Below are positions 1-64,000 of a stretch of DNA of 64,000 nucleotides, piece after piece. Numbering within the stretch: position 1 is the first letter of the stretch; every line of letters starts with the position of its first letter. This stretch comes from Inediibacterium massiliense. GTDB taxonomy: Bacteria > Bacillota > Clostridia > Peptostreptococcales > Thermotaleaceae. The stretch lies in assembly GCF_001282725.1 (NCBI RefSeq), contig NZ_LN876586.1, forward strand, positions 707,009-771,008. The letters are read 5' to 3'. The notes under the pieces are model-generated. The model searched no databases. It saw nothing but the letters and a program-made list of their open reading frames with translations, and was not told the DNA's origin. The translations under genes were made by a program, and so were the position numbers.

Positions 1-25
1 ACCAAATGAAAGGAGTTACAACACA

Positions 26-577
26 ATGGTTGATATGAATTTAATTACTCGCTGCAAAGAGGGTGACATGTCCGCTTTTGAAGAACTATATGAAACCTGC
101 TCCACCAAAGCTCTCCGAACTATTTTTTCCATTGTAAACAGATATGATCTGGCACAAGACATTCTTCAAGAAACCTTCTATGAGTGTTTTCGTGATATAA
201 ACAAGCTTCGTACTCCGGAGGCCTTTAAGGGTTGGTTTTACAAAATATTGGTTAGAAACAGCTGGAGGATGTTATACAATGAAAAAAAGTTCTCTCATAA
301 ACAGTTGGAAGCCTATGAAAGGAGCATAAAAGATCCTCATGACTATTTTGAAGATATTGGAAGTAATGACCTCATCAATGCAATCAATAGATTAAGTCTA
401 CCCATGAGAACGACAGTAATACTTTATTATTACAACGACCTACCCATCAAGGAGATCGCCCGGATCATGGGTTGCTTTCAGGGAACAGTAAAATCAAGAC
501 TTTTCAACAGCAGAAAAGTACTGGCCAAAGAGTTGAAGAAGCAGCCTTCGGAATTTTCAGGTAGAGAATATATTTGA
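26..577 (+). CDS. ECF-type RNA polymerase sigma factor
   Basis: Extracytoplasmic-function sigma factor of 183 residues, normal for the sigma-70 family. Region 2 lies around residues 15-80 (AQDILQETFYECF is the typical region 2 helix) and region 4 around residues 120-170, with a helix-turn-helix in LPIKEIARIMGCFQGTVKSR. It would direct core RNA polymerase to a small regulon. The ATG at 26 follows AGGAG with a spacing of 10. The stop codon abuts the ribosome binding site of the next gene, a single-TM protein likely to be its anti-sigma factor. Codon choice is visibly more GC-rich than in later genes, which hints at transfer. The promoter lies outside the window. Target genes are not identifiable. 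Confidence 0.9.
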   Translation: MVDMNLITRCKEGDMSAFEELYETCSTKALRTIFSIVNRYDLAQDILQETFYECFRDINKLRTPEAFKGWFYKILVRNSWRMLYNEKKFSHKQLEAYERSIKDPHDYFEDIGSNDLINAINRLSLPMRTTVILYYYNDLPIKEIARIMGCFQGTVKSRLFNSRKVLAKELKKQPSEFSGREYI

Positions 578-591
578 AAGGGGTGTCGAGT

Positions 592-1395
592 TTGAAGAAT
601 GATGAAATGTTAAATTCGAAAATTAGGGAAGTTTTGTTCAAAAGAGTAGAAGATGTTCATCCCAAAACGGGAGGGTTTCATTTAATTAAAGAAAGATTAT
701 CAAGAAAGGAAGGAAATAAAGAGATGATGAAACGATATTATTATAAAATGAGACGACCCATTGCGTCCGTCTGCTGTGCTGCTTTGATGTTAGCATTGTT
801 ATGTACTTTTAATCCCTCAGTCAGAGCTTGGGCACAGGAAAGCATCCGTAAAATTTATGTTGTCGTCAAAGGAGAAGACGGTATGTATCAAACCAAACAA
901 ATTGAAGCTAAAGTAGAACAAGGACCAAAGATTAAGGTGTTGGAGGATAAAGATCTGGGCTTTAAGTATAAGGCGCCGAATACCATTGCGAAGAATTATA
1001 CTTCAGAGGAAGTAATCTCTGGTGATGCGTCAGGAAATTCCCATTCATTGTTTTATCGTAATAAAGATAGCGTGCTTGTTCTATCCATGACTAATGAAGA
1101 TTGGATGATGGGTTATGCTAAAACATCTGGTGACAACAAGAAAGAACTCAATGTTGAAGGTGCAAAGGTATATTATTTTGAAGATCCTCTTCCAGAATAT
1201 CCTATGGTACAGGATGCTGATGGCCATTGGATACAGGATTTAACTCAGCATCCCACTAAGATCAAAACCATGCATAAGTTTGTGTGGGAATACGAAGGAA
1301 TATCCTACAACTTAGACGATCTAGGCAACAACATTTCTTATAATGTTATGGAACAGGCAGTAAAAGATATTATTAAATATCAAATGGGGAAATAA
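592..1395 (+). CDS. Putative membrane anti-sigma factor (DUF4367/RsiV-like C-terminus)
   Basis: Likely partner of the preceding sigma factor: a short cytoplasmic part (about 55 residues), one membrane segment (IASVCCAALMLALLC) and a roughly 190-residue external domain. The external part ends with GISYNLDD and VMEQAVKDIIKY, a pattern typical of DUF4367/RsiV-like anti-sigma proteins. I prefer the TTG at 592 because AAAGGGG ends 8 bases upstream; an in-frame TTG at 574 overlaps the sigma stop and lacks a site. The function is inferred from gene order and topology, since no ZAS zinc motif is visible. Base composition matches the sigma gene rather than the rest of the window. Confidence 0.65.
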   Translation: MKNDEMLNSKIREVLFKRVEDVHPKTGGFHLIKERLSRKEGNKEMMKRYYYKMRRPIASVCCAALMLALLCTFNPSVRAWAQESIRKIYVVVKGEDGMYQTKQIEAKVEQGPKIKVLEDKDLGFKYKAPNTIAKNYTSEEVISGDASGNSHSLFYRNKDSVLVLSMTNEDWMMGYAKTSGDNKKELNVEGAKVYYFEDPLPEYPMVQDADGHWIQDLTQHPTKIKTMHKFVWEYEGISYNLDDLGNNISYNVMEQAVKDIIKYQMGK

Positions 1396-1434
1396 GAATT
1401 TCTTAGGATTATAATATATTTGAAGATTTATTTT

Positions 1435-1481
1435 GAGCTTGTTTAAGACTATTATATTTTGAGTCCTAAACAAGCTCTTTA
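1435..1481 (+). terminator. Intrinsic terminator of sigma/anti-sigma operon
   Basis: Inverted repeat GAGCTTGTTTAAGACT / AGTCCTAAACAAGCTC (one mismatch) followed by TTTATT, 40 bases after the anti-sigma stop codon. Confidence 0.8.
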
Positions 1482-1504
1482 TTACAAATATAATATTAAT
1501 CAGT

Positions 1505-1627
1505 AAAGTTCTTAGATTTTTAGGAGATATTAGAGGAGATTTTGCAAATCGTACTACACAAAATATTGTTCATGCTTCTGATTCTAAAGAATCTTTAGAA
1601 AGAGAAATTTTTATATGGTTTTCATAG
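1505..1627 (+). pseudogene. ndk: Remnant of nucleoside diphosphate kinase (C-terminal part)
   Basis: Forty in-frame codons read as the C-terminal third of nucleoside diphosphate kinase: [19 protein letters not shown] followed by [13 protein letters not shown] and a stop. The family signature, with the catalytic-loop GTIRGDF and the HGSDS segment carrying the active-site His, is clearly recognisable. About 100 N-terminal residues are missing and no start codon or ribosome binding site is present, so this is a decayed gene end. It lies between the terminator of the GC-richer sigma operon and the micro-ORFs, which suggests that a rearrangement or insertion removed the 5' part. Confidence 0.8.
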
Positions 1628-1809
1628 ATAAAAAAAGGAATGTAAATGAAAATAAGGACATTCTTTCTTGTGTATTTTTACAAAAGTAAAATGTTTTCCT
1701 AATCAAATCGAGCATATGGGACAATATTCGAGTAAATTAAAGTATTAAAAAGGAAAACCTTTTTATTCTTTGATATTGGAAAAATATTTTGAAATATGGT
1801 TAAAAATGC
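1628..1809. other. Non-coding gap with weak hairpins
   Basis: No gene is visible. A hairpin at 1635-1666 (AAGGAATGT with ACATTCTTT, then a T-rich stretch) may be the old ndk terminator. A second AAAAAGG/CCTTTTT hairpin lies at about 1748-1765. Confidence 0.4.
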
Positions 1810-1837
1810 TTGAAAAAAAATTAAAAAGTGATATAAT
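1810..1837 (+). promoter_or_regulatory. SigA-type promoter for micro-ORF pair
   Basis: TTGAAA at 1810-1815 and TATAAT at 1832-1837 with a 16-base spacer, about 60 bases ahead of the first micro-ORF. Confidence 0.6.
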
Positions 1838-1896
1838 AAAATTGTGATCAGGAAATAAATATAAAAGAAGAGAATTTATGAAAGGAGGTCATGATG

Positions 1897-2013
1897 ATGC
1901 GAAATAAAAAATTTGTATTTTTCCCACTAAATAATATATTTAATGATAATTCTATTCGACTCAAAAGATTTGTATCTTATGGCCACTTTCCAGAACCTCC
2001 GGCCAGAAATTAA
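1897..2013 (+). CDS. 38-residue peptide of unknown function
   Basis: Small ORF with a strong ribosome binding site (GGAGGT at 1884-1889). Three consecutive ATGs follow it, and the one at 1897 has the best spacing (7). The peptide begins MRNKKFVFFPLNNIF, basic and then aromatic/hydrophobic, and ends in a Pro/Arg-rich tail, YGHFPEPPARN. I do not recognise the family. It lies 50 bases before a second micro-ORF that also begins with a KKF plus hydrophobic stretch, and both sit between one promoter and one terminator, so the pair is probably a transcription unit. A short signalling or leader peptide is possible but not shown. It could also be a chance ORF, though the ribosome binding site argues against that. 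Confidence 0.5.
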   Translation: MRNKKFVFFPLNNIFNDNSIRLKRFVSYGHFPEPPARN

Positions 2014-2063
2014 ATTTCTTATTGAGTAAAAAAAAGAATTTTAATTTTAAGGAGGAATAGAAA

Positions 2064-2234
2064 ATGATAACAAAAAAATTTCCATTTTTAAATTTATTAA
2101 ATCCAGGAGAAAATTTTAGTGTAATTACAGGAAATAGAAAAGCAGATGAGGTTTATAAAGATATATTTATTGATAAATGTGCAAGAAATAAATCTCAACT
2201 TCAAAGAATTTTATTTAAAGAGTTGACAAAATAA
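2064..2234 (+). CDS. 56-residue protein of unknown function
   Basis: Second micro-ORF of the pair. GGAGGA at 2051-2056 lies 7 bases before the ATG. The protein starts MITKKFPFLNLLNPGENF, similar in character to its neighbour, and continues as a charged, probably helical segment with a single Cys (KDIFIDKCARNKSQL). An intrinsic terminator follows 7 bases after the stop. No family is recognised. The two peptides share a KKF-x-F start, so they may be related, but this is inference from short sequences. Confidence 0.55.
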   Translation: MITKKFPFLNLLNPGENFSVITGNRKADEVYKDIFIDKCARNKSQLQRILFKELTK

Positions 2235-2240
2235 TAATAA

Positions 2241-2276
2241 AAACCTTCTTTGTTTAAAACAAAGAAGGTTTTTTAC
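2241..2276 (+). terminator. Intrinsic terminator after micro-ORFs
   Basis: AACCTTCTTTGTTT / AAACAAAGAAGGTT hairpin followed by TTTT. It separates the micro-ORF unit from cheV. Confidence 0.85.
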
Positions 2277-2520
2277 TATTATTTTAAAATAAATGGCTAT
2301 TGGTATGACTTTATACATATTATGAAAAGAAATAATAAATCAAGAAACATGATTATTTTCATGAGCATATATAAAAAAAAGTATAAAAATTATAATATTC
2401 TTACTACATTTTTATCAAAAAAATGATAAGATTATATAAAGAAAAATTGGGTAATTATAAAAAAAGAAAATAACTTTGTCTGTTTGTATACATATGGGTC
2501 TTGCTGAGGGAGGAAAAATA

Positions 2521-3435
2521 ATGAAAGAAAACAAAGGAATTTTATTAGAAAGTGGAACTGGAGAAGTAGAGGTATTAGAGTTTGTAGTAGAAGATAAACA
2601 TTATGCAATTAATGTAATTAAAACAAAAGAAATTTTTGAAGTGAAAAATATTACTAATATTCCTAATACAAATCCTTCAATTGCTGGGGTTACATTAGTG
2701 AGAGGAAAGACCATTACTTTAGTAGATTTAAAATATGTATTAGAAAAAAAGAAAATAGATCAACAGACAAACAAAATGGCTCTATTATGTGAGTTTAATA
2801 AAACACAAGTTGCTTTTTTAGTAGATAAAGTACTAGGCATTCATCGTATAGGCTGGAATAAACTTGAAAAACCAGATGATATTTTAGACAATTCATTAGT
2901 GATTGGAAATATTGTGATGGATGATAAGATATTGATGTTATTAGATTTTGAAAAAATTATTATGGATATGAGATCATCCTATGGAAATTATGAAAAACCG
3001 ATTCAAAATATTACGCCAAATGAAAAAAGATCTCAAGCAAGACTTATATTAGCAGATGATTCTACTATGATTCGATCTATGTTACAAGATGTACTTGCTA
3101 AGGCAGGATATACAAATCTTACTTTTTTTAATGATGGAGAGCAAGTACTAGAGCATTTAAAAATTCTATCTCAAAAATACGGAAAAGAATTTATAAAATA
3201 TGTAGATGCTTTAATTACTGATATTGAAATGCCTCAAATGGATGGACACACTTTGACAAGAAAAATAAAGGAAGATTATATATTAAATGAACTTCCTGTT
3301 ATTATCTTTTCTTCTTTAATTACGGAAGATCTTCACCATAAGGGTGAGTCAGTAGGGGCAGATGCGCAAATGAGCAAGCCGGATATAGATAGTTTAGTCA
3401 AAGTAATTGATAATTGTACTTGGAATAAAAAATAA
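2521..3435 (+). CDS. cheV: Chemotaxis coupling protein CheV
   Basis: CheW-receiver fusion of 304 residues that couples chemoreceptors to CheA and takes part in adaptation. The CheW-like domain spans about residues 15-155 (EFVVEDKHYAINVIKTKEI; PSIAGVTLVRGKTITLVDL). The receiver domain spans about 175-300, with ILADDS acidic residues, the phospho-acceptor Asp234 in TDIEMPQMDG, and KP near the end. GAGGGAGG at 2506-2513 is 7 bases before the ATG at 2521, so I reject a longer TTG-started frame. It stands alone with its own terminator; no other che genes are nearby. An H-NOX chemoreceptor lies 31 kb away. Confidence 0.93.
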   Translation: MKENKGILLESGTGEVEVLEFVVEDKHYAINVIKTKEIFEVKNITNIPNTNPSIAGVTLVRGKTITLVDLKYVLEKKKIDQQTNKMALLCEFNKTQVAFLVDKVLGIHRIGWNKLEKPDDILDNSLVIGNIVMDDKILMLLDFEKIIMDMRSSYGNYEKPIQNITPNEKRSQARLILADDSTMIRSMLQDVLAKAGYTNLTFFNDGEQVLEHLKILSQKYGKEFIKYVDALITDIEMPQMDGHTLTRKIKEDYILNELPVIIFSSLITEDLHHKGESVGADAQMSKPDIDSLVKVIDNCTWNKK

Positions 3436-3454
3436 ATAATGACTATATAGCATA

Positions 3455-3487
3455 AGACCTAGTATAAATATGTACTAGGTCTTTGTG
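3455..3487 (+). terminator. Intrinsic terminator of cheV
   Basis: AGACCTAGTA / TACTAGGTCT hairpin with a short T-containing tail. Confidence 0.75.
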
Positions 3488-3511
3488 TTAAAAGGGAAGG
3501 AGGATATAAAC

Positions 3512-4390
3512 ATGTATCAAGAATATTTCTATGAAATAGAAAATATAATAAAGAAGAATCTAGAAAAAAGACATATGGAAAAAATAACTTTATTTGGGGA
3601 ACTTGAAAAAGGAGCAAAGGAACTTTTTATAAGTAAAAGAGTCTTAATTATAACAGGATTTTTAATAAAAGGTACTCAAAAAGGAGAAACAGATGGTCCT
3701 ATAGGAGCAGTAGCATTAGGAGCAGCACTTAAAGAATTAGGAAAAGATGTAGTAATCGTAACAGATATCTATTCAGAACAATTGATTCGTAAAGCATGTA
3801 AAGCAAGGAAAGTGAATATTGGTGTTGAAGTGATTCCATATGGAGCAGAAGAACTATTTTGTGATGATTTGTTAAGAAAATATAATCCCTCTCATATTGT
3901 GGGAATCGAAAGGCCAGGAAAATCAAAAAATGGAAAATATTATTCTATGAGAGGAGAAGACCTTACAAATGAAATTCCAAATGGGGATGTTCTTTTTGAA
4001 AATGCTAAAAAAAATAATATAACTACTATATGTATAGGAGATGGAGGAAATGAAATAGGAATGGGAAAAGCTTATGAATTAGTGAAAAAGCATGTCCCAA
4101 AAGGAGAATTAATTTGCGCAGTCTTTGATGCAGACTATCTTATTACAGCTGGAGTATCTAATTGGGGAGCACATGGTCTTGTAGCAGTTTTGTCTATATT
4201 AGCAGGAAAAAATCTTTTGTATGATGAAAATATGGAAAGAAGGATATTAGAAGGCATCATAGAAGCTGGTGGAATAGATGGATGTACGAAAGAAAATACA
4301 TTAACAGTAGATGGGTTGAGTTTGAAAGAAAATACAGATATTCTAAATCATTTACATAGGGTTGTACAATTAACTTTTACAAAAAAATAA
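3512..4390 (+). CDS. DUF4392 / D-glutamate cyclase-like C-terminal domain protein
   Basis: A 292-residue soluble protein resembling the DUF4392 family, which also forms the C-terminal domain of D-glutamate cyclase. The family pattern of a Thr/Gly-rich loop followed by ETDGPIGAVALGAALKELGK is clear at about residues 55-80. IGVERPG-like (IVGIERPGKSKNGKYYSMRG) and CIGDGGNEIGMG loops follow at about 130-190. AAGGAGG lies 8 bases upstream of the ATG at 3512. The family's bacterial function is not settled, so an enzyme acting on D-glutamate or a related amino acid is only a family-level suggestion. No catabolic neighbours support a pathway. Confidence 0.8.
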   Translation: MYQEYFYEIENIIKKNLEKRHMEKITLFGELEKGAKELFISKRVLIITGFLIKGTQKGETDGPIGAVALGAALKELGKDVVIVTDIYSEQLIRKACKARKVNIGVEVIPYGAEELFCDDLLRKYNPSHIVGIERPGKSKNGKYYSMRGEDLTNEIPNGDVLFENAKKNNITTICIGDGGNEIGMGKAYELVKKHVPKGELICAVFDADYLITAGVSNWGAHGLVAVLSILAGKNLLYDENMERRILEGIIEAGGIDGCTKENTLTVDGLSLKENTDILNHLHRVVQLTFTKK

Positions 4391-4402
4391 AATTTTTTAG
4401 TT

Positions 4403-4443
4403 TGTCGAATGATTTATGTAGGAATTTAAGAATCATTGTCGAA
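4403..4443 (+). promoter_or_regulatory. Two Spo0A-type boxes
   Basis: TGTCGAA occurs at 4403-4409 (in TTTGTCGAAT) and again at 4437-4443 (in ATTGTCGAAA). Both match the 0A-box core TGNCGAA, in the same orientation, just upstream of a micro-ORF. Regulation by Spo0A is inferred from the match and from the sporulating nature of the organism. Confidence 0.5.
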
Positions 4444-4468
4444 ATAAATATATGAGGAGGGATGGAGG

Positions 4469-4594
4469 ATGGAAAAATTAGATAAAAGAACAATTGAAAT
4501 ATTAGAAAAAATTCTTAAACTCCTTCAAGATGTTGGAGATGAGGTAGAATGGAATTATAAAGAAAAAAATAAGGAAGATATTTATTTACATTAA
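4469..4594 (+). CDS. 41-residue protein of unknown function
   Basis: Micro-ORF with GGAGG at 4456-4460, 8 bases before the ATG. The product (starting MEKLDKRTIEILEKILKLL) is a charged, probably amphipathic helical peptide with no Cys and no membrane segment. It lies behind two Spo0A-type boxes and ends in the shared terminator with the FtsH-like gene. I do not recognise it. By length and context it could be a sporulation-associated regulator, but its sequence does not match Sda or other small regulators I know. Confidence 0.55.
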   Translation: MEKLDKRTIEILEKILKLLQDVGDEVEWNYKEKNKEDIYLH

Positions 4595-4598
4595 ATAT

Positions 4599-4635
4599 AA
4601 GCTAAGAATCATAGATTCTTAGCTTGTTTTTTTGT
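4599..4635. terminator. Bidirectional terminator
   Basis: AAGCTAAGAAT / ATTCTTAGCTT hairpin with a T-run on the plus strand. It serves the micro-ORF. The stop codon of the opposing FtsH-like gene lies inside the stem. Confidence 0.75.
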
Positions 4636-6152
4636 ATAATATTTTTTAAATCTTCTCCAGATAAAATTTCTTGTTCAAATAATTTTTCAGCAATACATGT
4701 AAGACAGTCTTTATTTTCAGAAAGCAGATTTAGAGTATTTTTATAGGCTTCATGAATTATTTTTTGTATTTCTTTATTAATTTCTGTCATATTTCCATAA
4801 AGCATTTTTTCATTAAAAGTTCTATTTCCAAGATCACTCATACCATATTCACATACCATTGAAAGTACAATATCTGTAGCTTTATTTAAATCATCTTTTG
4901 CTCCAGTTGTAATTTGATGAAATATAATTTCCTCTGCAGCTCTTCCAGCAAGAAGAATTTTAATTTTTTGAATAAGATCTTCCTTAGAATAAAGAAATTG
5001 GTCTTCTGAAGAAGTACTGAGTACATATCCTAAAGATTGATGGGTAGGAACAATAGATATCTTTTCAATATTGTAAAGCTTAAAAATACTGCCTACTAAA
5101 GCATGACCTGCTTCGTGAAAGGAGACAATCCTTTTCTCTTTTATATTTACAGTAGGATTTTGAATTTTGAGTCCTGCAACGACTTTTTCAATTGCATTTT
5201 GAAAATCTTCTTGTAAGATTTGTTGTCGTTTATGTTTTACAGCTAATATAGCAGCTTCATTGACAATATTTGCAATATAGGCACCTGATAGACCATGAGT
5301 CTTAGAAGCAATAGAAGAAAGATTAACTGCTTCTGATAAAGGTTTGTTTCTTGTATGGACGTTTAATATTTGTTCCCTTGCCATCTTATTGGGGTTACCT
5401 ATATATATATGTTTGTCAAATCTACCAGGTCTTAAAAGAGCAGGATCCAAAATATCTATTCTATTGGTAGCGCCTATAACAACAACGATATTTTCGTCCT
5501 CACTTTTAAAACCATCCATCTCTGTAAGAAGTTGATTTAAGGTTTGATTACATTCTGATTGACCTTCTTCTACACGTTTTGAGCCTATGGCATCAATTTC
5601 ATCAATAAATATAATAGATGGAGAAGATTCTTTTGCCCTTTGAAATAAATCTCGTATTCTTCTAGCTCCTACGCCTACATACTTTTCCATAAATTCAGAG
5701 CCACTAGCTAATAAAAAATTTGCATCTGTTTCTGAAGCTAATGCAGAGGCTAAAAGCGTTTTCCCAGTACCGGGAGGCCCATATAAAAGAAATCCTTTTG
5801 GAATGTGGGCACCCATGCTTTTATAGTCTTGTGCATATTTTATAAAATCAATGATTTCCATGAATTCTTCCTTTACTTCTTCAAGTCCTGCAATGTCTTT
5901 TAATGTTACAGATGATTTTATTTTTGATTTTTCTTTTTCTTCATGGGGCTGTGGAGCATGAGCATAAGCTTTTGACTTACTATTTTTTCCATACATATAA
6001 AGTAGTTGAAGCAAACCTACAGTAATGGAAAATACAATGATTTTATCATTTTTAAAGAGAAAAAAGGTTTTCCCGCTGCGTAATAAAAAAATTCCTATAA
6101 AAGAATACAATAGATTTAAACAAAGAATGATATTGAAAACTTTTTTTTTCAT
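4602..6152 (-). CDS. Short FtsH-like AAA+ zinc metalloprotease
   Basis: Membrane-bound ATP-dependent protease of the FtsH/Yme1 family, 516 residues against about 600-650 for standard FtsH. Two N-terminal membrane segments (about residues 7-26 and 38-56) are separated by only a dozen residues, so the usual extracytoplasmic domain is missing. The AAA+ module has Walker A GPPGTGKT (125-132), Walker B IIFIDEIDAIG (180-190) and an Arg-finger region LRPGRFDKH. The peptidase has HEAGH at 346-350 and a downstream TTGAKDDLNKAT segment with the third zinc ligand. GGAGG precedes the ATG. It is transcribed alone. It is likely an accessory paralogue rather than the housekeeping FtsH. Confidence 0.88.
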   Translation of the reverse strand: MKKKVFNIILCLNLLYSFIGIFLLRSGKTFFLFKNDKIIVFSITVGLLQLLYMYGKNSKSKAYAHAPQPHEEKEKSKIKSSVTLKDIAGLEEVKEEFMEIIDFIKYAQDYKSMGAHIPKGFLLYGPPGTGKTLLASALASETDANFLLASGSEFMEKYVGVGARRIRDLFQRAKESSPSIIFIDEIDAIGSKRVEEGQSECNQTLNQLLTEMDGFKSEDENIVVVIGATNRIDILDPALLRPGRFDKHIYIGNPNKMAREQILNVHTRNKPLSEAVNLSSIASKTHGLSGAYIANIVNEAAILAVKHKRQQILQEDFQNAIEKVVAGLKIQNPTVNIKEKRIVSFHEAGHALVGSIFKLYNIEKISIVPTHQSLGYVLSTSSEDQFLYSKEDLIQKIKILLAGRAAEEIIFHQITTGAKDDLNKATDIVLSMVCEYGMSDLGNRTFNEKMLYGNMTEINKEIQKIIHEAYKNTLNLLSENKDCLTCIAEKLFEQEILSGEDLKNIIQKNKLRIYDS

Positions 6153-6303
6153 AGAGGTTCCTCCTTTATGAACCTATTTAAATAAATATTCAGAATATTT
6201 AAAAAATATCTCGTTCAATTCATTATATTCTACAACGTTATAGATAATACCTTCTTAAATGTAAATTTTTTTAAAAAAATTCCTATAAAAATATTGGATA
6301 AGG

Positions 6304-6370
6304 TTTACATTTTAAAGGAGAATGGTATAATAAAAATAAATTAAAGACCAATGGATATCCATTGGTCTTT
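6304..6370 (+). promoter_or_regulatory. Promoter followed at once by a long perfect palindrome
   Basis: TTTACA at 6304-6309 and TATAAT at 6326-6331 (16-base spacer) are followed by a perfect 28-base palindrome at 6343-6370 with centre ATGGATATCCAT. No gene follows before a second promoter at 6449. It could be an operator, a minimal hairpin RNA, or a terminator read leftward, where the flank is T-rich. Confidence 0.45.
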
Positions 6371-6448
6371 CCAATATGAATAGATTCTTAATACTGAGGA
6401 AATAATTAGCCCATAACATAGAAGTAGGTGAACACTCTAAAAAAATAG

Positions 6449-6476
6449 TTGACACATGAATTTTATGTTATAATAT
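6449..6476 (+). promoter_or_regulatory. Promoter of tig-clpP-clpX
   Basis: TTGACA at 6449-6454 and TAATAT at 6471-6476 (overlapping TATAAT at 6469), about 65 bases before the tig start. No CtsR-type repeat is seen. Confidence 0.55.
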
Positions 6477-6538
6477 AAAGGTTATGAAGGGTAGAGAATA
6501 CCAAAAGAATAATGATTGATAGAGGAGGAAAAAAAGGA

Positions 6539-7822
6539 ATGAGTTCAACTGTTGTAAAAAAAGAAAATAATGAAATAACTTTAAAAATTCAAGTAAGTGC
6601 TCAAGATTTTGAGGCAGGAATACAAAGTGCGTATACAAAAATGAGAAAAAACTTCAATATTCCAGGATTTAGAAAAGGTAAGGCGCCTAGAAAAATTATA
6701 GAGGTTCAATACGGAGTAGAAGTATTTTATGAAGAAGCAATTAATCATGTGTTTCCTAAAGCATATGAGGAAGCAATTACAGAGCATAAATTAGAACCAG
6801 TAGATCGTCCATCTTTAGATGTAGAAGATATTGAAAAAGGTAAAGATGTAGAATTTACTGTTACAGTTACTGTAAAACCTGAAGTAACTCTTGGAGAGTA
6901 CAAAGGTATAGAAGTAGAGAAAAAAGAGTATAATGTTACTGATGAGGATGTAGAAAAAGAAATTGAAAGTTTAAGAGAAAGAAATTCAAGATTGATTTCT
7001 GTAGAAAGACCTATACAAGAAAAAGATACAGTAATTATTGATTATGCAGGTTTTGTAGGAGAGGAACAATTTGAAGGTGGTACTGCTCAAAATCAAACTT
7101 TGGTAATTGGATCAGGACAATTTATACCAGGATTTGAAGAACAATTAGTTGGAGCACAAAAAGGATCTGAAGTAGATGTAAAAGTTACTTTCCCAGAAAA
7201 GTATCATGCACCAGATTTAGCAGGAAAAGAAGCTGTATTTAAAGTAACTATACATGAAGTAAAGGAAAAAGAACTTCCTAAAGTAGATGATGAATTTGCA
7301 AAAGATGTAAGTGAACATGATACATTAGAAGCACTAAAAGAAGATATGAAAAAGAAACAAGAAGAAGCTGCAAAAAAGAGAGAAGAACAAGATTTTAGAA
7401 ATGCAGCAATAGAAAAAGTGGCACAAAATGCACAAATAGATATTCCAGAAATAATGGTAGAGAATGGTATTGATGATATGATCAATGAATTTAATTACCA
7501 ACTTCAATATCAAGGATTAAATTTAGATACATATCTTCAGTATACAGGAACAAAAATGGAAGATATGCGACAACAAATGAAGGAAGAAGCATACAATAGA
7601 GTAAAAACCCAACTAACTCTTGAAGCTATTGGAAATATAGAAAATATAGAAGTGGCAGATGAAGAGGTAGAAAAAGAAATCGAAAATTATGCGACACAAT
7701 ATAAAATGGAGTTAGAAAAATTCAAAAAAACTTTAAGACCTTTTGATTATGAAAATATTAAAGAGGGTATCAAGGTAAGAAAGACAGTAGATTTCTTAGT
7801 AGAAAATACTAAGATTGCTTAA
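6539..7822 (+). CDS. tig: Trigger factor
   Basis: Ribosome-associated chaperone and FKBP-type peptidyl-prolyl isomerase, 427 residues, normal length. The N-terminal ribosome-binding domain carries the signature [17 protein letters not shown]. The central PPIase domain starts at about residue 155 ([34 protein letters not shown]), and the C-terminal chaperone domain follows from about 260. The ATG at 6539 is preceded by AGAGGAGG (spacing 10); an in-frame ATG at 6512 has no site. It is first in the row tig-clpP-clpX (gaps of 29 and 20 bases), which links folding and degradation of new proteins. Confidence 0.97.
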
Positions 7823-7851
7823 AATTTTTACAGCTAGGAGGGATTGAGATT

Positions 7852-8433
7852 ATGGCTTTAATTCCAATGGTAGTAGAACAAACAAACAGAGGAGAAAGAT
7901 CCTATGATATATATTCTAGACTATTAAAGGATAGAATAATATTTTTAGGAGATGAAGTAAATGATCATACTGCAAGTTTAATTGTAGCTCAATTGTTATT
8001 TTTAGAAGCAGAAGATCCAGATAAGGATATTATGATATATATTAATAGTCCTGGAGGATCTATTACAGCTGGAATGGCAATTTTTGATACAATGCAATAC
8101 ATCAAACCAGATGTATCAACAATTTGTATAGGAATGGCTGCAAGTATGGGTGCATTTTTATTGGCAGCTGGAGCAAAAGGAAAAAGATTTGCTCTTCCTA
8201 ATGCAGAAATAATGATTCATCAGCCACTAGGTGGAACTCGCGGTCAAGCTGAGGATATTAGAATTCATGCTGAAAGAATTCTTAAGATGAGAGAGACAAT
8301 TAATAAAATATTAAGTGAGAGAACTGGTCAGCCTCTTGATAAAATTTCAAAAGATACAGATAGAGATAATTTTATGGAGGCAAAAGAAGCTGTCGAGTAT
8401 GGTTTAATAGACAAGGTGATCACTTCTAGATAA
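7852..8433 (+). CDS. clpP: ATP-dependent Clp protease proteolytic subunit
   Basis: Serine peptidase subunit of the Clp protease; it forms the tetradecameric chamber used with ClpX. At 193 residues it has the standard length. The catalytic triad is visible as Ser98 in [11 protein letters not shown], His123 in [10 protein letters not shown] and probably Asp172 in DTDRDNF. AGGAGG lies ahead of the ATG. It sits between tig and clpX and is probably cotranscribed with both. Confidence 0.98.
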
Positions 8434-8453
8434 TAGGAAAGAGAGGTGAGATA

Positions 8454-9725
8454 ATGTCAAGATTTGACGAAAAAAAGCAACTGAAATGTTCATTTTGTGG
8501 AAAATCTCAGGATCAAGTAAAAAGACTTATTGCAGGTCCTAGTGTATATATTTGTGATGAATGTATTGAACTTTGTCAAGAAATCATTCAAGAAGAGTTT
8601 GATGAAAATGTTGAATTAGATCTTACTGATCTTCCAAAGCCACAAGAAATTAGAAATATTCTAGAACAATATGTTGTAGGACAAGACAAAGCCAAAAAAG
8701 CTTTGGCAGTAGCAGTATATAATCATTATAAAAGAATTAATCATCAAGGAAATAATGATGATGTAGAGCTTCAAAAGAGTAATATACTTATGCTTGGACC
8801 TACAGGATCTGGAAAGACATTACTTGCTCAAACTTTAGCAAAGATATTAAATGTTCCTTTTGCTATTGCCGATGCGACTTCTTTAACAGAAGCAGGATAT
8901 GTAGGAGAAGATGTTGAAAATATTCTTTTAAAATTGATTCAAGCTGCTGACTATGATATTGAAAGAGCAGAAAAAGGAATTATCTATATTGATGAAATAG
9001 ATAAGATCGCAAGAAAATCAGATAATCCATCTATTACTAGAGATGTAAGTGGAGAAGGAGTTCAACAAGCTCTTTTAAAAATATTAGAAGGAACAGTAGC
9101 AAGTGTACCTCCTCAAGGAGGAAGAAAACATCCTCATCAAGAATTTATTCAAATAGATACTACAAATGTTTTATTTATTTGTGGTGGAGCATTTGATGGA
9201 ATAGAAAAAATCATTCAAAAAAGAACTGGTCATAAAGCTATGGGTTTCGGCGCAGATATCCAAAGAAAGGAAGAAAAGGATATAGGAGCTTTATTAGATC
9301 AAATTCAACCAGAGGATTTACTTCATTATGGATTGATTCCAGAATTTGTAGGAAGACTTCCAGTAGTTGTGACTTTAAAACAACTAGATGAAGAAGCCTT
9401 AGTTCAAATACTAAATGAACCTAAAAATGCTTTGGTAAAACAATATAAAAAATTGTTTGAAATGGATAGCGTGGAATTAGAGGTAGATGAAGAAGCACTA
9501 AGATCTATTGCTAAAAAAGCTATTGAAAGAAAAACCGGTGCAAGAGGGTTAAGAGGTATTATGGAAGGAATTATGATGAATATCATGTATGATATTCCAT
9601 CTAGGAATGATATTACAAAATGTATTATTACTAAAGATAGTGTTGAAAATGGAACAGAACCTACTTTAGTACTTTCTGAGAATAAAAAAAGAACAAAGAA
9701 AAAAACAGAAGAAACTGCATCTTAA
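8454..9725 (+). CDS. clpX: ATP-dependent Clp protease ATP-binding subunit ClpX
   Basis: AAA+ unfoldase that feeds tagged substrates to ClpP. It has 423 residues. The N-terminal C4 zinc domain has Cys12, Cys15, Cys34 and Cys37. Walker A GPTGSGKT is at 115-122 and Walker [12 protein letters not shown] at about 180. The ClpP-contacting IGF-type loop is represented by the [10 protein letters not shown] segment. GAGAGGTGAG precedes the ATG by a short gap. It is last gene of the unit and is followed directly by a terminator. In many clostridia lonB and lon come next; here lon is 12.8 kb away. Confidence 0.98.
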
Positions 9726-9727
9726 CA

Positions 9728-9758
9728 AAAACCGTCAATCCTTGATTGACGGTTTTTA
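9728..9758. terminator. Bidirectional terminator, clpX / pyrophosphatase
   Basis: AAAACCGTCAATC / GATTGACGGTTTTT hairpin with T-runs on both strands, between the convergent genes. Confidence 0.9.
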
Positions 9759-9762
9759 AAGT

Positions 9763-11388
9763 TTATATATAGTTTAATAATTCTATTGCATGAGTAAGCA
9801 TAGGTACGATTTGTTTTTTTCTAGAAACAATATCTTTTGCAAATGCTCCTTGTATAGGATCTATATGAAAAGCATAGGATAATAAGTTTTCGTTAGATGA
9901 ACTATAAAAGAAATATGATCCTTCGTTAATAATATCTGTAACAGTTAAAATAAGCATATGATATTCTTTTTGTTGTCTGAGTTGATCCATAAATTTGATT
10001 AAGATAGACTGTTTTTTATTTACTTCTTCTATATCTAAAGTAAATACTTGAGATATACCTATTTTCATATCATGTATTAAAAAGTCTTTAAAATCTCTAA
10101 AAAATATTTCTTCTTCTGTATATCCTTCTAAAGCTGTTCCAGCTTTAAACATGGATAGGGCATATTCATCTAGATTTAATTGAGTAATTTTATTTAACTC
10201 CTCTACGGCATGAATATCTCTTTGGGTACAGGTAGGAGATTTAAAATAAAGTGTATCAGAAATAATTCCACTTAACATAAGACCTGCCATAGAACAAGGA
10301 ATAGAAATATGATTAGATTTATATAATTCATAAATAATTGTACAAGTAGATCCAATAGGGATATTCATAAAATTTATAGGTAGATTTGTAGATATTCCTC
10401 CTATTTTATGGTGGTCAATAATCTCTAATATTTGAGCGTCATCAATGCCTTCAGCGCTCTGTGAAAATTCATTGTGATCTACTAGTATAACTTGTTTTTT
10501 TTGAGGATTGAGAAGATGTTTTCTGCCTATAAATCCCATGAATTTTCTATTGGCATCTAAAATAGGATAATTTCTAAAATTAGTTGTAATAATATCATCT
10601 TTGATGTCATCTATATAATCATCTAAAGAAAATTTAACTAATGAAGATTTTTTCATGATTTTACATACAAAATTACATTGTTGAAATAGTTTACTGACAG
10701 TATAAGTATCTTTTGGAATTTTAATAATAGGAACACTATTTTTTTGTGCCAGGTCAATATATTTTTGAGGAATTTCACATTCTCCCGTGATAATGAGGAG
10801 TTGAACTTTATTTGAAATAGCCATTTCAATAATATCATATCGATCTCCTACAATAATAATGTCTTTAGATCCTAGTAAACCCACTATAGATTTGTAATAG
10901 TAAGCCATGACAGATACGTTTCCTTCTACCAGTTTATCTTCATCTGGAATATAAAGAGGAATTCCATCAAGGTCATTGATAATATTAGATAGTGAAGTTT
11001 TAATATGACGAAAATCTCCATGAATCATTTCCATAGCAATATCTTTCATTGTAAGGAGCCCTTTTAGAAATCTATTTTCATCTACAATTGGAATGGTTTT
11101 GAGCTGATTAGATTCCATATGATGATAAGCATGAAGAATAGAATGATGTTGTTGGATAGGAGATACTTGTGTATATTCTAAATCTTTTACCTGTATTTTT
11201 ACATTTTCAAGAAAATCTGGATGATTTACATTAAATTTATCAAGTACATATAAAGATTCTTTTTGTATTGTACCTAAAACTTTTGGAACAGTGGACTCAC
11301 CCATTTGATTCTTTAAATAAGAATAAGCAATAGCTGAACATACGGAGTCCGTATCAGGATTTTGATGACCAAATATGAGTGTTTTCAT
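9763..11388 (-). CDS. Manganese-dependent inorganic pyrophosphatase, CBS/DRTGG-regulated
   Basis: Family II (DHH) pyrophosphatase that hydrolyses PPi to phosphate in the cytoplasm. It has 541 residues because a regulatory insert splits the catalytic domain. The DHH part begins FGHQNPDTDSV (metal ligands His8, Asp12, Asp14). CBS 1 lies at about 70-125, a DRTGG domain at about 125-240 and CBS 2 at about 245-300. The catalytic core then resumes with ILVDHNEFSQ and IIDHHKIGG, and the DHHA2 domain ends the protein. Such CBS-PPases are known to be controlled by adenine nucleotides, and those with DRTGG also by diadenosine polyphosphates. Single gene, convergent with clpX. Confidence 0.92.
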   Translation of the reverse strand: MKTLIFGHQNPDTDSVCSAIAYSYLKNQMGESTVPKVLGTIQKESLYVLDKFNVNHPDFLENVKIQVKDLEYTQVSPIQQHHSILHAYHHMESNQLKTIPIVDENRFLKGLLTMKDIAMEMIHGDFRHIKTSLSNIINDLDGIPLYIPDEDKLVEGNVSVMAYYYKSIVGLLGSKDIIIVGDRYDIIEMAISNKVQLLIITGECEIPQKYIDLAQKNSVPIIKIPKDTYTVSKLFQQCNFVCKIMKKSSLVKFSLDDYIDDIKDDIITTNFRNYPILDANRKFMGFIGRKHLLNPQKKQVILVDHNEFSQSAEGIDDAQILEIIDHHKIGGISTNLPINFMNIPIGSTCTIIYELYKSNHISIPCSMAGLMLSGIISDTLYFKSPTCTQRDIHAVEELNKITQLNLDEYALSMFKAGTALEGYTEEEIFFRDFKDFLIHDMKIGISQVFTLDIEEVNKKQSILIKFMDQLRQQKEYHMLILTVTDIINEGSYFFYSSSNENLLSYAFHIDPIQGAFAKDIVSRKKQIVPMLTHAIELLNYI

Positions 11389-11576
11389 AATGCACCTCTT
11401 TCTAGTTCTTTAAAAAATTATATCAATGAATAAATTGTAGATGATTTTAAAAATAGTTTGATGACTGAAGTGAATTCATCAAAATATCTATATTGTATCA
11501 TTGTATGTAGTAGGTTTCAACATTTTGAGTGAAATAGAATATTGTAAAATGAATAGAAAGAAAAGAAAGCGTTCAC

Positions 11577-11616
11577 AAAAAAATAAAACCGATAGGTTAT
11601 TTTGAACCTATCGGTT
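11577..11616 (-). terminator. Intrinsic terminator of sda operon
   Basis: On the minus strand AACCGATAGGTT / AACCTATCGGTT is followed by TTATTTTTTT. Confidence 0.85.
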
Positions 11617-11627
11617 AGAAACTTGAA

Positions 11628-12503
11628 TTATTCGCCAAATACTTGTCTTTGAAGCTCTTTTCCTGTAGGAGTAGCGGCTACTCCTCCAAGGGCAGTTTCA
11701 CGTAATGCACATGGAAGACTTTTTCCTACTTCGTACATGGCAGATACTACATCATCAAAAGGAATATAGCTTTTCACACCACTTAAAACCATATCAGCAG
11801 TCGTAAGAGCAGAAACAGTTCCAGATGCATTTCTCTTTGCACAAGGAATTTCAACGAGTCCTGCTACAGGATCACAAACAAGTCCCAAAATATTTTTAAT
11901 CACAATAGCAGCTGCATCTAAAGATTCTGATACTGTTCCTCCCATCATTTCTACTACGGCTGCAGAAGCCATAGCAGCAGCTGAGCCACATTCTGCTTGG
12001 CAACCTCCCTCAGCACCTGATACAGTAGCATTTTTTGCAATAATCATGCCGATTCCTGTAGCAGTTAAAAGACCTTTTACCATATCATCTTCAGATAGAT
12101 TTAATTTTTCACCAGCAGACAAAATAGTTGCAGGGACAATTCCACAAGATCCAGCTGTAGGAGCAGCTACAATTCTACCCATAGCAGCATTGACTTCTGA
12201 ACAAGAAATAGCTCTAGCCATTGCTTTTACCATAAAATCTCCTGTTAAAGTTTTTTTATTTTGGACATATTTATTAAGTTTGAAAGCGTTTCCTCCAATG
12301 AGCCCACTATGAGATTTTACTTCTTTATTTAAAGCTTCTTCAGCAGAAGCTTTCATTACTTTAAAAGAATTTCTCATTTTTTCAAAAACATCTTTTTCAG
12401 TTAAACTACTATCTTCAGCTTCTGATTTTAAAGTATATTTCCAAATGGTTAAATTTTCTTGTTGACAGACTTCTATCAATTCTTTTCCAGAGTTTACAAA
12501 CAT
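11628..12503 (-). CDS. sdaAA: L-serine dehydratase, iron-sulfur-dependent, alpha subunit
   Basis: Catalytic subunit of the two-subunit Fe-S L-serine ammonia-lyase, which converts serine to pyruvate and ammonia. It has 291 residues. Conserved segments with cluster-binding Cys candidates are GSCGIVPATILSAG, GGCQAECGSAAAMAS and LVCDPVAGLVEIPCAKRNA. It follows sdaAB with a 2-base gap, so the two are translated together. The oxygen-sensitive cluster fits an anaerobic lifestyle. Serine deamination feeds pyruvate fermentation; the fhs gene elsewhere would handle linked C1 units. Confidence 0.96.
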   Translation of the reverse strand: MFVNSGKELIEVCQQENLTIWKYTLKSEAEDSSLTEKDVFEKMRNSFKVMKASAEEALNKEVKSHSGLIGGNAFKLNKYVQNKKTLTGDFMVKAMARAISCSEVNAAMGRIVAAPTAGSCGIVPATILSAGEKLNLSEDDMVKGLLTATGIGMIIAKNATVSGAEGGCQAECGSAAAMASAAVVEMMGGTVSESLDAAAIVIKNILGLVCDPVAGLVEIPCAKRNASGTVSALTTADMVLSGVKSYIPFDDVVSAMYEVGKSLPCALRETALGGVAATPTGKELQRQVFGE

Positions 12504-12505
12504 AT

Positions 12506-13195
12506 CTATTCTCCTTCCACCATAGGATTGATAATTTTTACATCATCAATCAAAGATATGGATTTTATTTCTTCGATGACTTCATCGGATAATAAACCAT
12601 CAGTTTCTATGACCATAGTAGCTTCTACACCTTTTTTCTTTTGATAAACTTTCATATTGGCAATATTAATATTTCTTTCAAATAATACTTTTGTAATTTG
12701 CCATATGACTCCAGGAACATCTTGATGTTTTGTAATAATGGTTGGATTATTTCCTGTAAATTCTACAGAAGTTCCATTGATATCAAAAATAAGAATGTTT
12801 CCTCCTCCAATAGAAGAGCCTGTAATCTCTGAAGTAGAACCATCTTTTTTGATAATGATAAATTTTACAGTATTGGGGTGAACATCTCCTAAATCTGTTT
12901 CTATGAATTCAAAAGAAATACCTTGTTCTTTTGCTAATTCAAAAGAATTTCGAAGCCTTTCATCCCAAGGGTCTAAAAGTAAGATTCCTGCTACTAATGC
13001 TTTATCAGTTCCGTGTCCTTTATATGTTTTTGCAAAAGATCCATGAAGTAAAAATTTTACTTTTTCAATATTCCCTCCAGAAATAATTCGAGAAGTTTTG
13101 GCAAGCCTTGCAGCACCAGCAGTATGAGAACTAGATGGTCCAACCATAATAGGTCCCATAATATCAAAGATACTGTAATTTTTCATTATTCTCAC
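12506..13195 (-). CDS. sdaAB: L-serine dehydratase, iron-sulfur-dependent, beta subunit
   Basis: Partner subunit of 229 residues. The N-terminal half has the family motif MVGPSSSHTAGAAR, and the C-terminal part (about 150-220) is an ACT domain (PGVIWQITKVLFERNINIANM) that may bind serine. It is first gene of the sda operon. The leader of about 140 bases on the minus strand has a good -10 (TATAAT near 13336-13341). No riboswitch is visible. Confidence 0.96.
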   Translation of the reverse strand: MRIMKNYSIFDIMGPIMVGPSSSHTAGAARLAKTSRIISGGNIEKVKFLLHGSFAKTYKGHGTDKALVAGILLLDPWDERLRNSFELAKEQGISFEFIETDLGDVHPNTVKFIIIKKDGSTSEITGSSIGGGNILIFDINGTSVEFTGNNPTIITKHQDVPGVIWQITKVLFERNINIANMKVYQKKKGVEATMVIETDGLLSDEVIEEIKSISLIDDVKIINPMVEGE

Positions 13196-13500
13196 TCCTT
13201 AGTATGAGTATAAGATTAAGATTTTAATAAAAATTTTGAAAATTTGTTGAAAAATTTAAATTGAGTTCTATGTAAATCGTATATATAAATAGATACCCTG
13301 TTTCATAATATTCAATGTATTTATATTTAATTTTATTATAGCATACTCCTATTTTTTGTATATTATTTTCAATTATGTATACATTACAAAATAATATAAA
13401 ATACCCATAAAAATAAAAAAAATTTTCAAAGTATGATAAAATATTCATAAACTATTTTAAGTTACTAAATATGATGGATCAATTCAAGAAGGAGAATAAT

Positions 13501-14151
13501 ATGAGAAGAAGAAAGAAAAAAGGAGCAGATGAGAAACTACTTAGTTATACTACTTATGTGATACAAGATCCTTGTTTATATAAAGGAAAATGGAATGAAG
13601 AATTTCAAAATGAAAATCCTATTTATTTAGAATTAGGGATGGGAAGAGGAAAGTTCTTGACTACTTTGGCTTTGAAACATCCAAATATAAATTTTATAGG
13701 AATGGAAATGAAAGAAGAAGTTTTGTTAAAAGCTGTGGAAAAAGCATATGAATTAGATCTTAAAAACATTCTTTTTATATGGGGAGATGTAAAAAAAATA
13801 GAGGAGTATTTTGATAAAAACGAAGTACAAAGATTATTTATTAACTTTTGTGATCCTTGGCCTAAAAAGAGATGGGCTAAAAGAAGATTAACTCATCATA
13901 ATTTCTTAAAGATGTATAAAAATATATTAGAAGAAACAGGCGAAGTTCATTTTAAAACAGATAATGAAAAACTATTTGAGTTTTCACTAAATGAGTTTAG
14001 TAATGAGGGACTGTATTTAAAAAATATATCATTAGATTTAAAAGAAAGTGATATAGAGAATGTTACAACAGAATACGAAGATAAATTTATGAATCAAGGT
14101 CTTAAGATTTATAGATGTGAAGGAAAAATAGTAAATAATAACAATATCTAA
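13501..14151 (+). CDS. trmB: tRNA (guanine-N7)-methyltransferase
   Basis: Methylates G46 of tRNA using SAM. It has 217 residues from the ATG at 13501, which has AAGGAG 6 bases upstream; an in-frame ATG at 13471 has no site. The SAM-binding motif is LELGMGRGKFL, and the family hallmark FINFCDPWPKKRWAKRRL and VHFKTDNEKLFEFSL are present. It is the only gene between the divergent sda operon and the SAM riboswitch. Confidence 0.96.
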   Translation: MRRRKKKGADEKLLSYTTYVIQDPCLYKGKWNEEFQNENPIYLELGMGRGKFLTTLALKHPNINFIGMEMKEEVLLKAVEKAYELDLKNILFIWGDVKKIEEYFDKNEVQRLFINFCDPWPKKRWAKRRLTHHNFLKMYKNILEETGEVHFKTDNEKLFEFSLNEFSNEGLYLKNISLDLKESDIENVTTEYEDKFMNQGLKIYRCEGKIVNNNNI

Positions 14152-14157
14152 ATTCTA

Positions 14158-14186
14158 TTGACTTTATTATAAAACTTTCATATAAT
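14158..14186 (+). promoter_or_regulatory. Promoter of the SAM-riboswitch unit
   Basis: TTGACT at 14158-14163 and TATAAT at 14181-14186 with a 17-base spacer, just ahead of the aptamer. Confidence 0.7.
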
Positions 14187-14211
14187 ACTTACAGTATAAA
14201 AATTAAATAGT

Positions 14212-14313
14212 ATCTTATCCAGAGAGGTGGAGGGACTGGCCCTATGAAACCCAGCAACCTAGAATTTAATTCTGTGGTGCTAATTCCATCAGGTATTACC
14301 TGACAGATAAGAA
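14212..14313 (+). promoter_or_regulatory. SAM-I riboswitch (S-box)
   Basis: The conserved S-box core is present: AGAGAGGTGGAGGGACTGG, then CCCTATGAAACCC, CAGCAACC, and GGTGCTAATTCC followed by a short hairpin. The P1 stem pairs CTTATC (14214-14219) with GATAAG (14306-14311). It should turn off the downstream transporter when SAM is plentiful, by forming the terminator at 14322. Confidence 0.95.
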
Positions 14314-14321
14314 TGGAAGAT

Positions 14322-14353
14322 AACTTCTTGCATTATCTGCAAGAGGTTTTTTA
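14322..14353 (+). terminator. Riboswitch-controlled terminator
   Basis: CTTCTTGC / GCAAGAGG hairpin followed by TTTTTT, between the SAM-I aptamer and the transporter gene: the expression platform. Confidence 0.85.
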
Positions 14354-14378
14354 TTTATTAAAATTAGGAGGAATAATA

Positions 14379-15698
14379 ATGAATAAAAATCAAAAAAAAG
14401 GAAATCCATGGGCTTTGATTCCACTAGGTGTATTCCTAGTAATGTATCTAGCAACATCTATTGTTGTAGGGGATTTTTATAAAATGCCTGTGAGTGTGGC
14501 CTTTTTGGGAGCAAGTATTGTAGCTGTTGCAATGAATAGAAAGACTAGCATTCATGAAAAAGTAGAAGTATTTTGTAAAGGAGCAGGAAATACAAATATT
14601 ATTTTAATGTGTATCATTTTTATTTTAGCAGGAGGATTTGCTCAAGTAGCAAAAGAGATGGGAGCAGTAGATTCAACTGTAAATTTAGGTCTTAGTATAT
14701 TGCCGGGAAATATATTAATCGCAGGAGTTTTTGTAATAGGATGTTTTATTTCATTATCTGTAGGGACTTCAGTAGGAACTATTGTAGCACTTGCTCCTAT
14801 GGCTGTTGGAATTGCACAAAAGACTGGAATTCCTATGGGACTTGCATTAGGAGCAGTTGTTAGTGGAGCTATGTTTGGAGATAATCTTTCTATGATTTCT
14901 GATACAACAATTGCTGCTGCAAGAACACAAGGATGTCAAATGAGAGATAAATTTAAGATGAATTTTGCGATTGTTATACCTGCTGCAATGGTCACAGCAA
15001 TTTTATTTGCATCTAAAAATGTAGGAAATATGGTATTAGATGGAAATTATGAATATAGTTTATTAAAGGTATTGACTTATTTAACAGTTTTAATAGGAGC
15101 TTTATTAGGAGTTAATGTAATGATTGTTTTAGTAGGCGGAACATTATTTGCAGGAGTAGTTGGTATATACACGCATGCCTTTGATATATGGGGATTTGTG
15201 CAAGCTATAGGAAAAGGGATTATGGGTATGTCAGAGATTGTGATCATATCTATTTTAATTGGAGGTATGGTAGAAGTTATTAAATATAATGGTGGAATAG
15301 ATTTCCTACTTGAATTTATTACAAGTAGAATCAAGGGAAAAAAAGGAGCAGAGTTTGGAATCGCTCTTTTAGTAGGAATTGTAGATGTTTGTACTGCTAA
15401 TAATACCATTGCTATTGTAATGGCAGGACCTATTGCAAAGGATATTGCAGATCGATATGATATTGATCCTAAGAGATCAGCGAGCTTACTAGATACCTTC
15501 TCCTGCTTTTGCCAAGGAATGATTCCTTATGGAGCTCAACTTTTAGTTGCAGCTAGTGTAGCAGGAATATCATCTATATCTATTATGAAATATTTATATT
15601 ATCCTTATTTAATGGGGATTTGTGTAATACTTGCAATTGTATTTGGAATTCCAAGACCTAAAGAAGCTTCTATAAAAGATTTAAGTTTTGAAAAATAG
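14379..15698 (+). CDS. metT: NhaC-family transporter, predicted methionine transporter MetT
   Basis: Polytopic membrane protein of 439 residues from the Na+/H+ antiporter NhaC superfamily. Family-typical segments are SVGTSVGTIVALAPMAVGI and VSGAMFGDNLSMISDTTIAAA. The start at 14379 has AGGAGG 7 bases upstream; a longer frame from 14313 would begin inside the riboswitch. Control by a SAM-I riboswitch assigns it to the group predicted as methionine transporter MetT rather than a plain sodium/proton antiporter. This substrate is inferred from regulation, not from residues in the protein. Confidence 0.82.
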   Translation: MNKNQKKGNPWALIPLGVFLVMYLATSIVVGDFYKMPVSVAFLGASIVAVAMNRKTSIHEKVEVFCKGAGNTNIILMCIIFILAGGFAQVAKEMGAVDSTVNLGLSILPGNILIAGVFVIGCFISLSVGTSVGTIVALAPMAVGIAQKTGIPMGLALGAVVSGAMFGDNLSMISDTTIAAARTQGCQMRDKFKMNFAIVIPAAMVTAILFASKNVGNMVLDGNYEYSLLKVLTYLTVLIGALLGVNVMIVLVGGTLFAGVVGIYTHAFDIWGFVQAIGKGIMGMSEIVIISILIGGMVEVIKYNGGIDFLLEFITSRIKGKKGAEFGIALLVGIVDVCTANNTIAIVMAGPIAKDIADRYDIDPKRSASLLDTFSCFCQGMIPYGAQLLVAASVAGISSISIMKYLYYPYLMGICVILAIVFGIPRPKEASIKDLSFEK

Positions 15699-15722
15699 CC
15701 CCAATCTAAGATTGGGGTTTTG
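15698..15722 (+). terminator. Intrinsic terminator of metT
   Basis: CCCCAATCT / AGATTGGGG hairpin followed by TTTTGT. The loop is a single base. Confidence 0.85.
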
Positions 15723-15740
15723 TACTAGGAAGGTGAAAAA

Positions 15741-17408
15741 ATGAAATTTAGTGGATTTGAGTATGAAAGACCAGATATAAAAAATTATGAAGAAAAATTT
15801 AATCATCTACTACAAAAATTTTGTGATGGACAAAGTTTTGAGGAAGAGGATCAATTATTACAGGAGATCAATTTATTAAGAAATGAATTTGAAAGTATGA
15901 AAACTATTGTTTATATTCGTCACTGTATAGATACGAAGGATTCTTTTTATAAAGAGGAACAAAATTTTTTTGATCAATATACTCCTATTTATGAAAATTT
16001 AATTTCACAGTATTATAAAGCTTTGACAAAATCCAAATATAAAAATGATTTAGAAAAGAAATGGGGAAGTCAGCTTTTTAAAATTGCTCACATGAAAAAG
16101 AATGTAGTATCTTTTCTGATTTTAAAAGATTTAAATATTGAAAATAATCTCATGAGTGAGTATACAACTCTATTGTCTTCAGCAAAAATATATTTTCAAG
16201 GAAAATATCATACTCTTCCTCAAATGAGATTATTTCAAATGGATATAGATAGAAATATAAGAAAGAAAGCTGTAGATAAAAAATATGATTTTTTTATGAA
16301 AAATGAAAAGCACTTTGATGAAATCTATGATGAATTGGTAAAAGTAAGAGATCAAATGGCTAAAAAAATAGGATATAAAAATTTTGTACAATTAGGATAT
16401 GATCGTATGATTAGAATAGATTATAATCAAGAGATGATTAAAAATTTAAGGGAGAATATTAAAAAATATATTGTTCCTTTAAGCTTAAAATTAAGAGAAG
16501 AACAAAGAAAAAAATTAAATTTAAATGAACTTTATTATTATGATGAACTCATTTATTTCAAAAAAGGAAATGCAAAATTAGAATTAAATCCAAATGAAAT
16601 TTTACATAAGGGACTAAAAATGTATGAAGACTTATCAGAGGAGACAAAATACTTTTTTGAACATATGATTAAAAATAATTTATTAGATGTATTGAGTAAA
16701 AGTGGGAAATCTCCAGCTGGATTTTGTACTTATATCAAACAATATAAAACGCCTTTTATTTTTGCAAATTTTAATGGGACAGCAGATGATATAGATGTAC
16801 TTACTCATGAGGCAGGCCATGCTCTTCAAATGTATTTAAGTAAAGATTATCTCATTTCTGAATACAACTTTCCAACTTTAGATGCTTGTGAAATTCATGC
16901 TATGAGTATGGAATTTTTCACATATCCTTATATGGATCATTTTTTTGAAAATGCAGATCAATATAGACAAGTTCATTTAAGGGAGTTTTTACACTTTATT
17001 CCTTATGGGGCATTAGTAGATGAGTTTCAACATCATATTTATGAAAACCCAAATATGTCTATAAAAGATAGAAAAGATCTATGGGCAAAATTAGAAAATG
17101 AATATATTCCTTATAGAAATTATGGAGAAAATGAGTATTTAAAAAGAGGCGGTTATTGGCATCAACAAGGACATATTTTTAAAAACCCATTTTATTATAT
17201 TGATTATATATTGGCAGGAATTTGTGCATTGCAATTTTTTATGCAAGCTAAAAAAGATTTTCAAAGTACATGGAAAAACTATATGAATGTATGTAAAACA
17301 GGAGGAAGCAAATCTTTTTTAGAGCTTGTGAATATAGGAAAAATAAAATCTCCATTTGAAGAGGATTGTATCAAAAATATGGTACAGGAAATACAAAAAC
17401 AAAATTAA
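15741..17408 (+). CDS. M3 family oligoendopeptidase (PepF-like)
   Basis: Cytoplasmic zinc metallopeptidase of 555 residues that trims oligopeptides. The HEXXH motif is in LTHEAGHALQMYLS (residues about 355), and the third zinc ligand is the Glu in DACEIHAMSMEFF about 25 residues on. The C-terminal helices end in FLELVNIGKIKSPFEEDC, as in M3 enzymes. The ATG at 15741 follows AGGAAGGTG. It lies just after the metT terminator, so it may have its own promoter or depend on read-through. Its own terminator is interrupted by a repeat element. Confidence 0.93.
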   Translation: MKFSGFEYERPDIKNYEEKFNHLLQKFCDGQSFEEEDQLLQEINLLRNEFESMKTIVYIRHCIDTKDSFYKEEQNFFDQYTPIYENLISQYYKALTKSKYKNDLEKKWGSQLFKIAHMKKNVVSFLILKDLNIENNLMSEYTTLLSSAKIYFQGKYHTLPQMRLFQMDIDRNIRKKAVDKKYDFFMKNEKHFDEIYDELVKVRDQMAKKIGYKNFVQLGYDRMIRIDYNQEMIKNLRENIKKYIVPLSLKLREEQRKKLNLNELYYYDELIYFKKGNAKLELNPNEILHKGLKMYEDLSEETKYFFEHMIKNNLLDVLSKSGKSPAGFCTYIKQYKTPFIFANFNGTADDIDVLTHEAGHALQMYLSKDYLISEYNFPTLDACEIHAMSMEFFTYPYMDHFFENADQYRQVHLREFLHFIPYGALVDEFQHHIYENPNMSIKDRKDLWAKLENEYIPYRNYGENEYLKRGGYWHQQGHIFKNPFYYIDYILAGICALQFFMQAKKDFQSTWKNYMNVCKTGGSKSFLELVNIGKIKSPFEEDCIKNMVQEIQKQN

Positions 17409-17426
17409 AAACCACCTTATGGGTGG

Positions 17427-17633
17427 ATAAGTTTGTAGACAAAGTCATAAAAAACGTCACTGATTTTCAAATTTGGAAAATATAAAGAAACGATCGAAAA
17501 TAGCATTACAAACTCGCTATGCTCAAACAGTGTAATGCTAAGCATTTTCTTACTTATTCTATATTTTCATAAATTCTCAATAAATGTTCCTAATTTCTAT
17601 GACTTTGTTACAATATACTTTGTCAACATTCTG
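17427..17633. mobile_element. MITE-like element, copy 1 (207 bp), inside a terminator
   Basis: Non-coding element nearly identical to the copy at 51153-51357. The ends carry imperfect inverted repeats: TTTGTAGACAAAGTCATA near the left end, and TATGACTTTGT followed by ACTTTGTCAAC at the right end. The middle contains a hairpin, AGCATTACA / TGTAATGCT. It is flanked by a 16-base direct repeat, ACCACCTTATGGGTGG, at 17411-17426 and 17634-17649, which is itself a hairpin. This looks like a target-site duplication of the M3 peptidase gene's terminator. It has no ORF. An IS1182-type parent is plausible, since that family is known to enter palindromes with long duplications, but none is present here. 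Confidence 0.85.
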
Positions 17634-17655
17634 ACCACCTTATGGGTGGTTTTTT
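17634..17655 (+). terminator. Intrinsic terminator of M3 peptidase gene, displaced
   Basis: ACCACC / GGTGGT hairpin with TTTTTT. The matching hairpin at 17411-17426 lost its T-run when the repeat element was inserted. Confidence 0.8.
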
Positions 17656-17955
17656 AGTTTCTTACGATATCATACTGTATGTAAATAGTTTTACATAAAT
17701 GGAATAAACTATATTCATATATAAAAAATATATATGAATATAAGAATATATTTTATATGAATTTAAAAAATTAAAGAGAATAAATTTAAATAATAAAGAA
17801 AAAAGGAAGCAATTTATGGTACAAAGAAGAAAAGCTTTAAAAGATAGATATAATCTGTTAATATCGAAATATATAGATTAAATTAGCTGTTATAGAGGTA
17901 TATAATAAGAAAAAGAATAAAAATTATATGGATAAAGGGGAGGGATGTGTATCTT
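17656..17955. other. AT-rich leader region ahead of DUF1576 gene
   Basis: No confident gene. An inverted repeat, ATATTCATATATA / TATATATGAATAT, lies at 17711-17741 without a T-run and could be an operator. A 21-codon ORF starts at about 17817 but has a weak site, and I do not call it. Confidence 0.35.
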
Positions 17956-19251
17956 ATGAAGTTTGACAAATCAGAATCTATTCTCAAAACACATAAAGTA
18001 AGTAATCAAAATAGGTATCTCATTACAGGTGGGTATGCTATATCTTTAATTATATTTGGATTTTTAGTAGATGCTCCAAAAAAGATTTTATATGGAATGT
18101 ATCGTATTATTGTACAACCAGATGCTTTAATTACAGATTATATAGGAGTAGGAGGAATGGGAGCCGCTTTTGTGAATGCAGGATTATTAACTCTTATTTT
18201 TTTGGGGTTATTGTATTATTTAAAGATTTATTTTAGTGGAGCTACTATGGCTGCTTTGTTTTTAATTGAAGGCTTTAGTTTTTTTGGGAAAAATTTATTT
18301 AATGTATGGTTTATTGTACTAGGGGTTTATTTATATTCAAAAGTACAAAAGGATAAATTTTCAAAATATATATATGTAGCTTTATTTGGTACCGCTATGG
18401 GACCTATGGTTACAGAAATATTTTTTTATACTCAGTTTTCTATCTATATAAGAATTGTTATTGGAAGTCTTGTTGGATTAAGTATAGGATTTATTTTACC
18501 ACCGTTATCTGCTTATATGATGAAAGTTCATCAAGGATTTAATTTATATAATATAGGTTTTACAGCAGGAATGATTGGAACCATATTTGTGTCTGTATTT
18601 AAGTCCTATGGATTTTCACCTAATATTCAATTTATTTGGACTACAGGAAACAATCAAATTTTATCTATATTTTTATTTTTTATGTTTACATCTATGATTT
18701 TTATTGGTTTTTATTTTAATGATAAATCTTTTAAAAGAGTCAAACACATTATGCAATATGAAGGAAGATTGATTACAGATTTTATGTTATTAGAAGGGTT
18801 TCCTCCTACACTTATCAATATGGGTATAAATGGGTTACTATCAACTGTATATGTTCTCTTGATAGGAGGAGATTTAAATGGTCCTACCATTGGAGGAATT
18901 TTGACAGTAGTAGGATTTGGTGCATTTGGAAAACATTCTAAAAATATCATTCCTATATGGATAGGTGTTTATATTGGATCTATCACAAAAATGTGGAATA
19001 TAAATGATCCTTCTATTTTACTGGCAGCTTTATTTGGAACTTCCTTGGCTCCTATTGCAGGAGAATTTGGGTGGAAATATGGTATTTTAGCAGGCTTTAT
19101 TCATTCATCTGTTGTATTAAATGTAGGTGTTTTACATGGAGGATTAAATCTTTATAACAATGGTTTTGCTGCAGGCATTGTAGCTGCAGTACTATTGCCA
19201 ATTATACAGGCTTTTAGAAAAGAGAGGGAGATGAATCATGAAACACATTAA
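17956..19251 (+). CDS. DUF1576 family membrane protein
   Basis: Polytopic membrane protein of 431 residues made of two similar halves. Each half has a GFxAGxxG-like segment (LYNIGFTAGMIGTIF in the first, LYNNGFAAGIVAAVL in the second), as in DUF1576 proteins. The internal repeat suggests a transporter or channel, but no substrate is known to me. The ATG at 17956 is 12 bases after GGGGAGG; a GTG at 17947 is too close to that site. It is followed by an overlapping small gene, then hemerythrin and a Crp regulator on the same strand with no terminator between, so an operon is likely. Confidence 0.85.
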   Translation: MKFDKSESILKTHKVSNQNRYLITGGYAISLIIFGFLVDAPKKILYGMYRIIVQPDALITDYIGVGGMGAAFVNAGLLTLIFLGLLYYLKIYFSGATMAALFLIEGFSFFGKNLFNVWFIVLGVYLYSKVQKDKFSKYIYVALFGTAMGPMVTEIFFYTQFSIYIRIVIGSLVGLSIGFILPPLSAYMMKVHQGFNLYNIGFTAGMIGTIFVSVFKSYGFSPNIQFIWTTGNNQILSIFLFFMFTSMIFIGFYFNDKSFKRVKHIMQYEGRLITDFMLLEGFPPTLINMGINGLLSTVYVLLIGGDLNGPTIGGILTVVGFGAFGKHSKNIIPIWIGVYIGSITKMWNINDPSILLAALFGTSLAPIAGEFGWKYGILAGFIHSSVVLNVGVLHGGLNLYNNGFAAGIVAAVLLPIIQAFRKEREMNHETH

Positions 19252-19579
19252 ACAAAGGATTAGTAAAATTGTAGATGAAATGTTAAATTATTTTTTCTTA
19301 ATAGGTGCTACAGATATTGAAGTTCATCTAAAAGAGGAAGATGAGTTTTATAAAATTTTTCTAAAAAGTAACTATACAAAAGGACAAGAAAATAAAATAG
19401 AAAAGCTTATCCGATATTTAGAAGCTCCAAAGCAAGAAGAAATGGAAGAATACTATTGGGAGCTTGCAGGGTCTTGTGATATGGATACAGAACTTACTTT
19501 GATAGGTATGATGATCGACAAGGGAGAAATAAATTTTATACAAGATCAATTGGAAGTTACTTTGTATAAAAGAAAATAA
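19238..19579 (+). CDS. Conserved-looking small cytoplasmic protein, function unknown
   Basis: A soluble protein of 113 residues, acidic, with no membrane segment and a single Cys. It overlaps the end of the DUF1576 gene by 14 bases and has GAGAGGGAG 7 bases upstream, so it is translationally coupled and likely works with that membrane protein. The segment IGATDIEVHLKEEDEFYKI followed by a Cys/Asp-rich middle (LAGSCDMDTELTLIGMMID) does not match a family I know. Confidence 0.7.
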   Translation: MKHIKQRISKIVDEMLNYFFLIGATDIEVHLKEEDEFYKIFLKSNYTKGQENKIEKLIRYLEAPKQEEMEEYYWELAGSCDMDTELTLIGMMIDKGEINFIQDQLEVTLYKRK

Positions 19580-19677
19580 ATACAACATGCCTTTACTATT
19601 GTATTATGGATGAATGTTCTTATAAAAATATGATAAAAAGAATAAAAAAGGAAAGGATAAAGATAGGAGGGATATCA

Positions 19678-20229
19678 ATGGATGCTATCGATTTAATGAT
19701 GGAAGAACATAAAAACATAAAAAGAATGCTAAAAGTTATTAGAAAACTATGCATTAAAATTTTAAATCATGAAGAACTAGACTATAATGTTTTTTATGAA
19801 ATTATAGATTTTGTAAGAAATTATGCAGATGCGCATCATCATAGTAAAGAAGAAAATATTTTATTTCAGAAAATGTCTAAAGTATTAGGAGAAAAGATAG
19901 CTAGAGGGCCTATTTATGGCATGCTTGCAGAACATGATTTAGGAAGATTGTTTATAAGTCATTTAGAAGAAGCAGTGAAAAAAGTACAAAACAAAGATGA
20001 TGATGCGAAGGTAGATATTATTGCAAATGCTATTGCGTATACAGATTTATTAGAAAGACATATAGAAAAAGAAGATCATGCTATATATACTTTTGCTAAA
20101 AGAACACTTAGCAAAGAAGACATAAAAGAAGTAGAAGAAAAATGCGAGAGAGTAGAAAATTTAGCATTACAAAAAAATATTCCAAACCAATATATAAAAC
20201 TGATTGAGAAATTAGAAAAAATGGTATAA
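19678..20229 (+). CDS. Hemerythrin-domain protein
   Basis: Four-helix HHE-type protein of 183 residues. The iron ligand candidates are His in EEHKNIKR, the cluster DAHHHSKEENILF, His in AEHDLGR and LLERHIEKEDHAIY, all in the hemerythrin order. A di-iron site binding O2 or sensing NO is expected. AGGAGG lies 8 bases before the ATG at 19678; an earlier in-frame start at 19606 has no site. It sits directly ahead of a Crp/Fnr regulator gene, so it probably serves oxygen or nitrosative stress in an anaerobe. Confidence 0.88.
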   Translation: MDAIDLMMEEHKNIKRMLKVIRKLCIKILNHEELDYNVFYEIIDFVRNYADAHHHSKEENILFQKMSKVLGEKIARGPIYGMLAEHDLGRLFISHLEEAVKKVQNKDDDAKVDIIANAIAYTDLLERHIEKEDHAIYTFAKRTLSKEDIKEVEEKCERVENLALQKNIPNQYIKLIEKLEKMV

Positions 20230-20271
20230 ATATAAAATAAATACAGAAAGATTTTTTGTAGGGGGAGAAAA

Positions 20272-20958
20272 ATGAGAAGTCCAGATATAAAAGAAATTCT
20301 GGCAGTACCAATTTTAAAGGAACTAGATCATAAAACAATAGATATGCTTATAGAAAAAGGCTTTGTACAATACTTGGAGAAAGGAAGACAAATATTTTCT
20401 GAAAGAGATATGGTGAATTATATATATATCGTTTTAAAAGGGAAAGTCACCATATATAGATACACCAATAGAGGTCAAAAAAAAATTATATATATATTAG
20501 AAGAAGGAGAATTGATTAATGAAGTTGTATTTGATCAAGGGTCAGCTTCTATCAATTGTGAGGCCTTTCAAGATGCAGAAATTTTATATTTTCATAGAGA
20601 TATATTTTTGAAAATAATGGAAAATAATTTTGAATTAACTTGTAAAATTATCAATTCTATGAGTACAAAAATTAGAAGACTTTATAGGCAGCTTAAAAAT
20701 ACTGTTCCTATCACAATAGATAAGAAAGTAGCAGCAAAGCTATGGAAACTTGGAAAGGATTATGGAGTAGAAGTAAAGGAAGGAACTTTAATTGATTTAA
20801 ATTTAACCCTTACATATTTAGCAGATATGATAGGAAGCCCTAGAGAGAGTATTTCAAGAAGCATAAAAAGGTTAAAAGACTTAAAAATTATTCAATATAG
20901 GAATAGAAGGATGATTGTACAATTAGATAAACTTTCTCATTATTTTAAGGAAGAATAA
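20272..20958 (+). CDS. Crp/Fnr family transcriptional regulator
   Basis: Regulator of 228 residues with an N-terminal cyclic-nucleotide-binding-type beta barrel (about 15-130), a dimer helix and a C-terminal winged helix (LADMIGSPRESISRSIKRL as the recognition region). It lacks the N-terminal Cys cluster of Fnr, so it does not carry a 4Fe-4S oxygen sensor of that kind; heme, NO or another ligand is possible. It ends the DUF1576-hemerythrin run. A 24-base Crp-like operator lies 1.3 kb downstream at 22296, ahead of a divergent redox-related pair, and could be its target. Confidence 0.92.
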   Translation: MRSPDIKEILAVPILKELDHKTIDMLIEKGFVQYLEKGRQIFSERDMVNYIYIVLKGKVTIYRYTNRGQKKIIYILEEGELINEVVFDQGSASINCEAFQDAEILYFHRDIFLKIMENNFELTCKIINSMSTKIRRLYRQLKNTVPITIDKKVAAKLWKLGKDYGVEVKEGTLIDLNLTLTYLADMIGSPRESISRSIKRLKDLKIIQYRNRRMIVQLDKLSHYFKEE

Positions 20959-20982
20959 AAATAGCAAAACTCTATAGCTAAT

Positions 20983-21018
20983 AAAAAGTAAATCACTCAA
21001 AGGAGTGATTTACTTTTT
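20983..21018. terminator. Bidirectional terminator
   Basis: AAAAAGTAAATCACTC / GAGTGATTTACTTTTT hairpin between the convergent Crp gene and an 81-residue ORF. Confidence 0.85.
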
Positions 21019-21025
21019 ATCATAT

Positions 21026-21271
21026 TTAAATATAAAGTTTATTCATAAGATTTTTGACCGTTTTTTCAAATGCAATTAAATAATATTTATTATTTAATTC
21101 TTTTTCAAATTGTTTTATTTTTTCTAATTCTTCGGGAGTAAGAGTAGCAAAAGGGGGGTATTGTTTAAGTTGCTGATATTGTTGATAATTAATATATTGA
21201 AGCTGTAAGACATGATAAAGACATCTTTGATATCTTAAGAATAGATCATAATCAGATGGATAGCAATACAT
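21026..21271 (-). CDS. 81-residue Tyr/Gln-rich protein, function unknown
   Basis: Small protein starting MYCYPSDYDLFLRYQRCLYH, very rich in Tyr, Gln and Leu in its first half, with a Lys/Glu helix after it. The ATG at 21271 has AGGAGGTG just upstream on the minus strand. There is no membrane segment or known domain. Tyr-rich small proteins of this sort occur in spore coats, but that is only an analogy. It stands between two terminator-like regions. Confidence 0.6.
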   Translation of the reverse strand: MYCYPSDYDLFLRYQRCLYHVLQLQYINYQQYQQLKQYPPFATLTPEELEKIKQFEKELNNKYYLIAFEKTVKNLMNKLYI

Positions 21272-21411
21272 GGACACACCTCCTTTTGTAAAATTATATG
21301 TAGTAGGATGAAACATTGTCCATATTCTTTGATATAAAATAAAAAACATCCAATCTATTGTTTTTGAATAGATTGAATGTTTTTAATGAATCTATAAGAA
21401 AAATTTATTTT

Positions 21412-21597
21412 TTATTTATTTAATTCTTCTAATAATTTTTCAAGATCAATACCATGAACTTGTGCAGCATCTTCTAAGCTTTCCATTTGAGAAGACGGAC
21501 ATCCTAAACATCCCATTCCAAATGACATTAAAATTTCTGCTGCCTTTGGATTGATTTTCAATGCATCAACAATTAAAGTATCCTTTGTAATTTTCAT
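21412..21597 (-). CDS. DUF1858 domain protein (redox-disulfide type)
   Basis: A 61-residue protein matching the DUF1858 family, often found fused to or near hybrid-cluster protein and other redox enzymes. The signature is ITKDTLIVDALKINPKAAEIL followed by a CXXC pair in GMGCLGCPSSQMESLEDAA. The Cys pair may cycle between thiol and disulfide. It follows the 212-residue gene by 14 bases and is likely cotranscribed with it from the Crp-controlled promoter. Confidence 0.88.
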   Translation of the reverse strand: MKITKDTLIVDALKINPKAAEILMSFGMGCLGCPSSQMESLEDAAQVHGIDLEKLLEELNK

Positions 21598-21611
21598 AAA
21601 AATTCTCCTTT

Positions 21612-22250
21612 CTATTTTTTTAGAATTGTATAATTTTGACCATCTACAGTATAAGTATAGCTTTCATTAGCATTTTCAACAAATGCTTTAATCCAAGCAT
21701 CTCTTAATTTGTAGAAGGTGTGGATATCTGCTCCTGCAATTTCCCAATAAGGCTTGTGTAAGCATGTAGTACTTGTCCACTGTAATTTTTCAGGTTTGTT
21801 GATGACAATATGATTTACATGATCGCAAGGCATACCATTTAAAATATAATCATTTAAAGCTTTATAAATAGAAGGCGCATCTTCTATATTGTGATTATTT
21901 TTTGCACTTTGGCCACATTCTAATCCTTGTTTTTTATAAATAGATAGAGCTGTATCTATATTATCTTTTCCATATTGTTCAAAAACTTTTTGTAAAAATT
22001 CTGCTTGTCTAGTTTCTACTATGGAAATTTGGTGTTGAAGCCATCCATGAATATTATTCACATTGATTAATTCATCCAAAGGCTTTGTTTCTAAGAAAGG
22101 GCCATATTTTCCTTGTGCTTGTTGAGATATTTTTTCTATAAGATTTCCATATTTTTCTTTGTAAGCCTGAATTAATTTTTTTTCTAGATCTTCGTAAAGA
22201 TGAATTTTGTGAAATAGCCAATGATGAATGGGTCCTAAAAATTTACTCAT
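21612..22250 (-). CDS. Unknown soluble protein, DUF1858-linked
   Basis: A 212-residue protein that I do not recognise by name. It is rich in Trp and His, with conserved-looking segments GPIHHWLFHKIHLYEDLEKK at the start, NIHGWLQHQISIVETRQAEF in the middle, then LNGMPCDHVNHI and TTCLHKPYWEIAGADIHTF near the end. The two Cys and several His could bind a metal or heme. No signal peptide or membrane segment is present. It leads the unit with the DUF1858 gene and has a Crp-like operator about 46 bases upstream of its start, which points to a role in redox or NO/O2 response. Confidence 0.65.
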   Translation of the reverse strand: MSKFLGPIHHWLFHKIHLYEDLEKKLIQAYKEKYGNLIEKISQQAQGKYGPFLETKPLDELINVNNIHGWLQHQISIVETRQAEFLQKVFEQYGKDNIDTALSIYKKQGLECGQSAKNNHNIEDAPSIYKALNDYILNGMPCDHVNHIVINKPEKLQWTSTTCLHKPYWEIAGADIHTFYKLRDAWIKAFVENANESYTYTVDGQNYTILKK

Positions 22251-22295
22251 TGTGTATTCCTCCTTAGATATAGTATATATTTTTTTAAGAAATAT

Positions 22296-22319
22296 AAACT
22301 ATGACTTATATCACAGTTT
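22296..22319 (-). promoter_or_regulatory. Crp/Fnr-type operator
   Basis: A 24-base inverted repeat on the minus strand: AAACTGTGA, six bases, TCATAGTTT. The half sites differ at one position. The TGTGA-N6-TCA pattern matches Crp/Fnr family sites. It precedes the 212-residue gene and the DUF1858 gene. Confidence 0.65.
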
Positions 22320-22502
22320 AAAATTTTTTTAAAAAAACATGAGAATAAGGGAAAAACGTTGAAAAAAAAAGGTTCTTTCTATATAATAATGTACTATAAG
22401 AAAAAGTTTGAAAATAAGTACATAGAGTATATATAAGAGAATAAATTCTTTTAAATTACAAAAAATAAACATGTAAGTGTACATAACAAGGAGTTGATGA
22501 TT

Positions 22503-24851
22503 TTGACGGAGAAAAAAGTGAAAAAATATGAATTGCCTCTGATTCCTTTAAGAGGACTTTCAATTTTTCCATATATGGTATTACATTTTGATGTAGGAAG
22601 GGAAAAATCTATTCGGGCGTTAGAAGAAGCTATGTTAAATGATCAGATGGTGTTTTTAACTACTCAAAAAGAAGCAGAAACTGACAGTCCAACACCAGAT
22701 GACTTTTACCAAGTAGGAACGATATCTAAGATTAAACAAATGTTAAAGCTTCCAGGAGATGCAATTCGAGTATTGGTAGAGGGAATAAGCAGAGCAAAAA
22801 TTATAGAAATTGTATCAGAAAAGCCATATTTTAAATGTGAAGTAGAAGAAGTAGTATATGAAGAAGAAATAGAAAAAGAAAAAGAATTAGAAGCATTAAT
22901 GAGGACGGTGATCAATTCTTTTGAAGATTATGTAAGCCTTAGCAATCGTACTTCTCCTGAAGCATTTATGAATATTACAGAGATAGAAGAGCCAGGAAGA
23001 CTTGCAGATGTAATTGCTTCTCATTTGATTCTAAAGATTGAACAAAAACAAGAAATATTAGATGCATTTGATCCTAGAGATAGATTAGAAGTTTTATACA
23101 AAATATTATTAAGAGAAATAGAAGTGTTAGAAATTGAAAAAGATATTAATAGTAGAGTAAAAAAACAAATTAACAAAGTACAAAAAGAATATTACTTAAA
23201 AGAACAATTAAAGGCCATTCAAGAAGAATTAGGAGAAGAAGGAGGCCTATATGAAGAAGTAGATGAATATAAGGAAAAAATAAAAAAAACAAAGCTTCCT
23301 TCAGATGTGGAAAAAAAAGTAACCAAAGAATTGGACAGGCTTTTTAAATTATCTCCAAATTCAGCTGAGAGCGGAGTTATTAGAACATATGTAGATTGGA
23401 TATTAGATCTTCCTTGGGCAAAACAAACGAAAGACACTATTAATATAAAAAAAGCAAAAAGTATATTAGATGAAGATCATTATGGACTAAAAGATGTAAA
23501 AGAAAGAATACTAGAATATCTTGCTATTAGACAGTTGGCAAAGGAAATGAAAGGGCCTATTATCTGTTTAGTAGGACCTCCAGGAGTAGGAAAAACTTCT
23601 ATTGCAAAATCTATTGCTAGATCTTTAAATAGAAAGTTTGTGAGAATGTCTTTAGGAGGTGTAAGAGATGAAGCTGAGATTCGTGGACATAGAAGAACTT
23701 ATGTAGGAGCTATTCCTGGAAGAATTATGTCTGCTATGAAAGAAGCAAATTCCAAAAATCCAGTATTTTTATTTGATGAAATAGATAAATTAAGTGGTGA
23801 TTTTAGAGGAGATCCAGCTTCAGCCCTTTTAGAGGTATTAGACCCAGAACAAAATAAAGAATTTACAGATCATTACTTAGAAGTTCCCTTTGATCTTTCA
23901 AAAGTCATGTTTATTACTACTGCAAATAGCTTAGGAACCATTCCAAGACCACTTCTTGATCGTATGGAAGTTATTGAGGTATCAGGATATACAGAAGAAG
24001 AAAAACTTAAAATTGCACAAAGATATTTACTTCCAAAGCAAAAGAAAGAGCATGGACTGAAAGAAAAGGATCTACAAATATCAGAGCAAACTATAAGAGA
24101 TGTAATTAATTATTATACCAGAGAATCAGGTGTAAGAAATTTAGAAAGAAAATTAGCAACAATTTGTAGAAAGACAGCAAAAAGAATTGTTGAGGAAAAA
24201 GTAAAAATTGTTCGAATCAATACGAAAACTTTAGTAAATTATCTTGGAAGTAAGAGATATAGATATGAAAAAATAAAAGAAAATCATGAAATAGGTATGG
24301 CTACAGGTCTAGCTTGGACAAGAGTTGGCGGAGAAACTTTATCTATTGAAGTGACAACTATGAAAGGAAATGGAAAACTTGTTCTTACAGGACAGCTTGG
24401 AGATGTAATGAAGGAGTCTGCACAAGCAGGAATTAGTTATATTCGTTCTAAAATTGATGAGCTTCATATTCCACAAGATTTTTATCAAACTCTAGATATG
24501 CATCTTCATATTCCAGAAGGAGCTATTCCAAAAGATGGACCGTCTGCAGGAGTAACTATGGCAACAGCAGTAATCTCAGAGCTTACCAAAATACCTGTAG
24601 ATAAAAATGTAGCTATGACAGGAGAGATTACATTAAGAGGAAGAGTTCTTCCAGTGGGAGGAATTAAAGAGAAGGTATTAGCAGCAAATCGTGCGGGAAT
24701 TACTAAGATACTTCTTCCTATAGATAATGAAAAAGATATAGAAGAAATACCAGAACAAGTAAGAAAAAAATTGGAATTTGTACTTATTGAAAATATGGAT
24801 CAAGTATTAGAGCATGCGTTGGTTCGGAAGGAAGAAAAAAATGAAAATTAA
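22503..24851 (+). CDS. lon: ATP-dependent protease Lon
   Basis: Cytoplasmic AAA+ serine protease. The N-terminal substrate domain ([20 protein letters not shown]) is followed by Walker A GPPGVGKT (358-365) and Walker [11 protein letters not shown]. The C-terminal peptidase has catalytic Ser681 in [13 protein letters not shown] and the Lys in [14 protein letters not shown] favour TTG at 22503, 9 bases after AAGGAG (782 residues); ATG at 22497 and TTG at 22494 are too close to that site. The gene overlaps ysxC by 11 bases, the usual lon-ysxC pair. No HrcA or CtsR operator is seen in the leader. Confidence 0.96.
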
Positions 24852-25467
24852 AAGTGCAGAAATTATTATTAGTGCAGTAAAACCAGAACAATATCCAAGT
24901 ATAGAAATGCCAGAGGTTGCTTTTGCAGGAAGATCTAATGTAGGAAAATCTTCACTCATTAATCTTTTATTAAATAGAAAAAAGCTAGCAAGAACGAGTT
25001 CAAGTCCGGGTAAGACTCAAACCATTAATTTTTATGGTATTAATGAAGCTTTTCGTTTTGTGGATTTACCTGGATACGGATATGCAAAAGTTTCTAAGGC
25101 TCATAAAGATCAATGGGGAAAAATGATGGAGACGTACTTAAATCATAGAGAAAATTTATTAGAAGTTTTTCAACTTGTAGATATTAGACATAAACCCACT
25201 ATACAGGATAAACAAATGTATGACTGGATCAAATCTGTAGGTTTTAATGGAATCGTAATTGCAACTAAATTAGATAAAATTAAAAGAGGACAAAGGCAAA
25301 AGCATATTCAAATGATTAAAAAAGAATTAAATATGACTTCTGATGATATCTTAATTCCTGTATCAGCAGAAAGTAGAGAAGGAAAAGAAGAAATATGGAA
25401 AATTATCACTGAAATTTTTGAAGTGAATGGTTTTCAATTTGAAGAAGAGCAAAAGCAATCACTATAA
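24841..25467 (+). CDS. ysxC: Ribosome biogenesis GTPase YsxC/EngB
   Basis: Essential GTPase needed for 50S ribosome assembly, 208 residues. The motifs are G1 [10 protein letters not shown]2 [10 protein letters not shown]3 [10 protein letters not shown] and G4 ATKLDK. The ATG at 24841 overlaps the end of lon and is preceded by GGAAGG, so translation is probably coupled. A longer frame starting at 24814 would lie inside lon and is rejected. Confidence 0.96.
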
Positions 25468-25489
25468 ATTTTTATAGTGATTGCTTTTA
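25451..25489. terminator. Bidirectional terminator, ysxC / EamA
   Basis: AAAAGCAATCACTATAAA / TTTATAGTGATTGCTTTT hairpin. It includes the last codons of ysxC. Confidence 0.85.
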
Positions 25490-25491
25490 TG

Positions 25492-26379
25492 TTAAAGAAG
25501 TGGATCTTTTCTTTTTTTAAATAAAGGAAGTTCTCCTCCTAGTTCAGCTAAAAGCATAGCAAAGATAATTAAAAATCCTCCAAACATTCCTTTAGAGCTT
25601 AAAATTTCCCCTAATAGAAAATATCCAAATATACTAGCAAATACAGGTTCACCTGTAAAAATAAGAGCTGTATGGGTAGCTGTAGTATATCTTTGTACAG
25701 CATTTTGGATAATAAAGGCTCCTGAAGTACATATGAAGCTTAAAAACAATACATCTGTCCATACTTTGGCACCTGTAGGAATAATAGGATTTTCAAATAT
25801 GACGCTTACGATGGTACTTAATATGCTTACTACGGCAATTTGTAAAATAGCTAAATTTATAGGATCTACTTTTACTGCATATTTTGAAATAGCTAAAATT
25901 TGAAAAGCAAAACAAAATGTACATAAAAATGTATAAAAATCTCCTATGTTTAGAGATAATTTCCCATCTAATGTTAAAAGAGCAAGACCTATAGTTGCAA
26001 TCACAACTCCTATGATACAAGGAAGGCTAGGAAGTTTTTTTAATAAAAGAGCAGAAAAAACAGGAACAAATACTACGGATAAACAGCTGATAAAAGCTGA
26101 TTTAGAAGCTGTAGTATAATTGAGTCCAAAGGTTTGTAATGCATATCCTAAAAACATAATTACCCCAATCAATATTCCATATTTTATTGTAGTTTTATCT
26201 AAATTTAACATTCGTTTATAAAAAATTATTGCAGAGCTAGCTGCTGCAATAAAAAAACGAACAGCTAAAAAATTAAAAGTAGACATGGCATCTAAAGAAT
26301 TTTTTGTAAGTATAAAAGAAACTCCCCATGTAAGGGTTACTACAAGTAATGCCAAATCTGCCTTATATTGCATCTTCAT
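25492..26379 (-). CDS. EamA/DMT family transporter
   Basis: Drug/metabolite transporter of 295 residues with about ten membrane helices in two EamA repeats. The first opens with ADLALLVVTLTWGVSFILTK, the second near residue 150 with IIGVVIATIGLALLTLDGK. Substrate is unknown; members export amino acids or metabolites. The ATG at 26379 follows GGAGGAG on the minus strand; an in-frame ATG at 26469 has no site. Single gene. Confidence 0.88.
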   Translation of the reverse strand: MKMQYKADLALLVVTLTWGVSFILTKNSLDAMSTFNFLAVRFFIAAASSAIIFYKRMLNLDKTTIKYGILIGVIMFLGYALQTFGLNYTTASKSAFISCLSVVFVPVFSALLLKKLPSLPCIIGVVIATIGLALLTLDGKLSLNIGDFYTFLCTFCFAFQILAISKYAVKVDPINLAILQIAVVSILSTIVSVIFENPIIPTGAKVWTDVLFLSFICTSGAFIIQNAVQRYTTATHTALIFTGEPVFASIFGYFLLGEILSSKGMFGGFLIIFAMLLAELGGELPLFKKRKDPLL

Positions 26380-26486
26380 ATATGGCTCCTCCTTATGGTA
26401 TACTAATATTTCAACAAATATTTTATCACAAATATGAAAAATTTGCATTATGTTGTCGCATATGCTCATGTTTGGAATATATAATG

Positions 26487-26524
26487 AAAAAGAGCTTCCA
26501 TAGATATTTATGGAAGCTCTTTAT
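26487..26524. terminator. Intrinsic terminator near rubredoxin
   Basis: AAAGAGCTTCCATA / TATGGAAGCTCTTT hairpin. On the minus strand it ends the rubredoxin gene. Confidence 0.8.
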
Positions 26525-26527
26525 AAC

Positions 26528-26689
26528 CTATGCTACAGGCTCAAACATATCTTTTCCTACGCCACAAACAGGGCATACCCAATCATCAGGAATATCTTCA
26601 AAAGCTGTACCAGGAGCAATACCGCTATCTGGATCTCCTACTTTAGGATCATAAATATAACCACAGGGTGTACACTCATATTTTTTCAT
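26528..26689 (-). CDS. Rubredoxin
   Basis: A 53-residue one-iron electron carrier. The iron is held by CTPCG (Cys6, Cys9) and CPVCG near the C-terminus. The core [19 protein letters not shown] is the family signature. The start at 26689 has AAAGGAG upstream. It probably donates electrons to the flavodiiron protein at 49205 or to a rubrerythrin-type partner elsewhere, for O2 or peroxide removal. Confidence 0.97.
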
Positions 26690-26787
26690 AAAATGTTCTC
26701 CTTTCAAATATGTTAAAATCTTCTCTAAAACAATTTTACCCAACAATGCATTGAAATAAACAAAATAATACCTAGATCTCTACAAAA

Positions 26788-26816
26788 TTGACAGAAAAAT
26801 AGTTGTCATATACAAT
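26788..26816 (+). promoter_or_regulatory. Promoter of chromate-transporter pair
   Basis: TTGACA at 26788-26793 and TACAAT at 26811-26816 with a 17-base spacer. The spacer holds a TGTCA that pairs with the -35 TGACA, a possible operator. Confidence 0.55.
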
Positions 26817-26848
26817 TTTAGTAAAAAGAATAATAGAGAGGAAAATAT

Positions 26849-27400
26849 ATGAATTCATTAATGAGGATGTTTCTGATTTTTATAAAAATAGGTACTTTTA
26901 CATTAGGTGGAGGATATGCTATGATTCCACTGATTCAAAAGGAAATTGTAGAAAAAAATAAGTGGATTGAAGAAGAGGAGTTTATAGATATTATTGCGCT
27001 ATCTCAAACTGTTCCAGGAGCATTAGCCATTAATGTTTCTACTTATATAGGATATAGACTCTTTGGAGTATGGGGAGGCGTTATAGGTTGTCTAGGAACT
27101 ATGCTTCCTTCTGTCATTATTATTTTAATTGTAGCTACTTTTTTTACTCAGTTTCAAAAGCTTCCATTGACTCAAGCAATCTTTAAAGGAATAAGACCAG
27201 CTGTAGTAGCTTTAATTGTAGTAGCAGTAATGAAGCTTTCTAAATCTATTCCTAAAAATATGATTCATATTGTATGGGTGTTAGCTAGTGTCATTGGAAT
27301 CAGTGTATTTCATATACATCCTATTTTAATTATTATATGTTCAGGAATTTTGGGATACAAATTATTTAAAGGAGAAAAGGATAATGGAAGTGATTCTTAA
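26849..27400 (+). CDS. ChrA-family transporter, first half-size subunit
   Basis: Membrane protein of 183 residues with one CHR domain. The signature is FIKIGTFTLGGGYAMIPLIQKEIVEKNKW, and SQTVPGALAINVSTYIGYRLFG follows. Full-length ChrA has two such domains; here they are encoded by two genes overlapping by 17 bases, as is common in Firmicutes, and they probably form a heterodimer. The family is known for chromate efflux, but the physiological substrate in an anaerobe is uncertain. Confidence 0.9.
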   Translation: MNSLMRMFLIFIKIGTFTLGGGYAMIPLIQKEIVEKNKWIEEEEFIDIIALSQTVPGALAINVSTYIGYRLFGVWGGVIGCLGTMLPSVIIILIVATFFTQFQKLPLTQAIFKGIRPAVVALIVVAVMKLSKSIPKNMIHIVWVLASVIGISVFHIHPILIIICSGILGYKLFKGEKDNGSDS

Positions 27401-27905
27401 AATATTTTTTACTTTTATGAAAATAGGAGCATTTAGTTTTGGTGGAGGACTTGCTATGCTTCCTTTTATAGAAAAAGAAATTGTATATCACCATCATTGG
27501 ATTACCTCAGAAGAATTTGTAGATATTATTGCGATTGCACAAATGACGCCAGGACCTATTGCTATTAATTCATCTACTTTTGTAGGATATAAGGTAGATG
27601 GGATAATAGGAGCCATGGTAGGAAGCATAGGAATAGTAATTCCATCTTTTATTCTTATTATGATTTTGGCAAAATATTTTTCAAATATGAAAGATAACAA
27701 AAGTACAAAAGCTGTTTTTAAAGGAATAAGACCAGCTGTATTAGGACTTATTTTAAGTGCTGCTATATCTGTTGGAAAAACTTCATTAGTAGATATAAAA
27801 AGTATATGTATTGCAATGATTGTTTTATTTTCACTTAAAAGAGTCAATATACATCCTATATTAGCAATTGTACTTGCTGGAATTATGGGGGCGATTTTAT
27901 ATTAG
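27384..27905 (+). CDS. ChrA-family transporter, second half-size subunit
   Basis: The partner of the preceding gene, 173 residues, one CHR domain with FMKIGAFSFGGGLAMLPFIEKEIV and AQMTPGPIAINSSTFVGYKV. The motif FKGIRPAV occurs in both halves. The start overlaps the previous gene, so expression is coupled. The next gene starts 15 bases on, so it may share the transcript. Confidence 0.9.
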   Translation: MEVILKIFFTFMKIGAFSFGGGLAMLPFIEKEIVYHHHWITSEEFVDIIAIAQMTPGPIAINSSTFVGYKVDGIIGAMVGSIGIVIPSFILIMILAKYFSNMKDNKSTKAVFKGIRPAVLGLILSAAISVGKTSLVDIKSICIAMIVLFSLKRVNIHPILAIVLAGIMGAILY

Positions 27906-27920
27906 AAAAGGAGGAAGAAT

Positions 27921-29336
27921 ATGAAGTACTCAAAGAAAATTTTCATCCTCATATTTGCTACTTGTATGATGGTAGGGAGTATGATTGGTATGATGAAGTG
28001 GGGAACAAATAAAGAGATAAAACTTATCATTCATAATGAAGAAATAAAAGGGTATGCTCCTCCATTGGTAGAAAATACAGAAATTTATTTGCCTTTTGAG
28101 GTTATAAAAGATCATATTTATCAAGATATGTTCTTAAATACAGAGGAAAATCGAATGTATATTCATATGGATGATGAAATGAATATCAATATACCTACAA
28201 AAAAAATAGATGATCATGATTATGTTCCAATAAAATTATTAGAAAAACTTTTGGGAATATCTGTAGATTATGATAAAAAATATATTGTAGCTATTGACAA
28301 GTCTTTCATGGATATAAAAGATGTAGAGAAAAATATATTTATACAAAGAAAGCCATTTTCAACGCATGGAAAAAATATAAATATTGCATGGGAATATGTT
28401 TATGAAGAGTCTAAGGATATTTCAGGAGAAGATAAAATTCATTCTTTAGATGTATTGGTACCTACATGGTTTAGTATTATAGATCATAAGGGAACTGTTA
28501 AGAATAAAGGAGACAAGGAGTATGTATTCAATGCTCACAAAAAGGGATATAAAGTATGGGGACTTGTAGACAATAGTTTTGATCCTAAAATCACATCTAG
28601 TATATTAAATGATACAAATATAAGAAATAAAGTAATAGATCAGATTCTTATCTATGCAGATTTATATGAATTAGATGGAATCAATATTGACTTTGAAAAT
28701 GTATATTACAAGGATCAAAAAGCTTTGGTCGACTTTATAAAAGAGTTAAGTCAATATACAAAAAAGAAAAATATTGTTTTATCTATGGATGTAACAGTTC
28801 CATCTAGTAGTGAGCAATGGTCTAAAGTATATGACCGAAAATCTTTAAGTAAAATTGTAGATTATATAGCGGTCATGGCATATGATGAACATTGGGCAAG
28901 CAGTCCTGTAAGTGGATCAGTTGCATCTATTGGATGGGTAGAGAAAGGAATACAAAATAGCTTAGAATATATTCCAAAGGAAAAAATACTTCTTGGATTA
29001 CCTTTTTATACAAGAATTTGGAAAGAGTATGATGGTAAAGTAGAATCAAAATCTATTTCTATGACTTATGCCAAAAAAATTATAGAAGAAAAAAATGCAT
29101 CCGTTAGCTGGAATGAAGAAGTAGGACAATATTATGCTCAGTATGAAGAGGATGGTATTGTATATAAAATATGGCTTGAAGATCCGAGGTCTATTGCTCT
29201 AAAGTTAAGTCTTGTAAAAAAATATGATCTTGCTGGAACGGGTTCATGGAGAAGAGGATTTGAAGCAGAGGAAGTTTGGATGGTTTTACAGAAAATGACT
29301 AAAGATCAAAAAACTTATGCTCAATTGGGGTATTAA
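27921..29336 (+). CDS. Secreted or anchored glycosyl hydrolase family 18 protein
   Basis: A 471-residue protein with an N-terminal signal/anchor (IFILIFATCMMVGSMIGMM), a region at about 35-115 resembling the copper-amine-oxidase N-terminal-like repeat, and a GH18 barrel from about 125 on. The catalytic motif is DGINIDFE (Asp252 to Glu259, Glu259 the proton donor). Such proteins in spore-formers often act on cell-wall or spore peptidoglycan (YaaH/YdhD type), but this one has no LysM domain, so spore association is not shown. It has GGAGG upstream and sits 15 bases after the ChrA pair. Confidence 0.85.
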   Translation: MKYSKKIFILIFATCMMVGSMIGMMKWGTNKEIKLIIHNEEIKGYAPPLVENTEIYLPFEVIKDHIYQDMFLNTEENRMYIHMDDEMNINIPTKKIDDHDYVPIKLLEKLLGISVDYDKKYIVAIDKSFMDIKDVEKNIFIQRKPFSTHGKNINIAWEYVYEESKDISGEDKIHSLDVLVPTWFSIIDHKGTVKNKGDKEYVFNAHKKGYKVWGLVDNSFDPKITSSILNDTNIRNKVIDQILIYADLYELDGINIDFENVYYKDQKALVDFIKELSQYTKKKNIVLSMDVTVPSSSEQWSKVYDRKSLSKIVDYIAVMAYDEHWASSPVSGSVASIGWVEKGIQNSLEYIPKEKILLGLPFYTRIWKEYDGKVESKSISMTYAKKIIEEKNASVSWNEEVGQYYAQYEEDGIVYKIWLEDPRSIALKLSLVKKYDLAGTGSWRRGFEAEEVWMVLQKMTKDQKTYAQLGY

Positions 29337-29436
29337 AGAGAAAGCTTGCCTTTCTCCTTAATTATGATAGGTATGGCATATATGTATATATTCATGTATA
29401 ATGAAAAAAAGGCAAAATCTTAGGGAGTTTATAAAT

Positions 29437-29841
29437 ATGAGTATTTTTGATGTAAAAAGAGATGAATATGAGAAATGGAAAAAAATAATTTTTTGTATAT
29501 TTATATGTACAATTTTTATAAATTTTTCAGGGATAACATTTCAAATAGATATTCCTACAGAGATAGAAGATTCAAAAAAGTTATATTTTATACCTATGGA
29601 TACTACTAGTTTTACTCATGTTTTTAAAATATCCAATAGGGAAAATAACTTAAGAATTCTATATACTTTATGTAGAATGATAGAATATTTTATGGTTATA
29701 TTTTTAATGAATCTTTTGATAAAAGTAAAGATTAGAATTTATAAAAAAAGAAGCATTTATAGAATATATATAAAGTTACAAAAGCTTTTAATTCCTAAAT
29801 ATTATAAAAGTAGGTATCAAGACTTACTATTTGATTATTAG
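29437..29841 (+). CDS. Small two-TM membrane protein, function unknown
   Basis: A protein of 134 residues from the ATG at 29437, which follows AGGGAG by 9 bases; an ATG at 29401 lacks a site. One membrane segment is at about 16-37 (IIFCIFICTIFINFSGITF) and a second at about 80-100 (MIEYFMVIFLMNLLIKV). A short external loop lies between them and a very basic C-terminal tail follows. No family recognised. A second small membrane protein follows. Confidence 0.55.
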   Translation: MSIFDVKRDEYEKWKKIIFCIFICTIFINFSGITFQIDIPTEIEDSKKLYFIPMDTTSFTHVFKISNRENNLRILYTLCRMIEYFMVIFLMNLLIKVKIRIYKKRSIYRIYIKLQKLLIPKYYKSRYQDLLFDY

Positions 29842-29874
29842 AAGAGAAAAATAATCAAATAGGGAGGAATTTTT

Positions 29875-30018
29875 ATGAATTTTGAATGGACAACAGATAG
29901 TATAGTGATGTTATTGATTTTGATAGTATTTTGGATAGGTGGTATTGTTTTAAGTAAAAAGGCAGAAAAAACAATCAATAAAATGGAAAGTAATAAAGGT
30001 GAGGAAAAAAATAAATAG
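29875..30018 (+). CDS. 47-residue single-pass membrane protein
   Basis: Small ORF with GGGAGGA about 8 bases before the ATG. One hydrophobic segment (SIVMLLILIVFWIGGIVLS) is followed by a highly charged tail. It is 34 bases after the preceding membrane-protein gene and ends before a strong terminator, so the two likely form one unit. Function unknown. Confidence 0.6.
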   Translation: MNFEWTTDSIVMLLILIVFWIGGIVLSKKAEKTINKMESNKGEEKNK

Positions 30019-30048
30019 GATATAAAAAATATATTTTATATTTTTCTA

Positions 30049-30094
30049 AAGCTGGATTATTTCATAGTATAATGAAATAATCCAGCTTGTTTTT
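30049..30094 (+). terminator. Intrinsic terminator
   Basis: AAGCTGGATTATTTCAT / ATGAAATAATCCAGCTT hairpin followed by GTTTTTG. Confidence 0.9.
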
Positions 30095-30141
30095 GAATGA
30101 GATCAGGAACGATTCGTATAATAAATAGAAGAGGTGTGGAG

Positions 30142-30399
30142 ATGTATTTTTCATATATGCTTAGATGTAAAGATGGCTCTTTATATAGTGGATATACAAA
30201 AGGAAGTAGTCCTATGAAAAGAGTAGAAGTACATAATAAAGGAATAGGAAGTAAATATACTAGAGCAAGATTACCAGTAAAATTAGTATATTATGAACAA
30301 TTTCAAAGTAAAAGTGAAGCCATGAAAAGAGAATATGAATTTAAAAGACTTACTAAAATGCAGAAGGAGAAGTTGGTAAAGGAATTTGGATTAGAATAA
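30142..30399 (+). CDS. GIY-YIG domain protein (UPF0213/YhbQ-like)
   Basis: An 85-residue single-domain nuclease-fold protein. The start MYFSYMLRCKDGSLYSGYT gives the GIY-YIG equivalent (SYML...YSGYT), with Arg and Glu further on (KRVEVHNKG; AMKREYEFKRL), as in the YhbQ group. The ATG at 30142 lies after GAGGTGTGG. A role in DNA repair is inferred from the fold. Single gene with its own terminator. Confidence 0.9.
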   Translation: MYFSYMLRCKDGSLYSGYTKGSSPMKRVEVHNKGIGSKYTRARLPVKLVYYEQFQSKSEAMKREYEFKRLTKMQKEKLVKEFGLE

Positions 30400-30445
30400 A
30401 AGAATAATAATTATGTTATAATGTAAGAAAGACTATGAAAATAAA

Positions 30446-30476
30446 AATATCGAGCATATTACATGCTCGATATTTT
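30446..30476 (+). terminator. Intrinsic terminator
   Basis: AATATCGAGCAT / ATGCTCGATATT hairpin followed by TTGTTG. Confidence 0.75.
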
Positions 30477-30530
30477 GTTGTAACATATAGATGAGTTGGT
30501 TATCAATTGTAGAGAAAGTGGAGTGTTTAA

Positions 30531-32837
30531 ATGAGTAAGGCATTATATATTACAGAAAAACCTAGTGTGGCACTGGAATTTGCAAAGGTACTAAATATTA
30601 AAGGAAATAAAAGAGATGGCTATATAGAATCCAATGAAGCAGTTATTTCTTGGTGTGTAGGACATTTGGTAAATATGAGTTATCCAGAAAAGTATGATCC
30701 CAAATATAAAAAATGGACTTTAGAAGACCTTCCATTTTTACCTAAAGAATATAAATATGAAATCATAAAAAATGTTAAAAAACAATTTGATATTGTAAAG
30801 ACTCAAATGAAGAGAAAAGATATATCTACTATATATGTTTGTACGGATTCAGGACGTGAGGGAGAATATATATATAGATTGGTAGATGATATGGTAAAAG
30901 CAAATAAAATAAAAAAAAGAGTGTGGATTGATTCTCAAACAGAAGAAGAAATAAAAAAAGGTGTAAAAAATGCAAAACCATTATCTGAATATGATCATTT
31001 ATCAGATGCAGCTTATCTAAGAGCCAAAGAAGATTATTTAATGGGGATTAATTTTTCAAGACTTCTAACTCTTTGTTATGGAAACAAATTGAGTAAAGAG
31101 TTAAATAAAAAATATGTAGTTATTGCTGTAGGAAGAGTAATGACTTGTGTACTTGGAATGATTGTTCAAAGAGAAAGAGAAATCCGTGATTTTGTAAAAA
31201 CTCCTTATTATAAGATTGTGTCTAAGTTTCTCTTTGAAGAAGTATTAGAATATGAAGGAGAATGGAAGGCTTTAGAAGGTTCAAAACACTATATGTCCAA
31301 TTTATTATTTAAGGATATTGGATTTAAACAAAAAGATGATGCAATAAAGTTTATAGAAGATCTAAAAAAAGATAACGAAGAATGTATGGCGATTATTCAT
31401 GATGTGAAGAGAAAAAAGGAAAAGAAAAATCCTCCCCTTCTTTACAATCTAGCAGAGTTACAAAATGAATGTTCTAAAAAATTCAAGTTAAGTCCTGATG
31501 AAACTTTAAAAGTTGTTCAAAAACTATATGAAAGAAAAATGCTTACTTATCCAAGGACAGATGCTAGAGTTTTATCAAAAGCTGTAGCAAAGGAGGTAAA
31601 TAAAAATATAAAAGGTCTTTTAGATATAAAAAAATTATGTAATTTAGATAAAAAAAATGAAGAAATTGTTGAATTTGTACAAAAAATATTCTCTGAAGAG
31701 TTGTATAAGGGCTTAGAGAAAACGAAATATGTCAATGATAAAGCTATTACAGATCACTATGCTATTATTCCAACAGGACAGGGAATCGGAAATTTCAATA
31801 AATTAGCAGAAACAGAAAAAGAAATATTTTTACTTGTAGTCAGAAGATTTTTAGCAATTTTTTATCCTCAGGCTATATTTAATCAATTAGCTATTACTAC
31901 TAAAATCAAGGAAGAATGTTTTTTTACCACTTCTAAAGTGTGTATACAAGAAGGATACTTAGAAGTATTAGGAGAAAATAAAAAAAACGAAGGGGCAAAA
32001 GCAGACCAAATAGAAACTCTTAAAAAATTAAAAAAAGGACAAAAAATAAAATTTAAAGACATATTTATAAAGGAATCAGAAACAACTCCACCAAAGAGGT
32101 ATAATTCGGGTTCTATGATTTTGGCTATGGAGAATGCAGGAAAACTGATTGAAGATGATGAATTAAGAGAACAAATCAAAGGAAGTGGAATAGGAACGAG
32201 TGCTACTAGGGCTGAAATATTAAATAAATTACAAAAAATTCAATATGTGAAATTAAATAAGAAAACACAAATCCTTACTCCTACTCAAATGGGAGAGAGA
32301 ATCTATGATGTAGTGTATAAGTCTATTCCTTCTTTATTAAAACCAGAACTGACTGCAAGTTGGGAAAAAGGATTAGGTATGATTGCAAATGGGGAAATAA
32401 AATCTGATGAATATATGACAAAATTAGAATCTTATATTATAAAAAATACACAAAAAGTATTAGGTTTTAGAAACGGAAGAAATTCTATGAACTTATATGC
32501 AATAACAAAGAATAAAGAAAATAGAAAAAGTAGAAATTCACTTGGAAAATGTATAGCTTGTAAAGATGGAGAAGTTTTAGAAAATAGCAAGGCTTTTTAT
32601 TGTAGTCATTGGAAGAAAAATTGTAAGTTTACTGTATGGAAAAATAGTTTAGAATTATATGGCCAAAAAGTAACAAGAGAAATGATAGAATTACTTATTC
32701 AAGATGGAAGAATAGATGATTTTCATATGATTTTGCCTCAAACAAAAGAAAGATGTACAGCAACTCTACAATTTAAAGAAGACAAAAGTGGAGCATTACA
32801 ACTAAAAAATGTAAAAAGAATAGAATCAAAAAATTAG
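30531..32837 (+). CDS. topB: DNA topoisomerase III
   Basis: Type IA topoisomerase, 768 residues. The TOPRIM domain begins ALYITEKPSVALEFAKVL and has CTDSGREGEYIYR. The active-site Tyr340 is in LTYPRTDARVL. A C-terminal zinc-ribbon-like segment has CIACKDGEV and a second Cys pair in FYCSHWKKNCKFT. It relaxes and decatenates DNA. Single gene with no close partner. The length is a little above the usual 700-730 because of the C-terminal domain. Confidence 0.93.
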   Translation: MSKALYITEKPSVALEFAKVLNIKGNKRDGYIESNEAVISWCVGHLVNMSYPEKYDPKYKKWTLEDLPFLPKEYKYEIIKNVKKQFDIVKTQMKRKDISTIYVCTDSGREGEYIYRLVDDMVKANKIKKRVWIDSQTEEEIKKGVKNAKPLSEYDHLSDAAYLRAKEDYLMGINFSRLLTLCYGNKLSKELNKKYVVIAVGRVMTCVLGMIVQREREIRDFVKTPYYKIVSKFLFEEVLEYEGEWKALEGSKHYMSNLLFKDIGFKQKDDAIKFIEDLKKDNEECMAIIHDVKRKKEKKNPPLLYNLAELQNECSKKFKLSPDETLKVVQKLYERKMLTYPRTDARVLSKAVAKEVNKNIKGLLDIKKLCNLDKKNEEIVEFVQKIFSEELYKGLEKTKYVNDKAITDHYAIIPTGQGIGNFNKLAETEKEIFLLVVRRFLAIFYPQAIFNQLAITTKIKEECFFTTSKVCIQEGYLEVLGENKKNEGAKADQIETLKKLKKGQKIKFKDIFIKESETTPPKRYNSGSMILAMENAGKLIEDDELREQIKGSGIGTSATRAEILNKLQKIQYVKLNKKTQILTPTQMGERIYDVVYKSIPSLLKPELTASWEKGLGMIANGEIKSDEYMTKLESYIIKNTQKVLGFRNGRNSMNLYAITKNKENRKSRNSLGKCIACKDGEVLENSKAFYCSHWKKNCKFTVWKNSLELYGQKVTREMIELLIQDGRIDDFHMILPQTKERCTATLQFKEDKSGALQLKNVKRIESKN

Positions 32838-32855
32838 AATTTATTTCAAAAATAA

Positions 32856-32884
32856 TTGACAAGTATTAGAAGACATAGTATAAT
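32856..32884 (+). promoter_or_regulatory. Promoter of the cobalamin riboswitch RNA
   Basis: TTGACA at 32856-32861 and TATAAT at 32879-32884, a consensus promoter with a 17-base spacer. Confidence 0.85.
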
Positions 32885-32908
32885 AATAACAAATTGAAAA
32901 TATTGTAC

Positions 32909-33108
32909 ATTAGGTACTACTAAGTTTAATAGGGAAGTTCGGTGAAATACCGACACAGCCCCCGCTACTGTAAATGATGACGAAACCTTGTAAAACCACT
33001 GTGAAAACGGGAAGGAGAAGGGAGTAGGGTGATTCATGAGTCAGGAGACCTGCCTATTGTTCAGATTGCTACCTTCGGTGGGGAGGTAAAGCGTAATGTT
33101 TTATAACT
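32909..33108 (+). promoter_or_regulatory. Cobalamin riboswitch without a downstream gene
   Basis: The conserved elements are clear: GGGAAGTTCGGTGAAATACC, ACAGCCCCCGCTACTGTAA, and the B12 box GAGTCAGGAGACCTGCCT at about 33039-33056. It has a consensus promoter and a terminator 12 bases after the aptamer. No plus-strand gene follows until splB at 36158, and the intervening genes are on the minus strand. It either regulates a small RNA or is the leftover of a lost B12 gene. Confidence 0.92.
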
Positions 33109-33119
33109 ATACGTAAGTG

Positions 33120-33147
33120 AAACCCTGCCTAAAAGCAGGGTTTTATT
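33120..33147 (+). terminator. Riboswitch terminator
   Basis: AACCCTGCCT / AGCAGGGTT hairpin followed by TTATTT, the likely expression platform of the cobalamin aptamer. Confidence 0.85.
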
Positions 33148-33194
33148 TAATATTATGAAAAATGGTCTAGTTTTTCAGAAATTTTTCCTCTTTT

Positions 33195-33226
33195 TAATCT
33201 CTCATTTATTGGGAGATTTTTTTTTA
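33195..33226 (+). terminator. Second rightward terminator
   Basis: AATCTC / GAGATT hairpin followed by nine T. It would stop any read-through from the riboswitch. Its T-run overlaps the stop codon of the opposing CAP gene. Confidence 0.6.
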
Positions 33227-33958
33227 TTTTCCTATAAACATTTGTGTAAACATTTTTCCATATTGACCACCATCTTTGATGCCAATTCCAATATGAGTAA
33301 AATTAGGGTTCAAAATATTTTCTCTATGTCCTTTAGAATTCATCAAAGCAGTGTGAGCAGCTTGTACAGATTGATTTCCAGCTAAATTTTCTCCAGCATA
33401 TGCATACTCAGCACCAAATTTTTTTAACATATCAAAAGGACTTCCATAAGTAGGAGAATTGTGGCTAAAATAATTATTATCAATTAGATCCTGTGCTTTA
33501 ATCCTAGCTACTTTTGTAACTTCCATATCTAATTGAAGAGGCTTTAAGCCTTGCTTTGTACGTTCTCCATTTACAAGACGAAACATTTCATCTTCGTTTG
33601 AAGTCAATTTTCCAGTAGTTGCTTCAGGCGCGGAAGTTTTTGTAGGTTGGACATGAGGTTTTGCCTCAGATGGAGATACAGTACCAACCTTTTTATCATT
33701 TGTTTGAATCACATACCAATCTTCACTTTGGCCTATTACATCATAAATATCTCCTTTGGAAAGATTTTTTACAATAGGAGTATTTTCTCCTTGTCCTGAT
33801 CGACAAGTTGCATTGTCTTTTGTAATTTGAATTTGTTTGACTTGTCCCTTTTCAAAAATAGATGAAGCTATAGGTTTTGGTTTAGGTTTTTGCTGAGGAG
33901 TTGTACAGCTTGTTAATAAAAAAACTGAAAGCACTAAAAGACTTATTATTTTTTTCAT
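33224..33958 (-). CDS. CAP/SCP-domain lipoprotein with SH3-like domain
   Basis: A 244-residue secreted lipoprotein. The signal peptide ends in the lipobox LLTSC (Cys18). A bacterial SH3-type region lies at about 45-90 (ATCRSGQGENTPIVKNLSKG) and the CAP domain (YkwD-like) at about 118-244, with LVNGERTKQGLKPL, SHNSPTYGSPFDM, AGENLAGNQ and GHRENILNPNFTHIGIG. Its role at the cell surface is unknown; CAP proteins may bind or cut wall polymers. A second, SH3-less CAP protein is at 53489. Confidence 0.92.
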   Translation of the reverse strand: MKKIISLLVLSVFLLTSCTTPQQKPKPKPIASSIFEKGQVKQIQITKDNATCRSGQGENTPIVKNLSKGDIYDVIGQSEDWYVIQTNDKKVGTVSPSEAKPHVQPTKTSAPEATTGKLTSNEDEMFRLVNGERTKQGLKPLQLDMEVTKVARIKAQDLIDNNYFSHNSPTYGSPFDMLKKFGAEYAYAGENLAGNQSVQAAHTALMNSKGHRENILNPNFTHIGIGIKDGGQYGKMFTQMFIGK

Positions 33959-33989
33959 AGTTTTATCACCTCAGTAATAGTATTACCTG

Positions 33990-34028
33990 CAAAAAAAAAA
34001 TAATTTACACTTTAAAGTGTAAATTATT
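33990..34028 (-). terminator. Intrinsic terminator of H-NOX receptor gene
   Basis: A perfect 30-base palindrome (33999-34028) containing TTTACACTTTAAAGTGTAAA is followed on the minus strand by a run of ten T. Confidence 0.9.
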
Positions 34029-34059
34029 GTATGAATAAATATAATATGGTAATTCAACA

Positions 34060-35874
34060 TTATATTTTATATTTTTTTAATTCTGCTCTTAAGCTATTTG
34101 CTAATAATTCAAGTTGATGGATATAATCCATTAAATCTTTTATTTTACTAGAATATTCTATGACATTTGCACTCATTTCTTGAGTTGCAGCAGAATTTTC
34201 TTCTGCAATAGCTGCTAAAGAATGTATATTTTGGAATACATTTGAAATTTTTTGAGTTTCAGATGATAAAGATTCTACTAAAGAAACAATTTGATTGGAT
34301 ACAATAGTAATTTCATTTGTGGCTTTTTCATTATCTGTGGCTACTGCATCTAAAATTTTATTGTTGTGTTCAAGATTATAAAATTGATGAGTTACTTGTT
34401 CAATCATTTGTTTTACGTCATTTGTGAACACTTGAAGATTTTGATTAATAGTTTTTACTGCATTTTTAGAATCCTCTGCAAGATTTCTAATTTCTTCAGC
34501 TACTACTGTAAATCCTCGTCCCATTTCTCCTGCACGGGCAGCTTCTATAGCTGCATTTAAAGCCAAAAGATTGGTTTGATCAGATATTTGTTCTACAGTA
34601 GTTACAATGTCTATAATATTTTGAACTCGTGTAGATAAATCTTCTCCTTGCTGATTGACAATAGAAAATTCATTTTTCATTTGTAATAAACTATTGGCTA
34701 CATTTTGAACTTCTCCATAAGACTTACGAATATCTCCTACTGCTTTTTCAAGTTGAATTTTACTAGTTGCTTCCTGTTCTGCTAAATGATTGAGTGTTTC
34801 TATATTATCATTCAAAGTGTGTACGGAATGTTCTGTTTCTTCAGCTTGATGAACAGCTCCATGAGCTACTTCTTGAACCAAACTGGATATGCCATCAGAT
34901 ACGCCTTTCATTTCATTGGCAATAGTAGAAAATTTTACAATGAAATTATGCATATCATCTGTTCCACCCTTTAAAAATAGAAAATCCTTTTGAATATTTT
35001 CTTTGATTTGATTAATAGATTCTATATAATTTTCAAATTCATCTCCAGTTTTTATTTCAGCATTTCCTTCAAAATCTAAATCAGATAATTTGATGAGCTC
35101 TTCTTGAACATTTTTGATTGGAGATAAAACAATACTACTGATAAAAAATGATATACCTCCTATAAGAATAGTTTTTATAATTGGACCTAAAAGTGAAGCA
35201 TTGCCAAATGGAATAAATAATAAAATAAAAGTAATAATACCAATAGATATGGAAATTTTTACAGGGATGCTTTTGATAAAACCATAAGATAAAATATGGT
35301 TGATTTTATATTTTTTACTTATTTTATTATCTTTTTCAAGGGTAATATGTACTTTCATATAATAAGTTCCATCTTTGTCTTTTCCTTTTTCCAAATTTTC
35401 TACTTCTATTTTTTCATTAAAAAAAGAAGCACTTCCTTCTAATAATCCTAAGAAGTAATCAGACATTCCTCTTTTGGACTTATATAAAATTTCAATTTTT
35501 TTAGGACCGATTTCCTTTGCAATAAGTCTTGGAGGTTTTGCACCACTGATCATTTTAGTAAGTTGTGAATGCACATGATCCATCATCATCAAAAAGCTTT
35601 TTAGACTATATCTTTCAAAATAAGATGGAAACCAAGAACGAAATGTTTCAATATTACTTTTTCCTAGCTCATGCCATATAGAGGATGAAGATTTTCCAAC
35701 AAGTTTTCCGATAGATTCTATGATTTTCATAGACTCATCATCTGGAATATCTTCTAGGGGAGTGATGATTTTATCACTATCCCAACCTATTGATTGTGTA
35801 GCCTTTTGTACAGTTTCTTTTCCATATAATTTTTCTAGACTGTTTACCCAAGTAGATACTACAGTACCCTTCAT
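34060..35874 (-). CDS. Methyl-accepting chemotaxis protein with H-NOX heme sensor domain
   Basis: A 604-residue chemoreceptor. Residues 1-185 form an H-NOX (HNOB) domain: proximal heme ligand His102 in [10 protein letters not shown], Pro115, and the heme-propionate motif Y131-x-S133-x-R135 (YKSKRGM). The distal residues Trp9, Asn74 and Tyr140, which in the Thermoanaerobacter receptor hold bound O2, are all present, so O2 as well as NO or CO could bind. Two membrane helices follow (about 210-255), then a HAMP-like linker and the signalling domain with [23 protein letters not shown] precedes the ATG at 35874. It probably steers cells away from oxygen. Confidence 0.95.
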
Positions 35875-36013
35875 AACATTTCCTCCTAAACATTCAATTA
35901 ATAATTTTATTATATTATATCTAAGAACACAAAACAATCACATCTATGGTATGTATACCTAAAGAAAATTTTTTAAAACATGTATAAAAAAATAAAAATT
36001 GGAAAAAATTAAG

Positions 36014-36100
36014 ATGGAAGAAAATCCATTCCATTTAAAAGTCTTTGGACTTTTGGATGCACCTTATTCCCACCCACAACTCATCATAAGAAAAGGGTAG
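36014..36100 (+). CDS. Possible 28-codon ORF in a structured RNA region
   Basis: A short frame (MEENPFHLKVFGLLDAPYSH and 8 more residues) lies between the H-NOX gene and splB. It has no good ribosome binding site. The DNA folds into two small hairpins (TGGAA/TTCCA and AAAAGTC/GACTTTT) and ends in a terminator, so a small RNA is at least as likely as a peptide. No family recognised. Confidence 0.25.
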   Translation: MEENPFHLKVFGLLDAPYSHPQLIIRKG

Positions 36101-36124
36101 CTATTAAGTTACCCTTTTCTTGTT
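36089..36124 (+). terminator. Intrinsic terminator ahead of splB
   Basis: AGAAAAGGGTA / TACCCTTTTCT hairpin followed by TGTTT. It ends an unidentified rightward transcript. Confidence 0.7.
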
Positions 36125-36157
36125 TAAAGAAGAATATTTATTGAAAGAAGGAATAAT

Positions 36158-37186
36158 ATGAAAAAGATTTGGATTCCTCAACGAGTATACTTTGAACCTG
36201 CTGCCATGGAATTTCCTATAGGAAAAAGAATAGGGTCATTTTGTAAAGAGCATAATATTCCTATTTTACAAACTACTTCTCATAATCAAGTAAGAGGAAT
36301 TCCTGGTAAAACAGAAAAAGAGAAATTTGCCAATGCTAAAAAAACATTAGTGGTAGGAACAAAAAAGAGTTTAAAATTAGAAGTATGCAAGCCTTCAGCG
36401 GATTATCAGTTTTCTCTTATGACCAATTGTCCAGGAAATTGTGAATATTGTTATTTATATACAACTCAAGGGAAAAAGCCTTATGTAAGGGTATATGTAA
36501 ATACAGATGAAATTTTTAATACCATTCAAAAATATATACAAGAAAAAGCTCCCAATACAACAGTATTTGAGGTAGCTAGTACAGGAGATCCATTATCTGT
36601 AGAGCATATTACGGGAAGTCTAAAAGAGACAATTGAATATTTTGGAACACTTTCATACGGAAAATTAAGAGTAGTGACCAAATTTTCAAATGTAGACTCA
36701 ATCCTTGATGCAAAACATAATGGAAATACTAGATTTCGATTTTCTATTAACTCAGATTATGTAAGTCATAATTTTGAACATAATACAGATTCTTTACAAA
36801 ATCGGTTAGAAGCTGCAGAGAAAATAGGAAAAGCAGGGTATCCACTAGGTTTTATTATTGCACCTATTATGATTTATACCAACTGGAAAGAAGAATACAA
36901 AACATTGATAAAAATGCTCCATGAGCATATACATTTTGTAGAGAATGATTCTATCACTTTTGAACTCATACAACATAGATTCACAAAAAATGCAAAAGAT
37001 GTTATTTTAAATCGTTATCCAAATACCAAATTAGACATGGATGAAGAAAAAAGACAATTGAAATATGGGAAATATGGGAGAATGAAATATGTCTATCCAA
37101 AGGAAGAAGCATTAGAAATAAAAAATTATTTGTCTGATTGGATTATGAAATATTTCAAAAACGCAAAAATTGAGTATTTTACATAA
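36158..37186 (+). CDS. splB: Spore photoproduct lyase (with Ser at the catalytic Cys position)
   Basis: Radical-SAM enzyme that reverts the spore photoproduct thymine dimer during germination. It has 342 residues, co-linear with Bacillus SplB. The 4Fe-4S motif is Cys91, Cys95 and Cys98 in NCPGNCEYCYLY. Other family segments are TTSHNQVRGIPGK, TRFRFSINSDYV and FELIQHRFTKNAK. The position matching Bacillus Cys141, the hydrogen donor, reads FEVASTGDP, that is Ser141. GAAAGAAGG precedes the ATG. A single gene; a SigG promoter is expected but I could not identify one. Confidence 0.93.
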   Translation: MKKIWIPQRVYFEPAAMEFPIGKRIGSFCKEHNIPILQTTSHNQVRGIPGKTEKEKFANAKKTLVVGTKKSLKLEVCKPSADYQFSLMTNCPGNCEYCYLYTTQGKKPYVRVYVNTDEIFNTIQKYIQEKAPNTTVFEVASTGDPLSVEHITGSLKETIEYFGTLSYGKLRVVTKFSNVDSILDAKHNGNTRFRFSINSDYVSHNFEHNTDSLQNRLEAAEKIGKAGYPLGFIIAPIMIYTNWKEEYKTLIKMLHEHIHFVENDSITFELIQHRFTKNAKDVILNRYPNTKLDMDEEKRQLKYGKYGRMKYVYPKEEALEIKNYLSDWIMKYFKNAKIEYFT

Positions 37187-37252
37187 GTGTCATTGCCCAG
37201 TAGTTTATAATGTGGTACAATTTATTAAAATTCAAAGGAATGGGGGATGATT

Positions 37253-38923
37253 ATGAAAACGGATATTCAAATTGCACAAGAAGCAAAAATGCTTCCTATC
37301 AAAGAGATAGGAGAGCAAATGGGATTAGAGGAAGATGATCTGGAGTTTTATGGGAAGTATAAAGCAAAAATATCATTAGATGCATATAAAAAGCGAAAAA
37401 ATCAACCAGATGGAAAATTAATTTTAGTGACTGCTATTAATCCTACTGCTGCTGGAGAAGGAAAAACAACTACCAATGTAGGTCTTAGTATGGGACTGAA
37501 TAAAATAGGAAAAAAAACCATTACGACTTTAAGAGAACCATCTTTAGGACCAGCTTTTGGGGTAAAGGGAGGAGCTGCTGGAGGAGGATATGCTCAAGTA
37601 GTACCTATGGATGATATTAATCTTCACTTTACAGGAGATATTCATGCCATTACCACTGCAAATAATTTATTAGCAGCTTTAATAGACAATCATATTCATC
37701 AAGGAAATAAACTGAATATAGATTCTAGAAGAATTATATGGAAAAGATGTTTAGATATGAATGATAGAGCTCTTAGAAATATTGTAATTGGACTTGGAGG
37801 AAAAGTAAATGGAGTTCCAAGAGAAGACGGATTTGATATTTCTGTAGCATCAGAAATTATGGCCATATTATGTCTTTGTGATGATATTGAAGATCTTAAA
37901 AATAGATTAGGAAAAATGATTATAGGATATACATATGATGATCAGCCTGTTACAGCAAAGGATTTAAATGCTACTGGATCTTTAGCTCTTCTTTTAAAGG
38001 ATGCAATAAAGCCTAATTTAGTTCAAACTTTAGAAAATACACCAGCTATTTTACATGGAGGACCTTTTGCCAATATAGCCCATGGATGTAATAGTGTCAT
38101 TGCTACAAAAATGGCTTTGAAGCTTTGTGATTATGTAGTAACAGAAGCAGGATTTGGTGCAGATTTAGGAGCAGAAAAATTCTTTGATATCAAATGTAGA
38201 TTTGCAGGATTAAGACCAGATGCTACTGTTATTGTAGCTACAGCAAGAGCACTTAAAAATCATGGAGGAGTATCAAAAGAATATTTAAATGAAGAAAATT
38301 TAGAAGCTCTTGAAAAAGGATTTGGAAATTTAGAAAAACAAATAGAAAATATTAAAAAATATGGAGTTTCTACTGTTGTGGCAATCAACAAATTTCCTAC
38401 AGATACAGAAACTGAATTAAAATTTATAGAAACAGCATGTGCCCACCTTGGAGTAAGTGTAGTATTATCAGATGTATGGGCTAAAGGAGGAGAGGGAGGT
38501 ATATCTCTTGCAGAAAAAATCGTAGATTTGTGTGAAAATAATCAGTCAAATTTCAAACCTCTTTATGATACTAATCTCCCTATTAAGGAAAAAGTTTCTG
38601 TTATTGCCAAGGAAATCTATGGAGCAGATGGCGTTGAGTTTACATCTAAAGCACAAAAGGAAATTCAAAAGTATGAAAAATTAGGACTAGATCAAATGCC
38701 TATATGTGTAGCCAAAACTCAATATTCGTTGTCAGATAATCCAAAGCTTTTAGGACGACCTAAAGGATTTACCATTACAGTAAGAGATGTAAAGGTTTCA
38801 GCTGGAGCAGGATTTTTATTAGTACTTACAGGCGATATTATGACTATGCCTGGGCTTCCAAAAGTACCTGCTGCCAATCATATTGACCTATTAGAAGACG
38901 GAACAATTGTAGGACTATTTTAG
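37253..38923 (+). CDS. fhs: Formate-tetrahydrofolate ligase
   Basis: Makes 10-formyl-THF from formate, THF and ATP, the entry step of the methyl branch of the acetyl-CoA pathway and a source of C1 units. It has 556 residues. The ATP-binding signature [19 protein letters not shown] is at about residues 64-82, and [20 protein letters not shown] follows. The ATG at 37253 has GGGGG 6 bases upstream. It is monocistronic or coupled with the small acidic gene 15 bases on. Confidence 0.97.
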
Positions 38924-38938
38924 AATAGAGGTGACTAG

Positions 38939-39364
38939 ATGTCCATTATTGTAAATGAAGAAAATAAAGTATACGAAGGAAATGAAATTTCAAAAATTAT
39001 TCATGATACAACAGAGTTTGATATTGTAAAAGACATTTCAGATCGAACAAAGAGAGAAGATGTTTTAGGGTTTATATTGCAGTGTGATGCAGAAACTTTA
39101 AAAAAGGAATTAGAAGAAGAGATAGATATTTCTATAGAAGAAAATGAAGAAGAGTACATATCAGAATTGATGAATAAAGCAGATGAATATGCAGTAGAGA
39201 TCGAAGAAAATTTGCTTGAGGATTTAATTGCTTATTATTATGCATATGAATACGATGAAGACCAAGAAATTATTAAAAGTATATTAGTAGTATCCTTTGA
39301 AGAACTTGGAGAAAGAAAGCTTAAAGATGTAGGAAATAGAATGATTACTGTGGTAGGGGATTAA
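38939..39364 (+). CDS. Acidic 141-residue protein, function unknown
   Basis: A soluble, strongly acidic protein starting MSIIVNEENKVYEGNEIS and with long Glu/Asp-rich helices in the middle. It has no Cys-rich motif or membrane part except one Cys. GAGGTG lies 7 bases ahead of the ATG and the fhs gene ends 15 bases upstream, so it is probably on the fhs transcript. I do not recognise a family. Confidence 0.65.
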   Translation: MSIIVNEENKVYEGNEISKIIHDTTEFDIVKDISDRTKREDVLGFILQCDAETLKKELEEEIDISIEENEEEYISELMNKADEYAVEIEENLLEDLIAYYYAYEYDEDQEIIKSILVVSFEELGERKLKDVGNRMITVVGD

Positions 39365-39390
39365 GATGAAGAATTTTCTTCATCTTTTTT
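39364..39390 (+). terminator. Intrinsic terminator of fhs unit
   Basis: AGATGAAGAA / TTCTTCATCT hairpin followed by TTTTTC. Confidence 0.85.
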
Positions 39391-39454
39391 CAATGAAAAA
39401 TAAAGATGATTATGATACACTATGTAGATATAAGAATAAAATAGAGGTGAAGCA

Positions 39455-40021
39455 ATGGAAAATAAAAGTATAATAGGAATTATTTTATTTTTTTTCTTTG
39501 TGATGATAGGAGGATTTGTAGGACTCTTTGTAGGACATGCTTTTTCGAAAACATCACAACCTGTTTCGATTCCTGTAGCTAAAGTACAACCTGAAACAAC
39601 AGATGATGAAATTTCTGACTCAGAAGAGAAAGATAAGGAAATACCTTCCATTGAAATAGATGAGTTAGAGGATTTAAATTATGTACTAGATATATGGAAA
39701 CAAATTATGCTTCAAACAGCAAATCAAAAGATGGATAAAAAAGATGCTATAGAAAAGATGTATACTCTCTCAAATGAAACATATAAAAGAAATGTTCCTC
39801 AAGGAGCTTCTTTATATAGAATAAAAAATATACTATTAAATAATGGAAAAGATAATTTTAAAGATTTTACTTATTCTAGTATTGATTATCATGGAGAAAA
39901 TATAGCTTATGTTCATGTGAAAGAAACTTATGAAACAAAAGAATATTCATATATATTGAAATTTATCAAAGAAAAAAATCAATGGGGCTTTGCGGCTCAA
40001 TTAAGAGAAAGAGGCATATAA
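39455..40021 (+). CDS. Membrane-anchored extracytoplasmic protein, function unknown
   Basis: A 188-residue protein with an N-terminal anchor (IIGIILFFFFVMIGGFVGLFVG) followed by a Glu/Asp-rich linker and an external domain of about 130 residues. The ending YSYILKFIKEKNQWGFAAQL resembles small NTF2-like or DUF-type extracytoplasmic folds, but I cannot assign it. Its stop codon overlaps the start of the next gene (TAATG), so the two are coupled and likely act together. Confidence 0.65.
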   Translation: MENKSIIGIILFFFFVMIGGFVGLFVGHAFSKTSQPVSIPVAKVQPETTDDEISDSEEKDKEIPSIEIDELEDLNYVLDIWKQIMLQTANQKMDKKDAIEKMYTLSNETYKRNVPQGASLYRIKNILLNNGKDNFKDFTYSSIDYHGENIAYVHVKETYETKEYSYILKFIKEKNQWGFAAQLRERGI

Positions 40022-41250
40022 TGAAAAAATGGATTGTATTTTTTATGATCTTATTTCTTTTTCAAATAAAAGCTTATGCAGATCCAGTTATATTAGAAGA
40101 AAATAATATGACACCAGATAAAAATTCTTCTATGGACATCATTTCTACCAATAGCCAAATACATATAAAAAATAAAAAATGTTATATTGAAAATGATTTT
40201 ATTTTTAAAAATTTTAAAAAAGAAAAGATGACGATGGGTATTTTATATGATGGGGTATATGATGTAAAAATTTCTTCGGAAGAGAAAGAAATATCTACTT
40301 TTATACACAAAGGACAAAAAAATCAAAAATGGTATATTTGGGAAATACCTACTACAAAAGAACAAGTAAATGTAAAGATTTCTTATTGTAAAGAAAATAT
40401 TATAGATCCTTTAGGAGGAGAGAATATTAGATATTCTTTACCACAAAATCATATTCATTATGGAAAAGTTACCTTTATTTTTGATGAGGGGTTAGATCCT
40501 CAAGATATTAAAGTAAAAGGATATGAAAAATATGAGAAGAAAGAACAAGTAAATATAGAGATGAATCCTAAAGAAAATGAAATGGTTTGGACTATATATG
40601 ATCATATGAATCCCTTTAACATTGAATTATACTATAGAGATTATAGAAAAATAGAAAAAGAAAAATTATTAGATCAAGAAAAAAGAACTCAAAAAGAAAT
40701 AAAAGAGATAAAAGAATTAGGAAAAAAAGCATATGATTCTTATATAAATGGAGAATATGAGAAATCAATAGAGTATATAAATGATATGGATTTATATAAA
40801 AAAAATAAGAATAAAGAAGTTTCAGAGTATGCTTTAAAAATGACAAATTTTTTGGATTATTATAGAGGATGTATCTACCAAACAAAAGGAAATACCAAAG
40901 ATGCCATTTATTATTTTAAAAGTAGTGGAATTCTTTATAATAGAAATCTTTATGATCTTATTAATCTATATCATAATACAGGAAGTTTAGATGAGTATAC
41001 AAAACTTTTAAAAGAAATTATGGAGAAAGAAGAGAGACAATCAGGAATAAGAATATGGGCTGAGCAAGAAATAGATCATCTACCTAATGGATTGAAAGAG
41101 CAGTATGGGATAGAAAAAAAATATGAAATAAAAGAAGAGAAAAATATAAAAAAAGATGAACAAAAATTTTCTTTTAAGGGTTTTTGGTTTTTTCATATGG
41201 GAATTACGGTCTTATTTTTGGTAGTATTTTGGAATATTAAAAAAAGATAG
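40021..41250 (+). CDS. Secreted protein with C-terminal membrane anchor, function unknown
   Basis: A 409-residue protein with a signal peptide (WIVFFMILFLFQIKAYA), an external N-terminal beta-rich domain of about 190 residues, a helical part that may hold TPR-like repeats (AYDSYINGEYEKSIEYINDM; YYRGCIYQTKGNTKDAIYYF) and a C-terminal membrane helix. The start overlaps the stop of the preceding gene by one base. I see no known catalytic motif. The pair may form a surface complex. Confidence 0.65.
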   Translation: MKKWIVFFMILFLFQIKAYADPVILEENNMTPDKNSSMDIISTNSQIHIKNKKCYIENDFIFKNFKKEKMTMGILYDGVYDVKISSEEKEISTFIHKGQKNQKWYIWEIPTTKEQVNVKISYCKENIIDPLGGENIRYSLPQNHIHYGKVTFIFDEGLDPQDIKVKGYEKYEKKEQVNIEMNPKENEMVWTIYDHMNPFNIELYYRDYRKIEKEKLLDQEKRTQKEIKEIKELGKKAYDSYINGEYEKSIEYINDMDLYKKNKNKEVSEYALKMTNFLDYYRGCIYQTKGNTKDAIYYFKSSGILYNRNLYDLINLYHNTGSLDEYTKLLKEIMEKEERQSGIRIWAEQEIDHLPNGLKEQYGIEKKYEIKEEKNIKKDEQKFSFKGFWFFHMGITVLFLVVFWNIKKR

Positions 41251-41256
41251 CAAATT

Positions 41257-41288
41257 AAAAAGGCAAAGGATAATCCTTTGCCTTTTTA
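41257..41288. terminator. Bidirectional terminator, unknown pair / feoB
   Basis: AAAAAGGCAAAGGA / TCCTTTGCCTTTTT hairpin between convergent genes. Confidence 0.9.
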
Positions 41289-41290
41289 AT

Positions 41291-43150
41291 TTATAACATA
41301 ATTTGTGCTAATATTCCAGCCGTTAAAAAAGATATGATAAAGCTTCCGATCCATATAAGAGCTGATTCTTGCCAGCTTCTTTCTTTAAAGATTACCATAA
41401 TGGCTGCAATACAAGGTACAAATAAAGTAATCGCTACTAAAGAGATCACTACTTGTATAGGATTTAAAAGACCTTTATCAGCTAGTCCAGTAAGTCCAGC
41501 AGCACCAAAATCTCTTCTAATAATACCCATAATAAAAGTTTGAGCTGTTTCTTTAGGAAGTTTTAAAAATCCCACAGTAATAGGTGATAAAGCATCAGAT
41601 ATCATATCAAGTGCATGAGTGTATTGAAGAATTGTAATAATTACAGCTCCTAAAACAAATAAAGGTCCTGCTTCTTCAATAAACATTTTAGATTTTAAAT
41701 ATGTTTTTTTCAAAACATTTTTTAAAATAGGCATTCGAATAGGAGGCAAATCAATTAATAGATCTGTAGATTCTCCAGGCATAACTTTATTTAAAATGGT
41801 TCCTGTGAGTGCAAATACAATAAATATTGTCATTACATATAATAAAAGCATTTTCCCCCCAAGTGGAGCAATGAGTCCCACAATAACCCCAAGCTGTGCA
41901 GAGCATGGAATGGCAAGACCTAAAAGCATAGTTGCAATAAATCTTTCTCTTTTAGAACCTAAAAGACGTGTAGTAATGGTTGCCATAGTTACACAGCCAA
42001 AGCCTAAAATAATAGGGATAATAGCTCTTCCATTTAAACCTAAAAATGTCAGTAGTCGATCTACCAATGCAGCAATTCTAGGAAGGTATCCTGAGTCTTC
42101 CATAATAGAAAGTACAAAGTAAAAACCAACTACTAATGGAAGAAGTAGACCAAATAAATAAATAGGTGCCATTGTGAGAATTCCAAATTCTCCTATTAAT
42201 AATTGACCTATAAAGCTTCCTTCATGAACAAAATTTTTCAATAGATTCATAATAAAATCATAATAATATTGACCCATAATGATTTCTTCGGTGATTCCTA
42301 CTATAGTTTGAGCTACAAATACTCCAATGAGCTCATAAGTTAAAAACAAAACAAAAAATAAAATAGGAATACCTGTAATAGGTTTAAGCATCCATCTTCC
42401 AAGTTTTGTTTTAAAGGATGCACCTTGATTGGTTTGGGATATGACTTCTTCTACAATATGATCTACTCTGGCTCTTCTCCATTTATAAATTTCTTCTCTT
42501 TGACCATACTTGTTTTCTAGATTATGACGAGTGAGTACATTTTCATCTTCTTCTACTACTAAAAGGGCTTCAGCTTCTACATCTACTTTATCAATAACTT
42601 GATCCATCAATTCTTTTACATTAGCAATTCTATTTCCTACCTTTGCTCTTTCTAAAGCTTCTAGTATTTGAGTGATTCCTTCTTTTTTAGTTGCAGTAGT
42701 AGGAATTACTTCAACACCTAACTTTTTAGAAAGTTCTTCTATATTAATTTTAAGGCCATTTCTTTTTACTTCATCCATCATATTTAATGCGATGACAACA
42801 GGAATGCCCATATCAATAATTTGTTGCGTTAAAAAAAGATCTCTTTCTAAATGAACGGCATCTACTACATTTAATATTACATCTGCAAATAAAATCACAT
42901 CTCTGGCGACTCTTTCCTCATCATTGAAAGAGGAGACACCGTATACTCCAGGAGTATCCATAACAACATGATCCTTATATTGGCCCATACTGATATCTAC
43001 AGTTGTACCAGGAAAATTGGAAACATCTACATAAAGGCCAGTTAAAGCATTAAAGAAAACGGATTTTCCCACATTTGGATTGCCTGCCAAAACAATTTTG
43101 TTTGCTCCTTTTGGTATGGCCATATTGCAGACAGGATTGTGACAACTCAT
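41291..43150 (-). CDS. feoB: Ferrous iron transport protein B
   Basis: GTP-dependent Fe2+ permease of 619 residues. The N-terminal G domain has GNPNVGKSVFFN, FPGTTVD, DTPGVYG and NMMDE. The membrane part follows from about 265, with two gate regions and the motif GFGCVTMATITTR. Cys residues in the N-terminus (MSCHNPVCNM) are unusual and may sense iron or form a disulfide. It follows feoA by 21 bases and is under the Fur box at 43484. Confidence 0.95.
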   Translation of the reverse strand: MSCHNPVCNMAIPKGANKIVLAGNPNVGKSVFFNALTGLYVDVSNFPGTTVDISMGQYKDHVVMDTPGVYGVSSFNDEERVARDVILFADVILNVVDAVHLERDLFLTQQIIDMGIPVVIALNMMDEVKRNGLKINIEELSKKLGVEVIPTTATKKEGITQILEALERAKVGNRIANVKELMDQVIDKVDVEAEALLVVEEDENVLTRHNLENKYGQREEIYKWRRARVDHIVEEVISQTNQGASFKTKLGRWMLKPITGIPILFFVLFLTYELIGVFVAQTIVGITEEIIMGQYYYDFIMNLLKNFVHEGSFIGQLLIGEFGILTMAPIYLFGLLLPLVVGFYFVLSIMEDSGYLPRIAALVDRLLTFLGLNGRAIIPIILGFGCVTMATITTRLLGSKRERFIATMLLGLAIPCSAQLGVIVGLIAPLGGKMLLLYVMTIFIVFALTGTILNKVMPGESTDLLIDLPPIRMPILKNVLKKTYLKSKMFIEEAGPLFVLGAVIITILQYTHALDMISDALSPITVGFLKLPKETAQTFIMGIIRRDFGAAGLTGLADKGLLNPIQVVISLVAITLFVPCIAAIMVIFKERSWQESALIWIGSFIISFLTAGILAQIML

Positions 43151-43171
43151 AAAAAACCTCCTTCATAAAGA

Positions 43172-43393
43172 CTATGATATAGATTGAATAGTTATTTTCT
43201 TTGCTAAATTTCTTCCAATGGCTATTTCTTGCATTCTATTTTGAAGGATAATAGGACCTGCAGGAAGTTTCTCAGAACAAATTAATTTTGCTCCCTCATA
43301 GATTCCCAAACGAATAGCTTGTGCTCGAATGGTAGCATCAGGGATATGAATAATTTCTAACTTTTGACCTTTTGAAATTGTATCTAATGTCAT
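43172..43393 (-). CDS. feoA: Ferrous iron transport protein A
   Basis: A 73-residue SH3-fold cytoplasmic partner of FeoB. The core IPDATIRAQAIRLGIYEGAK and LPAGPIILQNRMQEIAIGR match the family. The start at 43393 has AGGAGG upstream; a longer frame to 43435 lacks a site. It is first gene of the feoAB operon. Confidence 0.93.
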   Translation of the reverse strand: MTLDTISKGQKLEIIHIPDATIRAQAIRLGIYEGAKLICSEKLPAGPIILQNRMQEIAIGRNLAKKITIQSIS

Positions 43394-43483
43394 AAAATAA
43401 CCTCCTTGAAAATACAAAATGAAAAATATTATCAAAAGAAAAAAATATGTAACTTTAAGTCGATATCATAAGAATACAACAAA

Positions 43484-43498
43484 TGAGAATGATTGTCA
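43484..43498 (-). promoter_or_regulatory. Fur box of feoAB
   Basis: TGAGAATGATTGTCA matches the 7-1-7 Fur consensus TGATAATNATTATCA at 13 of 15 positions. It overlaps the -35 (TTGACA, 43494-43499 on the minus strand) with TATTCT 17 bases on, so iron-bound Fur would block the feoAB promoter. Confidence 0.75.
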
Positions 43499-43766
43499 AT
43501 GTTTAAAGATATATTTCTAAAAATATTTATTTTCAAAAAATAAAGTGAGTGTATATTTTAAATTTGTAATATATAGTTGATACATATAATGTTTATATAT
43601 TTTAGGGTGAATATTCAAAAAAATATTTCTCAATATTATTATGTTTCATATTTTTATAAATCAGTTTTAGTGATGAATGAAAGGGATATAGATTGATAGA
43701 AGAAATTCAATGAAAATTGTGTTATAATAGGAATATTAGTATTTTACAAGTGAGGAGGCGTGGCCT

Positions 43767-45839
43767 ATGAAAGTAAAGGATTATACCATCTATAGTCCAT
43801 TGTCTATTCAAGAGAATAAAAGCCTTGATCATGCAAAAACATTATTTAAAAATCATTTTTTAGAGTTTATTCCTATTGTGGATCAACTTGGTCATATTCA
43901 AAATATTATATCAAGAAATAGTATGTATGAAATTATGTTAGACCAACAGCTTTCATTTGCCAGCATTGATGAACTTATAAAAGAGAAATTTGTAATGGTA
44001 GAAGAAGATGATCATATAGAGAAGGTATTTCCAGTTATAGACCAATATATTGTAGTAGTAGATGAAAATAAATGTTTTAAAGGATTTATTCAGAAAGATA
44101 AAATTATAAAAGATTATTTTCATAACCAACAATATTTGGCAAATGAATTGTATACTATACTAGATTCTACTTATAATGGGATTATTGCTATTAATCAAAA
44201 TCAAAATATTATTGTTTATAATCACTCAGCAGAAACGATCCTTGGGTATAAGGTAGAAGAGGTTATGGGAAAGAATATTTCTGAGATTTTGGAAGAAACT
44301 AGACTTCCCGAAGTTTTGAAAACTGGAGAAAAGGAATTAGGGAAAAAAGAAATTTTTAATGGAAGAATGTTAATTATAAATAGAACGCCTATTATAAAGA
44401 ATGATGAAATTGTTGGAGCCGTTGCCATCTTTCAAGATATTACAGACTTAAAGAGAATGACTCAAGCATTAGAAAATGAAAAAAATGCTACAGAAATATT
44501 AAGAACTATTATTGATAAAGCATATGAGGGAATCATAGTAGTGAATGAAAATGGATATATAACTATGATCAATAAACCTTATGCAGAATTTTTGGAACGG
44601 AAAAAGGAAGATATTATAGGAAAACATGCTACAGAAATTATTGATACTACAAGACTTCACATTGTGGTAAAAACTGGAAAAGAAGAATTGGGAGAAGTTC
44701 AAAAGGTAAGAGGGAAAAATATTGTAGTCATGAGAGTTCCTATTTACAAAGAAGGAAAAGTAGTAGGAGCTATTGGAAAAATAATGTTTAAAGATATACA
44801 AGAAGTCAATGTATTAGCATCTCGCGTGAATCAAATGGAAAATGAACTAAAATATTATAAAAATGCACTCAAGGAAGTAAGTGGTGTAAAATATAGTTTT
44901 GAAAATATTATTGGAGTAAGTAGTAAATTAAAAGAAACAAAATATTTAGCTGAAAAAGCTACACACACGAATTCTAATGTGCTCATTCGAGGAGAGAGTG
45001 GTACAGGTAAAGAGCTTTTTGCACATGCTATTCATGCAGCAAGTAATAGAGTGATGGGACCTTTTATTAAAGTAAATTGTGCAGCCATTCCAGCAGAACT
45101 TTTAGAGTCAGAATTATTTGGATATGAAGAAGGTGCTTTTACAGGTGCCAAAAGAGGAGGAAAAATAGGAAAGTTTGAAATGGCCAATGGAGGCAGTATT
45201 TTTTTAGATGAAATCGGAGATATGCCTCATAGTATGCAAGCAAAACTTTTAAGAGTTCTTCAAGAAAAAGAAGTAGAAAGAGTAGGAGGAATAAAAAATA
45301 TTCCTTTAGATGTAAGAATTATTGCAGCTACCAATAGGAATCTTGAAGAAATGGTGAAAAATGGAGAATTTCGAGAGGATTTATATTATAGATTAAATGT
45401 AATGAGTGTTCATATACCTTCTCTTTCTGAAAGAATAGATGATTTAGAACCTCTTATTCATTATTTGCTCAAAAAAATATCAGAACAAGTAGGAAATTAT
45501 GTAACAAAAATTTCACAAGATGCTATCCATCATTTAAAAAATTATTCATGGCCAGGAAATGTAAGAGAACTTGAAAATGTTTTAGAAAGAGCGATTAACT
45601 TAGTCGATTATGGAAAACAAATAGAAGTAGATCATCTTCCTATGCATATTCGAAAAATAGAAGTAACTACAAAAACAAGAGGGGATAAAGATCTCAAACA
45701 AATATTAGATGAGGTGGAAAAAGAAACAATATTAGATTGCTTAAATAGATTAAATGGAAATAGAACGAAAGCTGCTAAAGTTTTAAATATTAGTAGATCT
45801 AGTTTATATGAAAAGCTTTGGAAATATGGAATTGAATAA
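43767..45839 (+). CDS. Sigma-54-dependent activator with CBS and PAS sensor domains
   Basis: A 690-residue enhancer-binding protein. A CBS-type pair lies at about 5-115, PAS domains at about 120-230 and 240-350, and the AAA+ domain from about 380 with Walker A GESGTGKE (409-416) and the sigma-54 contact loop GAFTGA (456-461). A Fis-type helix-turn-helix is at the C-terminus ([20 protein letters not shown]). Similar proteins control amino-acid or solvent metabolism from neighbouring sigma-54 promoters, but no -24/-12 site or obvious target is visible here, so it is an orphan. Confidence 0.93.
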
Positions 45840-45933
45840 ATATTATTTTATGGAAAAAGAAGGAATATTGTAAGTTGTATAGAATAAGTACCTATTAAGA
45901 AGTTCCTTTTTAGATTTGGAAATGCTACAGAAG

Positions 45934-45962
45934 TGGGCACCTATAGGTGCCCAAATTTTTTT
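45934..45962 (+). terminator. Intrinsic terminator of sigma-54 activator gene
   Basis: Perfect palindrome GGGCACCTATAGGTGCCC followed by AAATTTTTTT. Confidence 0.85.
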
Positions 45963-45973
45963 GTATGGGAATT

Positions 45974-46696
45974 TTAAAAAATTGGTACATCTCCTGACAA
46001 TTGATAAATGACATCTTTTCTTTCTACAATGATTTGGATTTTTTTCTTCATTTCTTCATTTTTTTGTATATGTTGAATAAGTTCTTTTGTAGGATTGATA
46101 GCAACAGGATATTTAACCATTTCAAACATAGAAAAATCTCCATTTGTATCTCCATAAGCATAACTTTCATTCATGTGAATATTATATTTTTCTTTAAAGA
46201 AAAGGATCGCATCTTTTTTATTTTCAGAATCCCACATTTGTTTGATTTCACCTGTAAAATTTCCATTTTCATCTATTAGATACTCAGTTCCTTTAAAATC
46301 GTGTACTGCATATTTATTAGCCATTTTTTCTACAAGATGAGTAGGACTTCCTGAAATAAAAATCACTTTATGACCCTGTTGTTGATGCCATGTAATTTTC
46401 TCACGAGTATATCGATAAACTCGATCTCCTTTCAAATGAATGACTTGATTGGCAATAAAGTCTATTTGAGATTTATTAAGGCCCTTCATAGAATCGATAT
46501 ATAAAGTTGCGATTTCAAGAAGATAATCATCATAATTTCCTTGTCTTTTATCCCAATTATTATAAGTGTCTTTGACATGACTGTGCCAAAGGGTAGGATC
46601 TAACACTTCGTATTTTAGAAGCTTTTTAAAATGTTCTACCATTAGGGAGTTTCTGTATAAAGTTCCATCAATATCAAAAAAAGCTGCAATTGTCAT
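45974..46696 (-). CDS. HAD-IB family hydrolase
   Basis: A 240-residue haloacid-dehalogenase phosphatase. Motif I is AFFDIDGTLYRN, motif II FISGSP, motif III Lys in the ENKKDAI segment and motif IV GDTNGDFSMFEM. The HAD-IB group includes phosphoserine phosphatase-like and lysophosphatidate-type enzymes, and the substrate is not evident. The ATG at 46696 has GGAGG upstream on the minus strand. Single gene. Confidence 0.9.
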   Translation of the reverse strand: MTIAAFFDIDGTLYRNSLMVEHFKKLLKYEVLDPTLWHSHVKDTYNNWDKRQGNYDDYLLEIATLYIDSMKGLNKSQIDFIANQVIHLKGDRVYRYTREKITWHQQQGHKVIFISGSPTHLVEKMANKYAVHDFKGTEYLIDENGNFTGEIKQMWDSENKKDAILFFKEKYNIHMNESYAYGDTNGDFSMFEMVKYPVAINPTKELIQHIQKNEEMKKKIQIIVERKDVIYQLSGDVPIF

Positions 46697-47035
46697 ATTT
46701 TTACCTCCTGTATATTTAAATCAATGTAATGTATATGTATTGTAATATATTATATTGTACTATGTTTTTATCTTTCATAATACCATTTATGGATTATATT
46801 AACAATGATTTTAAACGAAATTTTAATTTATAAATATGATATGATCATAAAGAGATAGTGTAAACATTAAATTACAAATAGTAATATAGGAGAGGAGGCT
46901 TTTTAATTAGATTTAAATGTATAAATTACATATATATTGTAAAAGATTAAGGTTTATTTAAGGTTAAGATGATAATAAATTAAGCTAGGTATTTTATAAT
47001 GGGTAATATATTAAATATAAGGAGTGATCATAAAT
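46697..47035. other. AT-rich intergenic region
   Basis: It holds the divergent leaders of the HAD gene and the thioredoxin-like lipoprotein gene. I see no further gene or repeat. An unused GGAGAGGAGG at about 46892 is not followed by a start codon. Confidence 0.4.
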
Positions 47036-48145
47036 ATGAAAAATAAATTTTTATTAACAGCTATGGTTATGATTTTAGCAGTATCCGTTTCTGTAGCAGG
47101 ATGTGGCAAAACTGAAAAGGATAAAACACAAGATGATCAAACAAATATGGAACAAACAGATCAAAATACGGATGATATGAAAAAAACACAAAAATTTGAA
47201 AGCTTTGGATTAGAATATAAACTTTCAGATTCTTGGGCAAAGGCAGTTGAAGAAAATACCCTTAGTTTAGAACCATATGGGGGTCAAGAGTCAGACAAAG
47301 AAAGAGAGATATTTGGTGAATTTGGATTTTCTTTTGTATCCAAAGAAGATATTAAATATATACAAGATCAAATGAAAGATGTAAAAACAGAAGAAGAACA
47401 AATGAAATTAATGATAGATTTTCAAAGTAAGTTTAAACCATTATTGAATATAGTTATTTTTAATAAAGACAAAGTAACGGATACAGGAAAAAATGAAGCG
47501 ATTCATAAATTTAAAAATCATGAAAAATTAGGAGAGAAAGAGAATTATGAATTTTATTTTTTATATAATGATCAATATGATGATACAGGATTAAGTGATA
47601 ATTCTAAAAAAGAATTTAAAGAAATAGTGGATGGCATTGAAGAATTTAAGAAATCCATAAAAATTTTTACCCCAATAACAGAAGAAGAAAAAATTAAAAA
47701 TAGTGGAGTACAAAATATTGGAGATATTCAAACAAAAGATATTCATGGTAAATCTGTAGATAAAAGCATTTTTAAAGAAAATAAGTTAACGATAGTGGAT
47801 ATATGGGCAACTACTTGTGGACCTTGTGTGCAAGCTATGCCTGAACTTCAAAAACTAAAAGAAGAATTAAAAAAAGATCAAATCAATGTAATAGGAATTG
47901 TTGCAGATGCTGTTGATGATGAAACTATTGAAATTGCTAAGAAAATTGTAGATAAAAAAGGTGTAAAATATATGGATCTAGTGCCAGATGAAACTTTACA
48001 AAATGGTATACTACAAAGTATAACAGGAACCCCTACATTTATTTTTGTAGATGGTGATGGAAATATAGTAGGCAACCCAATTATCGGTGCTGATATTGAA
48101 AATATAAAGAAACAAGCGTTGGATTTAGTACAAAATGTGAAATAA
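47036..48145 (+). CDS. TlpA/thioredoxin-like lipoprotein
   Basis: A 369-residue lipoprotein: lipobox SVAGC (Cys22), an acidic linker, a domain of about 170 residues of unknown type, and a C-terminal thioredoxin-like domain from about 225, with active site WATTCGPCVQAMPEL (Cys261, Cys264) and cis-Pro in ITGTPTFIFV. It acts outside the membrane as a thiol-disulfide reductant. The following CXXC micro-protein and NapH-like ferredoxin protein probably supply electrons. AAGGAG lies ahead of the ATG. Confidence 0.9.
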   Translation: MKNKFLLTAMVMILAVSVSVAGCGKTEKDKTQDDQTNMEQTDQNTDDMKKTQKFESFGLEYKLSDSWAKAVEENTLSLEPYGGQESDKEREIFGEFGFSFVSKEDIKYIQDQMKDVKTEEEQMKLMIDFQSKFKPLLNIVIFNKDKVTDTGKNEAIHKFKNHEKLGEKENYEFYFLYNDQYDDTGLSDNSKKEFKEIVDGIEEFKKSIKIFTPITEEEKIKNSGVQNIGDIQTKDIHGKSVDKSIFKENKLTIVDIWATTCGPCVQAMPELQKLKEELKKDQINVIGIVADAVDDETIEIAKKIVDKKGVKYMDLVPDETLQNGILQSITGTPTFIFVDGDGNIVGNPIIGADIENIKKQALDLVQNVK

Positions 48146-48201
48146 ATATATTCTACAATTGAAATTTTCAAAAAGAAAAGATGGTTTGAAAGGGGATGTA
48201 T

Positions 48202-48342
48202 ATGAGCAAAAGTAAAACACTAACTTATGGAGTCTTACTAGGAAGTATATGTATGATAGGAGCTGGCATATACAGAAATGAAGTAAATATAGTTTTAAAA
48301 AAAGCAGTTAATTTATGTTTGGAGTGTATAGGAATTGGATAA
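48202..48342 (+). CDS. CXXC-motif small membrane protein (CD1871A-like)
   Basis: A 46-residue protein with one hydrophobic segment (LTYGVLLGSICMIGAGIY) and a C-terminal CXXC in VNLCLECIGIG. It resembles the CD1871A-type CXXC peptide found beside NapH-like 4Fe-4S proteins in clostridia. AAGGGG lies about 6 bases before the ATG. It overlaps the next gene by 8 bases. It may pass electrons between the ferredoxin protein and the extracellular thioredoxin. Confidence 0.75.
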   Translation: MSKSKTLTYGVLLGSICMIGAGIYRNEVNIVLKKAVNLCLECIGIG

Positions 48343-49171
48343 AAGAACTTTAACTCAAATTATTGCAAGTATAGCTGCTAATGGGAATATCAAAGGCTTT
48401 TTTGAAGGAAATATATTTAAAGGTAATTCTAAAAAACTATGCGTTCCAGGGTTAAATTGTTATTCTTGTCCAGGAGCATTAGGATCTTGTCCAATAGGTT
48501 CTCTTCAAGCAGTGATAGGAAGTATAAAATATAATTTCTCATTTTATGTAATTGGATTTATGTCTTTGATGGGGATTATATTTGGTAGATTTATTTGTGG
48601 ATGGATATGTCCTTTTGGATTTATTCAAGATTTATTCTACAAAATACCATTTCCTAAAGTAGATGTGAATAAAAAAGTCAATAACTATTTGAAATATCTA
48701 AAATATGTGATATTGCTTATATTTGTAATCATTCTTCCTCTGGTTTTAGTCAATGATGTAGGAATGAGTGACCCTTATTTTTGCAAGTATATTTGTCCTG
48801 CTGGAACACTAGAAGGAGGAATACCTTTAGTTTTAATGAATGAATCATTAAGAGATACGGTTGGATATTTGTTTACATGGAAAGTAACTCTTTTGATCCT
48901 TACGGTTATATCTTCTATGATGATATACAGACCTTTTTGTAGATATATTTGTCCTTTAGGAGCATTTTATTCATTATTCAATCCTATAAGTTTTTATCAG
49001 TTAAAAGTAGATAGGGATAAATGTACTGAGTGTAGAGCTTGTTCAAAAAAATGTAAAATGAATATAGAAATCTATAAAAATCCTAATAGTATGGAATGTA
49101 TAAGATGTGAAGAATGTATAGGAAGATGTCCTACAAAAGCAATTACAAGAAATCTTATAAGGAAAGATTGA
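48335..49171 (+). CDS. NapH-like membrane 4Fe-4S protein
   Basis: A 278-residue membrane iron-sulfur protein. It has about four helices, two CXXXCP-type motifs (GWICPFGFIQDLFY and RYICPLGAFYSLF) and a C-terminal double ferredoxin (CTECRACSKKCKMN; CIRCEECIGRCPTKA). The TTG at 48335 has GGAGTG 8 bases upstream and overlaps the CXXC gene. It likely carries electrons across the membrane to the lipoprotein thioredoxin. Confidence 0.9.
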   Translation: MDKRTLTQIIASIAANGNIKGFFEGNIFKGNSKKLCVPGLNCYSCPGALGSCPIGSLQAVIGSIKYNFSFYVIGFMSLMGIIFGRFICGWICPFGFIQDLFYKIPFPKVDVNKKVNNYLKYLKYVILLIFVIILPLVLVNDVGMSDPYFCKYICPAGTLEGGIPLVLMNESLRDTVGYLFTWKVTLLILTVISSMMIYRPFCRYICPLGAFYSLFNPISFYQLKVDRDKCTECRACSKKCKMNIEIYKNPNSMECIRCEECIGRCPTKAITRNLIRKD

Positions 49172-49178
49172 TAGTTTA

Positions 49179-49206
49179 AAAAACCACAAACATAATGTTT
49201 GTGGTT
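49179..49206. terminator. Bidirectional terminator, NapH-like / FprA
   Basis: AACCACAAACAT / ATGTTTGTGGTT hairpin between convergent genes. Confidence 0.85.
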
Positions 49207-50386
49207 AAATATATTCTGCAAAATTTTTACCAAGTTGAAAGCATTGTTCTAAAGTTTCTTCAGAAGGTGTAAATTTCTTTTGTAGGGGTTCAAAAGGCAT
49301 TTTAAAAGCCATTTGTTTTAATATTCCATGTGCCATTTTGATTCCTTCTCCACTCCATCCGAAAGATCCAAAAACTCCTGCAATTTTCCCCATATTTGCC
49401 ATAGGATCAATAATAGATAAAAGATCCCATATAGGTTTTACCATAGTTTTATTAATGGTAGGAGAACCAATTAAAATTCCTTTAGATGTATTGATCATTT
49501 CATGTAGAGTTGCAAGATCTTCTTTTTCTGCATCTACAAACTTTACTTTTGCACCAGCAGCTTCCAATCCTTCTTTTATTTTTAGGGCCATCATTTCGGT
49601 ATTTTTGTAAGCAGAAAGATAAACTACAGTTACTTGTTTTTGATTTCTGGTATTCATTTCCTCTTGAGACCAGTTAAAATAGTTTTGTATATTTTCCTCT
49701 GGCTTTTCTGATAAAATAGGGCCATGAGACGTTAATATAATTTTGATAGGAAGATTTTTTATTTTTTCATGAGCTTTTAAATAATGTTGAGCAAAAGGCT
49801 TCATAATACAATTGTAGTAGTGTTTAGATGCATCCTCATATTCATTTTTATGAACCTCTAAAGCATCTATACTACAGTAATGAGAACCAAAGCAGTCACA
49901 ACTAAATAATACTTGATCAGCTTCACTATAGACAAACATAGTATCAGACCAATGTAGAAAAGGAGCAGTAATAAAGGTGAGTTTTCGACTTCCAATATCT
50001 AAAGTTTCACCATCAGAGATAATATGCATTTTAAATTCTTGGTTAACTTGTTCTTTTAAAAAGATACCTGCAGCTTTTGTGCAAAAAACTTCTATATGAG
50101 GATTGACTTCTAATATGTATTTTAAGCTTCCTGCATGATCTGGTTCTGTATGATTGATAATGACATAGTCAATAGATTGAAGATCTATTAATTTAGAAAG
50201 TTTTTCAAGATATTCTCCTTTAAAATTACTTTTTACAGTATCTATTAAAACTTTTTTCTCGTCATCAATAAAATAAGAATTATACGTAGAACCGTACGGA
50301 GTATGCATGATAATATCAAACACTTCTAAATTTGGATCTAGTACACCTGCCCAATAAATTTTATTTTTGATTTCAAAAGTATTCAT
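49205..50386 (-). CDS. fprA: A-type flavodiiron protein FprA
   Basis: A 393-residue O2 and/or NO reductase. The di-iron ligands are His79, Glu81, Asp83, His145, Asp164 and His221 (HTEPDHAGS; HWSDTM; CDCFGSHY; TSHGPIL), a complete set. A flavodoxin domain with FMN follows from about 250 (VVYLSAYKNTEMMA; GSPTINKTM). It removes oxygen or NO with electrons from rubredoxin, for which there is a gene at 26528. GGAGG precedes the ATG. Confidence 0.95.
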   Translation of the reverse strand: MNTFEIKNKIYWAGVLDPNLEVFDIIMHTPYGSTYNSYFIDDEKKVLIDTVKSNFKGEYLEKLSKLIDLQSIDYVIINHTEPDHAGSLKYILEVNPHIEVFCTKAAGIFLKEQVNQEFKMHIISDGETLDIGSRKLTFITAPFLHWSDTMFVYSEADQVLFSCDCFGSHYCSIDALEVHKNEYEDASKHYYNCIMKPFAQHYLKAHEKIKNLPIKIILTSHGPILSEKPEENIQNYFNWSQEEMNTRNQKQVTVVYLSAYKNTEMMALKIKEGLEAAGAKVKFVDAEKEDLATLHEMINTSKGILIGSPTINKTMVKPIWDLLSIIDPMANMGKIAGVFGSFGWSGEGIKMAHGILKQMAFKMPFEPLQKKFTPSEETLEQCFQLGKNFAEYI

Positions 50387-50464
50387 AAAACATTCCTCCT
50401 TCTTTGTTTATATGTACATATTATTATGTGCTCTATGAGGACATAATATTTCTTGACAAATGAG

Positions 50465-51085
50465 TTAATCATTTTCTTGAAGAATATCTACAAGATTTTT
50501 AATGATTCGAGCTGTCATTCCCCATATGACATATTCATTATAAAAATAAAATAAAACAGGATATTTACCAGTACGCCATTTATAGTCTTTTCCACTAGGA
50601 ATCATATGAAAAGGAAAATCATTTGGCATCTGAGCATGAAGATCTACATAATGCAGAATAGGTTTATTTTCTATAAAAAAATTTAAAGGAACTGTAAAAA
50701 TTTTTGAAACTTCATCTTTGTTAAAATGAATTTTTTCTATAGGTATATTTTTAAGAGTTCCTAAAAAAGGATAAAGAATAAGGTTATAAGGAAGGACTAA
50801 AAAATCTAAATCTCCTAGAATACATATATTTGTAGGAGAGACATTTAATTCTTCACAAGTTTCTCGAATGGCGCATTCATAAGGAGATTCATTTTGTTCT
50901 AATTTTCCTCCAGGAAAACATATTTCTCTTGGTTGGATACTTAAATTTTCAGATCGAACTTCAAATAAAAGTTCAAGTTCATCTTTAACTTTTATAATAG
51001 GTACCAAAACAGAAAAAATATCATATTTTCCTTCAGGAGTAGCTTGTCTTTCTTTTATTTTTTGTTTTATATTATCTATATTCAT
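50465..51085 (-). CDS. Nudix hydrolase, CoA pyrophosphatase-like
   Basis: A 206-residue protein whose Nudix box is in GGKLEQNESPYECAIRETCEEL (within 22 residues, with REtcEE). The upstream segment RQATPEGKYDIFSVLVPII and LSIQPREICFPGGK match the YeaB/CoA diphosphatase type (UPF0035 motif LxxHxGQxxFPGG-like). It clears CoA or other nucleotide diphosphates. The ATG at 51085 is preferred over 51097 on the basis of GGGTG spacing. Single gene. Confidence 0.85.
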   Translation of the reverse strand: MNIDNIKQKIKERQATPEGKYDIFSVLVPIIKVKDELELLFEVRSENLSIQPREICFPGGKLEQNESPYECAIRETCEELNVSPTNICILGDLDFLVLPYNLILYPFLGTLKNIPIEKIHFNKDEVSKIFTVPLNFFIENKPILHYVDLHAQMPNDFPFHMIPSGKDYKWRTGKYPVLFYFYNEYVIWGMTARIIKNLVDILQEND

Positions 51086-51152
51086 AAAATCACCCAATCT
51101 TAATGTTAAAGTTAATGTAAAAGTTTATATATGAAAGTATTTAGAAAGTACT

Positions 51153-51357
51153 GAGTTTGTAGACAAAGTCATAAAAAACGTCACTGATTTTCAAATTTGG
51201 AAAATATGAAGAAACGATTGAAAATAGCATTACAAACTCGCTATGCTCAAACAGTGTAATGCTAATGATTTTCTCACTTATTCTATATTTTCACAAATTC
51301 TCAATAAATGTTCCTAATTTTTATGACTTTGCTAAAATATAGTTTGTCAGCAGACTG
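51153..51357. mobile_element. MITE-like element, copy 2 (205 bp)
   Basis: Almost the same sequence as 17427-17633, in the same orientation, differing at only a handful of positions. It is flanked by 17-base direct repeats (AGTATTTAGAAAGTACT at 51136-51152 and AGTACTTAGAAAGTACT at 51358-51374); the right copy is a perfect palindrome with a 3-base loop. The element is non-coding, with imperfect inverted ends and an internal AGCATTACA/TGTAATGCT hairpin. Low divergence from copy 1 suggests recent movement. Confidence 0.85.
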
Positions 51358-51442
51358 AGTACTTAGAAAGTACTTACTTATAGTATACAATATTTTTGAA
51401 CAATTAAAAATATTTTTTCTTTCCAAAAAAATATTTAAATAA

Positions 51443-51470
51443 ACAAAAAGAACAGGAAAACCTGTTCTTT
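51443..51470 (-). terminator. Intrinsic terminator of ACT-DUF711 operon
   Basis: AAAGAACAGG / CCTGTTCTTT hairpin; the minus-strand tail is TTTGTTT. Confidence 0.85.
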
Positions 51471-52833
51471 AATTTTTAAAACTGTGTATAGGTGCAGGAA
51501 TCCTTCCTCCACGATTTACAAAATCACAACTAGAGAATTTACTAACTGGCATAATAGGAGCGCTACCTAAAAGACCTCCAAAATGAACTTCATCACCTAA
51601 TTTCTTTCCGTATACTGGGATCAGTCTTACAGCAGTTGTTTTTTGGTTAATCACACCAATAGCTGCTTCATCAGCAATAATACCGGATATGGTTTCCCAA
51701 GGAGTATCTCCAGGTATTGCAATCATATCCAGACCTACAGAGCATACACAAGTCATAGCCTCTAACTTTTCTAAATTTAATGAGCCTATATTTACTGCGT
51801 GAATCATCCCTTCATCTTCACTTACAGGAATAAATGCACCACTTAATCCACCTACACGTGATGATGCCATAATTCCACCTTTTTTTACTGCATCGTTGAG
51901 TAAAGCCAAAGCTGCTGTGGTTCCTGGAGCGCCACAGCTTTCGATACCTATTTCTTCTAAAATTCTACCTACACTATCTCCTACAGCAGGAGTCGGAGCA
52001 AGAGATAAATCTATAATCCCAAAAGGAACATTGAGCCTTTTAGATGCTTCGGCTCCTACTAATTGTCCCATTCTAGTAATTTTAAATGCAGTTTGTTTAA
52101 TGGTTTCAGAAACCATATCAAAACTTTTCCCTTTTACTTTTTCTAGAGCTGCTTTGACTACACCAGGACCACTTACACCAATATTGATAATAGATTCTGC
52201 TTCGCCTACACCATGAAAAGCACCAGCCATAAAAGGATTATCTTCTACTGCATTTGCAAAGACTACAAGCTTTGCACAACCAATACTATCTTGATCTTTT
52301 GTAAGGAAAGCAGTTCTTTTGATAATTTGTCCCATATCTTTTACTGCATCCATATTGATGCCAGTTTTTGTGGAACCAATATTTACAGATGAGCAAACCA
52401 TATCTGTAGAAGCTAAAGCTTCTGGAATAGAATTGATAAGAATTTGATCTCCCTTAGAATATCCTTTATGAACTAAAGCAGAGAAGCCTCCTATAAAATT
52501 TACACCTACGGCTTTAGCTGCATCATCTAATGTTTTTGCAAAAGCTACATAATCTGTATCTGTACTAGATTGAGCAATGAGGGAGATAGGTGTTACAGAA
52601 ATTCTTTTATGAATGATGGGAACTCCATATTCTTTTTCTATTTCTTCTCCTACCTTTACTAGATTTTGTGCATAATTTGTAATTTTATCATACATTTTTA
52701 TTCTTGATTTTTTACCATCTGTATCACAGCAATCTAATAAAGAAATACCCATAGTAATCGTTCGAATATCTAATTTTTCTTTTTCAATCATGTGGATGGT
52801 TTCTAGAATATGATTAGAATTCATATTGTTCAT
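51469..52833 (-). CDS. PFL-like family protein (DUF711)
   Basis: A 454-residue cytoplasmic protein of the DUF711/PFL family, structurally similar to glycyl-radical enzymes but with no radical site. The segments [34 protein letters not shown] and [19 protein letters not shown] are family-typical. Its function is not established. It follows an ACT-domain gene (gap of 3 bases) and both are behind a glycine riboswitch, so it is probably linked to glycine metabolism or sensing. Confidence 0.9.
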
Positions 52834-52836
52834 CTC

Positions 52837-53112
52837 CTATTGTGAAATTTTGTGCATAGCTTCAAATATTTCTTCATGTTGAATTTTGATAGAAACTCCT
52901 AAGTATTCACCTATATTACTTAGTTTTTGTTGGATAGCTTCAAAGCTACAATTGATTTTTTGAAGATCTACAATCATAATCATAGTAAAATAATCTTGTA
53001 AAATAGTTTGACTAATATCTAATACATTGATTTGATTTTCAGCCAAAGTACTTGTGACTTTAGAAATAATCCCGATTTTATCTTTCCCAATTACTGTAAC
53101 TACTGCTTTCAT
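52837..53112 (-). CDS. ACT domain protein (UPF0237)
   Basis: A 91-residue protein that consists of two tandem ACT-type folds or one ACT fold plus extension: VVTVIGKDKIGIISKVTSTLAEN-type start (VIGKDKIGIISKVTSTLA) and a DYFTMIMIVDLQ strand. Small ACT proteins bind amino acids, here perhaps glycine. AGGAG precedes the ATG. It leads the operon with the DUF711 gene. Confidence 0.9.
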   Translation of the reverse strand: MKAVVTVIGKDKIGIISKVTSTLAENQINVLDISQTILQDYFTMIMIVDLQKINCSFEAIQQKLSNIGEYLGVSIKIQHEEIFEAMHKISQ

Positions 53113-53147
53113 TACAAATCATCTCCTTGTATAATTGAATATAAACA

Positions 53148-53172
53148 AAAAAAGACTATATAGATATAGTCT
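53148..53172 (-). terminator. Riboswitch-controlled terminator
   Basis: On the minus strand AGACTATA / TATAGTCT followed by TTTTTTTG, directly after the glycine aptamer: the expression platform. Confidence 0.85.
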
Positions 53173-53308
53173 CTGGAGAGTTATATCCTCTGTCCTTTTA
53201 CCTGAGAGATTCACCATACTATGGCTTTCCCCTTCGGTGCTCTTAAGAGTCTCTCCAGAGGTTCGTCCAATAGCGGTTGATCATCTTCCACTATCTTCAT
53301 CCGACCCT
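53171..53308 (-). promoter_or_regulatory. Glycine riboswitch
   Basis: The minus strand has the conserved elements GGAGAGACTC, AGCACCGAAGGGGAAAGCC, TCTCTCAGGTAAAAGGACAG and AACTCTCC, all of the glycine aptamer. A less conserved 5' region (53266-53308, including GGACGAACC) may be a degenerate partner aptamer, so this is likely a singlet with a ghost aptamer. Known glycine riboswitches usually activate on ligand; the direction here is inferred. Confidence 0.9.
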
Positions 53309-53325
53309 ATTTAATTATGTTAAGT

Positions 53326-53355
53326 ATTGTAACATAAAAGAGAAGAGACAATCAA
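53326..53355 (-). promoter_or_regulatory. Promoter of glycine-riboswitch operon
   Basis: On the minus strand TTGATT (53350-53355) and TACAAT (53326-53331) with an 18-base spacer, ahead of the aptamer. Confidence 0.55.
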
Positions 53356-53488
53356 GTGTAAATTATAAAAGCATCATGCTTAATAAAAATAAATAGTGAT
53401 ATTGGAAATGTATTGAATTTATTGAATATATTGATGTTTTCTATTTTTAACAAAATCCGATATACTATAACAAAGGAGGAGTGATATA

Positions 53489-54211
53489 ATGAAAAAAGTA
53501 TTAATTAGTTCAGCTCTAGCCCTTCTATTGTCTGCAACAGCGATGCCTTTAGGTGCTGAAGCTGCTACACAGTATTGTACAACTACATCAGGAAATACAA
53601 CATGGAGATATGTGCAAAAATATCAAACTAAATTAAATTGGTATAAAATGAATCATTATACAGTAAGAACATCTGATTCAAAGCAAGTGACTAATCCAAG
53701 TACACCGGTTCAAGAACAAAAAAGTGTTCAGACACCATCTAATACAACACAAACCACTCAAACCACTCAAACCACTCAAAATAACTCATCTACCCAAACC
53801 TCTCAAACAGACACACAGCAACGTGCATATGAAAAAGAAGTAGTAACACTTGTAAATATAGAAAGAGAAAAAAATGGATTGAAGCCATTAAAAGAAAATA
53901 CAGAGCTTTCAAGAGTAGCGAGATTTAAATCGGATGATATGAAAGAACAAGGATATTTTTCGCATACTTCACCAATTTATGGTTCACCATTTGAAATGAT
54001 GAAGAATTTTGGTATAAAATATTCTTATGCAGGAGAAAACATAGCCAAAGGACAAAGAACTCCTGAAGAAGTAGTAAAGGCATGGATGAATTCAGCTGGA
54101 CATCGTCAAAATATTTTAAATGCAAACTATACAGAAATTGGTGTAGGGTATACAAAGGATGCTAATGGAACGGCTTATTGGACTCAAATGTTTATAAAGC
54201 CACAATTATAA
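53489..54211 (+). CDS. Secreted CAP/SCP-domain protein (YkwD-like)
   Basis: A 240-residue secreted protein. The signal peptide ends near GAEA (residue 25), followed by a Thr/Gln-rich linker with imperfect TTQ repeats (a 9-base unit, ACCACTCAA, occurs three times at about 53754-53780) and a CAP domain from about 112 with LVNIEREKNGLKPL, SHTSPIYGSPFEM, AGENIAKGQ and GHRQNILNANYTEIGVG. It is close to the CAP lipoprotein at 33224 but lacks the lipobox and SH3 domain. GGAGG precedes the ATG. Confidence 0.92.
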   Translation: MKKVLISSALALLLSATAMPLGAEAATQYCTTTSGNTTWRYVQKYQTKLNWYKMNHYTVRTSDSKQVTNPSTPVQEQKSVQTPSNTTQTTQTTQTTQNNSSTQTSQTDTQQRAYEKEVVTLVNIEREKNGLKPLKENTELSRVARFKSDDMKEQGYFSHTSPIYGSPFEMMKNFGIKYSYAGENIAKGQRTPEEVVKAWMNSAGHRQNILNANYTEIGVGYTKDANGTAYWTQMFIKPQL

Positions 54212-54250
54212 GAAATACATAGCATGCATATGTATGCTGTATTTCAAAAA

Positions 54251-54277
54251 AAAACTGAGGATATTTCCTCAGTTTTC
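54251..54277. terminator. Bidirectional terminator
   Basis: AAAACTGAGGA / TCCTCAGTTTT hairpin with a T-run on the minus strand, between the CAP gene and the PII-like gene. Confidence 0.85.
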
Positions 54278-54646
54278 ATCTTTTTTGATTTCGTTTATTT
54301 CAACTCCAGTATGTTTAGAACCATAGCATTCAAGCACAGGTAAAACAAACATAAAGCCTACTCCTGGTTTATGAATATGATCTAATTCTTTATTGATCAT
54401 ATCTACAGCTTTTCTTAATTTTTCTTCTTCTCGAATGACACTAATAATTAATTTATTATAAGGTTTATTTCCATCTACGAGTTTTCGAATACTAGAGAAT
54501 ATGGGAATATCTACATCATGTTCTAGAAGTACTTTGCCCATTCCTACACTATCAATAGTAGTAGCCCCGACGCCTATTTCGTAAAATATATTATGAATAT
54601 CATCGAGTTTGTGTATTTCGTTTAAGATTAAAAATAAAGCATACAT
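54269..54646 (-). CDS. PII-like small regulatory protein
   Basis: A 125-residue protein with the ferredoxin-like PII layout: MYALFLILNEIHKLDDIHNI start, IGVGATTIDSVGMGKVLLEH middle with a T-loop-like stretch, and a C-terminal VGFMFVLPVLECYG strand. It lacks the canonical uridylylation Tyr context, so it belongs to the wider PII-like group. It follows the CPA2 antiporter gene and is probably cotranscribed, so it may regulate that transporter by binding a nucleotide. Confidence 0.65.
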   Translation of the reverse strand: MYALFLILNEIHKLDDIHNIFYEIGVGATTIDSVGMGKVLLEHDVDIPIFSSIRKLVDGNKPYNKLIISVIREEEKLRKAVDMINKELDHIHKPGVGFMFVLPVLECYGSKHTGVEINEIKKDEN

Positions 54647-54660
54647 ACAAATTTCTCCTT

Positions 54661-55836
54661 TCATGATAAATGAGCTTCTTTAGCTTTTATTATAGCACTT
54701 TTAGTAGCTAATGGACCTATTATTTCTGTAATAATTGTAGTGGATAATAAAATAGTGATGACTAAAGAACCTAATTCTGTTCCTGGGAATTCTCTGCTTA
54801 CTACAATTGCAAGTCCTACAGCAACCCCTACTTGAGATAACAATCCTAAGCCTATATATTTTTTAACAACTGTTGGAGCATTAGAAAGAATTCCTCCTAA
54901 AGAAGCACCTAATATTTTGCCTAGGATTCTAAATATTAAATAGGCAACCCCTAAGACTCCAATTTGAGGAAGTAATGAAATATCAAGTCGTGATCCTGCT
55001 AATGTAAAAAAAGCTGCAATAATGGGGGGAGAGAAGCTTTCGATACTTGAAAATACTCTTCTGGAATGTGTAGATATATTCACTACAATAATACCTAAAG
55101 ACATGGCACAAAGCAAAGGAGAAAGATTAAACTTCAAAGCAATACCTACTAATAAAATAATTGTTCCAACGATAAAAGGAAGTAACTCTGTATCCTTTTT
55201 AGATATTTTAATAAGATAAGTTAAAACAATTCCTAATATCATTCCTACTACAATAGATAAAACAATTTCCATGATAGGGTGTAAAAGGATCTTGTCAATA
55301 GTGACAGCTTCATGATTGATAAATACTTTTGCAATAGAGGAAGCAATTGCATAAATCATAAGGCAGATTGCATCATCTACGGCTACAACTCCTAATAAGG
55401 TACTTGTAAGAGAACCCTTTGCATTATATTCTCTTAACACCATAACTGTTGCTGCAGGAGCAGTAGCAGAAGATACAGCACCTAAAATTAAAGCAGTAGA
55501 AATATTTTTAGTAAAAAGATAAGTAATACCTGTAACAAATAGGAAAGCACCAAAAGCTTCAAAAAAAGCAATGACAAAAATAGGTTTTCCAAGTTTCTTC
55601 ATAACAGAAAATTCAAGCTCACTTCCAATATTAAAAGCAATGATTCCTAATGCAAAATCACTTAAAAAAGATAATTTTTCAATCATAGAAGCGTTTACTA
55701 GATTAAATCCTGACTTACCTAATAATAAGCCTGCAATAATATATCCAGCAACAGCTGGGACTTTTAATTTGTTCATCAATTTTCCAAAAAGAATACCTAC
55801 AATAAGTGCGATTCCTAAACTTATAAATGGATTCAT
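54661..55836 (-). CDS. CPA2 family cation:proton antiporter
   Basis: A 391-residue integral membrane protein with about 11-12 helices, related to Kef/NhaS-type antiporters (family Na_H_Exchanger). The segments KLKVPAVAGYIIAGLLLGKSG, SSATAPAATVMVLREYNAKG and GVVAVDDAICLMIYAIASS contain the conserved Asp pair-like residues. It has no RCK domain, and the PII-like protein encoded just after it could take that regulatory role. The ATG at 55836 is chosen over 55851 on site spacing. Confidence 0.88.
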   Translation of the reverse strand: MNPFISLGIALIVGILFGKLMNKLKVPAVAGYIIAGLLLGKSGFNLVNASMIEKLSFLSDFALGIIAFNIGSELEFSVMKKLGKPIFVIAFFEAFGAFLFVTGITYLFTKNISTALILGAVSSATAPAATVMVLREYNAKGSLTSTLLGVVAVDDAICLMIYAIASSIAKVFINHEAVTIDKILLHPIMEIVLSIVVGMILGIVLTYLIKISKKDTELLPFIVGTIILLVGIALKFNLSPLLCAMSLGIIVVNISTHSRRVFSSIESFSPPIIAAFFTLAGSRLDISLLPQIGVLGVAYLIFRILGKILGASLGGILSNAPTVVKKYIGLGLLSQVGVAVGLAIVVSREFPGTELGSLVITILLSTTIITEIIGPLATKSAIIKAKEAHLS

Positions 55837-56028
55837 TGATATACACCTCACTTTTTATGGAATATGAATAAAATGCCTAACTTATATCATATTCTTTTTT
55901 AAAATATAAGTAAAAGCTTATTTATTGGTATGATATATTATAGATTAGGATTATATCTTCTAAAGAGAATTTATATGAGATGTATACAAAATAACTATAG
56001 ATTCCTTTGCATTACTCTCAATATGAAA

Positions 56029-56053
56029 AAAGCACCCATTAAAGGGTGCTTTA
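56029..56053 (-). terminator. Intrinsic terminator of nhaC
   Basis: AAAGCACCC / GGGTGCTTT hairpin; the minus-strand tail is TTTTTC. Confidence 0.85.
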
Positions 56054-56055
56054 TA

Positions 56056-57531
56056 TTAAGCATTTTTTCTTAATTTTGCTTTTTCTTCTTTTGTTCTTAA
56101 TCTTACTTGTGGTTCAGCTGGTAGTGCAAACATAGGGATAAATCTGTCAAGACCAGTTAAAGTAAGGATTAAGATAGAACCTACAGCTACCATAGCCATA
56201 ACATTGTATTTGATAATATCAGTAGCTACGAATTGATGTAGTGGATACACTGCAGAAGCAATACCTACATAGAATCCAATATATACATGCCATGGAATAA
56301 GCTGAGAACCAAATACTCCTAAAGCATCTCCGAAAGTAGCATTTCTTAAACGAAGTTTGTACATATCTTCTTCACTAGCTTCTACATTTTCATCTGTTAA
56401 AGATTTAAGGATAGGTCCAATTGTAACGATTTGAGCCATTTCATCAGAAAGTGCAGCATTACCTATGATAGAAAGTAAACCATTACAGAACATAAGTTGT
56501 CTAACACTTCCAACCATATTAGAAATTAAGTTAGAGATTGGAGCAAACGCTTGCATTTTACCCATGATACCACCAAAAGCTCCTACCCACATCATCATAA
56601 CGATAACCCATTTTCCAGCACCTTCAAAACCTGAATATACAAGATCTAGGAAAGAGCTTACATTTTCAACAGTTCCTGCAAAAAGACCTAATATTAAAGC
56701 AGAAATAATTCCAAGTCCAAGGCAAGCAAGAGTAGGAAGTCCTTTAATTGCTACAGCCAATACGATTAATAAAGGAATAATCATATAAGTTGGAACGCCC
56801 TCTTGTACTTGATTTAAAAGTGAAACAGCAGCAGGTCTAGCTTCATTTAAGTTATCCCATACTTGTTGTGGAATTTGACTGATTGCATCAGCAGCATTTC
56901 CAGCTGTATCTGGAAGTCCCATTGTTACACTAAGACCAAAGATTAAAACACCTGCTACAACAAGACATAAAATAGACCAAACTCCTTGATGTCTAATTCT
57001 GTGAATTACTTCAACTTTTTGAATACCTGAACTTACTACTGTAGTATCTGAAATAAGACCGATGTTATCTCCAAAGCAAGCACCACCTGCGATAGAAGCA
57101 GTAGTTAATAATAAATCTCCACCAACAATATGATTTAACCATAAAAAGATTGGAGCACAAGCTGCAAACGTTCCCCAAGAAGTTCCAGTTGCAACAGAAA
57201 GAATAGCAGTAACAATAAATCCAGTAACGGCAACTGTTTTTGCAGTCATACCTAAGCTTAAAGCAACGTTAATGATAGATGCACCTACACCTGTAGACAT
57301 GAAGGCTTCAGCCATAGCATAAGCTGCCATTAAGATAAAGAATACAAGTTGCATCTCTTTAACGTTTTCCACTGCAGAATCAACAATATCTTGAAACTTG
57401 AATTTTTCAGTAAGCATAGCTATAATTGCGGCATACACGGTAGATAATGGAGCTGCTAATAAAGCGTCCATTCCAGACATCATAAGTCCTGCCATTACAA
57501 AAACTGGCGATAATTTTAATAATCCTATCAT
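56056..57531 (-). CDS. nhaC: Na+/H+ antiporter NhaC family protein
   Basis: A 491-residue polytopic protein of the NhaC family. Typical segments are SVATGTSWGTFAACAPIFLWL, GGACFGDNIGLISDTTVVSSG and DEMAQIVTIGPILKSL. It is longer than the MetT-like relative at 14379 and has no riboswitch, so a true sodium/proton antiporter or an amino-acid antiporter is likely. GGAGG precedes the ATG. Single gene. Confidence 0.88.
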   Translation of the reverse strand: MIGLLKLSPVFVMAGLMMSGMDALLAAPLSTVYAAIIAMLTEKFKFQDIVDSAVENVKEMQLVFFILMAAYAMAEAFMSTGVGASIINVALSLGMTAKTVAVTGFIVTAILSVATGTSWGTFAACAPIFLWLNHIVGGDLLLTTASIAGGACFGDNIGLISDTTVVSSGIQKVEVIHRIRHQGVWSILCLVVAGVLIFGLSVTMGLPDTAGNAADAISQIPQQVWDNLNEARPAAVSLLNQVQEGVPTYMIIPLLIVLAVAIKGLPTLACLGLGIISALILGLFAGTVENVSSFLDLVYSGFEGAGKWVIVMMMWVGAFGGIMGKMQAFAPISNLISNMVGSVRQLMFCNGLLSIIGNAALSDEMAQIVTIGPILKSLTDENVEASEEDMYKLRLRNATFGDALGVFGSQLIPWHVYIGFYVGIASAVYPLHQFVATDIIKYNVMAMVAVGSILILTLTGLDRFIPMFALPAEPQVRLRTKEEKAKLRKNA

Positions 57532-57996
57532 TTTTAAAAGTCCTCCTCTTAAAGTTTTTTACTTTTAAAGAATGCAACTACAAAATTTTGAATTTATGGA
57601 ATATTGCAAGGCCTCCTTCCTAATATGGATATATAAATGAATGGCATGTAGCAATAAACTTTTAACAATTCCAGTATAACATATTTTCAAGAGAAGGTTA
57701 AAATTCTTAATATTCAGAAAATAATAACAAATCAAATGAGTCAATAGGCTATATGGCTTGAAATTATAACATTTTTATGGGATAATACAAAAATGAAAAT
57801 AGGAAAAGGTTTACCTGTGTTACCAAAAATTAATATTACTGATTATTTTCAAAATTCAAAAAATATACAACATTTAACTAAAATGGTATTTTATGAAAAA
57901 TGAAATGTTAAACAATAAGATATTCTATATTTTAATGTATTTTATATAATCATTTACAAAAAATAATATTATAGTAAAGAAAAGAGGTGTATATAA
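57532..57996. other. Intergenic region between nhaC and SASP gene
   Basis: Divergent leaders of 465 bases, very AT-rich. I see no gene, riboswitch or repeat. A sporulation (SigG) promoter for the SASP gene should lie in the last 60 bases, but I cannot fix its boxes with confidence. Confidence 0.4.
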
Positions 57997-58218
57997 ATGA
58001 GCAGAAATGGACCTGTTGATCCAAATGCAACTATTGCTTTAAATAAATTAAAATATGAGATCGCCAATGAATTAGGAGTGCCTCATAACATGAGTGCAAA
58101 TCCAAATGACTATACTCCAGGGCAAGATATTTATTTAGCAGGTAATGTAGGAGGACAAATGACTAAAAAATTAGTTGAAATGGGAGAAGAGATGTTGATC
58201 AATAAACACAATCAATGA
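57997..58218 (+). CDS. Alpha/beta-type small acid-soluble spore protein
   Basis: A 73-residue DNA-binding spore protein that protects spore DNA. The germination protease site is in KYEIANELGV, and the second conserved part is DIYLAGNVGGQMTKKLVE. It marks the organism as a spore-former. GAGGTG precedes the ATG. Single gene with its own terminator. Confidence 0.96.
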   Translation: MSRNGPVDPNATIALNKLKYEIANELGVPHNMSANPNDYTPGQDIYLAGNVGGQMTKKLVEMGEEMLINKHNQ

Positions 58219-58254
58219 AGATTGTTATAAATAGATAAAAATAGATTGATTGTT

Positions 58255-58288
58255 AATAAGGAGTTCTAGAAGAACTCCTTATAAATTT
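58255..58288 (+). terminator. Intrinsic terminator of SASP gene
   Basis: ATAAGGAGTTCT / AGAACTCCTTAT hairpin followed by AAATTT. Confidence 0.75.
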
Positions 58289-58354
58289 CATATTGACAAA
58301 TAAAGTTTATTGCAATAAATTCGAATATGGACAATTTACAATAAGAGGTGAGAT

Positions 58355-59713
58355 ATGAAGAAAAATGATCTAAAAAATATTATCAATAAAAATAGAGAAC
58401 AACCTAGTCGTGATACATTTCATTCTAAGATTGGCTTTATTTTAGCTTGTATTGGCTCAGCAGTAGGAATGGGAAACATATGGATGTTTCCATATCGAGT
58501 AGGCCAATTTGGAGGTGCAGCCTTTTTAGTTCCTTATTTTTTATTTGTAATCGTAATTGGGATTACAGGTGTAATTGGAGAGATGTCTTTTGGAAGGGCA
58601 ATGGGGACAGGCCCACTAGGGGCTTTTGAAAAAGCATTAGAAAAAAAAGGTATAAAAAATGGATATTTATTAGGACTTATTCCAGTTATAGGTTCATTGT
58701 CGATTGCTATTGGTTACGCAGTTGTCATTGGATGGATTTTAAGGTTTACTGTAGGTGCAATTACAGGAGTTTTATTATCAGCACCAGATAGTGGAACTTA
58801 TTTTGGAGAGATTGCTGGACCATTGGGAAGCATAGGATGGCATTTAGCTGGTTTGATTATAACTTTTGTAATTATGCTTATGGGAATTTCTAATGGAATT
58901 GAAAAGGCGAATAAAATTATGATGCCTGCTTTTTTCTTCTTATTTCTTATTCTTGCTATTCGTATAGCAACTTTACCAGATGCAATAGTAGGATATAGAT
59001 ATTTGTTTGTACCGAAATGGGAGTTCTTGAAGAATCCTAAAACATGGGTATTTGCTTTAGGTCAGGCATTTTTTTCTCTTTCATTGGCAGGTTCTGGAAC
59101 AATTGTTTATGGTAGTTATTTGAAAAAAACAGAAGATATCGTAGGTTGTGCAAAAAATGTTGCTTTTTTTGATACTTTGGCAGCTATATTATCAGCTTTA
59201 GTGATTATACCATCTGTGTTTGTATTTGGTATGGATCCAGCAGCAGGGCCACCCCTTATGTTTATTATTATGCCAAATGTATTTAAAATGATGCCTATGG
59301 GGCGATTATTCTCTATTTTATTTTTTATAGCAGTATTATTTGCAGGGATCAGTTCACTTATGAATTTATTGGAGACACCTATTGAATCCTTACAAGATAG
59401 ATTTAAGATTTCAAGAAAAGCTTCAGTAATTGTTATTGCAATCATTAGTTTTATGGCTGGATTGATGATTGAAAGTGGAGATAAACTGTCAATTTGGATG
59501 GATATGGTATCTATATATGTCATTCCTTTAGGGACATTACTTGCAGGAATTATCTTTTTCTGGGTTTGTGGATCTGAATTTGCTAGAGAGCAAACACAAT
59601 TTGGACGAAATACAAAGATGGGATCATGGTTTGAGCCCATGACCAAATATGTATTCTGCGGACTTACAATTATTGTATATATTCTTGGAATTTTTTATGG
59701 AGGCATTGGTTGA
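58355..59713 (+). CDS. NSS family sodium-dependent transporter
   Basis: A 452-residue neurotransmitter:sodium symporter homologue. The first helix motif GFILACIGSAVGMGNIWMFP is the Na+/substrate site; about eleven helices follow. Bacterial members take up amino acids such as tryptophan, tyrosine or leucine. The substrate here is unknown. GAGGTGAG precedes the ATG. Single gene. Confidence 0.92.
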   Translation: MKKNDLKNIINKNREQPSRDTFHSKIGFILACIGSAVGMGNIWMFPYRVGQFGGAAFLVPYFLFVIVIGITGVIGEMSFGRAMGTGPLGAFEKALEKKGIKNGYLLGLIPVIGSLSIAIGYAVVIGWILRFTVGAITGVLLSAPDSGTYFGEIAGPLGSIGWHLAGLIITFVIMLMGISNGIEKANKIMMPAFFFLFLILAIRIATLPDAIVGYRYLFVPKWEFLKNPKTWVFALGQAFFSLSLAGSGTIVYGSYLKKTEDIVGCAKNVAFFDTLAAILSALVIIPSVFVFGMDPAAGPPLMFIIMPNVFKMMPMGRLFSILFFIAVLFAGISSLMNLLETPIESLQDRFKISRKASVIVIAIISFMAGLMIESGDKLSIWMDMVSIYVIPLGTLLAGIIFFWVCGSEFAREQTQFGRNTKMGSWFEPMTKYVFCGLTIIVYILGIFYGGIG

Positions 59714-59788
59714 TGAAAAGGGTCGAATGCAACAAATAGCATCATAATACAGCAAAATTATATCACAATATTTTAAATAAATTTCAAA

Positions 59789-59830
59789 ATATTCCTTGTA
59801 AAGCATTGATTTACAAGGAATATTTTTTAT
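59789..59830 (+). terminator. Intrinsic terminator of NSS gene
   Basis: ATATTCCTTGTAAA / TTTACAAGGAATAT hairpin followed by TTTTTAT. Confidence 0.85.
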
Positions 59831-59945
59831 TTTAAATTGAATTTTTCTAAAATGAAGATCCATTGAATTCTTATATGGGCTGCTATAAAATATGAGGCAA
59901 ATAGTTATGTAAGACTTATAAAAAGATGAAGGGAGAAGGATGATT

Positions 59946-61307
59946 ATGAATGGAGATAATAGAATAAAGTTGATGAGGGAGGGAAAAGTCTCAACATCTT
60001 TGTTAAAATTTGGAATACCCATGGTTATTAGTATGCTTGTAACAGCTCTTTATAATGTGGTAGATACTTATTTTGTAGGGAGATTGGGAACAAGTCCTAT
60101 GGCAGCAGTTGCTGTAGCTTTTCCTATTTCAATTATTTTTTGTGGACTTGGATTAATGTTTGGATGTGGAGGAGGTTCTTACATATCAAGACTCCTTGGA
60201 CAAAAAAATCAAGAAAAAGCCAATCAAGTTGCCTCTATTGCTTTATTTAGCAGTATTATTATAGGAATCATTTTATCAATAATTATATTGATTTTTCTAG
60301 AAGAAATTTTAATTTTTATGGGAGCCACAAAGACTATATTACCTTATGCAAAAGATTATGCTGTGATTTTTATAATCAGTGCAATTTTTAGCACAGGAAA
60401 CGTAGCAATAGGAAATTTAGCAGTATCACAGGGAGCTTCTAATATTACTTTAACTGCAATGATTACAGGAGCTATTTTAAATATGACACTAGACCCTTTG
60501 ATGATTTATACCTTTGGATTGGGTATTAAAGGAGCAGCTATTGCAACTCTTATATCTCAAATGGTGAACACACTTGTATATGTATCTTTTTTCGCAACAG
60601 AAAAAAGTTATATCAAAATAAAAATGAAATATTGTAAGCTAGATCAAGAAATATATAGACAAATTTTTAAAATAGGAATTTCAATGTTGCTATTACAAGT
60701 ATTTTCAAGTATATCTATGAGTTTAATTTCTAGAGAAGCAAGTAATTATGGAGATTCGGCAGTAGCTGCAATGGGGCTTGTATTAAGAATAATTACATTA
60801 GGAAGCAATGTTGTATTTGGATTTATTAAAGGATTTCAGCCCTTAGCAGGGTACAGCTATGGAGCAAAGAACTATGAAAGATTAAAAGAAGCTATTCATA
60901 TCATTTTGAAATGGACGACTGTATTTTGTATTTTATGGACAATTGTAACTTTTATTTTTACCAATCCTATTATTTCTTTATTTAGTAATCATCAAGAGGT
61001 TATTGATATTGCTAAAAAAGCTTTAAGAGCAAATACAATTATGTTTTTTACTTTTGGATTTCAATTTGTATATTCAACTTTATTTTTATCCCTTGGAAAA
61101 GCTAAGATAGGTGGTATATTAAGTATGAGTAGACAGGGAATTTTTTTAATTCCTATCCTATGGATTTTGCCACAATTTATGGGGCTTAGTGGAGTCATGT
61201 ATGCTCAAGCAATAGCAGATTTATTCACAACAATTTTGACTATTGTATTTGCAGTAAAAATTCATAAGCAGATTAATATACTGGAAGGAAAAAGTGTTTT
61301 AAATTAG
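59946..61307 (+). CDS. MATE family efflux transporter
   Basis: A 453-residue multidrug/cation antiporter with twelve helices in two halves. Family marks are GIPMVISMLVTALYNVVDTY near the start, GCGGGSYISRLLGQKN, and FQPLAGYSYGAKNYERL in the second half. Export is driven by Na+ or H+. I favour the ATG at 59946 (after GAAGG, spacing 6); the ATG at 59940 touches the site. Confidence 0.92.
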   Translation: MNGDNRIKLMREGKVSTSLLKFGIPMVISMLVTALYNVVDTYFVGRLGTSPMAAVAVAFPISIIFCGLGLMFGCGGGSYISRLLGQKNQEKANQVASIALFSSIIIGIILSIIILIFLEEILIFMGATKTILPYAKDYAVIFIISAIFSTGNVAIGNLAVSQGASNITLTAMITGAILNMTLDPLMIYTFGLGIKGAAIATLISQMVNTLVYVSFFATEKSYIKIKMKYCKLDQEIYRQIFKIGISMLLLQVFSSISMSLISREASNYGDSAVAAMGLVLRIITLGSNVVFGFIKGFQPLAGYSYGAKNYERLKEAIHIILKWTTVFCILWTIVTFIFTNPIISLFSNHQEVIDIAKKALRANTIMFFTFGFQFVYSTLFLSLGKAKIGGILSMSRQGIFLIPILWILPQFMGLSGVMYAQAIADLFTTILTIVFAVKIHKQINILEGKSVLN

Positions 61308-61483
61308 ATATTTTCATATAATTTACTTTAAAAAAGATTGATTTTGCTTTTTTTTTAGGCTTAGAAAAAGGAAAATGAGATAGTCTTGTAGAATAAAAAT
61401 AGACAAATAGATGTATATTTCTATAATGGTGCAGTAAATATAGTAGTAAGTAAGAGCTACATCAATAATGGTAGGTGAAAAAA

Positions 61484-62122
61484 ATGAGGAAGCCTAAAAA
61501 TAGTCAATGTAAATCTATTGCAAAGTATGAAAAAATAGCATTAGATATAGCATATAGTATCTATAATGATGAATGGAAAGTAGGGGAGATGGTTAAAGGA
61601 CGATCTACCTTAGCAGGAAAGTATAGTGTTTCACCTGAGACTATTAGAAGGGCATTAAAACTCCTTGAAGAGCTTCAAGTCGTATCTGTAATAGATAAAA
61701 AAGGAATTCTAATTCAGTCTAAAGAAGCAGCAAACACTTTTATTAAAGAGTACAAATCTAAAGATAGAATACTCACTCTTAGAGAAGATATTACAAATCT
61801 TATAGAGGAGAAAAAGCTTATTGAAGAAACCATTGTGAATCGATTAGATGATATTATTGAGCAAGCAATGATTTTAAGAAATATTGGCATTATTTATCCT
61901 TTAGAACTAAAGATATCTAAAAATAGCCATATAGTAGGAAAATCTATTGGAGAGGTAAAGTTTTGGGAATATACAGGTGCAACTATTATAGGAATTCATC
62001 GATGTGGACATCTTTATCTTTCTCCTGGACCTAAGCTAATTTTTTATCCTAATGATATTGTTTTTTATGTAGGCAATGCAGCTAATATATCTGAAAGAGT
62101 TAATAGATTTGTAAATGGATAA
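61484..62122 (+). CDS. GntR-RCK_C regulator, BusR-like
   Basis: A 212-residue regulator with an N-terminal GntR winged helix (KGRSTLAGKYSVSPETIRRA), a coiled-coil link (about 90-130) and a C-terminal RCK_C (TrkA-C) domain (IYPLELKISKNSHIVGKSIG). This order is that of BusR, which binds cyclic di-AMP through RCK_C and represses osmolyte uptake. Cyclic di-AMP binding is therefore expected, not shown. AGGTG lies 6 bases ahead of the ATG at 61484. Its target is not evident: no busA is nearby, and MATE and a GNAT gene flank it. Confidence 0.8.
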   Translation: MRKPKNSQCKSIAKYEKIALDIAYSIYNDEWKVGEMVKGRSTLAGKYSVSPETIRRALKLLEELQVVSVIDKKGILIQSKEAANTFIKEYKSKDRILTLREDITNLIEEKKLIEETIVNRLDDIIEQAMILRNIGIIYPLELKISKNSHIVGKSIGEVKFWEYTGATIIGIHRCGHLYLSPGPKLIFYPNDIVFYVGNAANISERVNRFVNG

Positions 62123-62162
62123 AAGACCCTTGTTATTTATAAATAACAAGGGTCTTTTTTTG
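62121..62162 (+). terminator. Intrinsic terminator
   Basis: AAGACCCTTGTTATTT / AAATAACAAGGGTCTT hairpin followed by TTTTTTG. Confidence 0.9.
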
Positions 62163-62332
62163 TGGCATATAAAATGATATATATATAAATTTTTTCTATA
62201 AAATATTATAAAAAAAAATCATACAACTCTATTGATTAGTACAAGTTGTATCATGTATAATAATAGAAACAACTTATAAAATCGAAACGAGTAGTTAGAT
62301 GATGAGTGCAAAGTAAAAGGGGGATATTCGGT

Positions 62333-63055
62333 ATGGAATTAAAAAGAGGGATATTGGCAAAACATAATGGAGAAAATAGGATACAGGATTCATATATAAT
62401 GAGATTAATAAAATGGCAAGAAGCAGAACAAGCAGTTTTACTTCAAAATTTTGTTTATGAACAATTGATCAACAAGCAAGTTTTATATACAGATTCTTAT
62501 GAAAATATGATAAAGGATATGAAAGCAGGAGCTAAGATCATTGGAGTTTTTAACAAAGATAACGAGTTGATTGCTTATAGGCATATTGCTTTTCCTGGGG
62601 TATCAGATCGGAATTTAGGAAATGACATTCATTTACCAGAAAATGAGCTTTTAAAAGTAGCTCATTTAGAAAGAACGGTAGTTCACCCTGATTATAGAGG
62701 AAATAACTTGCAAAGTATAACATTGCAAGAGGCTGTACCTTTGATAAAAGAATTAGGGTATAGGCATCTAGTGTGTACTGTTTCTCCATTTAATTTATTT
62801 AGTCTTTATAATATTATAAAAAATGGACTCAAGATTAAAGCGTTAAAAGAAAAATATCAAACAGGAAAAGATACACACGATGGGTTATGGAGATTTATTC
62901 TTCATAGAGAATTAGAACCAGTAAATAATATAGAGCATACTCAAAGTTTTTCAGTATCACTAAATGATTTTAAAGCTCAAGAAGATTTGATCAATGATGG
63001 ATTTATTGGACATTGGCTATTTAAAGAAAGTAAATTACTCAATTATGTAAGGTAA
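62333..63055 (+). CDS. GNAT-like acetyltransferase
   Basis: A 240-residue protein with a GNAT-type core: AHLERTVVHPDYRGNNLQSIT resembles the motif A acetyl-CoA loop (V.PeyRGkGlg) and GYRHLVCTVSPFNLFSLYNI the motif B region. The N-terminal part is longer than in a simple GNAT. Substrate unknown. The ATG at 62333 has GGGGGAT upstream; an in-frame start at 62306 lacks a site. Single gene with its own terminator. Confidence 0.75.
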   Translation: MELKRGILAKHNGENRIQDSYIMRLIKWQEAEQAVLLQNFVYEQLINKQVLYTDSYENMIKDMKAGAKIIGVFNKDNELIAYRHIAFPGVSDRNLGNDIHLPENELLKVAHLERTVVHPDYRGNNLQSITLQEAVPLIKELGYRHLVCTVSPFNLFSLYNIIKNGLKIKALKEKYQTGKDTHDGLWRFILHRELEPVNNIEHTQSFSVSLNDFKAQEDLINDGFIGHWLFKESKLLNYVR

Positions 63056-63092
63056 AAAAACAATGATATGGATTTCTATATCATTGTTTTTT
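63055..63092 (+). terminator. Intrinsic terminator
   Basis: AAAAACAATGATAT / ATATCATTGTTTTT hairpin with a T-rich tail. Confidence 0.85.
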
Positions 63093-63199
63093 GTTTAAGG
63101 AAACTTTTGTGCTTTTCTTAAAATATAGTATAATAGATAAGGTATATTTATTGAATATAAAAATAGAGGCTTTATTTTAAAAGGAGGATATTTGAGAAT

Positions 63200-64000
63200 A
63201 TGGAAATTATATTTTTAGTCATTCAATCTACTATTCTAGGAATTGTAGAAGGATTAACGGAATTTTTACCTGTGTCATCAACAGGACATCTTGTGATTTT
63301 TCAAAATTTAATAGGTTTTAAAGGAACAAGTGCAAATTATGTTGAGATGTATACATATGTGATACAATTAGGAGCTATACTGGCTGTAGTTATCCTTTAT
63401 TGGAATAAAATAAAAGATACTCTTATCAATTTTTTCCCGCAAAAAGTTGGGTATGAAAGATCAGGATTTAGATTTTGGTTTATGATTTTTATTGCTTGTA
63501 TTCCCGGTGGGGTTTTTGGAGTGTTATTAGATGACTTGGCAGAACAATATTTATTTTCACCAGTATCTGTAGCAATTACCTTGTTTTTAGGTGGTATATG
63601 GATGATTTATGCTGAAAAAAAATTCAGAAGAAATAAACATACAGGAGGAGAATTAAAAGTTACAGTCAAGCAGGCATGGATTGTAGGTATATTTCAATGT
63701 TTAGCTATTATTCCAGGAATGTCGCGTTCAGCTTCTACGATTATAGGGGGATGGGTATCAGGACTTTCTACTGTTGCTGCAGCTGAGTTTTCATTCTTCT
63801 TAGCGATTCCAGTTATGGTAGGAATGAGCTTTTTAAAGCTTGTGAAAATGGGAGGGCTGTTTATTCTTACAACTCAAGAAATCATTTCTCTTGCTGTAGG
63901 CTTTATCGTTTCCTTTATAGTAGCTTTAATTGTTATAGGTAAGTTTATTTCCTATTTAAAGAAAAGACCAATGAAGATCTTTGCCATATATAGAATGATT
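63200..64000 (+). CDS. uppP: Undecaprenyl-diphosphatase UppP/BacA, truncated by window end
   Basis: Membrane enzyme that recycles the wall carrier lipid by removing a phosphate from undecaprenyl diphosphate; also gives bacitracin resistance. The first 267 codons are present in a single open frame. Motif 1 is EGLTEFLPVSSTGHL and motif 2 PGMSRSASTIIGG, both with catalytic residues. AAGGAGG lies 13 bases before the ATG. The 3' end lies beyond the window; full length is about 265-285 residues. Confidence 0.95.
   Translation, partial: MEIIFLVIQSTILGIVEGLTEFLPVSSTGHLVIFQNLIGFKGTSANYVEMYTYVIQLGAILAVVILYWNKIKDTLINFFPQKVGYERSGFRFWFMIFIACIPGGVFGVLLDDLAEQYLFSPVSVAITLFLGGIWMIYAEKKFRRNKHTGGELKVTVKQAWIVGIFQCLAIIPGMSRSASTIIGGWVSGLSTVAAAEFSFFLAIPVMVGMSFLKLVKMGGLFILTTQEIISLAVGFIVSFIVALIVIGKFISYLKKRPMKIFAIYRMI

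Follow-up and report, generated by a model that had tools for sequence, protein, structure and literature searches.

Putative IS1182-type MITEs between duplicated hairpins in Inediibacterium massiliense

The element behind the oligoendopeptidase gene and its copies

The window analysed in this study, a stretch of 64,000 nucleotides of the Inediibacterium massiliense genome, carries on its plus strand at 15741..17408 the gene of an M3 family oligoendopeptidase (NCBIfam TIGR02289, 587.6 bits; a Pfam scan of the protein returned no family). The terminator at the 3′ end of this gene appears to have been the target of a small mobile element. By repeat and terminator scans the 16-nt hairpin sequence ACCACCTTATGGGTGG is found in two identical copies at positions 17411–17426 and 17634–17649, with a start-to-start distance of 223 nt, and the interval between them (17427–17633, plus strand) is 207 nt long. 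This agrees with the initial annotation, in which two exact copies of a 16-base hairpin were described on both sides of a 207-base element. The match to the left end of the family begins at position 17429 (AAGTTTGTAGACAAAG), so that the element proper measures about 205 nt. Besides the hairpin pair, the region 17300–17760 contains two further direct repeats, both of them imperfect (77% and 92%).

Alignment of the copies and comparison with the ends of insertion sequences place the left terminal inverted repeat at 17429–17444 on the plus strand, its common form in the family being GAGYTTGTAGACAAAG. The right terminal inverted repeat (17617–17633, minus strand; alignment and end pattern) reads CAGAATGTTGACAAAGT in inward direction, and this end differs from the family consensus CAGACTGTTGACAAACT by one mismatch in 15 positions. 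A repeat search gave in addition an inner inverted repeat spanning 17439–17608 with the arms ACAAAGTCATAAAAA at 17439–17453 and 17594–17608, and an internal stem–loop TAGCATTACA...TGTAATGCTA at 17501–17540 (arms 17501–17510 and 17531–17540), which the pattern search and the alignment show to be well conserved in the family. No open reading frame of at least 80 amino acids overlaps the element. The internal hairpin, the terminal repeats and the missing coding capacity noted from the letters alone are thus all recovered. An identity of the element as 6A RNA was considered and rejected, as the Rfam match is weak (21.8 bits versus a gathering score of 41.2, E 0.13).

It had also been claimed that only the right hairpin copy keeps its T-run. 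This is correct for the plus strand, where the right copy is followed by TTTTTT and forms a terminator-like structure at 17633–17651, but the left copy has retained a T-run on the opposite strand and is terminator-like at 17426–17412 (minus strand). In total two terminator-like structures were found at this copy versus a mean of 0.1 in shuffled sequences. It looks as if the original terminator had been bidirectional and the insertion had left one tail with each hairpin copy. For the annotation of terminators this matters, as two hairpins that enclose a small repeat downstream of a gene can be the scar of an insertion. The genome copy search found the element once more in the window, at 51153–51357 on the plus strand (contig coordinates C13:758162-758366), and the flank comparison at this locus (L003) gave its left hairpin AGTATTTAGAAAGTACT at 51136–51152 and its right hairpin AGTACTTAGAAAGTACT at 51358–51374.

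The whole genome comprises 3,497,276 bases in 14 contigs, and the unit has many copies in it. With the whole unit as query at least 41 matches were obtained (40 scored of 230 candidates). The pattern of the internal hairpin, with up to three mismatches allowed, is present at 79 places and the reversed pattern, used as control, at none. All 79 hairpin-bearing copies were retrieved and aligned. In the common form of the family the left end is GAGYTTGTAGACAAAGTCATAAAAAACGTCACT and the right end TTTTTATGACTTTGCTAAAATATAGTTTGTCAACAGTCTGA, with the outermost bases being less uniform. The pattern of the right end occurs at 43 places, 16 of which are more than 300 nt away from any of the 79 copies; these separate right ends belong mostly to variants, fragments, and copies with internal deletions. 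In a few cases the element is reduced to about 33–100 bp and still lies between hairpin copies (e.g., L108, L112, and L115). The element is short, non-coding, and multicopy and has terminal inverted repeats, as is characteristic of a MITE. No two element cores are identical, the best pair reaching 98.8%, and thus nothing indicates recent movement of the MITE. At L064 (C11:37574-37935) two MITE copies stand in tandem with one end in common.

When 40 genomes were searched with the element (up to 20 candidates scored in each), five matched, and whole-element matches among these were confined to the own genome and a second genome from this genus (G001). The matches in the three other genomes (L082–L084) are stretches of 28–44 nt in which neither the ends nor the internal hairpin are seen, and we regard them as chance.

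Duplicated flanks and orthologous sites

Of the 79 copies, 70 have a left and a right end that could be identified; the flank comparison covers these and excludes the other nine. With a local alignment score of 14 between left and right flank as threshold, the flanks are duplicated in 43 of the 70 copies, as compared to one of 1500 flank pairs taken from different copies. The 43 right-hand duplicates are 43 different sequences with a length of 16–35 nt (median 23 nt; at least 21 nt in 33 of them), and left and right duplicates are identical in ten cases. The remaining 27 copies are below the threshold; some of them are decayed and some are interrupted by an intron in the left end, and at L023, L026, L056, and L071 the flanks are still alike by eye.

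Of the 70 right flanks, 44 have a stem score of 10 or more, versus 6 of 271 windows taken 120–350 nt further downstream and 3 of 210 shuffled sequences. On the left side 31 of the 70 flanks reach this score, and among the 43 duplicated flanks 29 have such a strong stem. The stem score is below 8 in eight of the 43 (L013, L014, L021, L022, L038, L064, L069, and L076), so that a minority of the targets were weak palindromes or none. The assumption of a duplicated hairpin at every copy therefore has to be narrowed: 43 of 70 copies have duplicated flanks, 29 of them with a strong stem and eight with little or no stem, and 27 are below the threshold. As a side observation, strong stems survive on the right side in more copies than on the left, as if one of the copies drifts after the insertion.

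T-runs and A-runs beside the hairpin were surveyed at 45 sites with a flank score of at least 13. Only a T-run is found at 12, only an A-run at 9, both at 14, and neither at 10 sites, the latter ten being not terminator-like by this measure. That the element always has the same orientation towards the terminator was considered as well, and it is rejected as these counts show no bias. The stem finder used in this survey chose incorrect stems in a small number of AT-rich flanks (e.g., L018 left and L026 left); the hairpin statistics rest on the stem scores.

For the comparison of orthologous sites 735 kb were available, namely stretches of the genome G001 and a contig (L079) of Anaerophilus nitritogenes strain MJB2. 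Both flanks were found for 17 copies, 16 of them against G001 and the window copy against L079, and the states of the sites were judged by eye. At ten sites, all in G001, the element is absent and one hairpin is present (L006, L016, L019, L023, L027, L037, L046, L048, L056, and L077). Four sites lack the element and have nothing that corresponds to the hairpin (the window copy, L005, L030, and L071), two sites carry the element in both genomes (L053 and L042), and the site of L031 is too rearranged to be called. Two hairpins without the element were found at none of the 17 sites. The clearest pair is L019, where AGTTACTACAAATAAGTAGTAACT is present once in G001 and flanks the element on both sides in the own genome, one of the two copies with slight changes. 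At L023, L027, L048, L056, and L077 the left hairpin copy of the own genome is decayed or missing. The idea that an empty site should not already carry both hairpins, put forward in the initial annotation, is thus confirmed by ten sites with one hairpin and by none with two, but the window copy itself does not contribute: as its site in A. nitritogenes lacks both hairpin and element, it is not a before-and-after pair.

These comparisons show one hairpin before and two hairpins after the insertion, with the hairpin sequences at different sites being unrelated; the complete IS1182 elements of relatives described below behave likewise. They would provide a set of natural before-and-after pairs for a transposition reaction in which the target is selected by its secondary structure and this structure is copied in full. 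At one shared intergenic site (L042 in the own genome, L202 in G001) the MITE is found in opposite orientations. This is perhaps an inversion, possibly between the palindromic flanks, or the result of two separate insertions.

The repeat could also be mainly a host feature today, serving as a spacer or as structured RNA between two terminators, whatever its origin. The strand of the window copy folds far better than its own shuffles (z −5.46, with the palindromic flanks included) and the internal hairpin is well conserved. On the contrary, a mobile inverted-repeat element yields the same fold energy and palindromy anyway, and the internal deletions, the opposite orientation at L042/L202, and the absence of the element at 14 of the 17 compared sister sites all argue against a common function. 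We therefore consider a present host function unlikely, although individual copies may have one.

Relation to IS1182-family elements and the mode of insertion

The NCBIfam profile of the IS1182 transposase (NF033551) matched 44 of 78 genomes, 15 of them above the cut-off, and gave no match in the own genome and none in G001. An autonomous partner in the same genome, which is usual for a MITE though not obligatory, was thus not found with this profile. A complete parent element in the own genome was rejected as a candidate on this ground and also since no long coding element lies within about 480 nt before each of the 16 separate right ends. In view of this negative result for the own genome, the relation to this family rests on elements of relatives.

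Among the 30 IS1182 loci returned, the ends of the elements were examined at 20. Five of these (L126, L127, L128, L129, and L142) have long inverted repeats which span a terminator-like hairpin, with an end of the type CAGACTGT[T/A]GACAAAG. At L130 and L140 a similar end lies beside a hairpin, the second flank being unreadable or not found. The left and right hairpins of L126–L129, four loci selected on the ground that a hairpin lay within their inverted repeats, are direct duplicates when written on one strand. In the genome G008, which is from the same bacterial family and includes L142, duplicated hairpins are present at five of the six copies of one insertion sequence, each with a different sequence, and the sixth copy (L187) has unlike flanks. 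Such ends are not present at L191–L193. Other IS1182 elements have different ends, and L132, L136, and L137 have short duplications of 7–9 bp.

The consensus of the right end of the MITE, CAGACTGTTGACAAA, is identical to the end of L142 over 15 nt and adjoins a duplicated hairpin in both cases, where the first C may in L142 belong to the hairpin. The left end of the MITE, TTGTAGACAAAGTC, matches an end of L126 at 13 of 14 positions. The transposases of L126–L129, L140, and L142 form a cluster in an unrooted tree with a support of 0.956 including and 1.000 excluding L142; L130 (100 aa) and L138 (46 aa) were poorly extracted and their positions in the tree carry no meaning. The MITE is assigned to this clade since its right end equals that of L142 over these 15 nt and stands at the same place beside the hairpin. 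In the group of L126, L127, L128, L129, and L142, as in the MITE, the end CAGACTGT[T/A]GACAAAG or one closely similar adjoins the hairpin and the whole hairpin is duplicated, with a different hairpin for each copy. The elements differ in that L126–L129 encode a transposase of 451–477 aa, whereas the MITE of about 205 bp is non-coding. The type of target duplication is the same on both sides, i.e., in 43 of 70 MITE copies, in L126–L129, and in five of six copies in G008. In L142 (1440–1560, G008) the transposase lies in two overlapping frames with a break at nine A followed by G; this two-piece pattern recurs at the other copies in G008 and possibly reflects programmed frameshifting.

These results support the earlier proposal of a non-autonomous relative of IS1182, with ends in common with complete, hairpin-duplicating IS1182 elements of relatives. 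The initial annotation had looked to IS1182-type elements of the same strain and of relatives for this comparison; it is the relatives whose ends match, as no complete IS1182 element was found in the own strain. The most suitable name for the element is IS1182-type MITE with duplication of the whole target hairpin, and we infer that it was mobilised in trans by an IS1182 transposase. The transposase might instead come from a different family which likewise produces long palindromic duplications, the likeness to the IS1182 ends then being convergent. The IS1182 transposase was not found in the two genomes of the genus, and the comparison between MITE and insertion sequence covers the ends alone, as this explanation would allow. 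It would nevertheless have to account for 15 identical terminal nucleotides of the consensus at the same place beside a duplicated hairpin in an insertion sequence of the same bacterial family, and for the same mode of insertion, and we regard it as slightly more improbable still than a present host function.

We suggest, with a probability of roughly 0.9, that a single clade of IS1182-family transposases moves, or formerly moved, the MITE family and that its palindromic target is perceived by structure. The transposase would recognise a palindrome, often the stem–loop of an intrinsic terminator, through its structure rather than its sequence, as suggested by the diversity of the hairpin sequences. 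The target may be met as a cruciform or as a single-stranded hairpin. The repair of two long gaps would then copy the entire hairpin, the strand chemistry of this step being conjectural, and one hairpin would become two of 16–35 bp, one on each side of the element.

The hairpin pairs themselves could have arisen in another way. Two hairpins may have pre-existed as a tandem terminator, and the repeat may have come to lie between them by chance or by recombination; hairpins are indeed frequent behind genes and 27 of 70 copies are without clear duplication. This is very improbable in view of the flanks of one and the same copy being alike in 43 of 70 cases versus one of 1500 pairs across copies, and of the one hairpin, never two, at ten of the 17 orthologous sites. 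That the hairpins, which in most copies lie directly at the terminal repeats, are part of the ends of the element and travel along with it can be dismissed, as the 43 duplicated flanks have 43 different sequences and the hairpin is present at sister sites free of the element.

For some members of the IS1182 family ISfinder gives long, variable direct repeats. The MITE insertions can be compared with those of IS1272 (IS1182 family), for which two groups describe that hairpins are targeted and removed without duplication (PMC4923244, PMC5678879). According to these descriptions IS1272/TnSha1, like the MITE, targets hairpins which are often terminators and shows little sequence preference, but it deletes the target hairpin whereas the MITE duplicates it. 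Replacement of the hairpin as with IS1272 is not what is found here, as one hairpin is present at empty sites and two are present around the element. Palindromic target duplication, which had been taken as known for the IS1182 family, is therefore a trait of L126–L129 and of most copies in G008, but it does not extend to IS1272, nor to L132, L136, and L137 with their short duplications. In Fig. 13 of PMC5678879 a pathway b is drawn as a possible alternative, in which the 3′ ends are linked to the 5′ feet of the stem and the stem–loop is duplicated; the copies described here look like what this alternative route, as drawn there, predicts. Deletion versus duplication of the hairpin within one transposase family can be tested by comparing the two transposase clades.

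Short non-autonomous elements are also described for ISMac2 (IS1182) in Methanosarcina acetivorans, with MITEs of 160 and 169 bp in 14 and 7 copies (PMC3852290). The columns given there as 26/4 and 25/0 we read as inverted/direct repeats; the passages on these MITEs mention no hairpin duplication, and the paper does not contain the word terminator. A search by title and abstract, with most subscription journals and the ISfinder pages outside its range, returned no description of hairpin duplications around a MITE. The MITE as such is of a known kind, and within that range we found no worked-out description of an insertion mode which duplicates the whole hairpin.

A group II intron and a second repeat in the MITE

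A group II intron of about 1,914 bp is present in at least six copies in the own genome (40 of 63 candidates scored), at C14:1585748, C11:142785, C13:15356, C13:946080, C14:1508338, and C14:280556 (L176–L181), and all six lie inside a MITE. The insertion site is in all of them the same base of the left end of the MITE, after TT[G/A]TAGACA and about 12–13 nt behind the left hairpin or palindrome. The RNA of the two copies searched matches RF00029 with 54.5 bits. The encoded protein is a reverse transcriptase/maturase (TIGR04416, 426.4 bits) with the domains RVT_1 and GIIM and without an endonuclease domain; the nearest solved structure is the GsI-IIC reverse transcriptase, with a second intron reverse transcriptase being nearly equal (202 versus 191.5 bits).

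The intron segments compared differ at 0–1 of 1918 positions, whereas the surrounding MITE cores differ by about 4–17%. This contrast suggests that the intron entered MITEs which were already in place. In five of the six copies the same hairpin or palindrome is seen by eye on both sides beyond the intron, the exception being L057/L181. The orthologous site of L057 in G001 (L090) appears, as judged by eye from the right flank, to hold a MITE without intron.

Introns of group IIC are described in a review (PMC4424553) as inserting at intrinsic terminator motifs and as lacking an endonuclease domain. Like these, the intron in the MITE stands behind a terminator-like hairpin, in six of six copies, and encodes only RVT_1 and GIIM; its ribozyme match is to RF00029 only. 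It differs from the introns covered there in that its six copies share exon sequence derived from the MITE and not the hairpin alone. The insertion of group IIC introns at terminators, as outlined in the review, fits an intron site that would be composed of the duplicated hairpin and the end of the MITE.

With somewhat better than even confidence we therefore propose a stack of elements. By copying hairpins the MITE would create a composite site of hairpin and left end, which is the only home of the intron found in the genome, and a transposon would thus multiply the sites of a retroelement, both of them reading the hairpin and not the sequence. In the same proposal the MITE and its IS1182 clade would be the natural hairpin-duplicating counterpart of IS1272, and the group II intron would be spreading through the genome on copies of the MITE.

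Another repeat, whose core is GGCGCCAACGAAATC...GATTTCCGTTGCTTA, is found at 28 places in the own genome (up to three mismatches). An Rfam search with L020, L030, L035, and L078 gave no match above the gathering score. As a separate unit of about 140 nt the repeat is present at L006, L020, L049, L120, and L124, and it occurs within MITE variants at L030, L032, L035, L038, L040, L078, L106, and L121–L123. In longer MITE variants a part of it is built in, adjoining either end.
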